Source: an uncultured Prochlorococcus sp. (GTDB lineage: Bacteria; Cyanobacteriota; Cyanobacteriia; PCC-6307; Cyanobiaceae). Taken from it: 64,000 bases of DNA. The position numbers were made by a program, and so were the translations under genes. The stretch lies in contig CACJUL010000005.1 in NCBI GenBank assembly GCA_902596585.1, positions 1 to 64,000 of the forward strand. The letters are read 5' to 3'. Below the pieces are notes generated by a model. It saw nothing but the letters and a program-made list of their open reading frames with translations, ran no database searches and had not been told where the DNA came from. Positions 1 to 64,000 of the stretch are shown piece after piece; position 1 is the stretch's first letter; each line of letters starts with the position of its first letter.

Positions 1-336
1 GCCGAAGCAATAGATGCTGATTTTATAGGATTAGGAGTTAATGCACTAGATTATTCTGGTTATCCAGATTGCAGACCTGACTACATTAAAAAATTTCAAG
101 AATTAGCAGATTTAGCCAATAAAAGAGGAAGAGAAAACAACCCAATAAAACTTTGGACTCCACTATTAGATCTAAATAAAGAGGAAATTATTAAATTAGC
201 TTTTGATAATCATGTCCCTTTAGATAAAACATGGAGTTGTTATTCAGGAAATTTAGAACCATGCGGTAAGTGTGATAGCTGCAGAATTAGAAATGCTGCT
301 TATGAAAAATGGCTCAATAACAACAATAAAAAATGA
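1..336 (+). CDS. queC: 7-cyano-7-deazaguanine synthase QueC, C-terminal part (truncated by window edge)
   Basis: Frame 1 reads ...[21 protein letters not shown]...[16 protein letters not shown]...[28 protein letters not shown] with the QueC zinc-binding Cys cluster; stop TGA 334-336 overlaps the next ATG (ATGA). Confidence 0.9.
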
Positions 337-1652
337 AAATAAAAAAAATAATTCTAGAAAAATGGATAGATCCAGCACTTATTACATATCATCTTGCAAA
401 AAAATTCGGAGATAAAGGATTAGCTTGGCTAGACAGTGATGGTAAAGAAAATGGGGAATGGTCAATAATAGGAATTAAACCTACAGAAATCATTCAATCA
501 AGAGATATCAATAACTTAGACAAAACTAATAATCCTTTTAACAGTTTAAAAAATATTGAAAAAGGATTTTGGATCGGATGGTTAAGCTATGAAGCTGGAG
601 TATACATAGAACCAAAAAACCCATGGCGACAATCTGATATGGCAACTTTATGGATTGCATCATATGATCCAATCATTAAATGTAATCTAATAAAAAAAGA
701 AATAATAATCGAAGGTACAAACTCATCTGAATTGATAAATTACAAAAAAATAATCAACAATATAAACACTATTGAAGAAGAAAATATTATTAAAACAAAT
801 TTGACTTTCAACTTTTCAAAAATTAATTTAGACGAAATGGCTGAAAAATTTCAGAAAAATATTATAAAATTAAAGAAATTAATTTCCATAGGAGATTTAT
901 TTCAAGCAAACCTCACAACTAAATGCGAAATTGAATCTTCCAAAAACTATAATCCTCTAGATATTTATTTAAAAATAAGAAGTAAATTAAGAGCTCCCTT
1001 TGGAGGAATAATAATAAATAATAAGGATGATTATAAAGAGGCGGTATTATCTACCTCACCAGAAAGATTTATAAAAATAGATAAAAAAAAATTAGTAGAA
1101 TCAAGACCTATCAAAGGAACTAGATCTAGAGATAAGGATTTAAATCAAGACGCACTTAATGCTATTGATTTAATAACGAACGAAAAAGATAGAGCCGAAA
1201 ATATTATGATTGTTGACCTAATAAGAAATGATTTAAGTAAAGTTTGCGAGACAGGAAGTATTCTGGTGCCAGAAATATTAAAACTTGAAAGTTTCTTAAA
1301 AGTTCATCATCTAACTTCAGTAATTAGAGGCAAATTAAAAAAAGACAAGAACTGGATCGATTTACTTAAAGCTTGTTGGCCTGGGGGCTCTATAACTGGA
1401 GCCCCTAAATTACGATCATGCCAGAGACTTTTTGAATTAGAAGAATGTGAACGCGGGCCATACTGTGGATCATTTTTAAAACTTGACTGGAATGGAGAGT
1501 TTGACAGCAATATACTAATAAGATCATTTTTAATTAAAGACAAAAAAATCAATATATATGCTGGTTGTGGAATAGTTATTGACTCAAACCCTGAAGAGGA
1601 AACTAATGAATTAAAGTGGAAACTTTTACCATTAATTGATTCACTAAAATGA
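333..1652 (+). CDS. pabB: Anthranilate/para-aminobenzoate synthase component I (chorismate-binding)
   Basis: 439 aa ORF with chorismate-binding motifs ([51 protein letters not shown]); followed by a class IV aminotransferase. Confidence 0.85.
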
Positions 1653-2476
1653 TTGAAACATTAGGCTGGCACAGGAATCAATGGCTAGATATTGATAGAA
1701 TATTTATTGCTGCTAATAATAGAGGATTAAAATTTGCTGATGGTATATTTGAGACCATTTTGATAAAGGAAAACAAACCTATTCTTTTTGATGAACACTT
1801 TAAAAGGTTAGAAAAAAGTAGCAAAATTTTAAATATTAATCTCAAAATAAATAAATTAGCTTTGAGACAACTTATTCAAGATGGAATTAGAAGGTTATCG
1901 CTTAAGACTGATCAATTTGCTTCAGTAAGAATAAACTATAGTCGAGGAACTAATGAAGGTCGAACACTAACAATTGATAGCACTTTAGAGACAAAAGATT
2001 TAGATAATTTATGGCTTGAGTTCTATAAAATCAAACCAAATTTTAATCCGATAAGCGTTTTTATTAGTCAAACGGAAAAAATAAATGAATTTAGTCTTAT
2101 AAGTAAATGCAAAACATTTTCGTATAATCAGGCAATACAAGTTTTGACAGAAGCTAATGAAAAATCATTTAATGACTCTATCCTATTAAATACGTCAGGT
2201 GAACTTAGTTGCGGCAGTACATTTAATCTGCTAATTAAAAGAAATAATCAATGGATAACTCCTAGAAAAGAGAGCGGCTGTTTAGAGGGGATTATGGTTT
2301 CTCAAGCTTTAAAATTGAAAATTGTAAAAGAAGAATTAATTCCTCCAGAATTTCAAAATGATGACATAATAGTTGCAATTAATAGCTTATCTTGTAGACA
2401 AATTTATCAAGTTAATGATTTAAAGCTTAAACCTAAATTCGATCCAATTTACTTTTGGGATTTATTATATAATTGA
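1649..2476 (+). CDS. Class IV aminotransferase (probable 4-amino-4-deoxychorismate lyase)
   Basis: 275 aa ORF; NNRGLKFADGIFETI, SYNQAIQVLTEANEKSFNDSILLNTSGELSCGSTFNLLI; 4-nt overlap with pabB. Confidence 0.8.
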   Translation: MIETLGWHRNQWLDIDRIFIAANNRGLKFADGIFETILIKENKPILFDEHFKRLEKSSKILNINLKINKLALRQLIQDGIRRLSLKTDQFASVRINYSRGTNEGRTLTIDSTLETKDLDNLWLEFYKIKPNFNPISVFISQTEKINEFSLISKCKTFSYNQAIQVLTEANEKSFNDSILLNTSGELSCGSTFNLLIKRNNQWITPRKESGCLEGIMVSQALKLKIVKEELIPPEFQNDDIIVAINSLSCRQIYQVNDLKLKPKFDPIYFWDLLYN

Positions 2477-3264
2477 ACTTTATTAATATCTGGTAAATAT
2501 ACATCAGATACTTTAGTTATATTGTTATTAACCTTAAATTCAACAATTTTTCCAATAATGATAATAGATGGAGCTAAAAATTCTTTATCTTTGATTTTAT
2601 CTGGAAGATTATCTAATTTCTCTATAAAACATTTTTGATTTTTCAAAGTAGCTTCTTGGATTACAGCGCATTTTGTATCCTTACATAAGCCGCCTAAAAT
2701 TAATTCCTCTACAATAAATTCAATATTTTTTATACCCATAAAAATAACTAAGCTATCTGAAGATTTTGCTAAATCTCTCCAATTGACGCTCTTTTTATAC
2801 TTATCAACATGCTCATGCCCAGTTACGAAAGTTACAGAACTCGCAGCATCTCTATGAGTAAGTGGAATACCAAAATATGTGGGAGCAGCTATACCAGAAG
2901 TAATCCCAGGCACTATTTCAACTGATACGCCATTTTTTTCTAAAAAAGATACTTCTTCACCACCCCTTGAAAAAACGAACGGATCTCCCCCTTTGAGCCT
3001 CACAACATTTTTACCTTCTTTGGCCAATTTCAAAATAAGATCATTTGTTTCAACCTGAGGTACAGAACACTTCCCAGCTCTTTTACCGACATGATAAATT
3101 TCTGTATTTTTTCTTGTTTCTTTTGTTATTTCATCTGGGATTAATGCATCATGAACCAATGCATCACAATTTTTTATTAAACGCAAAGCTTTTAGAGTTA
3201 AAAGTTCAGGATCACCAGGACCTGCTCCTACTAAATAAACAATACCGGGCACATTAATCTCCAT
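2449..3264 (-). CDS. cobA: Uroporphyrinogen-III C-methyltransferase
   Basis: VYLVGAGPGDPELLTLKALRLI, VRLKGGDPFVFSRGGEE, VPGITSGIAAPTYFGIPLTHR; ATG at 3264 preferred over TTG at 3270. Confidence 0.92.
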   Translation of the reverse strand: MEINVPGIVYLVGAGPGDPELLTLKALRLIKNCDALVHDALIPDEITKETRKNTEIYHVGKRAGKCSVPQVETNDLILKLAKEGKNVVRLKGGDPFVFSRGGEEVSFLEKNGVSVEIVPGITSGIAAPTYFGIPLTHRDAASSVTFVTGHEHVDKYKKSVNWRDLAKSSDSLVIFMGIKNIEFIVEELILGGLCKDTKCAVIQEATLKNQKCFIEKLDNLPDKIKDKEFLAPSIIIIGKIVEFKVNNNITKVSDVYLPDINKVQLYNKSQK

Positions 3265-3294
3265 TAACAAGTATGGTAATAGAAGTTAATTGGA

Positions 3295-4593
3295 ATGAAG
3301 GTAAATATTGTGAAAGAAAATTTATTGACATCAAATAAAAAATTTACTCTCCTTAGTGCTTTTGTCACTCTTCTAAATGATCGATTAAGTGAAAGTATCC
3401 TTTTACCTATTTTACCCTCTTTTGTTTTACTCTTTGACTCTAAAGCCAGTACATATGGATTATTATCATGTACTTACCAATTAGCTCAATTTACAGCTTC
3501 TCCTTTTATTGGAGTTATGAGTGATAGATACGGCAGAAGACCTGTGACTCTTTTTTGTATTTCTGGCTCAATAATAGGAATTTCAATTTTATCTTTTACT
3601 GTTCTTTTTAATTGGTCAAATTCTATCGCAGCTGTTCCTTTATTTTTATTATTTTTAGCAAGATTAATTGACGGTTTAAGTGGTGGCACGGCAGCAACAG
3701 CAACAACAATTCTTGCAGACATTTCAAGCCCTGAAAAAAGAGCAAAAACTTTTGGACTAATTGGGGTAGCCTTTGGTTTAAGTTTTTTCTTAGGAAATAT
3801 ATTCGTTGTAATTTTTGCAAAAAGTACAAATAATAATTTTATTATTCCAGTTTTGATAGCTTCAATAATTCCAATCATAAACTTTCTCTTAGTATTCTTC
3901 TACTTACCAGAAACAAGGCCCAACAATACCTCAAATAAATTAAAAACAATTCTTAAAAACCCTTTCAAACAACTATTTATAGTATTCAAAGAAGAAAAAA
4001 TTAGAAAATTGTCCTTAGCATTTTTTATTTACTTTATTGCTTTTACTGGATTGACAAATATCCTAATATTTTTTCTTCAAGAATCTTTAAACTGGACCAC
4101 CAAAGCATCAAGCGGAACTTTAGTGGTAGTAGGCATTATTGCAATAATTGTTCAAGGAGGGCTTATTGGGCCTCTCGTAAAGAAATTTGGCGAAATGAGG
4201 TTGACCCTCATTGGATCAGGATTCATTCTTGTAGCATGCTCATTCTTAATAACGGCCCCTAATGAAAATGCCACAATTAATATTTATACAGCTGTATCAT
4301 TCTTGGCAGTTGGAGCCGGTTTAATTACCCCTACATTAAGAGCACTAATATCAAAAAAGTTAGCAGTCGATAAACAAGGATCTATTCTAAGTAATCTTCA
4401 AGGTCTACAGAGCCTTGGTGGTGTTTTAGGAATAGCGATGGCTGGGAGAGTTTATGATGGTTTTGGTCCTAAATCACCTTTTATTGCTGGTTCCATTATC
4501 TTAATTTTCATGATATACCTTATTGCAGAGGGTAAAACAAATAATTTTATTTATGATCAAAATCAAAAGCATTTAAATGAAAAAACAAGCTGA
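3295..4593 (+). CDS. Major facilitator superfamily transporter
   Basis: 432 aa, about 12 hydrophobic segments; GVMSDRYGRRPV and FFYLPETRP MFS motifs. Confidence 0.85.
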   Translation: MKVNIVKENLLTSNKKFTLLSAFVTLLNDRLSESILLPILPSFVLLFDSKASTYGLLSCTYQLAQFTASPFIGVMSDRYGRRPVTLFCISGSIIGISILSFTVLFNWSNSIAAVPLFLLFLARLIDGLSGGTAATATTILADISSPEKRAKTFGLIGVAFGLSFFLGNIFVVIFAKSTNNNFIIPVLIASIIPIINFLLVFFYLPETRPNNTSNKLKTILKNPFKQLFIVFKEEKIRKLSLAFFIYFIAFTGLTNILIFFLQESLNWTTKASSGTLVVVGIIAIIVQGGLIGPLVKKFGEMRLTLIGSGFILVACSFLITAPNENATINIYTAVSFLAVGAGLITPTLRALISKKLAVDKQGSILSNLQGLQSLGGVLGIAMAGRVYDGFGPKSPFIAGSIILIFMIYLIAEGKTNNFIYDQNQKHLNEKTS

Positions 4594-6655
4594 TAATTTT
4601 ATTAATAGGGAATTAAGTTGGATTGAATTCAATAAGAGGGTACTCCTAACTGGGATGGGAAAAGAATATAAAATTCTTGATAAAGTAAAATTTTTCTCAA
4701 TCTTTAGCAATAATCTTGATGAATTTTTTATGGTTAGAGTGGCTTCTTTAAAGGCTCAAGTTGAAGCAGGCATAACTAAAAAAAGTATTGATGGACTTAC
4801 ACCTAAAGAGCAATTAAGACAGATCAATAGGGAAGTAAAAAGTTTAACGACTCTTCAAGAAAACTTTGTAAATAATGAATTAAATAATGAACTTAAAAAA
4901 CAAGGTATATTTTTAAAAAAATATGAGGATCTTAGTGAGAATGAAAAAAATTGGTGTAATAACTTCTTTACTTCATCTATTTTTCCCTTATTAACGCCAT
5001 TAGTTGTTGATCCAGCACATCCATTTCCATTTATAAGTAATTTAAGTCTGAACTTAGCAGCTCTAATAAAAGATGGAGAGGATTCTAAAAATCAGTTTGT
5101 CAGAATCAAAATACCAACAAAAAATATAAATCGTTTTATACAAATTCCTAATGAAATTATTGGTAGTAATAATGAAAGTACCCACTTATTCGTAAGTGTA
5201 GAAGATTTGATTGGCAATAATATTGATGCGTTATTTAACGGAATGGAATGTATTAATTACTCTTTTTTTAGAGTAACAAGAGATGCAGATTTAGAATTAA
5301 AAGAACTTGAAGCTGATGATCTTCTCTTAGCAGTTGAACAAAGTTTGCAGAAGAGAAGATTAGGTGGAGACGTAGTTAGATTAGAAGTAGAATCTGATAT
5401 CCCAAATAATATCTTAAAATTACTTATTGAAAGTATTTCAATACAAGAGGAATATATATACTTTTGCAAAAGTTTTTTAGGCCTTGACGATTTAAGTCAA
5501 CTTACAAAAATCAATAGAGATGATTTAAAAGAAAATCTATTAATTGGTAAAACTCATCCACAATTACAAAATTTAGATTCACCTTCAGAACTTAATGTGA
5601 ATTCTATCTTCACGATACTTAGAAAAAAAGATATTCTTCTGCATCATCCATATGACTTATTTAAAACTTCAGTTGAGGAATTCATAAATAGTGCTGCTGA
5701 TGATCCACTTGTCATGGCCATAAAAATAACTTTATATAGAGTTTCAAAAGATTCGCCAATTATCGCAGCTTTAATGAGAGCTGCAGAAAATGGCAAAGAG
5801 GTAATGACTCTTGTTGAACTAAAAGCAAGATTTGATGAAGATAATAATATTCAATGGGCAAAACAACTTGAACAAGCTGGAGTACATGTTGTATACGGCA
5901 TTATAGGATTTAAAACACATACAAAAATAGCTTTAATTGTCCGAAAAGAAAAAGGTAGTTTAAGAAATTATTTTCATATTGGAACAGGTAACTATAATTC
6001 CAATACTTCAAGGTTTTATACAGATTTAGGATTACTTTCCACAGGCCCAGAAATTGCATCTGATTTACTTGAATTATTTAATTACTTATCAGGTTTTTCT
6101 AAACAAAAATCTTATCAAAAATTGTTGGTATCTCCCTCATCCTTAAGAGAGAGATTTATTTTTCTCATAAACAGAGAAATTAAACATGCAAAAGAAGGTA
6201 AAAAAGCTGAGATAATTGCAAAAATGAATTCTTTAGTAGACCCAGAAATTATTCAACTACTTTATTTAGCTTCTCAAACAGGTGTAAAAATTAGTCTGAT
6301 TATCAGAGGTATATGTTGCTTGTATCCACAAAGAAAAAATTTAAGCAAAAATATTACGGTAATAAGTATTATTGGACATTTTCTTGAACATTCAAGAATC
6401 TTTTGGTTTTGTAATAACGATGAAAATGATGTTTTTATTGGCAGTTCGGATTGGATGAAAAGAAATCTTGATAGAAGGATTGAAGCTGTTACGCCAATAG
6501 AAAATTCACAATTAAAATCACAAATATACTCACTTTTGCAAACATACCTCAAAGATAATTATTTTTCTTGGATCATGAAAGAGGATGGCTCTTACGAGAA
6601 GTATGAGGTTAAATCAACTGTTAATCAATCACAGATGGACCTAATAAATAAATGA
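4577..6655 (+). CDS. ppk: Polyphosphate kinase
   Basis: 692 aa; FINRELSWIEFNKRVL, SNNLDEFFMVRVASLK, ITLYRVSKDSPI, VELKARFDEDNNI, YFHIGTGNYN. Confidence 0.95.
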   Translation: MKKQADNFINRELSWIEFNKRVLLTGMGKEYKILDKVKFFSIFSNNLDEFFMVRVASLKAQVEAGITKKSIDGLTPKEQLRQINREVKSLTTLQENFVNNELNNELKKQGIFLKKYEDLSENEKNWCNNFFTSSIFPLLTPLVVDPAHPFPFISNLSLNLAALIKDGEDSKNQFVRIKIPTKNINRFIQIPNEIIGSNNESTHLFVSVEDLIGNNIDALFNGMECINYSFFRVTRDADLELKELEADDLLLAVEQSLQKRRLGGDVVRLEVESDIPNNILKLLIESISIQEEYIYFCKSFLGLDDLSQLTKINRDDLKENLLIGKTHPQLQNLDSPSELNVNSIFTILRKKDILLHHPYDLFKTSVEEFINSAADDPLVMAIKITLYRVSKDSPIIAALMRAAENGKEVMTLVELKARFDEDNNIQWAKQLEQAGVHVVYGIIGFKTHTKIALIVRKEKGSLRNYFHIGTGNYNSNTSRFYTDLGLLSTGPEIASDLLELFNYLSGFSKQKSYQKLLVSPSSLRERFIFLINREIKHAKEGKKAEIIAKMNSLVDPEIIQLLYLASQTGVKISLIIRGICCLYPQRKNLSKNITVISIIGHFLEHSRIFWFCNNDENDVFIGSSDWMKRNLDRRIEAVTPIENSQLKSQIYSLLQTYLKDNYFSWIMKEDGSYEKYEVKSTVNQSQMDLINK

Positions 6656-6864
6656 AAATAATATTGATTTTTATAACATTTAAAAAAATTACTTAACATT
6701 TTAAAAAATTTTTATTTTTATAAAAACCTAATTATATCAACTGATCTGAAGAAATTTAAAAAAAAAAAGATTTTTTTGTCTTTAAAGTTTCAAAGTAAAA
6801 GTAGTTTTTATTTCAATTTCAGTGCTAGTTTTTTAAAAAATCCATTATTTAGGAGGCCAGGGTG

Positions 6865-8217
6865 ATGGGGATCCCTCTGGAATCTGCAAAGAGCTCTTCA
6901 ACTAATATTGATGAGCCTAGATTACCAAACACCGCGGGTAAATCTCGCGAAGCAAAACCAGATTTAACAAAATCTTTCAAGAGTTCTTCAAAAAATTTAG
7001 AAGGACCTAAGTTACCTAATGCAGGGCTTGAATCAAAGGGTAAAAAATCCCGATCAATTTCAAAACCAAACCAAAAAAGATCAACAAGATTCGTAACTGA
7101 TTCTATTGGTTATTACCTATCCAGTATTGGAAGAGTTCCATTATTAACTGGAGAGGATGAAATTGATTTAGCCAAAAAAGTTCAAACATTAAAAACACTT
7201 GTAAAATCTTTTACTGAAAACAATGAACTTTCTGAAGCATTAGCTTTTAAAAGTGATTTTAATTTCAAAGAAAAAAAATCAAAAAATATTTTAGAAAATA
7301 TAAGTGATATAAATTTAGTAGAAGAAACTAATCCCAAAAAGACTTTTAAACATGATTTGGAGGAAAGTATTTATGGAGGAAAAGAAAACTTTAGTAAAAT
7401 AGAGAATCAATCAAAAAATAGTTTTGCAAAATTAATTGCTTGCCTCGAAATATATTTAAAAAATTCTAAAAAACATGATGAATGGAAACAATTAAAAAGA
7501 GGTTTAAGAGCTAGAGATAAAATGATGGAAGCTAATCTGAGATTAGTTGTATCAGTTGCAAAAAAATATCAAAACCAAGGCTTAGAATTATTAGATTTAA
7601 TACAAGAAGGAACAATTGGATTGGAAAGAGCAGTAGATAAGTTTGATCCAAAAATGGGCTATAAATTTTCCACTTACGCATATTGGTGGATTAGACAAGG
7701 AATGACACGAGCTATAGACAATAGTGCTAGAACAATTAGATTGCCAATCCACATTAGTGAAAAACTATCAAAAATGAGAAGAGTTTCAAGAGACTTATCT
7801 CATAAACTAGGAAGACAACCAAGCAGGCTAGAAATGGCAACAGCTATGGGAATTGAACAAAAAGATTTAGAAGACTTAATTTCTCAAAGTGCTCCTTGCG
7901 CATCCCTTGATGCCCACGCAAGAGGAGAGGAAGATAGAAGCACTCTTGGAGAACTTATTCCTGATCCTAATAGCGAAGATCCTATGGAAGGAATGGATCG
8001 ATCTATTCTTACAGAACATTTAGGTGCTTGGCTTTCTCAATTAAATGAAAGAGAACAAGAAATTATGAAAAAAAGATTTGGCTTAGATGGGACAGAAGAA
8101 TCGACTCTTGCAGCTATAGGACAAGATATTGGAGTGTCTAGGGAAAGAGTAAGGCAATTAGAAGCAAAAGCATTAAAAAGATTGAGGATGATGTCAAATT
8201 ACGATAAAGCAGCATAA
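6865..8217 (+). CDS. RNA polymerase sigma factor, sigma-70 (RpoD/SigA-related)
   Basis: Regions 2-4 intact (NLRLVVSVAKKYQNQGLELLDLIQEGTIGLERAVDKFDP.GYKFSTYAYWWIRQGMTRAI; GVSRERVRQLEAKALKRLR). AGGAGG 11-16 nt upstream of the start; tandem GTG (6862) / ATG (6865) starts. Confidence 0.93.
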   Translation: MGIPLESAKSSSTNIDEPRLPNTAGKSREAKPDLTKSFKSSSKNLEGPKLPNAGLESKGKKSRSISKPNQKRSTRFVTDSIGYYLSSIGRVPLLTGEDEIDLAKKVQTLKTLVKSFTENNELSEALAFKSDFNFKEKKSKNILENISDINLVEETNPKKTFKHDLEESIYGGKENFSKIENQSKNSFAKLIACLEIYLKNSKKHDEWKQLKRGLRARDKMMEANLRLVVSVAKKYQNQGLELLDLIQEGTIGLERAVDKFDPKMGYKFSTYAYWWIRQGMTRAIDNSARTIRLPIHISEKLSKMRRVSRDLSHKLGRQPSRLEMATAMGIEQKDLEDLISQSAPCASLDAHARGEEDRSTLGELIPDPNSEDPMEGMDRSILTEHLGAWLSQLNEREQEIMKKRFGLDGTEESTLAAIGQDIGVSRERVRQLEAKALKRLRMMSNYDKAA

Positions 8218-8222
8218 TTAAA

Positions 8223-8867
8223 TTGTTAAAAATTGCCTTAATTTGTATTTATATATTTTCAATATTTTTATTATCGTGGATCTTTCAAAAATATAGGCCG
8301 AATAATAATGAACTAAAAAGGAAAATAATACATATTGGAATTGGCCCTTTAATACCAATTGCAAAATTTCTAGAAATTGATCAGAATTCAGCTCTTTTTT
8401 TTACGGGAATTATTTCATTACTAGTTCTCATAAATTATATTTTCAAAATAATTCCAACAATTGAAGATGTCGAAAGAAAAAGTTATGGAACATTACTTTA
8501 TTGTCTAAGTTTATTTATTTTAATTTCTCATTTCTGGGATAAAGATCCATATTCGTTAATTACTGGATTTTTTATAATGGCTTTCGGAGATGGATTAGCT
8601 GGATTAGTAGGCAAAACATTTAACTCAAAAAGTTGGTTTTTTCTTAAACAAAAAAAATCTTTAATTGGAACTCTAACAATGTTTTTAACAAGCTTGATAA
8701 TAGTTTCTTCGATAGGATACGCCCAACAAAATAGTCTGAATTTAAACTATTTTACGATTGCTTTTATTGCAACCTTACTTGAACAAATAAGTTTTTTAGG
8801 GATAGATAACTTTATTGTCCCAATCTTGTCGGCACTAAGTTTTAATTTTTTTATAACTAATTTATAG
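8223..8867 (+). CDS. Integral membrane polyprenol/phytol/dolichol kinase-like protein
   Basis: 214 aa hydrophobic; ELKRKIIHIGIGPLIP, GFFIMAFGDGLAGLVGKTFNSKSW, KSLIGTLTMF pattern of the phytol/dolichol-kinase-like family; TTG start. Confidence 0.65.
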   Translation: MLKIALICIYIFSIFLLSWIFQKYRPNNNELKRKIIHIGIGPLIPIAKFLEIDQNSALFFTGIISLLVLINYIFKIIPTIEDVERKSYGTLLYCLSLFILISHFWDKDPYSLITGFFIMAFGDGLAGLVGKTFNSKSWFFLKQKKSLIGTLTMFLTSLIIVSSIGYAQQNSLNLNYFTIAFIATLLEQISFLGIDNFIVPILSALSFNFFITNL

Positions 8868-9921
8868 AATTATATAAAATAGCAAGTAATCCTTTTGTTG
8901 TTTCTATATCTATACATGCATCTGTAATGCTTCTGCCAAACTCAAGGTCCTCTTTGTTTAAAAGTTTTTGATTTCCTTCCTTTAAATGACTTTCAAGCAT
9001 CACTCCTAAAATATTTTTTTCACCATTACTGATTTGTAAAGCAACATTCTTTAGCACTTCAGACTGTTTTCGGAAGTCTTTGTTGGAATTTCCATGACTA
9101 CAATCAATCATGATTTTATGAGGAAGATTACATTGTTTTAATTCGGATGAAATTCTTTGAACATGTTGACTTTCAAAATTTGGGCCAGTTGAGCCGCCTC
9201 TTAAAACTATATGGCCATCTGGATTACCTGTAGTGTTAACAATTGAAGCCATTCCATTGTTATTAACACCTAAGAAATGATGAGATTTAGAAGCTGACTG
9301 CATCGCGTTTATTGCAGTAGTAAAGGAACCGTCCGTTCCATTTTTAAAGCCAATAGGCATTGATAATCCTGATGCCATTTCCCTATGAGTTTGACTTTCA
9401 GTGGTTCTCGCACCTATAGCAGTCCAACTTATCAAATCGGCAATATATTGAGGAACTATTGGATCTAGTAATTCTGTAGCACAAGGTATTCCACTAGAAG
9501 CCAGGTATGAAAGCAAACTTCTTGCCCTTCTTAAACCAGTATTAATATCATAAGAATCATCTAAATGAGGATCATTTATTAGTCCCTTCCAACCAATAGT
9601 CGTTCTTGGCTTCTCAAAATATACTCTCATAATTATTTCTAATTTATCTTTATAAATTTCTCGAAAGTTTTTAATATATTTTGAATATTCCTTTGCCGCA
9701 TCTAAATCATGAATTGAGCAGGGACCAACAATGACTAAAACCTTCTGGTTATTATGATGCAAAATATTTTGTATCGATCTTCTTGTTTTAGATACTGTAT
9801 TAGCAGAGGTGTGATCTAAAGGTATATCATTATGTAATCTGCTTGGAGGAATTAATGGACGTGTTTCAACAACATGTAAATCTGATGTCTTTTCTAAAGC
9901 TGAATTATTTGATGATGTCAT
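8857..9921 (-). CDS. 3-deoxy-7-phosphoheptulonate (DAHP) synthase, AroF/G/H type
   Basis: VLVIVGPCSIHD, RVYFEKPRTTIGWKGLINDP, GARTTESQTHREMASGLSMPIGFKNGTDG, VMIDCSHGNS. Confidence 0.95.
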   Translation of the reverse strand: MTSSNNSALEKTSDLHVVETRPLIPPSRLHNDIPLDHTSANTVSKTRRSIQNILHHNNQKVLVIVGPCSIHDLDAAKEYSKYIKNFREIYKDKLEIIMRVYFEKPRTTIGWKGLINDPHLDDSYDINTGLRRARSLLSYLASSGIPCATELLDPIVPQYIADLISWTAIGARTTESQTHREMASGLSMPIGFKNGTDGSFTTAINAMQSASKSHHFLGVNNNGMASIVNTTGNPDGHIVLRGGSTGPNFESQHVQRISSELKQCNLPHKIMIDCSHGNSNKDFRKQSEVLKNVALQISNGEKNILGVMLESHLKEGNQKLLNKEDLEFGRSITDACIDIETTKGLLAILYNSIN

Positions 9922-10021
9922 CGTTGATTAATTAAGAAGTTTGAATATTTAAAAAAGCATTTATGAATACTCTCCTTTTCAATATTAAAAATAACAATAG
10001 ATTAGGCATTAAACCTTACTA

Positions 10022-12592
10022 ATGAAGAATTTGGAAACATTGCTAAAAGATTATGAAGATCACGTAGCTGAAAGGGCTACTAAAGGAATACCTCCTTTGC
10101 CATTAAATGCTGAGCAAACAAATTGCATCACAAAATTATTGGAACAAGATAATTATGATTCATCCTATTTACTTGATTTACTTATAAATAGAGTTCCACC
10201 AGGAGTTGATGAAGCTGCTTATGTAAAAGCAAGCTGGCTTACAGCTATTGTTAATTCCGAAAAATATTGCAAATCGATAAATCCTGAAAAAGCAATTGAA
10301 ATACTAGGAACAATGATAGGAGGATATAATGTAAATTCTCTGGTTGAAATACTAAAAGGAAAAAATAGTTTACTTGCTAAAAAAGCGGCAGAAGTTTTAA
10401 AAAATATTATTCTTGTTTATGACTCAGCTAATGAAATCTATGAATTATCTCAAAATAATTTTTATGCAAAAGAGGTTGTAAATAGTTGGGCAAATGCAGA
10501 ATGGTTCAAAAATAAAAAAGTTCTGGAGAAAGAGATTACTTGTTTAGTGTTTAAAGTTGACGGTGAAACAAATACAGACGACTTATCTCCAGCTGTACAT
10601 GCCACAACACGCCCTGACATTCCTATGCACGCATTGGCTATGTTGGAATTTAAAAAACCAGATGGACTAAAGATTCTTGATAATTTAAAAAAACAAAATT
10701 TACCAATAGCTTATGTTGGAGATGTTGTTGGAACAGGGAGTTCTAGAAAATCTGCTATTAATTCTCTTATTTGGCATATAGGAGAAGATATTGCTTTTGT
10801 TCCAAACAAAAAAACAGGTGGAATAATAATTGGTAGCAAAATAGCCCCAATTTTCTTTAATACTGCACAAGATTCAGGAGCTTTACCAATAGAAGCTGAC
10901 GTATCTCAAATGAAAACAGGAGATGTTATTAAAATATATCCTTATGAAGGCATTATTAAAAAAATTGAAAAAGATTCCAATACTGAAGAATTAATAAGCA
11001 AATTCGACTTGTATCCATCAACTCTTACTGATGAGATTCAAGCTGGCGGAAGAATTAATCTTATGATTGGAAGATCTCTTACAGACAAAATTAGAAATAA
11101 ATTAGATTATCAACCTAGTGAAATATTTACCAGACCACAAAATCCAACCGAAAGTAATGCAGGCTTTACTCAAGCTCAAAAAATAGTAGGCAAAGCATGC
11201 GGTTTAGATGGAGTAAGGCCAGGAACGACCTGTGAACCAATTATGACTACAGTTGGTAGTCAAGATACTACTGGGCCAATGACTAGAGATGAACTAAAAG
11301 AACTAGCTTGTTTAGGATTTACTGCAGATTTAGTAATGCAAAGTTTTTGTCATACAGCTGCGTATCCTAAACCAGTAGATCTAGTGACCCATAAAGAATT
11401 ACCTGATTTTATATCTCAAAGAGGTGGAGTAGCTCTTAAGCCTGGAGACGGCATAATTCATAGCTGGCTTAATAGAATGCTTCTTCCAGATACTGTTGGC
11501 ACAGGAGGAGATAGTCATACTAGATTTCCTCTTGGTATTTCATTCCCTGGAGGCTCGGGCATTGTTGCCTTTGCCGCTGCAATAGGATCAATGCCATTAA
11601 ATATGCCAGAATCTGTGCTGGTTAAATTTAAGGGAGAATTATTACCAGGAATCACTCTTAGAGATTTAGTAAATGCAATCCCTCTCTTCGCAATTAAAAA
11701 AGGACTCTTAACTGTTGAGAAAACAAATAAGAAAAATATATTCAACGGAAAAATTATGGAAATTGAGGGATTACCAAACCTAAAACTTGAACAAGCTTTT
11801 GAACTTACTGATGCTACTGCAGAACGCTCATGCGCTGGTAGTACCATACTTTTATCCCAAGAAACTGTACAGGAATACTTAAGAAGCAATATTTGCCTGC
11901 TAGAAAAAATGATTGAGAGCAATTATGAAGATTCAAAATCAATTTCAAGAAGAATAAAAGATATGAAAAATTGGTTAAAAAAACCTGAATTAATTCAGCC
12001 TGATACCAACGCCAACTATGAAGAAGTCATTGAAATTGATTTAGCAAAAGTAACACAACCTATAGTTGCTTGCCCTAACGATCCAGATAACGTAAAGGAG
12101 ATAACAGATGTTGCCAATACAAATATTGACGAAGTTTTCATAGGTTCTTGCATGACAAATATCGGTCATTATAGAGCAGCTGCGAAAGTTCTTGAAGGTG
12201 TACAAAATTTAAAAGCTAAATTATGGATTTGTCCACCAACAAAAATGGATGAAGAAACTCTAAAAGCTGAGGGTTACTATAAAATTTTCGAAAATTGTGG
12301 TGCAAGGTTAGAGTTACCAGGCTGTTCTTTGTGTATGGGGAATCAAGCCAGAGTAGATGAAGGATCTGTGGTATTTTCTACAAGTACAAGAAATTTTGAC
12401 AATAGACTTGGCAAAAATGCACAAGTCTTTTTAGGCAGCGCTGAGTTAGCAGCAGTTTGCGCACTACTTGGCAAAATACCTGAAGTTGAAGAATATCAAG
12501 ATATTACTAAAAATAAAATTAATCCATATTCAAATGAACTTTATCGCTATCTTCAATTTGATGAAATACACGATTTCAGCTTGACAAAGTAA
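10022..12592 (+). CDS. acnB: Bifunctional aconitate hydratase 2/2-methylisocitrate dehydratase
   Basis: 856 aa; TDDLSPAVHATTRPDIPMHAL, TGPMTRDELKELACLGF, GGDSHTRFPLGISFPGGSG, EVFIGSCMTNIGHYRAA, PGCSLCMGNQ. Confidence 0.96.
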   Translation: MKNLETLLKDYEDHVAERATKGIPPLPLNAEQTNCITKLLEQDNYDSSYLLDLLINRVPPGVDEAAYVKASWLTAIVNSEKYCKSINPEKAIEILGTMIGGYNVNSLVEILKGKNSLLAKKAAEVLKNIILVYDSANEIYELSQNNFYAKEVVNSWANAEWFKNKKVLEKEITCLVFKVDGETNTDDLSPAVHATTRPDIPMHALAMLEFKKPDGLKILDNLKKQNLPIAYVGDVVGTGSSRKSAINSLIWHIGEDIAFVPNKKTGGIIIGSKIAPIFFNTAQDSGALPIEADVSQMKTGDVIKIYPYEGIIKKIEKDSNTEELISKFDLYPSTLTDEIQAGGRINLMIGRSLTDKIRNKLDYQPSEIFTRPQNPTESNAGFTQAQKIVGKACGLDGVRPGTTCEPIMTTVGSQDTTGPMTRDELKELACLGFTADLVMQSFCHTAAYPKPVDLVTHKELPDFISQRGGVALKPGDGIIHSWLNRMLLPDTVGTGGDSHTRFPLGISFPGGSGIVAFAAAIGSMPLNMPESVLVKFKGELLPGITLRDLVNAIPLFAIKKGLLTVEKTNKKNIFNGKIMEIEGLPNLKLEQAFELTDATAERSCAGSTILLSQETVQEYLRSNICLLEKMIESNYEDSKSISRRIKDMKNWLKKPELIQPDTNANYEEVIEIDLAKVTQPIVACPNDPDNVKEITDVANTNIDEVFIGSCMTNIGHYRAAAKVLEGVQNLKAKLWICPPTKMDEETLKAEGYYKIFENCGARLELPGCSLCMGNQARVDEGSVVFSTSTRNFDNRLGKNAQVFLGSAELAAVCALLGKIPEVEEYQDITKNKINPYSNELYRYLQFDEIHDFSLTK

Positions 12593-12601
12593 TCATGGAC
12601 T

Positions 12602-13960
12602 ATGCCGAACTTTATAAAAGATAATATTCAAAAAACAAGTAATAATTCTTCTCGTAGCATCAAAAAATTATTAAAACAAAGATCTCTAGTCGTTGCATTT
12701 TCGCTCTTATTAACAGGTTTAGGAGCTTCAATCACAAGTATATTTTTTAAAACTGGAATCTATTTTATTAATAATTGGAGATTAGCATTATTAGACCAAT
12801 TCCCATCTATTACGGTCTTACCTATTTTTGGAGCTCTAGGAGGAGCTATTGCAGGATATTTGATCAAAAATATAGCACCTGCTGCAAAAGGTTCAGGAGT
12901 GAGTCAAATCATGGGTTTTTTAAGACATAAAAAAGTTCCAATGAATTTAAAAGTAGGATTAGTAAAGCTAATATCAGGAATTATTGCTATTGGCAGTGGA
13001 TTCCCTTTGGGTCCAGAAGGTCCATCCGTTCAGATGGGAGGATCAGTAGCTTGGCAAATGGCCAAGTGGCTCAAAGCTCCTACAGCTTTTAGAAGAGTCA
13101 TAGTAGCAGCAGGGGGTGGTGCTGGTATAGCTGCAGTATTTAGCGCTCCATTAGGAGGTTTTGTCTATGCAATAGAAGAGTTATTAAACTCTGCAAGACC
13201 AGTAATTTTGCTATTAGTAGTAATTACAACTTTCATTGCAGATTCATCTGCTGATATTATTCAAGCCTTAGGTTTAGATCCTAAAGCAGGAGGCTTTGAT
13301 TTTAACCTCGGATTTTTGATTCAAAAAGAATATGACCCATCAGTTTTTTTCTTACCTATAGATTTTATTTACTTAGTTTTACTAGGAATAATTATTGGAA
13401 TATTTGCAGAATTGTACAGCAGATATGTTTTGTTGATGCAAAATCTTGGGAAAAGGTGGTATAAAAATAAATTTGTTTTAAAAATGAGTATCTGTGGACT
13501 TATTTTAGGAAGCATCTACTCTTGTTTACCCAGTACATTTCATAATTTAGATGAATTACAGAAAATAATAGCTGAACAAAATACAAGTATTGGAATTGCT
13601 TTATTAGCAGTTTTAGTATTATTTATCACAACAGGTTTAGCTGCAGCATCTGGAGCTCCTGGGGGATTGTTCTATCCAATGCTTACTTTAGGAGGTTCAA
13701 TCGGACTAATAATGGGGAGCTGGGTGGAACTTGCGACAGGACATGCACCAAGTACATACATTTTTGCAGGAATGGGAGCTTTCGTAGCAGGATGCTCGCG
13801 AACACCAATTACAGCAATGTTTTTAGCTTTCGCTTTAACAAAAAATTTATTAATAATGAAACCTGTATTAATCAGCTGCATTGCCAGTTTCTTGATAGCA
13901 AGAGCTTTTAATGAAGAATCAATTTATGAAAGACAAATACAAATAGAATTAGAAGACTAA
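12602..13960 (+). CDS. ClC-family chloride channel/transporter
   Basis: GSGVSQ, GFPLGPEGPSVQMGGSVA (GREGP-like), AFSAPLGG-like region, ASGAPGGLFYPMLTLGG. Confidence 0.9.
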   Translation: MPNFIKDNIQKTSNNSSRSIKKLLKQRSLVVAFSLLLTGLGASITSIFFKTGIYFINNWRLALLDQFPSITVLPIFGALGGAIAGYLIKNIAPAAKGSGVSQIMGFLRHKKVPMNLKVGLVKLISGIIAIGSGFPLGPEGPSVQMGGSVAWQMAKWLKAPTAFRRVIVAAGGGAGIAAVFSAPLGGFVYAIEELLNSARPVILLLVVITTFIADSSADIIQALGLDPKAGGFDFNLGFLIQKEYDPSVFFLPIDFIYLVLLGIIIGIFAELYSRYVLLMQNLGKRWYKNKFVLKMSICGLILGSIYSCLPSTFHNLDELQKIIAEQNTSIGIALLAVLVLFITTGLAAASGAPGGLFYPMLTLGGSIGLIMGSWVELATGHAPSTYIFAGMGAFVAGCSRTPITAMFLAFALTKNLLIMKPVLISCIASFLIARAFNEESIYERQIQIELED

Positions 13961-13970
13961 AAAATTATCT

Positions 13971-14825
13971 TCAATCAAAAACAGCAGTTTTACTGTTATA
14001 AACAAATACTTGATGATTTAGGTGTAATCTAACCGCTCTAGCTAGAGCTATTCTTTCAATATCTCTTCCTTTTCTAATCAAATCGTCAACTTCATCTCTA
14101 TGACTTACATTAACTGTACATTGCTCTATTATCGGGCCTTCATCAAGATCTTCAGTCACATAATGAGCAGTAGCACCGATTAATTTAACACCTCTCTTCC
14201 AAGCTCGATGATATGGTTGCCCGCCCTTAAATGCGGGTAAGAAAGAATGATGAATATTTATTATTGAAGAAAACTTTTTTAAAAAAGAGTCACTCAAAAT
14301 TTGCATATATTTGGCTAATACAACAAGATCAATTTCATATTCTTTTAGTAAATTTAAAAATTGATCTTCAACAATAGATTTATCAGTTTTAAAGGTATCA
14401 ATATGAACAAATTTTGCATTAAAATCATCTGCAATGTTTTCAAGATCAGGATGATTTGAAATTATTAACGGGACTCTCATTTTGAGTTCTCCATTTCTTA
14501 CTCGCCAAAGTAAATCAATCAAACAATGATTTTGTTTACTCACGAAAATAGCAACATTTGGAATTTCATCAGAATAATTTACGTTAAATATTCCATTTAC
14601 TTCATTTGCAATTTTTTCAAATTCTTTATAAATTTCATCTCTATTAAAAGATGCATTGTTACTATTCCATTCAATTCGACTAAGAAATAAACCCGCATCT
14701 TGATCTGTATGATGATCAGAATGTTTTATGTTGCCACCGTAATTTGAAATCCAGCTTGTAAGTAAACTTACTAGACCTGGACGATCAGGACAAACAATTT
14801 TGAATATAATTGAAGGATGTTCCAA
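13971..14825 (-). CDS. purU: Formyltetrahydrofolate deformylase
   Basis: N-terminal ACT domain (CPDRPGLVSLLTSWISNYGGNI) plus formyltransferase fold (INIHHSFLPAFKGGQPYHRAWKRGVKLIGATAHYVTEDLDEGPIIEQ). Confidence 0.93.
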   Translation of the reverse strand: MEHPSIIFKIVCPDRPGLVSLLTSWISNYGGNIKHSDHHTDQDAGLFLSRIEWNSNNASFNRDEIYKEFEKIANEVNGIFNVNYSDEIPNVAIFVSKQNHCLIDLLWRVRNGELKMRVPLIISNHPDLENIADDFNAKFVHIDTFKTDKSIVEDQFLNLLKEYEIDLVVLAKYMQILSDSFLKKFSSIINIHHSFLPAFKGGQPYHRAWKRGVKLIGATAHYVTEDLDEGPIIEQCTVNVSHRDEVDDLIRKGRDIERIALARAVRLHLNHQVFVYNSKTAVFD

Positions 14826-14873
14826 AAAATCTTTAACTATTAAGTCAAATAAGCAAGTATATCTAATATATCA

Positions 14874-15956
14874 ATGAAAAGCTTAAAAGAAAATTTTCAA
14901 AAAGCAGACATAGTTATTATTGGATCAGGGATTATTGGAAAATTTAATGCCTTAGAATTATCAGAATTAGGTTCCAAAGTAACGATAATAGATCCAGCTC
15001 AACACCAAAATAGTAGCAATGCAGCTTTAGGGTTACTAATGGGTAATATGTATCAAAAAAGAAAAGGTAGAAGCTGGGATCTCAGGAAACAAAGCATTGA
15101 ATTATGGCCACAATGGATTACATTCCTACAAAAATTTAATTATGAATTAAATATCGAAAAACCATTAATACAACTAACTACTGATGAAGAAAAGTTTAAA
15201 AAATTAGAGAAATTTGTTTTTGAAAATAATGATCAAAACTTGCGAATTTTAGAAAAAGACTCAATATTTATCAAAAATATAAATAAAGCCTTCCAAGCAA
15301 AAAATATAAAAGGGATGATCTCGTTCGAAGATGGAAGAATAAATCCTTTTTCTTTACTTCAAACATTAGATAAATATCTAAAACATAAAAAAGTAAATTA
15401 TTTGCGAGAAGAAATAATAAAAATAAGAAAATCAAACAATCAATGGATTTCTACAACAAAGAATAATGAAAACATCAAATCTGACTTGGTTATTTTGTGT
15501 AATTCACTAAAAGCGATTGATTTAATAGATAGCCGATCTCACAACATCAAATTAAAACCTGTTTTAGGTCAAGCTATGGAAATTGAGATAAATGATGCAG
15601 AAGTTGATTTATTATCGCTGCCAAAACAATTCAATATAAATGGTAAAAATATAATTCCAAAATCAAAAAGTAAGCTAATTATTGGATCAACTGACGAATA
15701 TAGTACTCAACCAGAAGAAAATACATTCGGAAAACTCACAAATTTTCTCGATAAAAGACCAAATTGGCTGACTAAAGGAAAAATTTCTAAAAAATGGTAC
15801 GGAATAAGATCTAGACCTGAAGGTGAACCTTCACCAATAATGAAGAACTTCGGAGATGGATTAATTATATGTACAGGTTTTTATAAGAATGGAATTTTAC
15901 TTGCACCAGCTTGTTCTAAATGGGTTGCTAATGAAATTAAAAATTTCTTTTCCTAG
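14874..15956 (+). CDS. FAD-dependent oxidoreductase (DadA/ThiO-like)
   Basis: [30 protein letters not shown] dinucleotide-binding motif; [20 protein letters not shown]-terminus. Confidence 0.8.
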
Positions 15957-17860
15957 TCTTTTGATTCAGTAAAGTCTGCGTCAATTACATCGTCTCCACC
16001 TTTATCATTTGATTCACTCTGATCAGGACCACTAGCTGAACCAGATGTTGGAGGCTGATTACCAGGTTGCTGATAAACAGATGAACCTACTGCATAGAGT
16101 TCTTGTTGAAGCTCTTCAAGCAGTTTTTTCATTGATTTATAGTCCTCTTTTGAGGTTGCCTCTTTTAAAGCGTTGCTCTTTTCTTCAACCTTCGACTTTG
16201 CTGCAGCATCAATTTTATCTCCCAATTCACCAAGTTGCTTTTCTGTCTGATAGACAAGTGTTTCAGCTTGGTTCTTTAAATCAATTTTTTCTCTTTTTTC
16301 TTTATCTGCTGATGCATTTGATTCTGCATCTTTAACCATTTTATCAACCTCATTATCCGATAATGTAGAGGCACCAGTGATAGAAATACTTTGCTCTTTA
16401 CCACTTCCTTTGTCTTTAGCTGTAACACTAAGAATACCGTTTGCATCAATATCAAATGTCACTTCAATTTGAGGAACACCTCTTGGTGCTGATGGAATTC
16501 CATCTAATCTAAAAGTTCCTAAACTTTTGTTATCAGATGCCATTTCTCTTTCACCCTGCAATACATGTATTTCTACATTGGTTTGTCCATCAACAGCAGT
16601 TGAATATGTCTCAGATTTCTTGGTAGGAACTGTAGTATTTCTATTTATCATTTTTGTCATAACCCCACCTAAAGTTTCTACACCTAAAGAAAGTGGAGTA
16701 ACGTCAAGCAATAATATATCTTTAACTTCGCCTGCCAAAACTCCTCCTTGAATAGCTGCTCCAACAGCAACGACTTCATCAGGATTAACAGTTTGATTTG
16801 GTTCCTTACCTATTATTTTTTTTACTAAATCTAAAACTGCAGGTATTCTGGATGAACCTCCAACCATCACAACTTCATCAATTTCACTAGTAGAAATTTT
16901 TGCATCACTTATAGCTCTCTCAACTGGGGTTTTGCATCTATCAATTAAAGAAGCTGCTAATTCTTCAAACTTTGCTCGAGTTAGGTTCAAATCCAAATGT
17001 TTTGGGCCTTCGGGAGTCGCTGTGATAAATGGTAGATTTATCTCACTTTGAGTAGCATTTGAAAGCTCAATTTTTGCTTTTTCTGCTGCTTCAGTAAGTC
17101 TTTGTAAAGCCTGCTTATCTTGTCTTAGGTCAATACCTTCATTTGATTTAAAAGTACTTGCTAAATGATCTACGATACACCTATCAAAATCATCACCACC
17201 TAAATGTGTATCTCCAGAGGTAGATAGAACTTCGGTTACTCCATCACCAGCTTCAATCACTGAGACGTCAAATGTTCCTCCCCCTAGATCAAATACAAGA
17301 ATTTTTTCATTTTCTTTATCCAAACCGTATGCTAAAGCTGCTGCAGTTGGCTCATTGACAATTCTGAGAACTTCTAAACCTGCAATCTTTCCTGCGTCCT
17401 TTGTAGCCTGTCTCTGAGAGTCATTAAAATAAGCTGGAACAGTAATAACAGCCTGTGTAACTTTTTCACCAAGGTATTTACCTGCATCATCTGCTAACTT
17501 TCTTAAAACTTGAGAACTTACCTCTTCTGGGGAAAACTGCTTATCCAAAATTGGACACTTTAATTTGACACTAGAACCAGATTTTTCAACAGAGTAGCTA
17601 ACTTCTTTAGATTCTTCATTTACTTCATCAACTCTTCTACCAACAAAACGCTTTGCAGAATAAAAAGTGTTTTCAGGATTCATAACAGCTTGTCTTTTTG
17701 CGATTTGCCCAACGAGCTGATCTTGATTTTTTGTATATGCAACAACTGATGGAGTAGTTCTGAAACCTTCAGCATTTGCTATTACAGTAGGTTTACCACC
17801 TTCCATTACAGCGACACAACTATTAGTTGTTCCTAAATCAATTCCTACAACCTTACCCAT
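15953..17860 (-). CDS. dnaK: Chaperone protein DnaK (Hsp70)
   Basis: [68 protein letters not shown]-terminal [11 protein letters not shown] extends to 17890 but ATG 17860 matches canonical start. Confidence 0.97.
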
Positions 17861-17977
17861 GGGTAAATTCTCATATTTAATATTCTCCATAATCGGTCAT
17901 CAACGTCATTATTGTTACTCAATGACGGGGTGTGGTTCCCGAACAGATCATTATTTTTTAAGAAAAAAATTCTAAAC

Positions 17978-18838
17978 ATGATTTCAAGTAAGACATCTTT
18001 TATTGCATTAATTGGCAATCCAGTAAGCCATTCCCTATCGCCGATTATGCAAAATGCTGCCCTTCAATATTTAGGCCTAGATTTAATTTATATTGCTATA
18101 CCTTGCAAAGATGAAGATCTAGAATTGGTTCTGAATTCTTTAAAAAAAATAAATTGCAAAGGTTTAAATATTACAATTCCCCACAAAGAAAAAGTATTTA
18201 ACCTTTGTAGTGAAATTTCCCCTATTGCAAGCAAACTGAAAGCAATTAATACTCTTAAATTAAATTCTGAAAAAGAATGGAGTGCAACAAATACAGATGT
18301 AGAAGGATTTATTTACCCATTAAAAAAATTAAACTTAACCAAAAAGCAATCGATAGTTCTTGGCTCAGGCGGTGCAGCACGATCTGTTATTCAAGGATTA
18401 ATAAATTTAAATTTTTCAAGAATTTCAGTAGTATCAAGGAACAAATCATCACTAAATGAGGTAATAAAAAATTTTAAAAATCAAATTGAAATTAAGGGTT
18501 TATTAGATAGTGATAATGAAGCTCAAAATTTAATTGAAGAAGCAGATCTAGTTGTCAATACAACACCAGTAGGAATGAAAACAGCTAAAAGTGAAATAAA
18601 TATATTGCCATATAGGGATTCTTTTTGGAGATCTCTTAACTCAAAAACAATTGTTTATGATTTAATCTATAATCCAGCTCCAACTCATCTATTAAAATTT
18701 AGCGCCAACAAAGGATGCATGACTATCGATGGTTCCCAAATGCTTGTCGCTCAAGGACTGCAATCATTATCATTTTGGACAAATGGCTTAGAAGTACCTT
18801 TTCATATTATGAATGACGCACTGAAAAATTATCTTTAA
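17978..18838 (+). CDS. aroE: Shikimate dehydrogenase
   Basis: IALIGNPVSHSLSPIMQNAA, GLNITIPHKEKV, VLGSGGAARSVI, NTTPVGM, DGSQMLVAQGLQSLSFWTN. Confidence 0.94.
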   Translation: MISSKTSFIALIGNPVSHSLSPIMQNAALQYLGLDLIYIAIPCKDEDLELVLNSLKKINCKGLNITIPHKEKVFNLCSEISPIASKLKAINTLKLNSEKEWSATNTDVEGFIYPLKKLNLTKKQSIVLGSGGAARSVIQGLINLNFSRISVVSRNKSSLNEVIKNFKNQIEIKGLLDSDNEAQNLIEEADLVVNTTPVGMKTAKSEINILPYRDSFWRSLNSKTIVYDLIYNPAPTHLLKFSANKGCMTIDGSQMLVAQGLQSLSFWTNGLEVPFHIMNDALKNYL

Positions 18839-18943
18839 AGTAAATGATAATAATTTTCAAGTAATTGCACATCATGATGTATCGTTAAAGATGAACAGAC
18901 GCTCATCACATTAATTTTTGAGCCAAAGACCTTGTCTGAAACT

Positions 18944-19405
18944 ATGAACGAACAGCAATCTTATTACGAAACTATGTACATCCTCCGCCCAGATATTGCG
19001 GAAGATGAAGTAACTAACCATATTGATAAATACAATAAGCTTTTAGAAGAATTTGGCGGTACCATCCTCGATAGTCAAATGAGGGGTAAAAGAAGATTAG
19101 CTTATCAAATAGCAAAACATAGAGAAGGAATTTACGTCCAACTGAGTCATCAAGGCGATGGACAACATATTTTCAAAATTGAAAAAGCAATGAGACTTAG
19201 CGAAGATGTTATAAGATACATGACCGTTAAACAAGAAGGGCCTTTGCCAACTCCAAGACCTTCCACTAAAAGTTCAACTCAAACAAATAACAAAGAGACT
19301 CAAGAAACCCAAGCTGAATCTAAGGACAAACAACCAGTAGGAAGCACAGATTCTTCAACTACGAGAAAAGTTGATACTGAAAACAAAGAAAATGTAGAAT
19401 CTTAA
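18944..19405 (+). CDS. rpsF: 30S ribosomal protein S6 with C-terminal extension
   Basis: [51 protein letters not shown]; about 55-60 aa hydrophilic tail. ORF track starts at TTG 18932; ATG 18944 also fits. Confidence 0.93.
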
Positions 19406-19408
19406 AGA

Positions 19409-20623
19409 TTAATTTTTTGTTTTTGAATTTAACTCAGACCATATTTTATTAGACATACCCCACATATAAATAAAACCCTCTGCTAAAGAATGTTTAAAAA
19501 CATCATCTTTACTATAAGTTGCCAAATCTTCCCTATAAAGTGAATTATTTTCCGACATTCTCCCAATTACAATTGCGTTCCCCTTATGTAATCTAATCTT
19601 TACTCTTCCATTAACTGAAGTTTGAGTCGATGAAATAAAGGCATCTAAACTATCCTTAAGAGGTCCAAACCAAAAACCTTGATAGACTAATTGACTCCAT
19701 TTTTTTTCCACTATTCCTTTAAAGTCTACGACATCAGGGTTTAATGTAATACTCTCTAATTCTTTGTGAGCTTTGATCAAAAGTAAGAGGCCAGGTGTTT
19801 CGTAAATCTCTCTACTTTTAATGCCTACTACTCGATCTTCAATCATATCTATTCTTCCAAAACCATGCTTACCAGCAAGATCATTAGCTTTTTTAATAAT
19901 CTCAACTGGAGTTAAAAGTTCATTATCAATGCCAACTGGAACCCCGTTTTTAAAAATAATTTCAATATCTTGAGATGCATCAGGAGAATTATCAATTGAT
20001 GAAGTCATTGCAAAAATATCTTCAGGTGGTTCTTGCATTGGATCTTCTAATTGACCTGCCTCAATACTTCTACCAAGTAAGTTAACGTCTATTGAATAAG
20101 GTGATTTTTTTGATACTGGTGCAGGTATACCAAATTTTTCTCCATAAGCTATTGCCTCTTCCCTACTCATGTTCCACTCCCTTGCGGGAGTAATTATTTT
20201 CAAATCAGGGCCTAAAGCATTAATTGCTAAATCAAATCGCACTTGATCATTTCCTTTGCCAGTACAACCATGAGCTACCGCCTCAGCATTAATCTCTCGA
20301 GCAAGATTTACGAGATTTTCAGCAATTAAAGGCCTAGCAAGGGCAGTAGATAAAGGATATTTTTCTAGATATAGTGCATTTGCTCTTATAGCTGGAAAAG
20401 CGTATCTCTCAACAAAACTATCAACTAAATTACCAACAATTGATTTAGATGCACCAGAGTTTAAAGCTTTTTGCCTAATAAAATCTAAATCCTCGCCTTG
20501 TCCAAGATCTGCCACAAAAGTAACAACCTCTGAAATGCCATATTCATTTTTTAAATATGGAATACAAACGCTCGTATCAACTCCACCAGAATATGCTAGT
20601 ACAACTTTTTTTACCTGTTGCAT
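19409..20623 (-). CDS. argG: Argininosuccinate synthase
   Basis: [73 protein letters not shown]. Confidence 0.97.
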
Positions 20624-20642
20624 TTAAATTTGCTCCATAAAT

Positions 20643-20873
20643 TTAAATTTTTTGACGTTGTTCAGAATTTGAAAGCTTATTAAAAACTAATATTATTGTA
20701 ACTAAAAGAGCTGGACCAAAAACTAGAAATAAGAGAAGAAAGTTATTAATTAATAAAACATTGGGATTTAAGTATCCAATAAGTTTCAATAAACCAGACA
20801 ATAACAATGAAATTAACCAAATAAAAAAGATTTTTAAATTTCCTTTATCAAACAAAGTTTTCGAGAGCATCAT
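20643..20873 (-). CDS. Small hydrophobic protein of unknown function
   Basis: 76 aa with about two hydrophobic segments; ATG at 20873, second ATG at 20870. Confidence 0.6.
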   Translation of the reverse strand: MMLSKTLFDKGNLKIFFIWLISLLLSGLLKLIGYLNPNVLLINNFLLLFLVFGPALLVTIILVFNKLSNSEQRQKI

Positions 20874-20907
20874 TATGTATTATCCTATATATAGAACTTC
20901 TCTTTTA

Positions 20908-21186
20908 ATGGAATCCGATAAATTAAAAATTACATTAGACAATATTTCTGAAGTTAATCCAGCTTTAACTTGCTACCACAGAAATGATCCAGCTCCTGTT
21001 TTGCCATTAAGAGATGAACCAGATTTATTATCTTGGCTTGAAAATACAGGAAGACTTGTTTCTGAAAAAGATGGAGATTCTCAAGAGATTAGTACAATAG
21101 AAGAAGAAGAACTTTCTGCACTAATGGGAGAAAAAGAAGACTATAAAACTGAAGAAGACTCTTCAGAAGATGATTGGGAAGATTAA
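20908..21186 (+). CDS. DUF3134-like conserved cyanobacterial protein
   Basis: ALTCYHRNDPAPVLPLRDEPDLLSWLENTGRLV; acidic C-terminus. Start chosen at MESDKL (20908); earlier ATG at 20875 possible. Confidence 0.65.
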   Translation: MESDKLKITLDNISEVNPALTCYHRNDPAPVLPLRDEPDLLSWLENTGRLVSEKDGDSQEISTIEEEELSALMGEKEDYKTEEDSSEDDWED

Positions 21187-22246
21187 AAAGTTTAACTATA
21201 AATCATTATTCATATTAAATACTTTTGCTTTAATAGTTACCTCCTATTTTTTTAATAATTTTATTTTTATAGGAGTTTATACGTTATTTTTTTTTATTTC
21301 TTTATACATAACAAAGAATGGCTTAAAAATAATCAAAAAACTAAATTTACTTCAAAATATTAGGGCTGAAGGTCCAACTAATCACTTTAAAAAAAGTAAT
21401 ACGCCAACAATGGGGGGGATTTTTATAATAATCCCTTTTTTAATTTTTCTTTTAATATTAACTATAAATTTAGGTTCCCTTAATTTAATTCTTTTATTTC
21501 TTACTATTCTAGGCTACTTTTTCATTGGATTTTTAGATGATTTTTTAAGCATTCAAAACAAGGAGAACACGGGTTTAAAAACAAAGGAAAAATTTACTCT
21601 ACAAAGCATCATTTCAATAATTTTTATAATTTTAGCTTATGAAAAAAATTTAATAAGTCCATTAATTCAAGTATCTAACTCATGGGGAATAAATATGCAT
21701 ATTTTCATATTGCCCATTTCTTTTTTAGTGCTTGTTGGAATAAGTAATTCAGTAAATTTGACTGATGGATTAGATGGTTTAGCAGCTGGATGCAGTGGTA
21801 TTATCTTTTTTGGATTAGGGACAGAAATATTATTGAAAGAGCAGCAGGAACTTATTGTTTTTAGTATTTTATGTTATTCAATGTCTGGCATATGCTTAGG
21901 ATTTCTCAAATATAATAGTTACCCTGCAAAAATATTTATGGGTGACACAGGATCATTAAGTATTGGGGCAATTATGGGTTCTATAGCGTTATTAACTAAT
22001 AGCATTTTTACTTTATCTATTTTCTCAGGAATCTTCATTATTGAATCTTTATCAGTAATGATTCAAGTGGGATTTTTTAAAATTACAAAAAAATTATTTC
22101 ACAAAGGTAAACGTATATTTTTAATGGCGCCGATACATCACCATTTTGAACTTAAGGGAATAAAAGAACAAAAAATAGTTGAAAATTTTTGGAAAATCAA
22201 CATTTTACTCGTAATTTTAGGTATAGTTTTAAAAATCAATCTTTAA
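21170..22246 (+). CDS. mraY: Phospho-N-acetylmuramoyl-pentapeptide transferase
   Basis: RAEGPTNHFKKSNTPTMGGIF, GFLDDFLSI, NLTDGLDGLAAG, KIFMGDTGSLSIGA, PIHHHFELKG. Confidence 0.96.
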   Translation: MIGKIKKFNYKSLFILNTFALIVTSYFFNNFIFIGVYTLFFFISLYITKNGLKIIKKLNLLQNIRAEGPTNHFKKSNTPTMGGIFIIIPFLIFLLILTINLGSLNLILLFLTILGYFFIGFLDDFLSIQNKENTGLKTKEKFTLQSIISIIFIILAYEKNLISPLIQVSNSWGINMHIFILPISFLVLVGISNSVNLTDGLDGLAAGCSGIIFFGLGTEILLKEQQELIVFSILCYSMSGICLGFLKYNSYPAKIFMGDTGSLSIGAIMGSIALLTNSIFTLSIFSGIFIIESLSVMIQVGFFKITKKLFHKGKRIFLMAPIHHHFELKGIKEQKIVENFWKINILLVILGIVLKINL

Positions 22247-22256
22247 AAAATTTGTT

Positions 22257-22502
22257 ATGAGTTTTTTTACATGGAAAGATAATGGATTAACAAGTGACTG
22301 CTCAAGCCTTGATGCAATGGCATCAAGATTTGAAGAAACTGCTAACTTGATGAAAAAACTATCTAAAAAAGGCTTTCAACTAAAGAAAAGAGATAACAAT
22401 CAACTAATTCTGCACCCAGACCCTAAAGTATTTGATCAATGGGGTTTTATAAGTGAAGAAGTTCCTTTTAAACAACTATGTTTAATATCAGAAGAAGAAT
22501 AA
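22257..22502 (+). CDS. Small conserved hypothetical protein
   Basis: 81 aa ORF, ATG close after mraY, C-terminal 67 nt antisense to the sucrose-phosphate-synthase-like gene. Confidence 0.6.
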   Translation: MSFFTWKDNGLTSDCSSLDAMASRFEETANLMKKLSKKGFQLKKRDNNQLILHPDPKVFDQWGFISEEVPFKQLCLISEEE

Positions 22503-23845
22503 CTATTTGAACTTGAAAACTTTTCTGTGAGAATTGATAAATAATTCCTTACGTGAGTGTTCCAACTAAAGTGTCTATTAACACCTTCAATTCCATTTCT
22601 ACTCCATAATTTCCACTGATCATTATTTGAAATTCCTTGTTCAAGAATAATTTTCAACTTGTTAATATCTGTAACGTCCACTAAAAGTCCATTTTCACAT
22701 TTTGAGCGAATTTCTTTTGGTCCTCCATCATTTGTTGATATTATTGGCAATCCACATGAAGAAGCTTCAAGAAGAGTTAAACCAAAAGGCTCTGTCAAAG
22801 CTGGATTTACAAATACACCTCCTCTACTAGCAGCCCACCTATATATAGAAGGAATCTGAATTGGAAGATGTTTTTTTGGATAAGCTACCTTTCCATACAA
22901 ATTATATTTATCAATCATTTCAAAAATATTATGAAATACATCTTTTTGTTGAACGTCAAGTTTTGAAGTATTATCTCGACAACCCAAAATCAAAACTAAA
23001 TTAGTTTTTCGTTTTAATTTTTCAGATTTTCCGTATGCCTCGATTAAAGAAGGAATATTTTTTCTTCGTACGGCTCTAGAGATAGTCAATAATGGAGGTT
23101 TTGTTGAGTCCATTAGGAAAGGTTTCATCATATTGTCTATTTCAGCTGTCTCTGTTGTTGAGTGAATATGATGAAACTTGTTATGGTCAACTCCAGGAGG
23201 AATGACTTTCGCTTTATGAGGTGAAAAAGAAGAATATTGGGAATATTGATAAACCGACTCTTGTTTTGTGCTTGTTACAACAATATCTGCGGACTTTAAC
23301 ACCTTTTCTTCTGCCTCAATTCTTTTACTTATGGAATAAAGTTTCTCAATTTGATTAGTGTTTAAGCCAGTATCAAGCAATTTTCTCTTTTTTTCTCTTC
23401 CTAAAGAATGCCCAGTAAAAATAAGTGGAACATTTAAAGATTTACTCAGTTTAACTCCAACATATCCAGCATCTGCATAATGCGCATGAATGAAATTAGG
23501 CTTTTCATTTTTTTTATAGTAAGAGATAAGGGTTTCAGTTAAAAAATCTAAATAAGGCCAAAGTAATTCTTTTCTTAAATATTTATTAGGTCCAAATTTA
23601 AATCTTAGAATTCTAACTCCAGGATCTACAAACTCATATTCTTGTGAATATTCATCGTCCACTTTAGGATCGTTGATTAAACGAGTGACTAAATCTACTT
23701 GATCAACATCTGAAGTATTAGCCAAACTTTTAACTAATTCTAAAACATATTGTGTTTGCCCTCCTGTATCTGAATCTTTACCTAATTCAAGGTTTTTAGA
23801 ACGTATTAAACCATGTAAATGTAAGTGCAAAAATTTAAACCTCAT
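22436..23845 (-). CDS. Sucrose-phosphate synthase-like glycosyltransferase (GT domain only)
   Basis: LHLHGLIRSKNLELGKDSDTGGQTQYVLEL, HAHYADAGYVGVKLSK, FTGHSLGREKKRKLL, GVFVNPALTEPFGLTLLEASSCGLPIISTNDGGPKEI; ends about 60 aa after the GT4 E-x7-E-like region with no HAD domain. Confidence 0.85.
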   Translation of the reverse strand: MRFKFLHLHLHGLIRSKNLELGKDSDTGGQTQYVLELVKSLANTSDVDQVDLVTRLINDPKVDDEYSQEYEFVDPGVRILRFKFGPNKYLRKELLWPYLDFLTETLISYYKKNEKPNFIHAHYADAGYVGVKLSKSLNVPLIFTGHSLGREKKRKLLDTGLNTNQIEKLYSISKRIEAEEKVLKSADIVVTSTKQESVYQYSQYSSFSPHKAKVIPPGVDHNKFHHIHSTTETAEIDNMMKPFLMDSTKPPLLTISRAVRRKNIPSLIEAYGKSEKLKRKTNLVLILGCRDNTSKLDVQQKDVFHNIFEMIDKYNLYGKVAYPKKHLPIQIPSIYRWAASRGGVFVNPALTEPFGLTLLEASSCGLPIISTNDGGPKEIRSKCENGLLVDVTDINKLKIILEQGISNNDQWKLWSRNGIEGVNRHFSWNTHVRNYLSILTEKFSSSNSYSSSDIKHSCLKGTSSLIKPH

Positions 23846-24045
23846 TCAGCAAATCCTCAGATCAACGCCTTTAATACAAATAAGCTGAATTTCCTAAGGA
23901 AATATTAAGAAAGCATTATGATTTTAAATTTCCTTAATCCAAAAAATTTTAAAAAAGCAATTATAGACTAATATTAGACCCCTTTGAAGAAGGCTTTCAT
24001 TTTTCTCAAAAAATAAAAAATACAAAGAAATACAACAAAAAAATT

Positions 24046-26949
24046 TTATTTGAGAACTTTTTTAAGGTATTTAGCTGTATGGCTTGTGGGATGTTGAGCT
24101 ACATCTTCAGGAATACCTTCTACAATAATCTCGCCACCTTTATCTCCTCCATCAGGCCCTAAGTCAATAATCCAATCAGAACATCTAATTACATCTAGGT
24201 TATGTTCGATAACAATTACGGAATTACCTTTATCTACTAAACGTTGTATCACATCCATTAATTTGTGAACGTCATAAAAACTTAGACCTGTGGTTGGCTC
24301 ATCAATTAGATATAGGGTTTTTCCAGTAGCCCTCTTAGATAATTCTGTAGCTAACTTAACTCTTTGAGCCTCTCCACCAGATAATGTAGGAGCAGGTTGA
24401 CCTAACTTGACATATCCTAGACCGACATCTACCAATGTAGATAATCTATCAGCAGCTGCAGGTATGGCAGAAAAAGTTTCTGCCGCTTGTTCAACAGTCA
24501 TCTCTAAAACGTCAGATATATTAAAACCTTTGTATTTAACTTGAAGAGTTTCTCTATTAAAGCGAGCTCCTTTGCACACTTCGCATTGAACATAAACATC
24601 AGGTAAAAAATTCATTTCGATAACATTAACTCCCTGGCCTTTACATGCTTCACATCTTCCGCCTTTCACATTAAAACTAAACTGACCAGCCTGATAACCT
24701 CTTGCTTTAGCTTCGACTGTGGCAGTGAATATCTGCCTTATTGGATCAAAAGCACCTGTATAGGTAGCAGGATTTGATCTTGGTGTTCTTCCTATTGGAG
24801 ATTGATCAATAACAATAACTTTATCAATGGCCTTGATACCTTTTAATTCTTCTACCCCTTGTGGAAAAGGAACTTTTAAGCCTAAAGAATGACACAATGC
24901 AGGGTGAAGCAATTCATTTACCAAGGTACTTTTGCCGCTACCACTAACACCAGTTACAGAAACTAATCTTCCTAAAGGAAACTCTACAGATATATCCTTT
25001 AAATTATTTTTTGAACAATTATTTAAAATTAAACTTTTTTTTACAGAAGATCTTCTTTCTTTTGGAGTAGGAATCGACTTCCTGCCACTGAGATAAGCCC
25101 CAGTTAAGGACCTCTCTGCTTTCAAGACATCTTGATATGACCCTTTAGCAATAATTTCTCCTCCATATACACCTGCGCCCGGTCCAATATCTACTAGGTA
25201 ATCTGCAGATTTCATAGTATCTTCGTCATGTTCAACAACAACTAGAGTATTTCCCAAGTCTCTTAAGCTTTTTAATGTTTCTAATAATCTGTCATTGTCT
25301 CTCTGATGTAAGCCAATACTTGGTTCATCTAATACATATAGAACACCAGTAAGACCTGCACCTATTTGCGTAGCTAATCTAATACGCTGAGCCTCTCCAC
25401 CAGATAAAGTCATGGCTGGTCTATCTAAAGTTAGATAATCTAAACCAACATTAATTAAAAACTTCAAACGTAAACGAATCTCTTTTAAAACTAATTCACC
25501 TATCTGCTTTTGTTTTTCTGATAAAGATATATTTTCCTTCTTAGTTTTGCTCATACCCATAATGCGCTCTACTTGAGTTAAGGTTTCAGAAACGCTTATG
25601 GAAGTTAAATCAGTTATATTATATGGCCCAATTTTAACGGCAAGAGCCTCAGGTCTTAATCTTTTTCCATTACATGTCTTACAAGGAACTAACTCTAAAT
25701 ACTTTTCTAATTTTTGCCTAACAGATTCTCCATTTGCTTCATTCAATTGTCTTTCTAATATTGGCAAAATTCCCTCAAAAGGTCTTTCAAAACCACTAGA
25801 AGTTTTAAAACGGCTATCAGCTTGAATTAATATTGGTTTATCTGAACCCAAAAGTAAAACTTTTTTTTGCAAATCAGTTAAATCTTTCCAGGGAGTTTTT
25901 AATTCAAAACCATAAGCTTGCCCTACTGAATACAGTAAAGAAAAATAATAAGTATTATCTTTTTCGCTCCAAGGGGCGATAGCAGCATAAACAGGTAATG
26001 TTTTATCTGGTATAACTCTATCGGCAGTAAATTTTTTTAAAAAGCCAATCCCATGACAATCTGGACATGCACCATATGGGCTATTAAAAGAAAATAATCT
26101 TGGAGAAAGTTCCTCCACAATAGAACCATGTACAGGACAAGCATAATTTTCTGAATATAGTTTTTCTCTCTCTAAGGTAGAGGGTAAGTTTTCTCCTTTT
26201 TTTGGAACAACTTCTACTATTGCTAAGCCATCGCCTCTTTTGAGACAAGTTTGTAAAGAATCATTCAACCTTTCTTGTATTCCATCTCTTGCAATTAATC
26301 GATCAACAACAACCTCAATATTATGAATTTGATTTTTGTCTAATTCAATACTATCAGCAAGTTCTCTGACTTCCCCATTAATTCTTACTCTTGCGAAACC
26401 CTCAGCAGCTAATCCACTGATTAATTTTACATGAGTTCCTTTTTTACCCCTTACGACAGGAGCCAACAATTGATATCTTGTACCCTCTGGTAATAGAAGA
26501 ATTTGATCAACCATTTCATCAATTGTTTGAGGTGCTATTGGAATACCACAGTGATGACAATGCGGCTCACCAGCTCGACCAAACAATAATCTTAAATAAT
26601 CTTGTATCTCTGTTACAGTCCCAACTGTTGATCGAGGATTATGACTTGTTGATTTTTGATCTATTGAAATAGCAGGCGATAAACCCTCAATGTTGTCAAC
26701 ATCTGGCTTATCTACTTGGCCCAAAAATTGCCTTGCGTATGCTGAAAGACTTTCAACATATCTTCTTTGACCTTCAGCAAAAATCGTATCGAACGCTAAA
26801 GAGCTCTTGCCGCTTCCACTAACGCCTGTAAAAACTATAAATTTATTTCTAGGCAAAGAAAGATCAATATTTTTTAAATTATGCTGACGAGCTCCTCTGA
26901 TATTAATTGCATTATCTCCCTCAAAACCATTATCAATTTTATTAACCAT
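24046..26949 (-). CDS. uvrA: Excinuclease ABC subunit A
   Basis: 967 aa; FTGVSGSGKSSLAFDTIFAEGQRRYVESLSAYARQFL, two LSGGEAQRI/VKLA signatures, CEACKGQG zinc finger. Confidence 0.98.
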   Translation of the reverse strand: MVNKIDNGFEGDNAINIRGARQHNLKNIDLSLPRNKFIVFTGVSGSGKSSLAFDTIFAEGQRRYVESLSAYARQFLGQVDKPDVDNIEGLSPAISIDQKSTSHNPRSTVGTVTEIQDYLRLLFGRAGEPHCHHCGIPIAPQTIDEMVDQILLLPEGTRYQLLAPVVRGKKGTHVKLISGLAAEGFARVRINGEVRELADSIELDKNQIHNIEVVVDRLIARDGIQERLNDSLQTCLKRGDGLAIVEVVPKKGENLPSTLEREKLYSENYACPVHGSIVEELSPRLFSFNSPYGACPDCHGIGFLKKFTADRVIPDKTLPVYAAIAPWSEKDNTYYFSLLYSVGQAYGFELKTPWKDLTDLQKKVLLLGSDKPILIQADSRFKTSSGFERPFEGILPILERQLNEANGESVRQKLEKYLELVPCKTCNGKRLRPEALAVKIGPYNITDLTSISVSETLTQVERIMGMSKTKKENISLSEKQKQIGELVLKEIRLRLKFLINVGLDYLTLDRPAMTLSGGEAQRIRLATQIGAGLTGVLYVLDEPSIGLHQRDNDRLLETLKSLRDLGNTLVVVEHDEDTMKSADYLVDIGPGAGVYGGEIIAKGSYQDVLKAERSLTGAYLSGRKSIPTPKERRSSVKKSLILNNCSKNNLKDISVEFPLGRLVSVTGVSGSGKSTLVNELLHPALCHSLGLKVPFPQGVEELKGIKAIDKVIVIDQSPIGRTPRSNPATYTGAFDPIRQIFTATVEAKARGYQAGQFSFNVKGGRCEACKGQGVNVIEMNFLPDVYVQCEVCKGARFNRETLQVKYKGFNISDVLEMTVEQAAETFSAIPAAADRLSTLVDVGLGYVKLGQPAPTLSGGEAQRVKLATELSKRATGKTLYLIDEPTTGLSFYDVHKLMDVIQRLVDKGNSVIVIEHNLDVIRCSDWIIDLGPDGGDKGGEIIVEGIPEDVAQHPTSHTAKYLKKVLK

Positions 26950-27003
26950 GCTTAAATCTAATTATTAATTTAAAAAAGTTATTATAGTGGAATTTTTTTT
27001 ATT

Positions 27004-28683
27004 TTATGCAGCTTCCCTTTCAAGAAGTCTAGAAGCGTAATCATTTGCTTCGCCAAAACCACCGCCAATAAGTTCTATTAACTCTTGCTTTCTTTGTTTT
27101 TTTGAATTTAATTTTGATATTGAAGTAAAGGTTATTCCCTCGATTACATTTTTTTGCACTTTAAAATGCGCAGATCCTCCAGCAGCAAGGAAAGGTTGAT
27201 GTGTAATACATAAAACCTGTTGATCTTTTGCTATTTCCTTTATAAGCTCTACTAAAGAAAACAGAGATTTACCACTCAAACCATTATCAATTTCATCTAA
27301 AAAGAAAGTGTTTGGTTTTTTAGAAATACTAGATTTAATTGCTAATAAAAATCTCGACATTTCTCCACCAGAAATAACATTTGATAAAGGCGCAAGATTC
27401 TGATCAGGATTGGCAGAAAATAAGAAACTTATATTATCAATACCATAACAAGAAGGACTACATTCAGAAAATTGAATAGAAAAATTTGCATTCTCTAATC
27501 CTAAATTTCGTAAAATTGACATTACCGAATTTTGGAGCTGCTTAGCAATTATTTTTCTTTCAGAAGACTGAATAGCGAAGAAAGACTCTAAATTACCTTG
27601 TAACTTTCTTATTTTATTTTCAATCTTCAGAATCTCACTGTCATAATCATTTTTTTGGAGAAATGTCCTTAATTGATCTCGCTTTTCAATTAATTGAGGT
27701 AGATCTAAAGAAAAAGTTCTTTCAAGATTTTTTAAAAAAAATAATCTTTTTTGTATTTCTGGAAGATTAGATTCTTGATTTTCTACATTTTGAAAATAAG
27801 AGTTTAAATCAAAAATTAAGTTTTCAACATCAGCCTGAATACTTAACAAATTCTCTCTAAAAGCTTGAATCTTTAAATCAAAATCTGCAATTTTATTTAG
27901 ACTTTTAATCGATTGATTTATCAAAAAGGCTATTGATGGTTGATCATGACTGAAATTATTTAAGTTATCTAAAGAAGATTGAATTGAATTATTTATTTCG
28001 AGGTTATTGACGAGTTTATTTTGTATTGACTCCAATTCCAAGATTTCATTTTTAGAGTTTAAATTAGCTTGCTCTAAAATTTTCAACATTTCTGCAATTG
28101 CTAAATTATTTTCTTCTTGTTTCCTAGATGCTTCTTTTGTTTCATTTAATAATCCTTTTAATTTTTCACATTCGGCCCATTTATTTATGATATTTGAATT
28201 AGTATCTCTCAATTCTTGCGAACATAAATCATCAATAATTAACCTTCTTTTATCTTGAGAATTGAAAATAAAAGTATCCGATTGCCCAGCAAAATCTATC
28301 AACAAACTACCCAATTCTTCTACAGATTGTTTATCAATTGATAAATTATTAAGGGTATATTTGGATAAGATTTTATTATTTTTTTTATAAGATTTCCTTT
28401 TAATCTTTAATTCCGAGAAAACACCCTCAAAACCATTACTAATTAACCATGAATTAATTTGCAAAGAAGAAGAAAATATTGCCTCAACAAAACAATAATC
28501 TTTTCCTGGACGTATTAAATGTTTAAGAGGTATATTAGTTCCACCAAACAAAACGTTTAATGAATCTAAGATTAGTGATTTACCCGAACCTGAATCACCA
28601 GTGATGATATTCAAACCTTTTTCGAAATTAATTTCTATAATTTCAATTAAGGCAATATTCTTTATTTTTAATTGTATTAACAT
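27004..28683 (-). CDS. recN: DNA repair protein RecN
   Basis: LKIKNIALIEIIEINFEKGLNIITGDSGSGKSLILDSLNVLFGG, VISGGEMSRFLLAIK, FLDEIDNGLSGKSLFSL. Confidence 0.93.
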   Translation of the reverse strand: MLIQLKIKNIALIEIIEINFEKGLNIITGDSGSGKSLILDSLNVLFGGTNIPLKHLIRPGKDYCFVEAIFSSSLQINSWLISNGFEGVFSELKIKRKSYKKNNKILSKYTLNNLSIDKQSVEELGSLLIDFAGQSDTFIFNSQDKRRLIIDDLCSQELRDTNSNIINKWAECEKLKGLLNETKEASRKQEENNLAIAEMLKILEQANLNSKNEILELESIQNKLVNNLEINNSIQSSLDNLNNFSHDQPSIAFLINQSIKSLNKIADFDLKIQAFRENLLSIQADVENLIFDLNSYFQNVENQESNLPEIQKRLFFLKNLERTFSLDLPQLIEKRDQLRTFLQKNDYDSEILKIENKIRKLQGNLESFFAIQSSERKIIAKQLQNSVMSILRNLGLENANFSIQFSECSPSCYGIDNISFLFSANPDQNLAPLSNVISGGEMSRFLLAIKSSISKKPNTFFLDEIDNGLSGKSLFSLVELIKEIAKDQQVLCITHQPFLAAGGSAHFKVQKNVIEGITFTSISKLNSKKQRKQELIELIGGGFGEANDYASRLLEREAA

Positions 28684-28751
28684 GATAAATCTTCCATATA
28701 AAGAAATTAACTTCTTTTTTCAAAAAATAAAGGTTTTGAATATATAAAGTT

Positions 28752-30611
28752 ATGAATGAAGATTTTACTGATTTTATAGAAATATCTGGACTACTTGATT
28801 ATGATCCAGTAGCAATTTCTAAAATATATAAAAAAAATCCAAATAGACTTCTAAAAAGACTTTGGCAAACCCTCATACCAATTTTTGCTTATATTTTTTC
28901 TATTGGATGGGATAAATTAACAGGTAGATTAAAGAATAAAAAACAAGCAAGATATAGAGCTAAAGAATTGACAAAATTATTAGTAGAACTTGGGCCTGCA
29001 TTTGTTAAAGCAGGTCAAGCTTTATCTACAAGACCTGATATTATTCCAGGAATCCTTCTAGAGGAATTATCTGAATTACAAGATCAATTGCCAGGATTTG
29101 ATGGCGGTAAGGCTATGGAATTAATAGAAGAGGATTTAGGTTCCAAAATAAGTGAAATTTTTCTGGAAATTGATAAAGAACCAATTTCTGCTGCATCTTT
29201 AGGACAAGTACACAAAGCTAAACTTAAAAATGAAGAAGTAGTAGCAGTCAAAGTTCAAAGGCCAGGTTTAAGAGAACAAATAACGTTAGATCTTTACATT
29301 GCTAGAAATATCGCTAATTGGCTTAAAAACAATATTGGATTGATAAGAAGTGATCTCGTAGCATTGATTGATGAATTAGGAAAAAGAGTTTTTGAAGAAA
29401 TGGATTATCTAAATGAAGCTAAAAACGCTGAAAAATTTAGAGATATGCATAAACATAACAATATGATTGCTGTTCCCAAAATTTATAAAAAAACAACATC
29501 TAGAAGAGTTTTAACAATGGAATGGATTGAGGGCACAAAGTTAACCAATTTAGAAGATGTAAAAAAATTAGGAATCGACCCAGACAAGATGATTGAAATT
29601 GGAGTGCAATGCAGTTTAGAACAACTTTTAGAGCATGGTTTTTTTCACGCTGATCCACATCCTGGAAACTTATTAGCTTTAAAAGATGGCAGATTATGTT
29701 ATTTAGATTTTGGGATGATGAGTGAAGTTTCCAGGGCCTCTAGATCTGGACTAATTCAGGCAGTTGTTCATCTAGTAAATAAAAACTTCGATAAATTATC
29801 TCAAGATTTTGTTAAATTGGGATTTTTATCAGAAGAAGTTAATTTAGAGCCTATAGTTCCAGCATTTGAAAATGTCTTTATTAACGCTGTTGAACAAGGA
29901 GTTTCAAAAATGGATTTCAAAAGCGTTACAGATGATATGTCTGGAGTAATGTACAAATTCCCTTTCAGATTACCGCCTTACTATGCACTTATTATTAGAT
30001 CATTACTAACATTAGAAGGAATTGCATTGAGCGTAGATCCAAATTTTAAAATTCTTGGTGCAGCTTATCCATATTTCGCAAGAAGATTAATGGAAGACCC
30101 TGATCCACAGTTAAGAGAAAGCTTAAAAGAAATGCTTTTTGATAATAATAAAAAATTTAAGTGGGACCGTTTAGAAGATTTACTTTCTAACGCTGCAAAG
30201 CAAACAAATCTGGATTTAGAGAAACTTTTAGATGAGGTAATAAATCTTCTATTTTCTGCAAAAGGAGGATTTCTCAGAAATGAGATAATTGAAGAATTGA
30301 CAAATCAAATAGATTTACTCAGCCTAAAAATATTGAAAAATTTGAACAACTACCTACCAAACTCAATTAAATTAAATACGAGTTATGAGAGTAATAGCTT
30401 AAATGACCTCATAACTTATATTGAGCCATTAAGAAATTTTTTAGCAATTTTACAAAAAGTGCCAGGTTATTCAATAGAAATTTTCCTAAAAAGGGTTCCT
30501 AGGCTAATAAATGAACCCTATACAAAAGAAATGGGCTTAAAAATCGCAAAAAAAATAACTGAAAAAGGAATGGTTAGACTTGTAAAAATTGCTGCCGGAA
30601 CAAGTATCTAG
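28752..30611 (+). CDS. ABC1/UbiB-family atypical protein kinase
   Basis: LGPAFVKAGQALSTRPDIIP, ISAASLGQVHKAKLKNEEVVAVKVQRPGLREQI, HGFFHADPHPGNLLAL, YLDFGMMSE. Confidence 0.93.
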   Translation: MNEDFTDFIEISGLLDYDPVAISKIYKKNPNRLLKRLWQTLIPIFAYIFSIGWDKLTGRLKNKKQARYRAKELTKLLVELGPAFVKAGQALSTRPDIIPGILLEELSELQDQLPGFDGGKAMELIEEDLGSKISEIFLEIDKEPISAASLGQVHKAKLKNEEVVAVKVQRPGLREQITLDLYIARNIANWLKNNIGLIRSDLVALIDELGKRVFEEMDYLNEAKNAEKFRDMHKHNNMIAVPKIYKKTTSRRVLTMEWIEGTKLTNLEDVKKLGIDPDKMIEIGVQCSLEQLLEHGFFHADPHPGNLLALKDGRLCYLDFGMMSEVSRASRSGLIQAVVHLVNKNFDKLSQDFVKLGFLSEEVNLEPIVPAFENVFINAVEQGVSKMDFKSVTDDMSGVMYKFPFRLPPYYALIIRSLLTLEGIALSVDPNFKILGAAYPYFARRLMEDPDPQLRESLKEMLFDNNKKFKWDRLEDLLSNAAKQTNLDLEKLLDEVINLLFSAKGGFLRNEIIEELTNQIDLLSLKILKNLNNYLPNSIKLNTSYESNSLNDLITYIEPLRNFLAILQKVPGYSIEIFLKRVPRLINEPYTKEMGLKIAKKITEKGMVRLVKIAAGTSI

Positions 30612-30612
30612 G

Positions 30613-31185
30613 ATGAGGATAAATAAATTTTTAATAGTTAAAACATTATTTATTTTATTAAATTTTCAAATGTTTTTTTATGTTTCAAAGGTCAAGGCTG
30701 CTGATGAAATTAAAATCGTATACAGTATATTTTCGAGGACAATAAAAGTTAACTCATTAAAAACATTTGCTGAAAAAGGTTTTTCATCCAAAAATTTAAG
30801 AAAGATTTTAAGAACAACAGGGTCTACCGATAAAGAAATTAGATTAATATTAAATAAAGAATTTGAAGTTCCTATAACAATTGCAAGCAAATTAGTCTAC
30901 TCAGAGATTGGAGATGTTTTTTTAACAAGACTCTCCTCTATTATTCACCCAACCAGAGCAGATGATGAAAATACTGGTAAGTTAGCACTTAGATCCAGTG
31001 TAATTCAAGGAATTAATGCAGGAAATGGAAAAATAAATCTCATAAATTTTTTTGAAGCATATCCAACAAAAACTATTATTTTAAATGTCAACGCTTTAAG
31101 CAAAGTTCTGAATAAAGTAGAATCAATTTCAGAATTACTTAACTTTTTTACAAATTCACCTTTAGATAAAATCAAAACAAATTAA
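30613..31185 (+). CDS. Secreted stand-alone DUF1400-like protein
   Basis: N-terminal hydrophobic leader then DEIKIVYSIFSRTIKVNSLKTFAEKGFSSKNLRKIL...IHPTRADDENTGKLALRSSVIQGI...FFEAYPT resembling DUF1400; ATG 30613 follows the kinase stop TAG by one nt. Confidence 0.6.
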   Translation: MRINKFLIVKTLFILLNFQMFFYVSKVKAADEIKIVYSIFSRTIKVNSLKTFAEKGFSSKNLRKILRTTGSTDKEIRLILNKEFEVPITIASKLVYSEIGDVFLTRLSSIIHPTRADDENTGKLALRSSVIQGINAGNGKINLINFFEAYPTKTIILNVNALSKVLNKVESISELLNFFTNSPLDKIKTN

Positions 31186-31191
31186 AAAACT

Positions 31192-32295
31192 ATGGTGTTG
31201 TTTAATAAAATCAAGAATAAACTTCGTTTCAATTACAGAAAAAAAAGATGGCCAGGTTTAATAGAGGCTTATAAACAATATCTTCCAGTTACAAATGATA
31301 CTCCTATTATCTCACTAAATGAAGGAAACACACCACTAATTTTTAGTGACTCAATTAGCAAATTAATTGGAAATGGAACAAAGGTTTTTTTAAAATATGA
31401 TGGTCTGAATCCCACAGGTTCTTTTAAGGATCGTGGTATGACTATGGCTATCAGCAAGGCAAAAGAAAATGGCTGTAAAGCTGTAATTTGTGCCAGCACT
31501 GGAAACACTTCCGCTGCAGCCGCTGCCTATGCCTCCAGAGGAGGATTAAAACCATATGTTTTAATTCCAGAAGGTTTTGTTGCGCAAGGAAAACTTGCAC
31601 AGGCTTTAATGTATGGCGCTGAAATAATATCAATTAATGGAAATTTTGATAAAGCTTTAGAAATTGTAAGAGAATTATCTTCTGAACATCCCATAGAACT
31701 TGTTAATTCTGTTAATCCGTATCGCATTCAAGGACAAAAAACAGCAGCTTTTGAAATTGTTGATGACTTAGGTATTGCGCCTGATTGGCTTTGTATTCCA
31801 ATGGGAAATGCAGGAAACATAACTGCTTATTGGTTAGGATTTAAAGAATATTCAAAAATAAAAAGAAATTTAAAATTACCAGTAATGATGGGTTTTCAAT
31901 CAGAAGGGTCTGCTCCGTTAGTACAAAATATAATAGTTAAAGAGCCAGAGACAATTGCTACAGCTATAAGAATTGGAAATCCTGTAAATAGGGAAAAAGC
32001 AAAAAAAGTAAAAAAAGAAAGTAAAGGTGACTTTCAGTCAGTTACAGATGAAGAGATAGTACATGCTTACAAAATCTTGGCTAAAGAAGGAGTATTTTGT
32101 GAACCTGCAAGTGCAGCTTCTGTTGCAGGACTTATAAAAAATAAAAATAGGATTCAAAAAGATTCAACTATTGTTTGTGTTCTTACTGGAAATGGCTTAA
32201 AAGATCCTGATTGCGCTATTAAAAATAATGATGCTATTTTTAGAAAAAATATTGAGCCTTCTTTAACAAATATCACTAAAATCCTAGGATATTAA
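31192..32295 (+). CDS. thrC: Threonine synthase
   Basis: [62 protein letters not shown]. Confidence 0.95.
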
Positions 32296-32315
32296 AAACC
32301 AAAAAAATTAGTGTC

Positions 32316-32324
32316 TGTGGAAAT
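32316..32324 (-). promoter_or_regulatory. DnaA-box-like 9-mer (ATTTCCACA on minus strand)
   Basis: Plus strand TGTGGAAAT; close to cyanobacterial TTTTCCACA. Confidence 0.55.
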
Positions 32325-32345
32325 CCAATAAAAACCAAAAATACT

Positions 32346-32354
32346 TGTTGATAA
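32346..32354 (-). promoter_or_regulatory. Degenerate DnaA-box-like 9-mer (TTATCAACA on minus strand)
   Basis: Plus strand TGTTGATAA; one mismatch to TTATCCACA. Confidence 0.4.
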
Positions 32355-32488
32355 TATTTTAAAAACTTTTTTAATTTGTTAATTAAATTTAAATTTTTCA
32401 AAAGAAAAAGGGATTATTTAACAAATAGTCAATTTTTCCCACTTATTTATATCTCTTTAAGCCTAGTAATTAAGCCAGTAAAGTTAAA

Positions 32489-32553
32489 ATTTCCACAGTT
32501 TCCACAACAACTACTACTACTAAATTTTTTAAATATTTAATTAATAATTAAAT
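32489..32553 (+). other. Putative oriC core: two tandem DnaA boxes, DnaA-trio-like CTA array, AT-rich unwinding element
   Basis: ATTTCCACA (32489-32497) abutting GTTTCCACA (32498-32506), ACAA, CTACTACTACTA (32511-32522), AATTTTTTAAAT, then inverted repeat ATTTAATT-AAT-AATTAAAT (32535-32553); lies between thrC and dnaN. Confidence 0.7.
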
Positions 32554-32630
32554 TAGAAGAAAGTAAAAAAAACTTATTGAATTTAATTAACGAAAAAAGT
32601 ATATTGAATATATCAAAAAATCAAATTCCA

Positions 32631-33788
32631 ATGGAGATTATTTGTAATCAAAATGAGTTGAATAATGCTATTCAATTAGTTAACAAAGCAGTTGCCACAA
32701 GACCAACTCATCCAATTCTTGCAAATATACTTTTAACAGCTGATCAAGGAACAAATAAGATTAGTTTGACAGGATTTGATCTGAATTTAGGGATTCAAAC
32801 TTCTTTTGATGGCACTGTTAAAAATAGTGGAGCTATCACAATCCCTTCAAAACTTTTATCTGAAATAGTAAATAAACTTCCAAATGAAACACCTGTTTCA
32901 CTAGATGTAGATGAGAATTCAGATAATATTTTAATTAAAAGTGATAGAGGTTCTTTTAATCTCAAAGGCATACCCTCTGATGATTATCCTAACTTGCCAT
33001 TTGTTGAAAGTGGTACGTCTTTAAATATTGATCCTAATTCTTTTTTGAAAGCTTTGAAATCTACTATTTTTGCTAGTAGTAATGATGATTCAAAACAATT
33101 ACTTACGGGTGTGAATTTTACTTTCAAACAAAACTATTTAGAGTCTGCTTCTACAGATGGTCATAGATTGGCTGTTTCGTTAATTGATAAAGAGGAAAAT
33201 GTTGAAAATAACGAGAGTTTAAATTCAAATGAAAGTGATTTATCTGTAACTATTCCAACTAGATCATTGAGAGAAATCGAAAAATTTGTCACTCTAAAAA
33301 GCTTAGAAAATTCAATAAAGCTTTTTTATGATAAAGGTCAACTCGTTTTTATTTCTTCTAATCAAATAATTACTACAAGAACCCTTGAAGGAAATTATCC
33401 TAATTATTCACAGTTAATCCCAGATTCTTTCTCAAAAATTTTAAATTTTAATACAAAAAAGTTAATTGACGCTCTAGAAAGAATTGCTGTTTTAGCAGAT
33501 CAGCAGAGTAGTGTTGTCAAAATTAAACTAGATAGCACGGATTTAGCTTTAATAAGTGCAGACGCACAAGATATCGGAAATGCACATGAATCAATACCTG
33601 TATCTTATTCTGGAGAGGATTTTGATATTGCTTTTAATGTTAGATACCTTCTAGAGGGATTAAAAGTTATTTCTTCTCAAAATGTTTTGTTGAAGTGTAA
33701 TCTTGCAACTACTCCAGCTGTCCTTGTCCCAGAAGATAATCTTAATTCTTTTACTTATTTAGTTATGCCTGTTCAAGTTCGTTCCTAA
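32631..33788 (+). CDS. dnaN: DNA polymerase III beta subunit (sliding clamp)
   Basis: MEIICNQNELNNAIQLVNKAVATRPTHPILANIL...LTGFDLNLGI...ASTDGHRLAV...YLVMPVQVRS. ATG 32631 preferred over upstream TTG 32577. Confidence 0.96.
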   Translation: MEIICNQNELNNAIQLVNKAVATRPTHPILANILLTADQGTNKISLTGFDLNLGIQTSFDGTVKNSGAITIPSKLLSEIVNKLPNETPVSLDVDENSDNILIKSDRGSFNLKGIPSDDYPNLPFVESGTSLNIDPNSFLKALKSTIFASSNDDSKQLLTGVNFTFKQNYLESASTDGHRLAVSLIDKEENVENNESLNSNESDLSVTIPTRSLREIEKFVTLKSLENSIKLFYDKGQLVFISSNQIITTRTLEGNYPNYSQLIPDSFSKILNFNTKKLIDALERIAVLADQQSSVVKIKLDSTDLALISADAQDIGNAHESIPVSYSGEDFDIAFNVRYLLEGLKVISSQNVLLKCNLATTPAVLVPEDNLNSFTYLVMPVQVRS

Positions 33789-33789
33789 G

Positions 33790-34497
33790 TTGAAATTACC
33801 CAAAGAAATTTTATTGAGTGAATTATTAAATTATAATGTTAAGGGTAATATTGCCCTTAATTATGGGACTGGAGAAAATGTTTGGATGCATCCTCCTGTA
33901 CATAGGATTTTAGGATGGTATTCTCGGCCTTCAAATTTTGATTTAAAAAGAAATGTTTGGAGATTAAATCAAATTAGCCAAATAATTGATAATGAAATTT
34001 ATGTAAAAGGTGATCCTGCAATTTCAGATTTGGCGACTTTAAATAGATTTCCAACATTAATAGAAGCTAATTTGATAAATATAAATGGTTCAAAAATAGG
34101 CGTTATTGCAGATTTTTTATTTGAAATTAAAACTGGTAATATTAAATATTATTTAGTGTCTCGATCGAATCCTAAGATTCCAGGTTCTAGCAGATGGAAA
34201 TTAAATATTGAAAATATTAATGATCAACAACCTGGTTTAGTTTTCTGTGAAAGCAATTCTTTAGATGATTTGTTTTTAATAAAATCAAGTTTTAAGAATG
34301 AATTTTTTCAAAAAGGCAAAAATATTATTGAAAAATTTGATGATATGAAAAATATAGCAGCTAATAGACTAGAGGATTGGCTTGAAGAAGATGAAGATAT
34401 AAACCAAAACTTAGAATATAATCAAAAAAGTTTTTATAATAATGACAGAACCTCAAGATCTTTTAGCGAAAAAAGTGAAGATGACCCTTGGATTTAA
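33790..34497 (+). CDS. PRC-barrel-like conserved protein of unknown function
   Basis: 235 aa; TLNRFPTLIEANLININGSKIGVIADFLFEIKTGNIKYYLVSRS resembles PRC-barrel; TTG start directly after dnaN. Confidence 0.65.
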   Translation: MKLPKEILLSELLNYNVKGNIALNYGTGENVWMHPPVHRILGWYSRPSNFDLKRNVWRLNQISQIIDNEIYVKGDPAISDLATLNRFPTLIEANLININGSKIGVIADFLFEIKTGNIKYYLVSRSNPKIPGSSRWKLNIENINDQQPGLVFCESNSLDDLFLIKSSFKNEFFQKGKNIIEKFDDMKNIAANRLEDWLEEDEDINQNLEYNQKSFYNNDRTSRSFSEKSEDDPWI

Positions 34498-34500
34498 AGA

Positions 34501-36840
34501 ATGATAAATTCAGAAAATAATGATCAATATGATCTTATTGAAGCACTTAAAGTTGAAAATTTAACAATTAGTGATTATGAAGAAATTTGTAAAAGATTAA
34601 ATAGAAAACCTAACAGGACTGAACTAGGGATGTTCGGTGTTATGTGGTCTGAACATTGTTGTTATAGAAACTCAAAACCATTATTATCTAAGTTTCCTAC
34701 TAAAGGAAAAAATGTATTAGTTGGTCCTGGAGAAAATGCCGGAGTTATTGATGTTGGAAATAATCAAAAACTTGTATTTAAAATAGAAAGTCATAATCAT
34801 CCTTCAGCGATTGAACCTTTTCAGGGAGCCGCAACAGGAGTTGGTGGAATATTAAGAGATATTTTCACAATGGGAGCTAGGCCAATAGCAGTATTGAATT
34901 CATTGAGATTTGGAAATCTTGATAAATCATCAAATATCGATTTATTAAGGGGTGTTGTATCTGGTATTGCACATTATGGGAATTGCGTTGGTGTGCCTAC
35001 AGTTGGAGGAGAAATTGACTTTGATGACAGTTATTCTGGAAATCCTTTAGTAAATGTGATGGCTCTAGGACTTTTAGAGACTAATGAAATCGTTTGTTCT
35101 GGAGCGAAAAATGTGGGTTCACCAGTTCTGTATGTTGGCAATACTACTGGCAGAGATGGAGTTGGTGGTGCTAGTTTCGCAAGTTCGGAATTAACTTCTT
35201 CCTCTTTGGACGACAGACCTGCAGTGCAAGTAGGAGATCCGTTTATAGAGAAAAGTCTTATTGAAGCCTGTTTAGATGCTTTTAAGACAGGAGATGTAAT
35301 CGCAGCTCAAGATATGGGTGCAGCGGGCTTAACTTGTAGTAGTGCGGAAATGGCTTCAAACGGAAAATTAGGGATCTCTATTGACTTGGATTTAGTGCCC
35401 TCCAGAGAAGAAAATATGTCTTCATACCAATATTTATTATCTGAATCTCAAGAAAGAATGTTATTCGTCGTGAAAGAAGACAAAATTGATAACCTTATTG
35501 AAAAATTTAATAAATGGGGATTATATGCCAAAGTTATAGGTGAAGTAATCGAGACTAATGAAGTAATTATTTCTCATAAAAGTAATATTGTAGCTCGTAT
35601 TCCTACTTCTGCTCTATCTGATGACACCCCTTTAAATTTTCATAATGTAATTAATACCCCGCCTGATTATGTGTTAGAAAAATGGCAATGGACCGAAAAT
35701 AAATTGCCAGAGAGCAAAGAGGAAAAAATATTTTCATTGAAAGAAAATAAATTTTTTTCTTATCCGCAAATTATTTTAAAACTTCTTTCTAATCCTTCAA
35801 TAGCTTCTAAAAGGTGGATATATAAACAATATGATTCTCAAGTACAGCTAAATACAGTTTTTAAACCTGGCGAATCAGATGCAGCTGTAATAAGACTTAG
35901 AGATCAAAATGAAGAAACTAAAAGCAAAGTATTTTCTGGCGTTGCCGCTTCTGTGGATTGTAATAGTAGATGGGTTTACCTTGATCCTTTTAGAGGGTCT
36001 ATTGCCGCGGTTGCGGAATCTTCTAGAAATGTTAGTTGTGTTGGAGCCGAACCTTTGGCAATTACAAATAATTTGAATTTTTCTTCTCCTAATTCAGAAA
36101 TAGGATATTGGCAACTCTCATCTTCATGCAATGGTATTTCAGAAGCCTGTAAAATTTTAGAAACTCCTGTCACAGGAGGTAACGTATCCTTATTTAATGA
36201 ATCAAAAAATAAAGATAATTCAACTACACCTATTTATCCTACTCCAGTTATTGGTATGGTTGGCAAAATAGAGAATGTTGAAAAAGCAATTAGTAGTGAA
36301 TGGAAAAATATTAATGATGAAATCTGGTTAATTGGTTCTTATAAATCAGAAACAACAATTGCAGCTAGCTCGTATTTGGAATATATACATGGGGAAATTG
36401 CAGGTCGCCCTCCAGAAATAAATTTACAAGACGAAAAGTTATGTCAGAGTTTTTTAAGAAATGCAATATTAAAAAGTTTTGTTATTTCTTCTCATGATAT
36501 TAGTGATGGTGGATTGGCTATAGCTTTAGCGGAATGTTGTATTTTATCTAAAAAAGGTGCAACTATAGAATTAAAGAAAGATCAAAATAGATGCGACAAT
36601 TTATTGTTTGCAGAAGGTGGTTCTAGAATTATTTTTTCAATAGATAAAATTAAAGAAAATGAATGGCTTAATTATTTAAAAAAATTTCAAATAAATTCTC
36701 AATCGAGTGTATATGTTAAAAAAATAGGTCATGTTTCGGATGAAACTCTTAAGATTAAAATTCAAGATAAATATTTCTGTGATATTAGGGTTGAGGAATT
36801 ATCGGATAAATTTAATAATAGTATTTCAGGACATTTTTAA
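34501..36840 (+). CDS. purL: Phosphoribosylformylglycinamidine synthase II
   Basis: GMFGVMWSEHCCYRNSKPLL, FKIESHNHPSAIEPFQGAATGVGGI, DMGAAGLTCSSAEMA, SSHDISDGGLAIALAE. Confidence 0.98.
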   Translation: MINSENNDQYDLIEALKVENLTISDYEEICKRLNRKPNRTELGMFGVMWSEHCCYRNSKPLLSKFPTKGKNVLVGPGENAGVIDVGNNQKLVFKIESHNHPSAIEPFQGAATGVGGILRDIFTMGARPIAVLNSLRFGNLDKSSNIDLLRGVVSGIAHYGNCVGVPTVGGEIDFDDSYSGNPLVNVMALGLLETNEIVCSGAKNVGSPVLYVGNTTGRDGVGGASFASSELTSSSLDDRPAVQVGDPFIEKSLIEACLDAFKTGDVIAAQDMGAAGLTCSSAEMASNGKLGISIDLDLVPSREENMSSYQYLLSESQERMLFVVKEDKIDNLIEKFNKWGLYAKVIGEVIETNEVIISHKSNIVARIPTSALSDDTPLNFHNVINTPPDYVLEKWQWTENKLPESKEEKIFSLKENKFFSYPQIILKLLSNPSIASKRWIYKQYDSQVQLNTVFKPGESDAAVIRLRDQNEETKSKVFSGVAASVDCNSRWVYLDPFRGSIAAVAESSRNVSCVGAEPLAITNNLNFSSPNSEIGYWQLSSSCNGISEACKILETPVTGGNVSLFNESKNKDNSTTPIYPTPVIGMVGKIENVEKAISSEWKNINDEIWLIGSYKSETTIAASSYLEYIHGEIAGRPPEINLQDEKLCQSFLRNAILKSFVISSHDISDGGLAIALAECCILSKKGATIELKKDQNRCDNLLFAEGGSRIIFSIDKIKENEWLNYLKKFQINSQSSVYVKKIGHVSDETLKIKIQDKYFCDIRVEELSDKFNNSISGHF

Positions 36841-36890
36841 ATAACATGAAAAATACTTTTCAACGATTAAATTTTTTACGAAATTAAGTT

Positions 36891-38351
36891 ATGTGTGGAA
36901 TAGTTGGAATCGTTTCTTCAGATGATGTAAATCAACAAATTTACGATAGTCTTTTGCTTTTACAACATAGGGGGCAAGACTCTACAGGTATAGCTACAAT
37001 GGAAAATACTATTTTTCATATACACAAGGCTAAAGGTCAGGTTAATACTGCTTATAGAACGCGAGATATGAGGAATTTAATCGGAAAAATTGGATTGGGC
37101 CATGTTAGGTATGCAACAAAAGGATCAGCAGAAAATGTTGTTGAAGCACAACCATTTTATGTTAATGCTCCCTATGGAATTGTTTTGATACATAATGGCA
37201 ACTTGACTAATACAAGAGATTTAGAAAAACAATTATTTAATATAGATAAGAGACATACAAATTCTTCAAGCGATACTGAAATGTTATTAAATGTATTAGC
37301 AACAGAATTGCAGGAACAAATTCATAATCAAGAATTAGAACCTGATATTATTTTTGATGCTGTCAAATCTTTACATAAAAGAATCCAGGGATCATATGCT
37401 TCAATCGCATTGATTTCAGGTCATGGTTTATTAGCATTTAGAGATCCTTTTGGAATAAGACCTTTAGTTATAGGGAAAAGATTTTCTTCAAGTACTAAAA
37501 AGGAAGAGTGGATGGTTGCTAGTGAATCTCTTGTCCTTGAGAATAACGATTATCAAGTAGTGAGGGATGTAGATCCTGGAGAAGCAATTTTTATAAATAC
37601 TAATGGCGAATTTTTTTCCAAGCAATGTTCTGAAAATCCAATTTTATGTCCTTGTGCGTTTGAATATGTTTATTTAGCCAGGCCAGATTCAATTATGAAT
37701 GGAATTTCTGTTTATAAAGCTCGTTTAAAAATGGGAGATTATTTGTCTGAATCAATTAAAGAAAATATTAATTCCGGAGATGTAGATGTTGTAATGCCCA
37801 TTCCAGATTCTTCTCGACCTGCAGCTATGCAAGTTGCAAGACAGTTAGGTATTGAATATAGAGAAGGTTTTTTTAAAAATAGATATATTGGAAGAACATT
37901 CATAATGCCCGGTCAGCAAAAACGTAAGAAATCTGTTAGACAGAAATTAAATGCAATGAGTACAGAGTTTAAAAATAAAAACGTGTTAATTGTCGATGAC
38001 TCTATTGTCAGGGGTACAACTTCAAAAGAAATTGTGCAGATGGCGAAAGATGCAGGAGCAAATAAAGTTTTTTTTACATCAGCGGCACCTCCAGTACGAT
38101 TTCCTCATGTATATGGAATCAATATGCCAAATAGAGATGAATTAATAGCTCATGATAGGACGATCACTCAAATTGCTAATCAACTTCAAATTGATAATCT
38201 TGTTTATCAAAGTGTTGAAAATTTACGTAAATCAATAATAAGTGATTCACCAATTAAAAATTTAGAGATGAGTTGTTTTACTGGATCTTATATAACAGGA
38301 ACAGTAACTCAAGAGTATTTGAATTGGGTTGAAAATGAGTATAAATCTTAG
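36891..38351 (+). CDS. purF: Amidophosphoribosyltransferase
   Basis: MCGIVGI (Cys2 N-terminal nucleophile), [30 protein letters not shown]. Confidence 0.98.
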
Positions 38352-40789
38352 TCAATAAATTTTTCTAGTCGAAAACAATTCTCAAGATATTCGTTTTTAT
38401 CTAATTTTAAAAAGTCTATTAAAAAACTTGACTTATTATATTTAAAATTTAATTTATCAACGGTTAATCTAGCAGATTTATTTTTATTAGTTTCAATATC
38501 AAGGTAATAGTTACTTGGTAAAATTTTGAAGAAATAATCATTTTTAAGTTGAGTTTTTTCATTTACATAACCCAAATTATATTCATTAGCGAAATAAATT
38601 TCATTACAATTAATACAAAATATTTTCCCCTTTTTAGAAACCAAATATATATACTCTCCATTTCGAAAGGAACAACAAGAAACAATTTTTTCAGTAGGCA
38701 AAAGTTTTGCAAGCATTAATCCTTGAGATTGTTTAGAAGTAGGTGTTAACATTTTATTTGACAAATCAAATTTAAAGATTCTTCCAATTGAGGTTAAAAT
38801 TACAAAATTATTTTCTTCATTAGAAATAAATGAATCTACTATTTTAATATTATTTTTTAATTTTGTTATTGTAAAAGATCTATTACTTTTAATCATGTCT
38901 TCGTCAAATAAAACTTTTTTAAATCTCCCGTCCGAGTTCAAGATACATAAATAATTATTTATACCTTTTTTAATTGAATGAAAATTTATTATTTCATTAG
39001 GATCAATATTTCCTAAGCTTTTGTTATCTAATTTAAAGTCATTATTAATATTTGATTCCCAATCAATATTAAAAACTTTTCCAGTAAAAGTGATTCCAAT
39101 TATTTTTAATTTTTTATCTAAATTACAAATAAATTTTTGAATGTTTTTATTTTCAATAATTTTATTTACATCCTCAAATGATTTTTTATAGTTATTGAGA
39201 ATCAACTTCTTTAAATAAAGTCGATTATCTATATATAATTTTGTTTTTTTATCGATAAATTCCTTTAATATTTGATTATTGATTGATTCTAATTCTTCAT
39301 TTTGATCTATATTTTTAAGTATCTTTGTTTTTCTTTTGATATTATATTTTTTCTTTAATATTAATAATTCTTCTATTAGTAATTTGAGTAATAACTTCCT
39401 ATTATCTAATAATTTCTGAAAATAGTCCTTCTTTTCTTCCAACTTTTTTATATCATCATCTATTTGTTTTCTTTCAAGCGTTGTTAATTTTTTTAGTGGC
39501 ATTTCTAAAACTGAATTTGCCTGTTTTTCACTTAGGTAAAAATTATCAATTAATTTTGATTTAGCTTCAGCAGTATTTTCTGAGTTTTCTATAGTGGTTA
39601 TTACTTTTTTAATATCTTTTGTTGCTTTAGATAAACCTTTTAACGTTTCTAGTTTTTCAAGAGTATTTTTTAGAAAATGATTAGTTCTTTTTCTAATCGT
39701 TTCTTCTCGAAATTCAAGAAAATACTTTAGATATTTCTTTAAGTTTAGCTGTATTGGCTTACCTTTAATCAAAGCTAAAAAAATTGCACCAAAGTTTGTT
39801 TGTAGAGTTGTTTTTTTATACAAATTAGAGATAACGAGTTCAGCATTAGAATCTTTTTTTAACTCTATAACAATTCTCATTCCATCTCTATCGCTTTCAT
39901 CTCTAATATCAGAGATCCCATTAATCTTTCCTGTATTAACAAGTTCTGCTAGTTTTTCAATCCAACCTGCTTTGCTGATTTGATATGGAAGTTCTGTAAT
40001 AACTAATGCATTTCGTTTATGTTTACCCTTGCCTAAATTTATTTCTTCTGTATTTATAACACCTCTTATTGTTATTGAACCCTTTCCTGTTTCGTATACT
40101 TCTTGTATTGTGCGGCTATAAATTAATTCTCCACCTGTAGGAAAATCAGGGCCTTTAATTATCCTAGAAAGACTTTTATAACTTATATCTTCATTTTCAA
40201 CTAAGGCAATTAAACCATCAACTATTTCACCTAGGTTGTGAGGAGGAATGTTGGTTGCCATTCCTACCGCAATACCTGATGAACCATTCAATAATAAAAA
40301 AGGCAGTTGAGCAGGAAGGACATCTGGTTCTTTTTGTGAACCATCAAAGTTATTTGAGAAACTTACTGTTTCTGATCCAATTTCTTCTAGAAAACCTGTG
40401 TGGGCTATAGGCGCTAATCTGGTTTCAGTATACCTCATTGCTGCTGGTGGATCATTATCTACAGATCCAAAGTTTCCATGGCCGTCAAGAGTAGGATATT
40501 TTGTTGAAAAATCTTGGACTAATCTTACTAATGCATCGTATACAGCTTGATCTCCATGGGGATGGTACTTTCCAAGTACATCTCCAACAACCCTTGCACA
40601 TTTTCTAAATGGTTTATCCGGTGTTAAACCTAATTCATACATTGCAAAAAGTATTCTCCTTTGGACAGGTTTAAGCCCGTCTCTTGCATCTGGAAGAGCT
40701 CGACCAACTATTACACTCATCGCATATTCCAGATAAGAACGTTGCATTTCTTCTTGGAGGGAGATAGAAGTAATATTTTTCTTATCCAT
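38348..40789 (-). CDS. Type IIA DNA topoisomerase subunit A (GyrA/ParC-like), divergent C-terminus
   Basis: [62 protein letters not shown] (active-site Tyr), [18 protein letters not shown]; Lys/Asn-rich C-terminal half. Confidence 0.92.
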
Positions 40790-40866
40790 TAGCAGCGGAA
40801 ATTAAGTATTTATTGATTAATTAAATTAAGACTAATACGTAAACAAATATTTACCAGTATTCCAAA

Positions 40867-41730
40867 TTAAGAAGATGCATTTATTTTAGATTTTGCCAAT
40901 ATTACATCTTCTGTAAGTTGCTCATTCTGTAAAAGGATTTTTGTTGCTGTTTGTAATTTCTCCCCCCATAGCTGTTCTTTTCTATATTCATAGTTTACGT
41001 ATTTATAATTTTTTGTTAAAGCTTTTTTTGCTAGCTTAAGTGACAAATTTATATCTTTTATTCTTAAACACGAGGCAAGTCCTAGTAATGGTTCAGCATT
41101 TTCTTCTATTGAGATTGCTTTTTTAAAAAGTTTTATAGAAAGATTTATTTTGTTTTTTTCAAAATAAGCTATTCCTTGATTATTAATTGCTTGCCAGAAA
41201 GTAGGTTTTATTTTTATAGCTTCATCAAATAACTTGATAGCTTCAGAATATTTTTTCTCCATTAATAAAATATTTCCTAATTGAAAAATTGCATTATGGT
41301 TATTCGGTTCGAATCTTAAGCCAGTTTCTAAAGCATTCTTTGCTTTTTTTAGTTGTGAAATTTTGATATAAATATTACTTTGAGCAAAATATATTTCGCT
41401 ATTTTTTGGATTAAGTTTTTGTGCTTTTATCAAGGAATTTAATGCGTTTTTATATAAATTGTTAGCTACCTGTGCTTCAGATAAAATTAACCATAGTTTT
41501 TCATCTTTTTTATTTATTTTTACAGCTAATTTTGCTAAGCTAAGTCCTTGTTTATATTGTCCAAAATATAAAAGCTGATATGCATTTTTACCAATAGATA
41601 AGCTATTATTTTGTAAAGTCTTTCTTGTTGGTAAATAGTAATACGGGACAAGCGATTGAACTTGATTTACTTTAAAAAAGTAAAAACATATGAAAGAGAT
41701 ATAAATTATCTTTTTAAAAACCTTTTTCAT
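40867..41730 (-). CDS. TPR-repeat protein, probably exported/lipid-associated
   Basis: N-terminal hydrophobic leader (IIYISFICFYFFKVNQV) and TPR-like repeats (ALNSLIKAQKLNPKNSEIYFAQSNIYIKI; NALETGLRFEPNNHNAIFQLGNILL; AIKLFDEAIKIKPTFWQAINNQGIAYF). Confidence 0.8.
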   Translation of the reverse strand: MKKVFKKIIYISFICFYFFKVNQVQSLVPYYYLPTRKTLQNNSLSIGKNAYQLLYFGQYKQGLSLAKLAVKINKKDEKLWLILSEAQVANNLYKNALNSLIKAQKLNPKNSEIYFAQSNIYIKISQLKKAKNALETGLRFEPNNHNAIFQLGNILLMEKKYSEAIKLFDEAIKIKPTFWQAINNQGIAYFEKNKINLSIKLFKKAISIEENAEPLLGLASCLRIKDINLSLKLAKKALTKNYKYVNYEYRKEQLWGEKLQTATKILLQNEQLTEDVILAKSKINASS

Positions 41731-42677
41731 ATTTTATTTTTTAGATTTGCTTTTATATTTCTTCTCCACATCCATGGTTTGATCCTTTTAAGGGTAGTTC
41801 CTTTAAGATTTGCATCCCAAGTTTTATCATTCCAATTTAATAAATCATTATTAAAATTTTTAATCCATTCTTTTGGTTTAGTTTCAACAGTATTGTTGTA
41901 AGGTACTGATTGGTTCCAAGGGCAAACATCTTGACACATATCACATCCTGCAACCCATCCACTTAAATTTTTTTCTATTATTTTTGGGATGGTTTTCTCT
42001 CTATTTTCTATTGTGTGATATGCAATACATAGATCTGATTTTATTACAAAGGGTTCTATTATCGCTTTTGTCGGACAATGTTCAATGCATTTATCACATT
42101 TTCCGCAAAGTGATTGATGAGGTTTATCTGGCACTAATTCTTTTGTAAGGATCATAAAGCCTAATGAAAGCCAAGAACCATTTTTATTGCTTATTAAATT
42201 GCTATTTTTACCTATCCAACCAAGACCAGATTCTTCAGCCCAGGCTTTTTCAAGAAGAGGCGAGCTGTCAACACATATTTTCCATTTGCAATCTGGAATT
42301 TCTCGGTTAATCCATTTACCAATGTTTTTTAATTTTTTGGAAATTACTTTATGGTAATCTTCGCCTTGAGCAAATTTCCCTATTTTGAAGGTTTTGTTTT
42401 CGTTGTTGTTTTCTGAACTCAAATAATTAAATCCAACACTAAGAACACTTTTTGCTCCTTCAAGTAGCGAGTTTATGTTTTTCCTTCTCTCTGCTTCCAT
42501 CCATTTCATTTCACCGTGATGGTTATTTGATAACCATCTATCTAATGCAAGAGTTCTTAATTTTAAGCGCGAGCTACCTGGTATTGAAGCAATTCCAGAT
42601 ATTGTAAAACCTTCATTAATTGCTTTTTCTTTTAATTTTTTACTTATTTCTTTTTTGTCTTGAAGAGTATTGGTCAT
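41727..42677 (-). CDS. queG: Epoxyqueuosine reductase
   Basis: WLGKNSNLI-like region, two 4Fe-4S motifs (CGKCDKCIEHCPTKAI; CDMCQDVCPWNQ). Confidence 0.92.
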   Translation of the reverse strand: MTNTLQDKKEISKKLKEKAINEGFTISGIASIPGSSRLKLRTLALDRWLSNNHHGEMKWMEAERRKNINSLLEGAKSVLSVGFNYLSSENNNENKTFKIGKFAQGEDYHKVISKKLKNIGKWINREIPDCKWKICVDSSPLLEKAWAEESGLGWIGKNSNLISNKNGSWLSLGFMILTKELVPDKPHQSLCGKCDKCIEHCPTKAIIEPFVIKSDLCIAYHTIENREKTIPKIIEKNLSGWVAGCDMCQDVCPWNQSVPYNNTVETKPKEWIKNFNNDLLNWNDKTWDANLKGTTLKRIKPWMWRRNIKANLKNKI

Positions 42678-42822
42678 TTCTTTATTATGTATAATTTTTG
42701 TAAAAAGTTTATTTTTTCGGTAGAAACTAATAAATAATTTAAATTTATTAAATAAAAATATATGCTAATTGAATAAAAACAGTTAAATTATTAGTAAAAT
42801 TATTTTAGTTAAAAAGGTTATT

Positions 42823-43557
42823 TTGGTTGAATCTAATCAAAAACAAGATTCGAACCTAGGATCTAGGCTTCAACAAGATCTAAAAAATGATCTAATAGCA
42901 GGATTGTTGGTTGTAATACCTTTAGCAACAACCATCTGGCTGTCATCATTAGTTAGTAAATTTGTTCTAACATTAGTTACATCTGTTCCTAAGCAGTTAA
43001 ACCCTTTTATTAATTTAAATCCTTTACTACAAGATTTAATTAATCTCACATTAGGCTTAACTGTTCCTTTACTCGCCATTTTGCTTATTGGCTTAATGGC
43101 AAGAAATTTTGTAGGAAGATGGTTACTTGAATTTGGCGAAGGTACTTTATCAAAAATTCCTGTCGCAGGGGCAGTATATAAAACTCTTAAACAATTACTC
43201 GAAACTTTTTTAAGTAATAAATCTAATCGTTTTAGAAGAGTTGTCTTAGTTGAATATCCACGTGAAGGTCTTTATAGCGTAGGCTTTGTAACTGGTGATG
43301 TAGGTCCTTCTCTTCAGACAAAATTGGAAGAAAAGTTGCTAAGTGTCTTCATACCTACTGCGCCTAACCCAACTACCGGTTGGTATACATTGGTGCCTGA
43401 GTCTTCTGTAAAGGATTTGGATATTTCGGTTGAAGATGCTTTTAAAACAATTATTTCCGCTGGGATTGTTAATCCTGATGAGAAAAATAATACTACAAAT
43501 CCAACATTTGCAAAATTATTTTCTCAATTGCGCGCTTCCACTAATACTTCTTCTTAA
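42823..43557 (+). CDS. DUF502 family membrane protein
   Basis: DLIAGLLVVIPLATTIWLSSL, PVAGAVYKTLKQLLETF, FIPTAPNPTTGWY typical of DUF502; TTG start. Confidence 0.88.
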   Translation: MVESNQKQDSNLGSRLQQDLKNDLIAGLLVVIPLATTIWLSSLVSKFVLTLVTSVPKQLNPFINLNPLLQDLINLTLGLTVPLLAILLIGLMARNFVGRWLLEFGEGTLSKIPVAGAVYKTLKQLLETFLSNKSNRFRRVVLVEYPREGLYSVGFVTGDVGPSLQTKLEEKLLSVFIPTAPNPTTGWYTLVPESSVKDLDISVEDAFKTIISAGIVNPDEKNNTTNPTFAKLFSQLRASTNTSS

Positions 43558-43560
43558 TTG

Positions 43561-44190
43561 ATGAATAATAATAAATCTTTATCTAGAGAATTATCTTTAA
43601 TTTCTCTAGGCCTAATAAAAGATAAAGGGGATTTCAAATTAAATAAAGTTCAAATAGAAGAGATTTTTGAATCTGCTTTAGATTCTTTAATAAACCATTG
43701 CAGAGATGAATTAGATAATTGCGAATCTGAGTTAGAAAATGCATCACAAAAAATATTAGAAAGTGAATTGCATGAAGGGATTGATTCTTCTTTTTCAAAT
43801 GTTAGAGATGAGTTAAAAAAATCTTTAAAAAAAATTGAAACTGTAATGAATACACTTTCAGTTACTTTAGATTTTCCAAAATTAATTGTTTCTAGTGATC
43901 AAATTGATATTAGAGATGATGTTAATCAAAGGATTAGTAATATTATTAATAACCTTACAATTATTGATTCAGATATTGATAAAGCTATGGAAGGCTGGAG
44001 ATTTAAAAGATTACCAAGAATTGATAGAGATATTCTTCGTTTGGCTTATGTTGATATTAATTTTTTGAGTACACCTATCGCTGTCGCTTGTGATGAGGCA
44101 GTTAATTTGGCTAATAAATATAGTGATATGCAAGGAAGAAAATTTATTAATGGCGTTTTAAGGAGATTACAAACAGTTAAATTGCCATAA
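43561..44190 (+). CDS. nusB: Transcription antitermination factor NusB with internal insertion
   Basis: C-terminal FKRLPRIDRDILRLAYVDI..TPIAVACDEAVNLANKYSDMQGRKFINGVLRRL; roughly 209 aa versus about 140 for typical NusB. Confidence 0.9.
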   Translation: MNNNKSLSRELSLISLGLIKDKGDFKLNKVQIEEIFESALDSLINHCRDELDNCESELENASQKILESELHEGIDSSFSNVRDELKKSLKKIETVMNTLSVTLDFPKLIVSSDQIDIRDDVNQRISNIINNLTIIDSDIDKAMEGWRFKRLPRIDRDILRLAYVDINFLSTPIAVACDEAVNLANKYSDMQGRKFINGVLRRLQTVKLP

Positions 44191-44250
44191 TTATTTGATA
44201 TTAATAAATAATATTTTAATATTTACTAAGTCAGCTTTAATAAATAATTA

Positions 44251-45477
44251 ATGACTAATACTAATTCTGATAATTCAAGAGAGTGGGCTGAGCAAGCTTA
44301 TGCACTTTTAAAAAAACGACAGGAAGAACAAAAACAAGAATTACAAAAGAAGGAAGAACAAAAACAAGAATTACAAAAGAAGGAAGAACAAAAAAGCTTT
44401 ATCGATAATGGAACTAAAGAAAATCCTCCTAAAAAGCCAGAAACCGTTGATGAGCTTGAATTGGGAGAATTCGATGATAATTTTACTTGGTCAGCAATGG
44501 TATTAGCCGCTCAAGGAAAAAAAGTAAATCAAATTACTTTAGATGAAATTGATTGGTTAACTAAATTAAGAAGAGGATTAGAAGAAACACGAAAAGGATT
44601 TGTTTCGGAATTATTGGAAAAATTGGGAGATGATCCTCTTACTCCTGAATCTCTTGATGATTTAGAGACTTTATTAATAAGAGCTGATGTTGGCATTGAT
44701 TCCACGGATAAAGTTATAGGTTCTCTTAGAAAAAAATTAAATGAAGAAGTTGTTGGTGGGGAAGCAGGAATAAAATTTTTGAAGAGGGAATTGAAATTGA
44801 TTATTGATAAACCAATAAAAAATTCTGGCACAAATATTTTAGTGCCTCAAAAGGGTAAGTTAAATGTTTGGCTTTTAGTTGGAGTTAATGGCGTTGGTAA
44901 AACTACTACCTTAGGAAAATTAGCATATTTGTCATCAAGGAGTAAGTATAAAACTTTGATAGCTGCTGCTGATACGTTTAGAGCTGCAGCAGTAGAACAA
45001 TTAAAAGTATGGGGTGAAAGGAGTAATGTTGATGTTATCTCTAATCAATCAAAAAATGCTGACCCTGCTGCTGTAGTTTTTGATGCAATAAATTCTGCAA
45101 AAAAAAGAAATATTGACCTATTATTAGTTGATACAGCAGGTAGATTGCAAACAAAAAATAATTTGATGGATGAATTAGCAAAAATAAAAAAAATTATTGA
45201 TAAAAAAGTTCCTGATGCAATCGTTGAATCATTGCTAGTGTTAGATGCAAGTCAAGGTCAAAATGGTCTAAAGCAAGCAAAAAGTTTTGCTAAATCAGCA
45301 AATTTAAGCGGAGCAATTATTACCAAATTGGATGGTACTTCAAGAGGTGGTGTTTCTTTAGCTGTTTCTGAAGAAGTTAATTTACCTATAAGATTTATTG
45401 GAGCTGGAGAAGGTATAAAAGATTTGAGACCTTTTAATAGCTATGAATTTGTGGAGGCTATGCTTGCAGATAAATAA
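44251..45477 (+). CDS. ftsY: Signal recognition particle receptor FtsY
   Basis: LLVGVNGVGKTTTLGKLAYL, AADTFRAAAVEQLKVWGER, LLVDTAGRLQTKNNLMDELAKI, ITKLDGTSRGG. Confidence 0.97.
   Translation: MTNTNSDNSREWAEQAYALLKKRQEEQKQELQKKEEQKQELQKKEEQKSFIDNGTKENPPKKPETVDELELGEFDDNFTWSAMVLAAQGKKVNQITLDEIDWLTKLRRGLEETRKGFVSELLEKLGDDPLTPESLDDLETLLIRADVGIDSTDKVIGSLRKKLNEEVVGGEAGIKFLKRELKLIIDKPIKNSGTNILVPQKGKLNVWLLVGVNGVGKTTTLGKLAYLSSRSKYKTLIAAADTFRAAAVEQLKVWGERSNVDVISNQSKNADPAAVVFDAINSAKKRNIDLLLVDTAGRLQTKNNLMDELAKIKKIIDKKVPDAIVESLLVLDASQGQNGLKQAKSFAKSANLSGAIITKLDGTSRGGVSLAVSEEVNLPIRFIGAGEGIKDLRPFNSYEFVEAMLADK
44321..44394 (+). repeat. 30-nt tandem direct repeat (about 2.5 copies) in ftsY N-terminus
   Basis: aggaagaacaaaaacaagaattacaaaaga at 44321-44350 and 44351-44380, partial copy 44381-44394; encodes EEQKQELQKK. 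Confidence 0.95.
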
Positions 45478-45544
45478 ATATTTAGTTAAATTTTTTTAAA
45501 AATATAAATTTAATGTTAAAACATATTTATCTATTAACCTTGTT

Positions 45545-46888
45545 GTGAAAAATATTCAAAAAGAAAAATTATTTACAAGCAAATTTATTCAAAAGTTTTT
45601 AGACAATGAATCTTCAGCATCATTAAAAAACAAAAACAAATTTACAGAAATTGCATCTTCATTAGCATATTACTTGCAATCTTTTTCCAATGTAAATAAA
45701 TTTTTGGATTATGTATGCTTGATATTAAAACATATTTTTAATGAAAAAATAATTGTAATTATTCCTCTAAATTATGATGGAGAAGTATGGCATGAAAATA
45801 TAAAAATTTCTGCTAATAATAGATTTTTAAAAATTCAACAAGAAATTAATAGTTTTCTTTATAAATTTGATTTTTCTAAAAATTTTAAAATAAAAGAAAT
45901 TTTAACTTTTGAAAAAACCTTAAAAAATAATTTTAAAGAATATACAATTGAAACAAAAAAAATTTTATCTAGAGGTAAGTGTAGAGGATTTATTTATATT
46001 TTTAACAATAATTTATCAAAGGAATCTATTTCTGATGATAGTAATTTTATTTTCATTCAAAATTGTCTTGCTGTTGGGTTAGAAAACTATTGTTTAATCA
46101 AAACCAAGAAAAAACATGAAAATGTAGATAGAGAAATTTCTACTGGAGCTGAAATACAGTCTCAATTGCTTCCTGACTATTGCCCAATTATTTATGGTGT
46201 GGACCTTGCTGCACATTGCAGGCCAGCGCTCCAGTTAGGAGGAGACTATTATGATTTTATGTCTTTAAAGACGAATATCTCAGAAAAAAGAAAAGAAAAA
46301 GCTAGATGGGCTTTAGTAATAGGTGATGTTATGGGTAAAGGAATTCCGGCAGGACTTCTAATGACTATGCTAAGAGGAATGTTACGTGCAGAAGTTCTTA
46401 CAGGTTTACCTCCAGATAGAATTTTGCATGATTTGAATCAACTAGCAATAAATGATTTAGATCAATCACATAGATTTGTGACACTATTTTATTCAGACTA
46501 TGACCCAAGAACTAGAAAATTGAGATTTGCCAATGCTGCCCATAACCCTCCTCTACTTTGGAAAAACTCAGATCAGAAAATTATAAAATTAGACGCAGAA
46601 GGATTTGTACTTGGACTACAAAAAAATGCTGAATATTCGTGCGGTGAAATTAAGCTAAGCGAAAATGATTTGTTGCTCTATTATACTGATGGAGTAATAG
46701 ATACTTCTAACTCTTTAGGCGAAAGATTTGATGAAGACAGATTAATTAAAACTCTTTCAAAATTATGTAAGCAGTCTTATACATCCCAAGAAATTTTAAA
46801 TAAAATATTTAAAAAATTGGATGATTTTACAGGACAAAATAGACATCTCGAAGATGATGCATCTATGGTTGTATTTCAATTAAAGTAG
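45545..46888 (+). CDS. PP2C-type (RsbU/SpoIIE-like) serine phosphatase
   Basis: GAEIQSQLLPDYCP, LGGDYYDFMSL, ALVIGDVMGKGIPAGLLMTMLRGMLRAE, LLLYYTDGVIDTSNSLGERFDEDRL. Confidence 0.92.
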   Translation: MKNIQKEKLFTSKFIQKFLDNESSASLKNKNKFTEIASSLAYYLQSFSNVNKFLDYVCLILKHIFNEKIIVIIPLNYDGEVWHENIKISANNRFLKIQQEINSFLYKFDFSKNFKIKEILTFEKTLKNNFKEYTIETKKILSRGKCRGFIYIFNNNLSKESISDDSNFIFIQNCLAVGLENYCLIKTKKKHENVDREISTGAEIQSQLLPDYCPIIYGVDLAAHCRPALQLGGDYYDFMSLKTNISEKRKEKARWALVIGDVMGKGIPAGLLMTMLRGMLRAEVLTGLPPDRILHDLNQLAINDLDQSHRFVTLFYSDYDPRTRKLRFANAAHNPPLLWKNSDQKIIKLDAEGFVLGLQKNAEYSCGEIKLSENDLLLYYTDGVIDTSNSLGERFDEDRLIKTLSKLCKQSYTSQEILNKIFKKLDDFTGQNRHLEDDASMVVFQLK

Positions 46889-46948
46889 CTATTTTTTGTC
46901 ACCTATATAAAAAAATGCTTTATTAGATATATAAAGTTTTTACTTGAT

Positions 46949-48328
46949 ATGGCAAAAGTTTGGAGTAATAGATTTGATAGTTCTCTGAATCCTTTTATCG
47001 AAAAGTTTAATGCTTCAATAGAATTTGATAGAAAACTTATTTTAGAAGATTTAGATTGTTCAATTGCACACGCAAAAATGCTTGGCAAAACAAATGTTCT
47101 AACTAGTACTGAAACTATAAAGATTATTAATGGTCTTGAGTCTATAAAAGTTGAGTATTTGGAGGGTAATTTTTCACCTAGTCCACCATCTGAGGATATA
47201 CATTACTGTATAGAAGAAAAACTTATAAGTTTAATTGGTGAAACGGGAAAAAAATTACATACAGGTAGAAGTAGAAATGATCAGGTTGGTACAGATATTC
47301 GTTTATGGCTAAGAAAAGAAATTGATGATCTTGAAGTTTTAATAAAAGATTTGCAAAAGTCTTTCTTAAATCTTGCAAAATCAAATATCTATACTTTGAT
47401 TCCTGGCTATACACATATGCAAAGAGCACAACCTTTATCTTTAGCTCATCATTTGTTGGCTTATTTAGAAATGTTCCAAAGAGATCGTGAAAGGTTTAAG
47501 GAAGTCAGATCAAGAGTTAATACTTCCCCATTAGGAGCTGCAGCATTAGCTGGAACAAAAATAAAAATAGACAGGAACTTTACAGCTGCGGAATTAGGTT
47601 TTGAAAAGATTTATAAAAATAGTATTGATGCTGTTAGTGATAGAGATTTTTGTATAGAGTTTGTTTCTGCATCTGCTCTGGCAATGTCTCATTTAAGTAA
47701 AATTTCTGAAGAAATAATTTTGTGGGTAACTGATGAATTTTCTTTCGCAAAATTAACAGATAAATGTGCAACTGGCAGTAGCTTAATGCCGCAGAAAAAA
47801 AATCCTGATGTTCCAGAATTGATAAGAGGAAAAACGGGAAGAGTGTATGGACATCTTCAAGCATTATTAACCATGGTTAAAGGCGTACCACTTGCTTATA
47901 ATAAAGATTTCCAAGAGGATAAAGAGCCAATATTTGATACTGCAAATACTCTTTCTTCTTGTATTAAAGCAATGACTATATTAATTAATGAGGGAATTGA
48001 ATTTAATATTAAAAATTTATCTGAATCAGTAGAAAATGATTTTTCTAATGCTACTGATTTGGCAGATTACCTAGTTGGAAAACAGGTTCCTTTTAGAACC
48101 GCTTATCAAGTCGTGGGAGAAATCGTTAAATATTGCTTAGAGAGAAATATATTATTTAAAAATCTCAAAGTTGATGAATTTAAAAAATTTCATCCGGAAT
48201 TCGATGAGGATGTTTTTGCTGACCTTGAACCTCGTAATGTCGTTGAGTCAAGAACTAGTCTAGGTGGAACTGGTTTTTTGCAAGTAGAAAAGGAAGTTAA
48301 TAATTGGAAGAAAAAATTGTTAATTTGA
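46949..48328 (+). CDS. argH: Argininosuccinate lyase
   Basis: [63 protein letters not shown]. Confidence 0.97.
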
Positions 48329-48385
48329 ATCTTAATTCTTTTTCTACAACTTGGGGATTCTTTGAAGTAGAATAAATGAGTAATG

Positions 48386-48412
48386 CTAAAACACTGCTTA
48401 GTGTAGTTTTTT
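48386..48412 (+). terminator. Possible rho-independent terminator after argH
   Basis: CTA-aaa-CACT-GCTT-AGTG-TAG followed by T6; short stem with bulge. Confidence 0.4.
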
Positions 48413-48442
48413 ATTAGGTAATTTTTCTTTGTTGAGTTTAAA

Positions 48443-49048
48443 GTGAGTATTTTTGTTGGCAATTTGCCTTTCCGTGCAGAGCGTGAAGATGTTTCTCAAT
48501 TATTTGCCCCTTTTGGTGAAGTATTAAATTGTTCTCTTCCTCTTGAAAGAGATACTGGAAGAAAAAGGGGATTTGCATTTATTGAGATGGCAGATGAATC
48601 AATTGAGTCAAAAGCTATTGATGGTTTACAAGGCACAGAGCTTATGGGTAGACCACTCAGAATTAACAAGGCTGAGCCAAGAGGCTCTGGCGGTGGATCT
48701 CGTAGAGGAGGTAGAGGCGGCGGTTACGGCGGCGGTAACAGTGGTGGTTATGGCGGCGGTAACACTGGTGGTTATGGCGGCGGTAACACTGGTGGTTACG
48801 GCGGCGGTAATAATGGTGGTTACGGCGGCGGCAATAATGGTGGTTACGGCGGTGGTAATTATGGTGGTTACGGCGGTGGTAATTATGGCGGTGGTAGTAA
48901 TTCCTATACTAACAAGCCTTCTGGTGCGGAAGGATGGGAAGATAGAAGTTATGGAAGTTCTCCAGATAATTCTGAATATGAGAGTGGTAGAAGTAGAAGA
49001 AAAAGAGGAGTTTCTAATGAAGGTAATATCTCAAACGAAGATAATTAG
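48443..49048 (+). CDS. Glycine-rich RRM RNA-binding protein
   Basis: IFVGNLPFRAEREDVSQLFAPFGEV, RKRGFAFIEM (RNP2/RNP1), then Gly-rich tail; GTG start. Confidence 0.93.
   Translation: MSIFVGNLPFRAEREDVSQLFAPFGEVLNCSLPLERDTGRKRGFAFIEMADESIESKAIDGLQGTELMGRPLRINKAEPRGSGGGSRRGGRGGGYGGGNSGGYGGGNTGGYGGGNTGGYGGGNNGGYGGGNNGGYGGGNYGGYGGGNYGGGSNSYTNKPSGAEGWEDRSYGSSPDNSEYESGRSRRKRGVSNEGNISNEDN
48719..48886 (+). repeat. Seven in-frame 24-nt repeats encoding GGYGGGN[S/T/N/Y]
   Basis: Units start at 48719, 48743, 48767, 48791, 48815, 48839 and 48863. Confidence 0.95.
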
Positions 49049-50049
49049 TAGCCTATTTCTTCAAGCTTAGACGTTAACCTCATAAGGTATTTAATGTCTA
49101 ATTCTTTTTTTATAGATTTAACTGAAATTTGATTTCTCCAAATTTTAGCTTTCGGTATACCTTCAACTAAATTTATAAGATGTTTACAAATATCCCAAGA
49201 TCTTCCTCCATTAGACAAATGTTCCTCAATATAAGGAATCAGTGAGAAAATAATATTTGATGCAGAATAAGGTTTTTTAGTGATCCCATAAATTTTTTGA
49301 TCAATTTCGGACCACCTTAAGGGATGTTTATATACTGATCTTCCAATCATTACACCATCAAAATCATTCAGAGCATTTAACGATTCATCGATATTCGTAA
49401 AACCACCATTTATTTCTATCAGTAATTTTGGATTTAATTCTTTTAATTTTTTTACTACATCATACTTTAGGGGAGGTATAGTTCTGTTTTGTTTTGGATT
49501 TAGACCCTTTAATATCGCTTTCCTAGCATGAACTATAAATCTGTCTGCCCCAGCATCTGCAATATACCTAACGAAATTATTTAAATTTAGAAAACTATCT
49601 TCGTTGTCTACACCGATTCTGTGTTTAATAGTAACTGGTATGCTGCAGTTATTTTTTAAAGATTCAATACATCGTGCTACTTTTTCGGGGTCTTTCATAA
49701 GCGAAGCGCCAAAATTTCCAGAACAGACTCTTGGACTCGGGCAGCCAACATTAAAATTTATTTCGTCATAACCCCAATCTTGTGCCATTTTGGCTGCCTC
49801 TTTAAGGATTTCAGGTTTATCTCCTCCAAACTGAATTGATATAGGATGTTCTTCATTATTAAAATCTAAAAATTTTTCTTTTTTATTTGTGTATAACAGA
49901 CTTTGGGCCACAATCATTTCTGTATATAACAATGCTTTAGAACTTATTTTTCTCATTATCATTCTGAAATGTTTATCAGTACAATCCATCATTGGTGCAA
50001 CACTTAATTTATGAATATTTTTAATAGAATTAGTATTGATGGTATGCAT
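49045..50049 (-). CDS. tRNA-dihydrouridine synthase (DusA-like)
   Basis: LSVAPMMDCTDKHFRMIMR, NFNVGCPSPRVCSGNFGASLMKDP, VTIKHRIGVDNEDS, FIVHARKAILKGLNPKQNR. Confidence 0.93.
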   Translation of the reverse strand: MHTINTNSIKNIHKLSVAPMMDCTDKHFRMIMRKISSKALLYTEMIVAQSLLYTNKKEKFLDFNNEEHPISIQFGGDKPEILKEAAKMAQDWGYDEINFNVGCPSPRVCSGNFGASLMKDPEKVARCIESLKNNCSIPVTIKHRIGVDNEDSFLNLNNFVRYIADAGADRFIVHARKAILKGLNPKQNRTIPPLKYDVVKKLKELNPKLLIEINGGFTNIDESLNALNDFDGVMIGRSVYKHPLRWSEIDQKIYGITKKPYSASNIIFSLIPYIEEHLSNGGRSWDICKHLINLVEGIPKAKIWRNQISVKSIKKELDIKYLMRLTSKLEEIGY

Positions 50050-50071
50050 TATTTCTATGTGATTTGAATAT

Positions 50072-50566
50072 ATGAATCAATTTTTATCAAGAAGAACTTT
50101 TATTCTAATTCCTTTTATGTCAATCTTTAAAATAATCTTTAAGCCTATGCAAGTATTTGCTTCCTCGCTTTCTTCTAAAGAAGAGTGGAATTTAACAAAA
50201 GATGAATGGAAATTAAGGCTTAGTCCGGAATCTTTTTATATTTTGAGAGAGGAAGGAACTGAAAGAGCATTCAGTAGCAAATTAAATAATGAGAAAAGAA
50301 AAGGAGTTTTTCATTGTGCAGGGTGTGACTTGCCTCTTTTTCTTTCAGAAAAAAAGTTTGATAGTGGCACAGGATGGCCAAGCTTTTGGGACTCTATCGA
50401 GGGATCAATTGAAACAAAGGTAGATTTTAAGTTAATTGTCCCAAGAACGGAATATCATTGTTCTAGATGTGGAGGACATCAAGGACATGTTTTTAATGAT
50501 GGACCACCTCCAACAGGGAAAAGATACTGTAATAATGGGCTAGCATTAAGGTTTGTTCCAGAATAA
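50072..50566 (+). CDS. msrB: Peptide-methionine (R)-S-oxide reductase with N-terminal export-like leader
   Basis: GVFHCAGCDLPLF, TGWPSFWDSI, YHCSRCGGHQGHVFNDGPPPTGKRYCNNGLALRF; leader LSRRTFILIPFMSIF. Confidence 0.93.
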   Translation: MNQFLSRRTFILIPFMSIFKIIFKPMQVFASSLSSKEEWNLTKDEWKLRLSPESFYILREEGTERAFSSKLNNEKRKGVFHCAGCDLPLFLSEKKFDSGTGWPSFWDSIEGSIETKVDFKLIVPRTEYHCSRCGGHQGHVFNDGPPPTGKRYCNNGLALRFVPE

Positions 50567-50641
50567 TTATTTGTGCGGCCTTCCGCAACTTGTTTTGTGC
50601 ATCACTTTCATGGAAAATGGTTTTAATAAATTTTTTGGAAA

Positions 50642-51361
50642 ATGATTGAAAATCAATCAGACAATATTGATGATAAAGAAAATGAAGTTTCTCATCAGGA
50701 AAATCCTTCTGAAGATAATGCTGCTCAAGAAGATCAAACTATTGAAAATGATGAAGTAACTTCTCAAAAAGAAGAAGGAATAAATACTGAGGAATTAAAA
50801 AATTCTATTTCCAATAATGATGCAAGGTTAGAACAGTTAGAAAAAGAGCATGAAACATTAAAAAATCAATATGTGAGAATTTCAGCGGATTTTGATAATT
50901 TTAGAAAAAGGCAGTCTAGAGACCAGGATGAACTAAAAATTCAACTTGTTTCTAAGTCTTTAACTGCAATACTTCCTATCGTTGATAATTTTGAAAGAGC
51001 GAGACAGCAACTGAAGCCTGAAAGTGAAGAAGCACAAGCTCTCCATAGAAGTTATCAAGGCTTATATAAGCAACTAGTAGAAGTATTAAAACAACAAGGA
51101 GTTGCCCCAATGAGAGTTGTTGGTCAGCAATTTGATCCGAGTTTACACGAAGCAGTATTAAGAGAGCCTAGTGAAGAATATGAAGAAGACCTGATCATAG
51201 AAGAATTGCAGCGCGGATACCATTTAGATGGTAAAGTTTTGAGACATGCTTTAGTAAAAGTCTCTATGGGACCTGGTAAACAAAATTCACAAGAGGAGGT
51301 AGAAAAGGATAAAGTTGAAGAGGGTATTGATTCAGAAGAAAGTACTTCTGAGGAAGTATAG
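50642..51361 (+). CDS. grpE: Nucleotide exchange factor GrpE
   Basis: [55 protein letters not shown]. Confidence 0.95.
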
Positions 51362-51390
51362 TCTCCAAATTTTTACTTGAGCATTATCTA

Positions 51391-52515
51391 ATGGCTGATT
51401 TTTACCAAATACTTGGAGTTTCAAGAGATGCTGATGCGGACACTCTAAAACGGGCTTATAGAAAATTAGCAAGACAATATCATCCTGATGTTAATAAAGA
51501 ACCTGGTGCTGAAGATAAATTTAAAGAAATTGGCAAGGCTTATGAAGCGTTAGCTGATCCTGAAACGAGAGCTAGATATGACCAGTTCGGAGAGGCTGGT
51601 TTAGGTGGTGCAGCCGGGATGCCTGATATGGGAGATATGGGTGGCTTTGCGGATTTATTTGAAACTTTTTTTAATGGCTTTGGTGGACAAAATCCACAAG
51701 GCGGCAGAACTCAAAGAAGAGGTCCTCAACAAGGAGATGATTTAAGATACGATTTGAACGTAGATTTTAAAGATGCAATATTTGGTCAACAAAAAGAAAT
51801 AAAAATTCCACATCTAGAGACATGTGAAGTCTGTAAGGGGTCAGGAGCCAAGCAAGGAAGTGGCCCAAAAACTTGTGCAACGTGTGGAGGAAGTGGACAA
51901 GTTCGAAGAGCTACCAGAACACCATTTGGTAATTTTACTCAAGTTGGCGAATGTCCTACATGTAATGGAGTTGGACAAATAATTGCAGATCCATGTACAA
52001 GTTGTGGTGGAAATGGAGTAAAGCAAGTCAGAAAAAAATTACGAATTAATATCCCAGCAGGAGTTGATACAGGCACTAAATTAAGAATTTCTGGAGAGGG
52101 TAACGTTGGCTTGAGAGGAGGACCAGCTGGAGATCTTTATGTTTTTATCAAGGTAAAGAGTGATTCAAAATTAAAAAGGGATGGTGTAACTATTTATTCA
52201 GAAATAGCTGTGAATTATTTGCAGGCTATTTTGGGAGATACTGTGAAAATTACTACAGTTGATGGCAGTGTTAATTTGAACATCCCTAGTGGAACTCAGC
52301 CTAATACAACTCTTTCACTTGAGAATAAAGGTGTCCCTAGACTTGGTAATCCAGTTGCAAGAGGAAATCATGAAGTTTTAGTAAAAGTAAAGTTACCAAC
52401 TCGCATCACAGAGGAGGAGCGAAAGCTTTTAGAGGGTTTGGCTTCTCAATATTCAGATAAAAATATCAATTCAAGTAGTGGATTGTTTAGTAAGTTATTT
52501 GGTAAAGAATCTTAA
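51391..52515 (+). CDS. dnaJ: Chaperone protein DnaJ
   Basis: J domain with HPD, G/F region, four CxxCxGxG zinc motifs ([32 protein letters not shown]). Confidence 0.97.
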
Positions 52516-52745
52516 TGATTGCCTCAAAGTATTTGGATCTTAAATCGGTTCCATGCCCTTTAAATGTCGTCAAAATCAAATTGGCTTTGGAAAAATTATC
52601 TAAAAATGAACAACTTATAGTTGAATTAGATAAAGGAGAACCAGAAGAAATGGTAATAAGTAATTTAAAAGAGATGGGATTTTTATTTAAGCAAATAAAT
52701 GAACATAAAAAATCTTTGCAAATAAAAATTTTGAATGAAAATTGA
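52515..52745 (+). CDS. TusA/SirA-like sulfurtransferase fold protein
   Basis: YLDLKSVPCPLNVVKIKLALEKL...ELDKGEPEEMVISNLKEMGF; 1-nt overlap with dnaJ stop. Confidence 0.75.
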   Translation: MIASKYLDLKSVPCPLNVVKIKLALEKLSKNEQLIVELDKGEPEEMVISNLKEMGFLFKQINEHKKSLQIKILNEN

Positions 52746-53652
52746 TAGTAAATATTCAGGTTTAGTTACGAAAAAATTCAATCAATATTTTTTGGTTGAC
52801 TTAAAAAATAAAGAAAACTTTGATAATAGTGAGAGATTTTTATGTAAGGTTAGGAAGTCTATAAACTTTAAAAATCAATTAATTTATGTTGGGGACGAAG
52901 TAGTAATTAATAACATTGAATTGAAAAGTAAACGTGCTGTAATAACGAGTCTTAAAAAAAGAAAAAATTTATTAATTAGACCTTCAGTTGCAAATGTTTC
53001 CAACATTTATATTACTTTTTCCGTTGAGGAGCCAGAGTTAAATTTATCTCAAGTTAATAGATTTTTGATATCAGCAGAATCGTTAGGTGTTGAAGTTTCA
53101 TTAGTATTAACGAAGTGTGATTTAATATCAGAAAAAAAAAGATTGTTATTACTTGATAAATTTAGTAGCTGGGGTTATCAAGCGATCTTTTTAAATTTAC
53201 AGAAATCTGATTGCTATGAAAATTTATTAGCTGAGTTAAAGCAAAAAAAATGTTCGATATTTATGGGCCCATCTGGTGTTGGTAAAACTACTTTGCTCAA
53301 TATGATTATTCCAGGTCTTAAAAATAATACTGCCCCTGTTTCCCATAAAATTAAAAGAGGAAAAAACACTACCCGGAATGTTGAGTTGTTTTCACTATCA
53401 AATAAAAGTTACATTGTTGATACTCCCGGTTTTAATATGCAACCTCTAGAGGTTGATATTAATTTGTTGCCAAATCTCTATCCCGAGATAAATAAACAAA
53501 TAATCGATGAAGGAATTAGGTGTAAATTTCGCAACTGCTTACATTTGAATGATGAGGGTTGCAATTTGAATAAATCTTTCGAAAGATATTCTTTTTATAA
53601 AAAGATGATCGAGTCTTCTAAGAATCATTATTATCAAAACCAGGAAGATTAA
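52735..53652 (+). CDS. rsgA: Ribosome small-subunit GTPase A
   Basis: Circularly permuted GTPase: [28 protein letters not shown]-terminal [14 protein letters not shown] zinc motif. Confidence 0.93.
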
Positions 53653-53968
53653 GATTTAATCCTCCTGTCAAATCATTCATTCTTTCTTTCATTGTTGTAG
53701 TAGATAATTCGTGAGCTCTTTGTATAGCTTGTAAAATATTTTCCTCTATTGTCTCTTTATTGGAATTTAATATATTTTCTTGTACTTCTACCTTTAATGG
53801 TAGCTGGTTCCCACTTATCCATACTTTTACCATTTCATCATCACTTATTCCTTCAATCTCCATTTTTTCAAGTTCATCTTGTAATTTTTGTGCATCTTGT
53901 TGAATTTGCTTTGCTTTTTTAAAAGCTTCTGTAAGTTGCCCAAAGTTAGGAAGTCCAAAACCGGCCAT
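53618..53968 (-). CDS. YbaB/EbfC nucleoid-associated protein
   Basis: 116 aa; [43 protein letters not shown]. Confidence 0.9.
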
Positions 53969-53986
53969 TTTGTAAAAAAAGTTTCT

Positions 53987-54880
53987 TTAATTAGGATACT
54001 CAAAACCAATCATTCTTACTTCGGGTTGTAGATAAATCCCTTTTTTTTGTAGTACTTTTTGTTGAATTACAGTTATTAATTCAAAAATATCTTTTGAACT
54101 CGCTGATGAATTATTTACTATAAAGTTTGCATGCATTGTAGAAATTTCAGCTCCCCCAATTTGAAATCCCTTTAAACCCATATCATCAATAATTTTTGCT
54201 GCATAATTATTTTCAGGATTTTTAAAAACACTCCCAAAACTTGGTAGATGATATGGCTGTGTTTCTGTTTTTAATTTGAGGTTATTTTTAGTTGTTTCTA
54301 TTAATTTTTCGAGATTGCCATTAGGTTCAAAATGTAGTTTTGCACTAATAATTGCTAAATCATTACTTTGAAAAGAGCTAAATCTATACTTAAAATTGAT
54401 ATCTTTTTTATAAATTTCAAGTTTTTCACGAGTTTTATTATTAATAACTTTTACAGAAATAAGATTCTTTGCCAGCGATAAATTACCTGTACCAGCATTC
54501 ATATAGATTGCTCCTCCTAAAGTTCCCGGAATTCCGACAGCCCATTCGCCTCCTTGCAATCCATTTTTAGCGAGAGTATTAGATAATGTCGGGAGCATTA
54601 CACCTGCTTCTGCTTCAACAATGCCAGAATTTGGTTCTATCATTAATCCTTTCAATTTTTTTGTACAAATAACTAAACCTTTTATGAAAATATTGTTTAT
54701 TAAAAGATTTGAACCTGCGCCTATTATTTGACATCTTTGTTCATTTAAATTTGCCCATTTTATTAGATCAGAAAATTCTTGCATGTTTCTTGGTTCGGCG
54801 AAATATTCAGCGATTCCACCTACTTTTATTGTTGTATAAAAACTAAGATCGCAGTTTTCAGAAAAATTTTTTTTATTCAT
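53987..54880 (-). CDS. murB: UDP-N-acetylenolpyruvoylglucosamine reductase
   Basis: TTIKVGGIAEYFAEP, IGAGSNLLI, GIPGTLGGAIYMNAG, PSFGSVFKNPENNYAAKIID. Confidence 0.95.
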   Translation of the reverse strand: MNKKNFSENCDLSFYTTIKVGGIAEYFAEPRNMQEFSDLIKWANLNEQRCQIIGAGSNLLINNIFIKGLVICTKKLKGLMIEPNSGIVEAEAGVMLPTLSNTLAKNGLQGGEWAVGIPGTLGGAIYMNAGTGNLSLAKNLISVKVINNKTREKLEIYKKDINFKYRFSSFQSNDLAIISAKLHFEPNGNLEKLIETTKNNLKLKTETQPYHLPSFGSVFKNPENNYAAKIIDDMGLKGFQIGGAEISTMHANFIVNNSSASSKDIFELITVIQQKVLQKKGIYLQPEVRMIGFEYPN

Positions 54881-56301
54881 TAATCAGATATTGTATTGTT
54901 TTTTTCATTCAAAATTGACCAGAAATTATCACAATCACCAGCTCCCATATTCAAAATTAAATCCCCCTTTTGAGTTAATTCGTAAAAGTTCTCCCTAATC
55001 ACATAATAATTATTTATATAACTAACATTTTTGTTTTGTTGATAAATCAGATCAGTGATAATTCTCGAATTTATTTTATCTTTGTTTTCTTCTCCTGCTC
55101 CATAAATACTAGTTACGTAAATAACATCAGCTTTTGATAACTCGTTAGCAAACTCTTTCGCAAATTGATTTACCCTAGAGTATCTATGTGGTTGAAAAAT
55201 AGCTATTAATCTGCTTTTTGGAGAGTCATTGTTATGTTTTTGTTTAATAAATAATCTTCCTAATTTTATTGTTTCTTTTATTTCGTTTGGGTGATGTGCA
55301 TAATCATCATATATATTTCTTTGATTAATTTGTCCTCTGAATTCAAATCTTCTTTTTGGTAATTTAAGATATTTAATTTTTTTCTTAATTTCTACAAACT
55401 TTACGCCCAACATTCTTGAAGCAGCTATTGCTGCAGTAACATTAGATAAGTTGTGCAATCCTGGAATTGGAATATTTAAACTACTAATAAATTTTCCTTT
55501 CTCATAATATTCACCAATTGTATGACTTTCATTGATTTCAGTTGGGATTATCGCATAAGTTACGTTGTTTGCTGTAATATTTGACCACTTATTTTCAGAA
55601 TTAAAATTATTTCTCGTGTTTTTACAATCAAAGTTAAGTAATAATTTTTTAGAATTAGCAGCAAAATCTCTAAAAGAAGATATAACTTCACCTAAATTAG
55701 AAAAATGATCGCAATGATCAAAATCAATGTTATTAATGATTCCAATAGAAGATTTATATTTATTAATTGTCCCATCAGATTCATCAACTTCAGCTACTAA
55801 GTATTTTGTATTTTCTAGATGACAATTAGAGTTGTAGATAGGAATTATTCCACCGGTTATTGAAGATGAGTTATGAGTACATAACTCAAGTATTGTCGAT
55901 AGAAATGTACTAGTTGATGTTTTTCCATGACTGCCTGCTACAGCTAGTGTTGTATATGCTTGCATTAGCATTGCAAGTATTTCTGAACGATGCTTTATTG
56001 TTAAATTTTTTATCCTACAGTAAGAAAATTCTTCATTTTCAGGTTTAATTGCGGAGCTTACAACAAAATTAATCAATTTGTTGTTAAATTTTGAAGTTAC
56101 AAATTCAATATTTTGTTGAATTTGAGAAGTAAAAATTATTGCTCCTAATTGTTCTAATTTATTAGTTAGATTGTTTTTGACTAAATCAGATCCTGAAACT
56201 GAAGCACCTTTTTTCAGCAAACCTATTGCAGCTGCTGACATTCCAATACCTCCAATTCCAATAAAATGAAAATGAATTTTTGAAAGTAATTCTTTATCCA
56301 A
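54880..56301 (-). CDS. murC: UDP-N-acetylmuramate-L-alanine ligase
   Basis: HFIGIGGIGMSAAAIGLLKKG, VAGSHGKTSTSTFLSTI, YDDYAHHPNEIKETI. Confidence 0.96.
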   Translation of the reverse strand: MDKELLSKIHFHFIGIGGIGMSAAAIGLLKKGASVSGSDLVKNNLTNKLEQLGAIIFTSQIQQNIEFVTSKFNNKLINFVVSSAIKPENEEFSYCRIKNLTIKHRSEILAMLMQAYTTLAVAGSHGKTSTSTFLSTILELCTHNSSSITGGIIPIYNSNCHLENTKYLVAEVDESDGTINKYKSSIGIINNIDFDHCDHFSNLGEVISSFRDFAANSKKLLLNFDCKNTRNNFNSENKWSNITANNVTYAIIPTEINESHTIGEYYEKGKFISSLNIPIPGLHNLSNVTAAIAASRMLGVKFVEIKKKIKYLKLPKRRFEFRGQINQRNIYDDYAHHPNEIKETIKLGRLFIKQKHNNDSPKSRLIAIFQPHRYSRVNQFAKEFANELSKADVIYVTSIYGAGEENKDKINSRIITDLIYQQNKNVSYINNYYVIRENFYELTQKGDLILNMGAGDCDNFWSILNEKNNTISD

Positions 56302-56494
56302 TTTTTATCTTTTACTTAAATTAAAATAACTTCTTGGCAAAATTTTGGTATTTTTTCTTAAAAAAAAATGTTTTTTTCCCTTGAATTAATACAAAACTAG
56401 ACTTATTTGCTTAATAAATCAAAAAAACCTTACGTTATTGCACAAAATTCAGTATGATCAGCAACTTAGGTTAATCATTTAGAAATTTTTAGTT

Positions 56495-57517
56495 ATGACT
56501 TTGCGTGTTGCAATTAACGGCTTTGGCAGAATTGGTAGAAACTTTATGCGCTGTTGGCTTAGTAGAGGTGCTTATACCAATATTGAAGTTGTTGGTATAA
56601 ACGTCACTTCCGATCCTAAGACTAATGCTCATCTACTAAAATATGACTCAGTTCTTGGTCAATTAGATGGCGTTGATATTCAATATACTGACGACACTTT
56701 CGTAATTAATAACAAAACTATTAAGTGTTTTTCAGACAGAAATCCTATGAACCTTCCATGGAAAGACTGGGGTGTCGACTTAGTAATTGAGTCAACTGGT
56801 GTTTTTAATACAGATGTAGGCGCAAGTAAGCATTTGGAAGTTGGAGCAAAAAAAGTTATCTTAACTGCGCCTGGTAAAGGTGCTGGAGTTGGTACCTATG
56901 TAGTTGGAGTAAATGCTGATACATATAAGCATAAAGATTTTGATATTTTGAGCAATGCTAGTTGCACTACAAACTGTTTAGCTCCAGTAGTTAAAGTCTT
57001 GGACCAAACTTTTGGTATAAATAAAGGCTTGATGACTACAATTCATAGTTATACAGGTGATCAAAGAATTTTAGATAATAGTCATAGAGATTTAAGGAGG
57101 GCCAGAGCTGCTGCCACAAATATCGTACCAACTTCTACAGGAGCTGCTAAAGCAGTAGCACTAGTTTATCCAGAAATGAAAGGCAAATTGACTGGTATTG
57201 CAATGAGAGTTCCTACTCCAAACGTTTCAGCGGTAGATTTCGTCTTCGAATCTTCTAAGTCTGTGACCAGCGAGGAAGTAAATAATGCTCTCAAGGAAGC
57301 ATCTCTAGCTTCAATGAAAGGCATCATTAAGTACGGAGATGAACCTTTAGTTTCAAGTGATTATGCAGGAACTAATGAATCCTCAATTGTGGATAGTGAT
57401 CTTACTATGTGCATTGGTGATAATCTTGTTAAGGTCCTTGCTTGGTACGACAATGAATGGGGTTATAGTCAAAGGGTAGTTGATTTAGCAGAGATCGTTG
57501 CTAAGAACTGGGAATAA
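56495..57517 (+). CDS. gap2: Glyceraldehyde-3-phosphate dehydrogenase
   Basis: [78 protein letters not shown]-linked plastid-type features. Confidence 0.95.
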
Positions 57518-58504
57518 TTAAAAGTGTTTAAAAGGTGTGTTTTTCAATAATTTATTTTTATTACTATCTTTAAATTCTATTGACGGTTCACCATTAGAGA
57601 AATAACCAATCTCGTAAATATTTTTATCGAGTTTTAATAACTTTTTTGCCCATTTTTTGGGCAATGAAAACACTAATTCGTAATCTTCTCCTCCATAAAA
57701 ATAATATTCGTCCCATTTATCTCCATCGGGCCAATCCTTATACTTTGGTAATATTTCGTAATTGATAATTGCTTTGCAGTTGCTTGCTACTGCTAAATCT
57801 TCTACTGCTTGAAATAAACCATCACTGCTATCGGTACATCCTATTCTCTTAATTTTTTTGTTGGAGCGAGTTTTAAGGAGATTTTTTAGAAAATTTGGGT
57901 ATAGTCTTGGGCGACAAAAATGTTGAATAGATTTTTTAATTAATCTTTTATTGAGAGCTACATCATTATCAGAATTTAATTTATTTTGCATCATAAATCC
58001 TAACTTGCTAAGACCATGAATTCCTGTAGTTAAAATAATCTCACCTGGTTTACATGCGCTTCTTTGCAATTCAAGTTCTCCTTGAATGCCAATGGCTGTT
58101 ATTGAGATAATTTTCTCATTCCCTAATGAGCAATCTCCTCCAAGAATTATTCCACCATATTTTTTTAAGGCTTTGTCAATTCCTTTATATAATTCTTCAA
58201 CCCATATCCACTCAGTTTTTGCAGGTAAAATTAGACTTATAGTAATCCCTACAGTTTTATAGCTACCACTAGATAATAAGTCAGAGATGTTGCTTATAAC
58301 CGCTTTCCATCCAAGGTCATGAGGGCAAATAGTAAAGTCATTAAAATGAACATTTTCTACCAAAGAATCATTATTTATAAGCAATTTTTTACTTATCGCT
58401 TTGATTAAAGCACAATCATCTGAAGTTTGATTTTTAGGCATAAATTTTCCAAGCCTATTTATTAATTCTTTTTCTCCTATATCTTTTATTAATTCTTTAC
58501 GCAT
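57518..58504 (-). CDS. thiL: Thiamine-monophosphate kinase
   Basis: DDCALIK, NDSLVENVHF, DLGWKAVISNISDLLSSG, GGDCSLG, GCTDSSDGLFQAVEDLA, GGEDYELVFS. Confidence 0.92.
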   Translation of the reverse strand: MRKELIKDIGEKELINRLGKFMPKNQTSDDCALIKAISKKLLINNDSLVENVHFNDFTICPHDLGWKAVISNISDLLSSGSYKTVGITISLILPAKTEWIWVEELYKGIDKALKKYGGIILGGDCSLGNEKIISITAIGIQGELELQRSACKPGEIILTTGIHGLSKLGFMMQNKLNSDNDVALNKRLIKKSIQHFCRPRLYPNFLKNLLKTRSNKKIKRIGCTDSSDGLFQAVEDLAVASNCKAIINYEILPKYKDWPDGDKWDEYYFYGGEDYELVFSLPKKWAKKLLKLDKNIYEIGYFSNGEPSIEFKDSNKNKLLKNTPFKHF

Positions 58505-59588
58505 TTAATTTGAGGTTTTCAATCCCTTCTAAAACATCAATTGAGATTATTGTGTCATCTTTGGTTAGTTCTTCTAATACATCAAAACCATCTACAACAT
58601 AGCCAAATGCAGCATTTCTTCCATCAATTAAATTGCGACCTGCTGGATTTAATTCTGCTTCATACAAAAAGAAGAAAAATTGAGATGAGCCATCATCAAC
58701 TGCAGTATTTGAATGGGACCATCCTAGAGTTCCAAGAGTTGCGAAAGGTAGTGTTGGCGTCTCTGTATAAAGGCCTAGATCTTCGAAAGTTTGATTATAA
58801 AAAGTATCTTTTTCATCAGGAATTCTAATTTCTAGAGGAACGTGACGTTCCTGATTTGTTTCAGGATCTACATAACCAATCTCTTCTCCAACTGGATCCC
58901 CCGTTTGCAGTACAAAAAATTCTTCTGCTCTATTAATTGGCAAATCTTTATAGAAGTTTTTTGAAGATAAATCTATAAATGCACCTGCTGTAAGTGGTGC
59001 GTTAAATCCATCTATAATTGCTTTCATGTCTCCTTTGGAGGTTTTAATATTTACTTTTGCTCTGCCGAGCAATCTTGGTAGATTATTAAATTCTTCTGGA
59101 ATTTCATAAGGAAATTGATTTGGTAGAAAATATTCTTCTAATCCACCTATTTTATCTAAAGCATCTTTTCGAGTTGCTATAAATGAGTACTTATCCTTTG
59201 ATTTAGAGTGATCTTGAAGGCTATCAAAATTTTCTTTAAGTTCTAAAAAAGTTTTTTCGGCAATTTTCTTTTTATCGTTAGGTAATTCTTGGATAATTCG
59301 ACTTTGGTATTTTTTTAGTAAAGATTGACATTTTGTAACAGTTTTCGTGAGAGCGGGCCATCTTCCTCCTCTTACAAGGTCGCTAGTTTCTTCTAGTTTG
59401 TGTTGAATTTCTTGCAACTCAACTTGCTTGATAGGGAGGGCGTTTCTGAGGATTGCATTAGGGTCTTTTACTGCATTTCCAGTAGGTAAATCAGCCAAAA
59501 CTTGAGTCGGTTTAAACAGAAAAACCTGTAAAATTCCGATTAATGTTATTAAAAAAAGTTTGTTCTGATTTGATAAGAATTTTTGCAT
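58497..59588 (-). CDS. Cyclophilin-type peptidyl-prolyl isomerase, secreted, with N-terminal helical domain
   Basis: Signal-like leader; helical N-terminus; C-terminal cyclophilin-like domain (FFFFLYEAELNPAGRNLIDGRNAAFGYVVDGFDVLEEL), resembling TLP40/CYP38. Confidence 0.85.
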   Translation of the reverse strand: MQKFLSNQNKLFLITLIGILQVFLFKPTQVLADLPTGNAVKDPNAILRNALPIKQVELQEIQHKLEETSDLVRGGRWPALTKTVTKCQSLLKKYQSRIIQELPNDKKKIAEKTFLELKENFDSLQDHSKSKDKYSFIATRKDALDKIGGLEEYFLPNQFPYEIPEEFNNLPRLLGRAKVNIKTSKGDMKAIIDGFNAPLTAGAFIDLSSKNFYKDLPINRAEEFFVLQTGDPVGEEIGYVDPETNQERHVPLEIRIPDEKDTFYNQTFEDLGLYTETPTLPFATLGTLGWSHSNTAVDDGSSQFFFFLYEAELNPAGRNLIDGRNAAFGYVVDGFDVLEELTKDDTIISIDVLEGIENLKLNA

Positions 59589-59631
59589 AGCACTCTTGTA
59601 GGTTTATGATCCTTGGGGATGTAATACAGGA

Positions 59632-60192
59632 ATGATTTCCAGTAACGATTTTCGCACGGGTACCACCATTGAATTGGATGGACAAGTTTGGCGTGTTGTA
59701 GAATTCCTACATGTCAAGCCTGGTAAGGGTTCTGCTTTCGTGCGAACAAAATTAAAATCAGTTCAAAGCGGCAACGTGGTTGAAAAAACTTTTCGTGCCG
59801 GAGAATCAGTACAGCAGGCTATCCTTGAGAAGTCTAACCTGCAACATACTTATGTGGAGTCTGGAGATTATGTTTTTATGGATATGACAAGTTTTGAAGA
59901 GACGAGACTTTCCTCTGAGCAAATCGGCAAAGGCGCAAAGTATTTGAAAGAAGGAATGGAGGTCAATGTAATTTTCCATAATGGTAAAGTTTTAGAAGTA
60001 GAGCTTCCAATATCTATTACTTTGAAAGTTACAGAGACTGACCCTGGAGTTAAAGGTGATACTGCTAGTGGGGGCACTAAACCGGCTATTCTGGAAACAG
60101 GTGCTCAAGTTATGGTCCCTTTATTTATTTCTGTGGGAGAAATGATTAAAGTTGATACTCGTAACGATAGTTATCTTGGACGTGAAAATTAA
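59632..60192 (+). CDS. efp: Elongation factor P
   Basis: [41 protein letters not shown]; 186 aa. Confidence 0.97.
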
Positions 60193-60698
60193 TGGCTATG
60201 AAATTAGATCATGAAGACCTAAATCGCTTAATAGAGAAAATTTCTACAAGCGATATTCAAGAATTCTCTTTAGAGGGAGAAGATTTTAAACTCGAAATAA
60301 AACGGAATTTATTTAATCAAAACCAAGTAAATAATAATTTAGTTTCAAATACTTCATTTGATAAGCAAATTATTCCTAATCAAAAATCCATTAAAGATAA
60401 CATCTCAATCGTTAATGAGCCTGAGGCACCTCAGGTAGCCCCTCTTGGACGTACAGATCTCACTGAAATAACCTCTCCTATGGTTGGTACGTTTTATAGG
60501 GCTGCAGCGCCTGGTGAGGATCCATTCGTCGAAGTAGGTAATAACGTTAAAGTTGGTCAAACTATTTGTATTTTGGAAGCTATGAAGTTAATGAATGAAA
60601 TTGAATCTGAATTTAATGCTGAAATAGTAGAGATCCTCGTTGAGAATGGAACTCCAGTTGAATTTGGTCAAGTTTTAATGCGTGTTAAACAATCTTGA
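60192..60698 (+). CDS. accB: Biotin carboxyl carrier protein of acetyl-CoA carboxylase
   Basis: ITSPMVGTFYRAAAPGEDPFVEVGNNVKVGQTICILEAMKLMNEIESE biotinyl domain. Confidence 0.97.
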   Translation: MAMKLDHEDLNRLIEKISTSDIQEFSLEGEDFKLEIKRNLFNQNQVNNNLVSNTSFDKQIIPNQKSIKDNISIVNEPEAPQVAPLGRTDLTEITSPMVGTFYRAAAPGEDPFVEVGNNVKVGQTICILEAMKLMNEIESEFNAEIVEILVENGTPVEFGQVLMRVKQS

Positions 60699-61709
60699 AT
60701 TTTTAGAAATTTCTATAGCTGTTTTTATAGCTTCAATCATACTTTGAGATTCTGCAATTCCTTTGCCAGCAATATCAAATCCAGTTCCATGATCTGGAGA
60801 TGTTCTTATAAAAGGTAAACCTATTGTAGTATTTACTGAGTAATTAAGAGCAATAACTTTCATTGGTATTAAACCTTGATCATGATACATAGCGAGGATG
60901 CCATCATGTTTTTCAACATCTTTTTCTCTCCAAGCTTTTGCAGAAGAATTCCAGCAACTATCTGGTGATAAAGGTCCTAATAATTTAGTATCTTTATTCT
61001 TTTCTTTCCAATCAATTAATGCATCATTTAGCCAATCTTCTTCTTCATTGCCCAAAATTCCTTGTTCACCAGCATGAGGATTTAATCCAGCGACTTTTAA
61101 AGTAGGTTTATCAATATAGGTATTACAAAAATCTTTGAAAAGATCTAATTTTGATTGGACTAATTCTTTAGTTAATTTTTTGGGTACTTCACAAAGGGCT
61201 ATGTGGGTTGTAGCTAGTAAAGTATTAAATCTCCAACCTGTAATTGGTGATTTGGCGGTGAATAACATTCCAACATTTTTTACTCCACAAGATTTTGCTA
61301 ATACCTCAGTTTGACCAGAGAAGTGATGACCAGCGAGTGACCATGATTTCTTGCAAATTGGTCCAGTTACAAGTGCTGAATCAGGAAATTGTTTTACAAT
61401 TTCAATTGCTTTTGTTAAATAATAGAAACTTGAATTACCATGACTTGATTTAGAGTTATCCTCAGATGAAGAAATTTTGAGATCATGAATTTTTAAGTTT
61501 TTAGGATTTGCTAGATTTTTTAACCCTAAAGATCTGAGTTGATTATATGTATTTAGTAGATTCTTCTTTGAACCAACTACGGTAATATCAATATTTTTTG
61601 TTATCTCATTAGACCAAAGAGCTTTTAAGATTATTTCAGGTCCTATCCCAGACTCATCTCCCACTGTTAATACTAACTTAAATGCATTATTTTTATTTTG
61701 AAAATCCAT
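60675..61709 (-). CDS. pdxA: 4-hydroxythreonine-4-phosphate dehydrogenase
   Basis: TVGDESGIGPEIILKA, GHTE-like GQTEVLA, AGLNPHAGEQGILGNEE, GPLSPDS, YHDQGLIPMK, TSPDHGTGFDIAGKG. Confidence 0.95.
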   Translation of the reverse strand: MDFQNKNNAFKLVLTVGDESGIGPEIILKALWSNEITKNIDITVVGSKKNLLNTYNQLRSLGLKNLANPKNLKIHDLKISSSEDNSKSSHGNSSFYYLTKAIEIVKQFPDSALVTGPICKKSWSLAGHHFSGQTEVLAKSCGVKNVGMLFTAKSPITGWRFNTLLATTHIALCEVPKKLTKELVQSKLDLFKDFCNTYIDKPTLKVAGLNPHAGEQGILGNEEEDWLNDALIDWKEKNKDTKLLGPLSPDSCWNSSAKAWREKDVEKHDGILAMYHDQGLIPMKVIALNYSVNTTIGLPFIRTSPDHGTGFDIAGKGIAESQSMIEAIKTAIEISKNSRLFNTH

Positions 61710-61727
61710 AAAAACTTTTAAATTTTT

Positions 61728-62603
61728 TTAACTAGATAAAAAGCAATTTTTTAAACCTTTTTTATAATTTTTATAAATTAGTTTATATCCAAGTGTTTCG
61801 CATAACAGTTTATTAGAAACTTTTCTATTTTCCATCCAAAAAGATTGAGCCATTGGTGATAATTCTTCTTTTGCATCCTCAAATAATATTGGTTTTGGCA
61901 TTTTTAAGCCAAGTAAATCGTAGCAATATTGAATAACTTCTAATTGAGAACAAGGCTCATCATCTGCAATATTAATAATTTGATGAAATTTTAAGGAATT
62001 TTTATTATCCAATAAATAAATTATTGCATTTGTAATGTCAGCAACATGTATTCTTGAAAATACTTGATTTTTTTTGGAGATAACGCGTATTTTTTTATTT
62101 TTTATTGCTTCAAAAGTTGACCTGCCAGGTCCATAAATACCTGGTAATCGAAAAATTTGGACAGGCAAACCAGATTCAATCCATTCTTTTTCACAATTTA
62201 ACCTCCTTTGACTTCTGTTGTGAAAAGGATTAGCCTTATCAGTCTCAGAAACCCAATTACCCTTAGTGTTCCCATATACTCCTGTTGTAGATAAATATCC
62301 AACCCATTCAAGGGATAAATTTTTTAGCTTATTCTTGAGGCTACCTAATACTGGATCTCTCCCATTTTTATCTGGAGGAATGCAACTAAGAATATGTGTG
62401 ATGCCATCAAAAATTTTTTCATTAGGAACGACACTTTTTTCGCTGTTAAAAACAAAACTATTGGGATCTTTGTTTTCTGATCTTGAGCTCGTTAACGCAG
62501 TGCAACCTAATTGACGTATTGTCTTTGCAAAGAAACTTCCACTAAAACCACATCCTAAGATCATAAATTTATTTTTAACTAATGAACTTGCGGTATACTT
62601 CAT
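61728..62603 (-). CDS. NAD(P)-binding epimerase/SDR-family protein
   Basis: FMILGCGFSGSFFAKTIRQLG, YLSTTGVYGNTKGNWVSE, FRLPGIYGPGRSTFEAI, RIHVADIT. Confidence 0.85.
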   Translation of the reverse strand: MKYTASSLVKNKFMILGCGFSGSFFAKTIRQLGCTALTSSRSENKDPNSFVFNSEKSVVPNEKIFDGITHILSCIPPDKNGRDPVLGSLKNKLKNLSLEWVGYLSTTGVYGNTKGNWVSETDKANPFHNRSQRRLNCEKEWIESGLPVQIFRLPGIYGPGRSTFEAIKNKKIRVISKKNQVFSRIHVADITNAIIYLLDNKNSLKFHQIINIADDEPCSQLEVIQYCYDLLGLKMPKPILFEDAKEELSPMAQSFWMENRKVSNKLLCETLGYKLIYKNYKKGLKNCFLSS

Positions 62604-62638
62604 GCGGGGTTAAACTAGTACATATGTATTAAATAATG

Positions 62639-62866
62639 ATGAAGACTGCTTCAAAGACTGATTTTAAATTAAAAACTTTTTCCATCACTAAAAGTTATAC
62701 TCGTCTCATAGATAAAGAAATCAGTTTTGTTAATTTTAAATTCTATCAAAAGTTGTTTATCCTTCTTGTTTCATTTTCGACAATTTTAATATTTCCAGAA
62801 TCGCCAAGAGAATTGGGCAATATATGTGAGATTTATAACTCTAGAAAAATATGCAATGTTTGGTAG
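62639..62866 (+). CDS. Small putative membrane/secreted protein of unknown function
   Basis: About 75 aa, one hydrophobic segment (KLFILLVSFSTILIF) then ESPRELGNICEIYNSRKICNVW with two Cys; fills the gap between SDR and HNH genes. Confidence 0.55.
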   Translation: MKTASKTDFKLKTFSITKSYTRLIDKEISFVNFKFYQKLFILLVSFSTILIFPESPRELGNICEIYNSRKICNVW

Positions 62867-63265
62867 TTAAGCTACTTTATATTCGGATTCATCATTATCA
62901 TAGTTTTTAGTTAACCTAAAATTAGGATTAGCCCATTGCAGTAATCTTATAGCTAATCTTAAATCTCCTTCTAACCAAGCTCTTATAGCCATTGCTCTTC
63001 GAGGGTCATAAAATTTTTGTCTTCTGTACCAATACAATGCATTTTCATCTGATTTGTCCCCGTTACATGAAAGACATGCAGGCACACAGTTTTCTGTTGT
63101 GCTTAATCCACCTTGACTACGCGGTAATACATGGTCAATAGATTCAGATGGTTTTCCGCAATATATACAACTTTTTCCTGTAAATTTATGAATAGATTTT
63201 CGCCATTGTCTTAATCTGAACTTAGGACATAAATCCTCTAAAAACACCGCATCATTAATATGCAT
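62867..63265 (-). CDS. HNH endonuclease-domain protein
   Basis: CIYCGKPSESIDHVLPRSQGGLSTTENCVPACLSCNGDKSD: HNH core with paired CxxC. Confidence 0.9.
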   Translation of the reverse strand: MHINDAVFLEDLCPKFRLRQWRKSIHKFTGKSCIYCGKPSESIDHVLPRSQGGLSTTENCVPACLSCNGDKSDENALYWYRRQKFYDPRRAMAIRAWLEGDLRLAIRLLQWANPNFRLTKNYDNDESEYKVA

Positions 63266-63437
63266 TCAGGCTATTTAATTAAATAAATAATGGCTTGAAT
63301 ATATCAAAAGTCAATATTTGTTTATTGTTTTTAAGTTGAAATTCGCTTGTAAAAGTATAATTTAGTGTTATTAGATACAAAAAGAAAAATAAATTAAATT
63401 CTTTATCTCAAAATGATTATTTTATTAAGAAACCTAA

Positions 63438-63890
63438 TCAATAACTATATCTATCAATTGTTTCCTCAGGAAACTGCTCACTAGTTTCTTCTAATTCTTT
63501 TTCTAATCTTTTTCTTCTATCTGCTCTATTTTGTGCTTCTTTTTCTTTTTTTTCTTCTTCTTTTTCTAAATCTCGTATTAGCTTTCTATTTGGATGAAGT
63601 TTATCCAAGAATTCTACACAATAACTAAATTTTTCCCTTTCTCTTATTACTGTTTCAGTAATTTGTGCCGCTGCATTTTTAGGCGAAACTTTGAACAAAC
63701 CTCCCTTTTGTTTTTTTATATATGAATATGCTGCATCCCAGCTACTTTCGTGGTCATTCCCGCCATCTCTCATCGTACAAAATATTTCGGCTCCAAATGT
63801 ACTTGCATTTACTTTTGAAGTGGTAAATGTCAAAGGGGTACATATTCCCAAAGTAAAAAGTATTAGTTTTTTTCTCGTGAATCTTTGCAT
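63438..63890 (-). CDS. Secreted protein of unknown function with charged C-terminal segment
   Basis: MQRFTRKKLILFTLGICTPLTFTTSKVNA signal-like leader; GAEIFCTMRDGGNDHESSWDAAYSYIKKQ; EEEKKEKEAQNRADRRKRLEKELEE. Confidence 0.65.
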   Translation of the reverse strand: MQRFTRKKLILFTLGICTPLTFTTSKVNASTFGAEIFCTMRDGGNDHESSWDAAYSYIKKQKGGLFKVSPKNAAAQITETVIREREKFSYCVEFLDKLHPNRKLIRDLEKEEEKKEKEAQNRADRRKRLEKELEETSEQFPEETIDRYSY

Positions 63891-64000
63891 TAAACTTTTT
63901 CCTTTAAGTAAAAAATATCTTTTATTTGAGATTATGTCTATATTCATTTAAGATTTAATTACTCCAAATAAATTTAAGCATTTCACAATTAAAGGAAGAA

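Follow-up and report, generated by a model that had tools for sequence, protein, structure and literature searches.

The closest described counterparts of the element examined here are the basal unwinding systems (BUS) of two bacterial origins and a predicted origin in Prochlorococcus itself. The BUS of Bacillus subtilis oriC combines DnaA-boxes 6/7 with DnaA-trios (EMBO J 2019, PMC6669920; structure 8BTG, PMC10721633), and in Bacillus, cytosine alone can replace the middle adenine of a trio because the amino groups of both bases meet Asn187 (PMC10721633). For Synechococcus elongatus, opening of the BUS by the species' own DnaA has been shown in vitro, and the accompanying survey of origins, from the same group as the Bacillus work on the middle base, searched for a box followed, after a spacer of no more than 16 bp, by three or more 3'-NAN-5' trios, with 13 bp as the commonest spacer; it required a middle adenine, and its authors suspected that the 15% of origins with no match include deviant trios and expected trios to go when dependence on DnaA goes (PMC8287927). 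Prochlorococcus origins have been placed between thrC and dnaN on the basis of skew, gene neighbours and DnaA boxes, so that this location is not new, although the accessible part of that account does not describe a trio array (PMC2836286).

The thrC–dnaN intergenic region

We analyzed a 64-kb stretch of DNA (hereafter, the window) from an uncultured Prochlorococcus sp., in which 335 bp of intergenic DNA, 81% A+T, separate the thrC stop (32295) from the dnaN ATG (32631). As in bacterial origins, a cluster of boxes, here four DnaA-box-like sites and one eroded site, lies beside a replication gene. The features, in window coordinates, are as follows:

31192..32295, + strand: thrC, threonine synthase (PALP family, Pfam PF00291), upstream flank of the putative origin; synteny in PMC2836286
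32316..32324, − strand: distal DnaA box in reverse orientation, TGTGGAAAT on + and ATTTCCACA on −; conservation 0.976 in 28 aligned genus members
32346..32354, − strand: second distal DnaA-box-like site, TGTTGATAA on + and TTATCAACA on −; conservation 0.869
32435..32443, + strand: eroded forward box TTTCCCACT, a weak site seen in alignment rows
32489..32497, + strand: DnaA box 1 of the putative BUS, ATTTCCACA, from sequence and genus conservation
32498..32506, + strand: DnaA box 2 of the putative BUS, GTTTCCACA, abutting box 1, from sequence and genus conservation
32507..32510, + strand: spacer ACAA, constant in length at 4 nt, free in sequence
32511..32522, − strand: four DnaA-trios, CTA x4 on + and 3'-GAT-5' on −; 98% identity in the genus and a characteristic substitution pattern
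32523..32575, no strand: A/T-rich stretch, presumed extension site of the opened duplex; composition kept, sequence not; contains the palindrome 32535–32553
32577..32605, + strand: likely dnaN promoter TTGAAT-17-TATATT, consensus-like; conservation about 0.85 over 32576–32609
32631..33788, + strand: dnaN, DNA polymerase III sliding clamp, 385 aa, with all three clamp domains (Pfam PF00712, PF02767, PF02768)

The first-pass annotation had located the boxes, spacer, trios and inverted repeat exactly to the base. The window boxes deviate by 1–2 bases from the cyanobacterial consensus TTTTCCACA. Between the nearer box and the four 3'-GAT-5' trios lie 4 nt, and between the upstream box and the trios 13 nt (9 + 4); the adjoining duplex at 32523–32575 is nearly all A/T, as in a BUS. 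The element is thus a member of the known BUS kind at an already published origin locus. It shares with the B. subtilis BUS the tandem boxes, the short spacer, the 3'-GAT-5' trios on the corresponding strand with respect to the boxes and the DnaA pocket residues, but differs from it in that the boxes abut, the spacer is A/T, the four trios are regular, and dnaN, not dnaA, is adjacent. Like the S. elongatus BUS (PMC8287927), it is cyanobacterial and near dnaN, although it belongs to another species and is known from sequence, whereas DnaA-dependent opening was shown in vitro for S. elongatus. Two properties that the first-pass annotation singled out as distinctive proved ordinary. The trio array, described as unusually regular, is matched by near-perfect CTA arrays in most of the sampled cyanobacteria, and the 13 nt that separate it from the upstream box are the most frequent spacing in the published survey (PMC8287927); the absence of a GC-rich cluster between boxes and trios reflects a spacer that has merely drifted toward A/T, being 75% G+C in sister genera.

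Position of the probable origin

The genome that contains the window is a draft, and skew was measured in a complete relative, G015 (1,657,990 bp, 72% of the sequence read), which we take to be strain MED4. Its raw cumulative GC skew was shallow, with the maximum near 720 kb and the minimum about 53 kb from dnaN; we attribute this displacement to a block 40–20 kb upstream, in which almost all genes lie on one strand and which distorts the curve. Skew restricted to third codon positions (GC3), followed over 120 kb on either side, traced a clean V that bottomed out 4.3 kb from the record start, which lies beside dnaN. The skew minimum expected of a bacterial oriC is therefore found here by GC3, with raw skew giving an approximate position only. 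The first-pass proposal that this is oriC, for which a GC-skew minimum at the locus was the suggested check, is accordingly backed by the GC3 turn in G015 together with the conserved, phased box–trio array. We hold it very probable that the thrC–dnaN stretch is oriC of this high-light Prochlorococcus, with 32489–32522 as its predicted BUS.

Alternatively, boxes and triplets could serve dnaN as an operator or leader that responds to DnaA, with replication starting elsewhere, given that the element sits 108 bp upstream of dnaN with the promoter-like TTGAAT-17-TATATT in between. However, an operator would not require triplets phased on a single strand and always 4 nt from the boxes, the turn in GC3 skew falls at this very place, and published work puts the origin here, which together make this arrangement very improbable.

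Loose clusters of DnaA boxes (at most one mismatch) do not mark the G015 origin, as three other places in that genome hold five such boxes within 350 bp. Separately, at 617355–617396 in this MED4-like genome, far from the origin, three DnaA-box-like 9-mers in the same orientation occur within about 42 bp, possibly a regulatory or titration site.

Conservation and the connection to DnaA

In all 30 genomes compared within the genus, one of them the window's own, the region upstream of dnaN carries the pair of abutting 9-mers, then exactly 4 nt of spacer and the four triplets, in register. One of these records (L025) begins inside the first box and fits the layout by eye; it was left out of the substitution counts. 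Across the remaining 29 rows of four trios, the first base was substituted 8 times, the middle base once (L031, third trio) and the third base never. When 28 complete intergenic stretches were aligned, conservation was highest at the distal reverse box (32316), which scored above every other 9-mer region, and in the trios, both BUS boxes and the -35 portion of the likely dnaN promoter, with about 0.58 elsewhere. At the second distal site (32346–32354), most relatives carry TGTTGAAAA, and at 32435–32443 about half of the aligned relatives are close to TTTTCCAC- (A, C or T last), the rest being degenerate.

The DnaA of the window's own genome can be aligned nearly end to end with the Bacillus protein in structure 8BTG (E = 1e-123). 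Its residues E197, N201, I204, I207, R216 and E242 correspond to Bacillus E183, N187, I190, I193, R202 and E228, which hold the captured bases in that structure, and R278 aligns with the arginine finger position, so that the element is accompanied by a cognate DnaA with an intact ssDNA-binding motif and arginine finger. We infer the same working mode as in Bacillus, with DnaA binding, opening and firing at this element. DnaA domain IV would sit on the two tandem boxes, and protomers would spread from the boxes toward dnaN, each AAA+ domain engaging one trio (3'-GAT-5') of the − strand; the strands would then be peeled apart into the A/T-rich stretch, leading to helicase loading. The distal reverse boxes would probably aid assembly or regulation of the complex.

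Beyond the genus, we covered 59 family genomes from 27 genera plus G076, from its own genus, as well as 80 named family loci (with species overlap) and six more. Pattern searches with mismatches were too noisy at this range, the reversed control yielding as many matches, and the regions upstream of dnaN were read directly instead. The layout of two boxes, 4 nt and four trios was found in fixed register at all family loci examined except that of G076, in which respect the rows scoring 14–16 of 24, unconvincing by score alone, were accepted because their position is constant and they agree with their relatives, and two rows (L294 and the record-truncated L172) were positioned by eye. The conservation and phase of boxes and trios on which the first-pass annotation had staked its proposal are thus retained both in the genus and across the family. 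In a side observation, one record titled as a Bifidobacterium breve MAG (L300) carries a cyanobacterial dnaN and BUS, indicating a mislabelled or contaminated bin.

The exception coincides with the loss of dnaA. Of 111 family genomes, 110 retain the gene; it is absent only from G076 (L317; confirmed with PF00308), the sole family genome without a BUS. The order ABC1-kinase, thrC, dnaN is kept in G076, and the box–trio array was not found in its thrC–dnaN gap of about 150 bp of intact sequence. The G076 assembly, of about 20 contigs, has a completeness of 95%, so a dnaA gene left out of it is conceivable, although the BUS interval is intact. In a class-wide sample, the DnaA box-binding domain was absent from three genomes (G362, G368 and G374), and the BUS pattern was found in none of these three vs 145 of the 193 others, a contrast with a chance probability of about 0.017 if relatedness and some off-origin matches are ignored. 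The BUS thus appears to disappear where DnaA disappears, with one clean natural case and three supporting genomes in agreement with the published expectation. One of the three, G362, is a single-contig cyanobacterium of 3.8 Mb that also shows no dnaN match to the picocyanobacterial profile.

These data also bear on whether the element could be a relic, its sequence persisting while initiation has become DnaA-independent as in Synechocystis. DnaA-independence has arisen several times in cyanobacteria (PMC7198777), and the skew is shallow; but the strong purifying selection on trios and boxes, the retention of dnaA throughout nearly the whole family and the missing BUS in the single genome without it leave such a history with very little probability.

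Uniqueness and chance expectation

The pattern TTTCCACA + gap + (CTA)3 occurs once in the window's own genome (a 1.17-Mb draft, 72%-complete), with 0 matches for the control. The full pattern was absent from 300 first-order Markov simulations of 64 kb, in which a box followed by 0–16 nt and four CTN turned up at a rate of 0.003 per 64 kb. A/T-rich intergenic DNA commonly contains simple repeats, and a chance trinucleotide repeat near ordinary boxes could be imagined on that account, but the absence of the full pattern from the simulations and the constant phase and copy number across the family refute it, leaving it a negligible prospect.

The inverted repeat ATTTAATT-AAT-AATTAAAT (32535–32553), which the first-pass annotation had listed with the element, fared differently. 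By simulation, 33% of intergenic stretches with the same composition would hold an inverted repeat with 8-bp arms, 24 such repeats occur across the whole window, and the conservation of this one is 0.56 vs an intergenic background of 0.58. With chance-level frequency and background-level conservation, we rejected the palindrome as a functional part.

Two further sequences recur off the origin. The 18-mer TCCCCAACCTCTACTACT recurs away from dnaN in unrelated cyanobacteria (e.g., G055:C1:69340, G257:C1:1986763 and G122:C1:1826855), probably as part of a conserved gene, and the near-identical CCACAGTAACTAATAGTACTA is found off the origin in several Prochlorococcus genomes, at G004:C1:299985 and G220:C1:300884 (about 300 kb in these two), G204:C3:4519 and G071:C2:72822.

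Trio spelling across the family

The family comparison is the new part of this work: trios appear to alternate between A and C at the middle base, as the published amino-group recognition model predicts. On the trio strand, the middle base in the 59 rows was A in 169 cases, C in 62, G in 4 and T in 1, while the first base was G in 234 of 236 and the third was T in 174, C in 57, A in 4 and G in 1. In the 80 named loci, the middle base was A in 198 cases, C in 118, T in 3 and G in 1. The excess of C was not built in, because the template gave C, G and T equal (no) credit. C-centred trios (top strand CGA/CGG) recur in fixed register in Synechococcus/Cyanobium-type genera (L144–L203 and L237–L316).

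On the DnaN tree, the middle base of trios 2–4 requires at least 35 changes (13 + 8 + 14), about 30 of which are A/C, because only five tips carry G or T. The chance of such an A/C excess is about 2e-10, a rough figure that gives C a one-in-three probability as the target. Mutation bias alone explains this poorly: A to G would be a transition and would raise G+C equally, and at the third trio base the T-to-C transition is indeed seen. The picocyanobacterial A/C series looks like the natural deviant trios suspected among the origins without a match in the BUS survey. It is likely that, in family origins, the middle trio base is A or C (3'-GAT/GCT/GCC-5') and almost never G or T, in keeping with the Bacillus amino-group code; that searches demanding three consecutive 3'-NAN-5' motifs would overlook many of these origins or score them too low; and that one clade with an altered DnaA pocket may read its trios differently.

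A DnaA pocket change in the high-light-I-like clade

That clade, which we presume to be high-light-I-like from sequence grouping, has Ser at the equivalent of Asn187 and Lys at that of Arg202 in all seven genomes checked (L212 and L344–L349), with the remaining base contacts kept. Asn and Arg are both present in the DnaA of the window's genome, as they are in its clade and in the other genera checked. High-light-I-like trios are still mostly CTA; a deviant trio occurs in 3 of the 7 arrays, and the sole middle-base G in the genus (L031, genome G010) falls in this clade. The Ser/Lys swap may be linked to a changed reading of the trios, which we regard as a lead, not a result.

Implications

The window element is a clean and compact example of a BUS, from a photosynthetic organism that ranks among the most abundant. 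The family data bear on two questions that the BUS authors had raised in print, namely, whether natural trios without a middle adenine exist and whether trios are lost along with DnaA (PMC8287927), and answer yes to deviant trios at the level of sequence; to the loss of trios, the answer from G076 and the three class-wide genomes is also yes. The pocket swap in high-light-I-like DnaA offers a natural experiment on the recognition code, and the comparison across the family makes that code a testable natural series.
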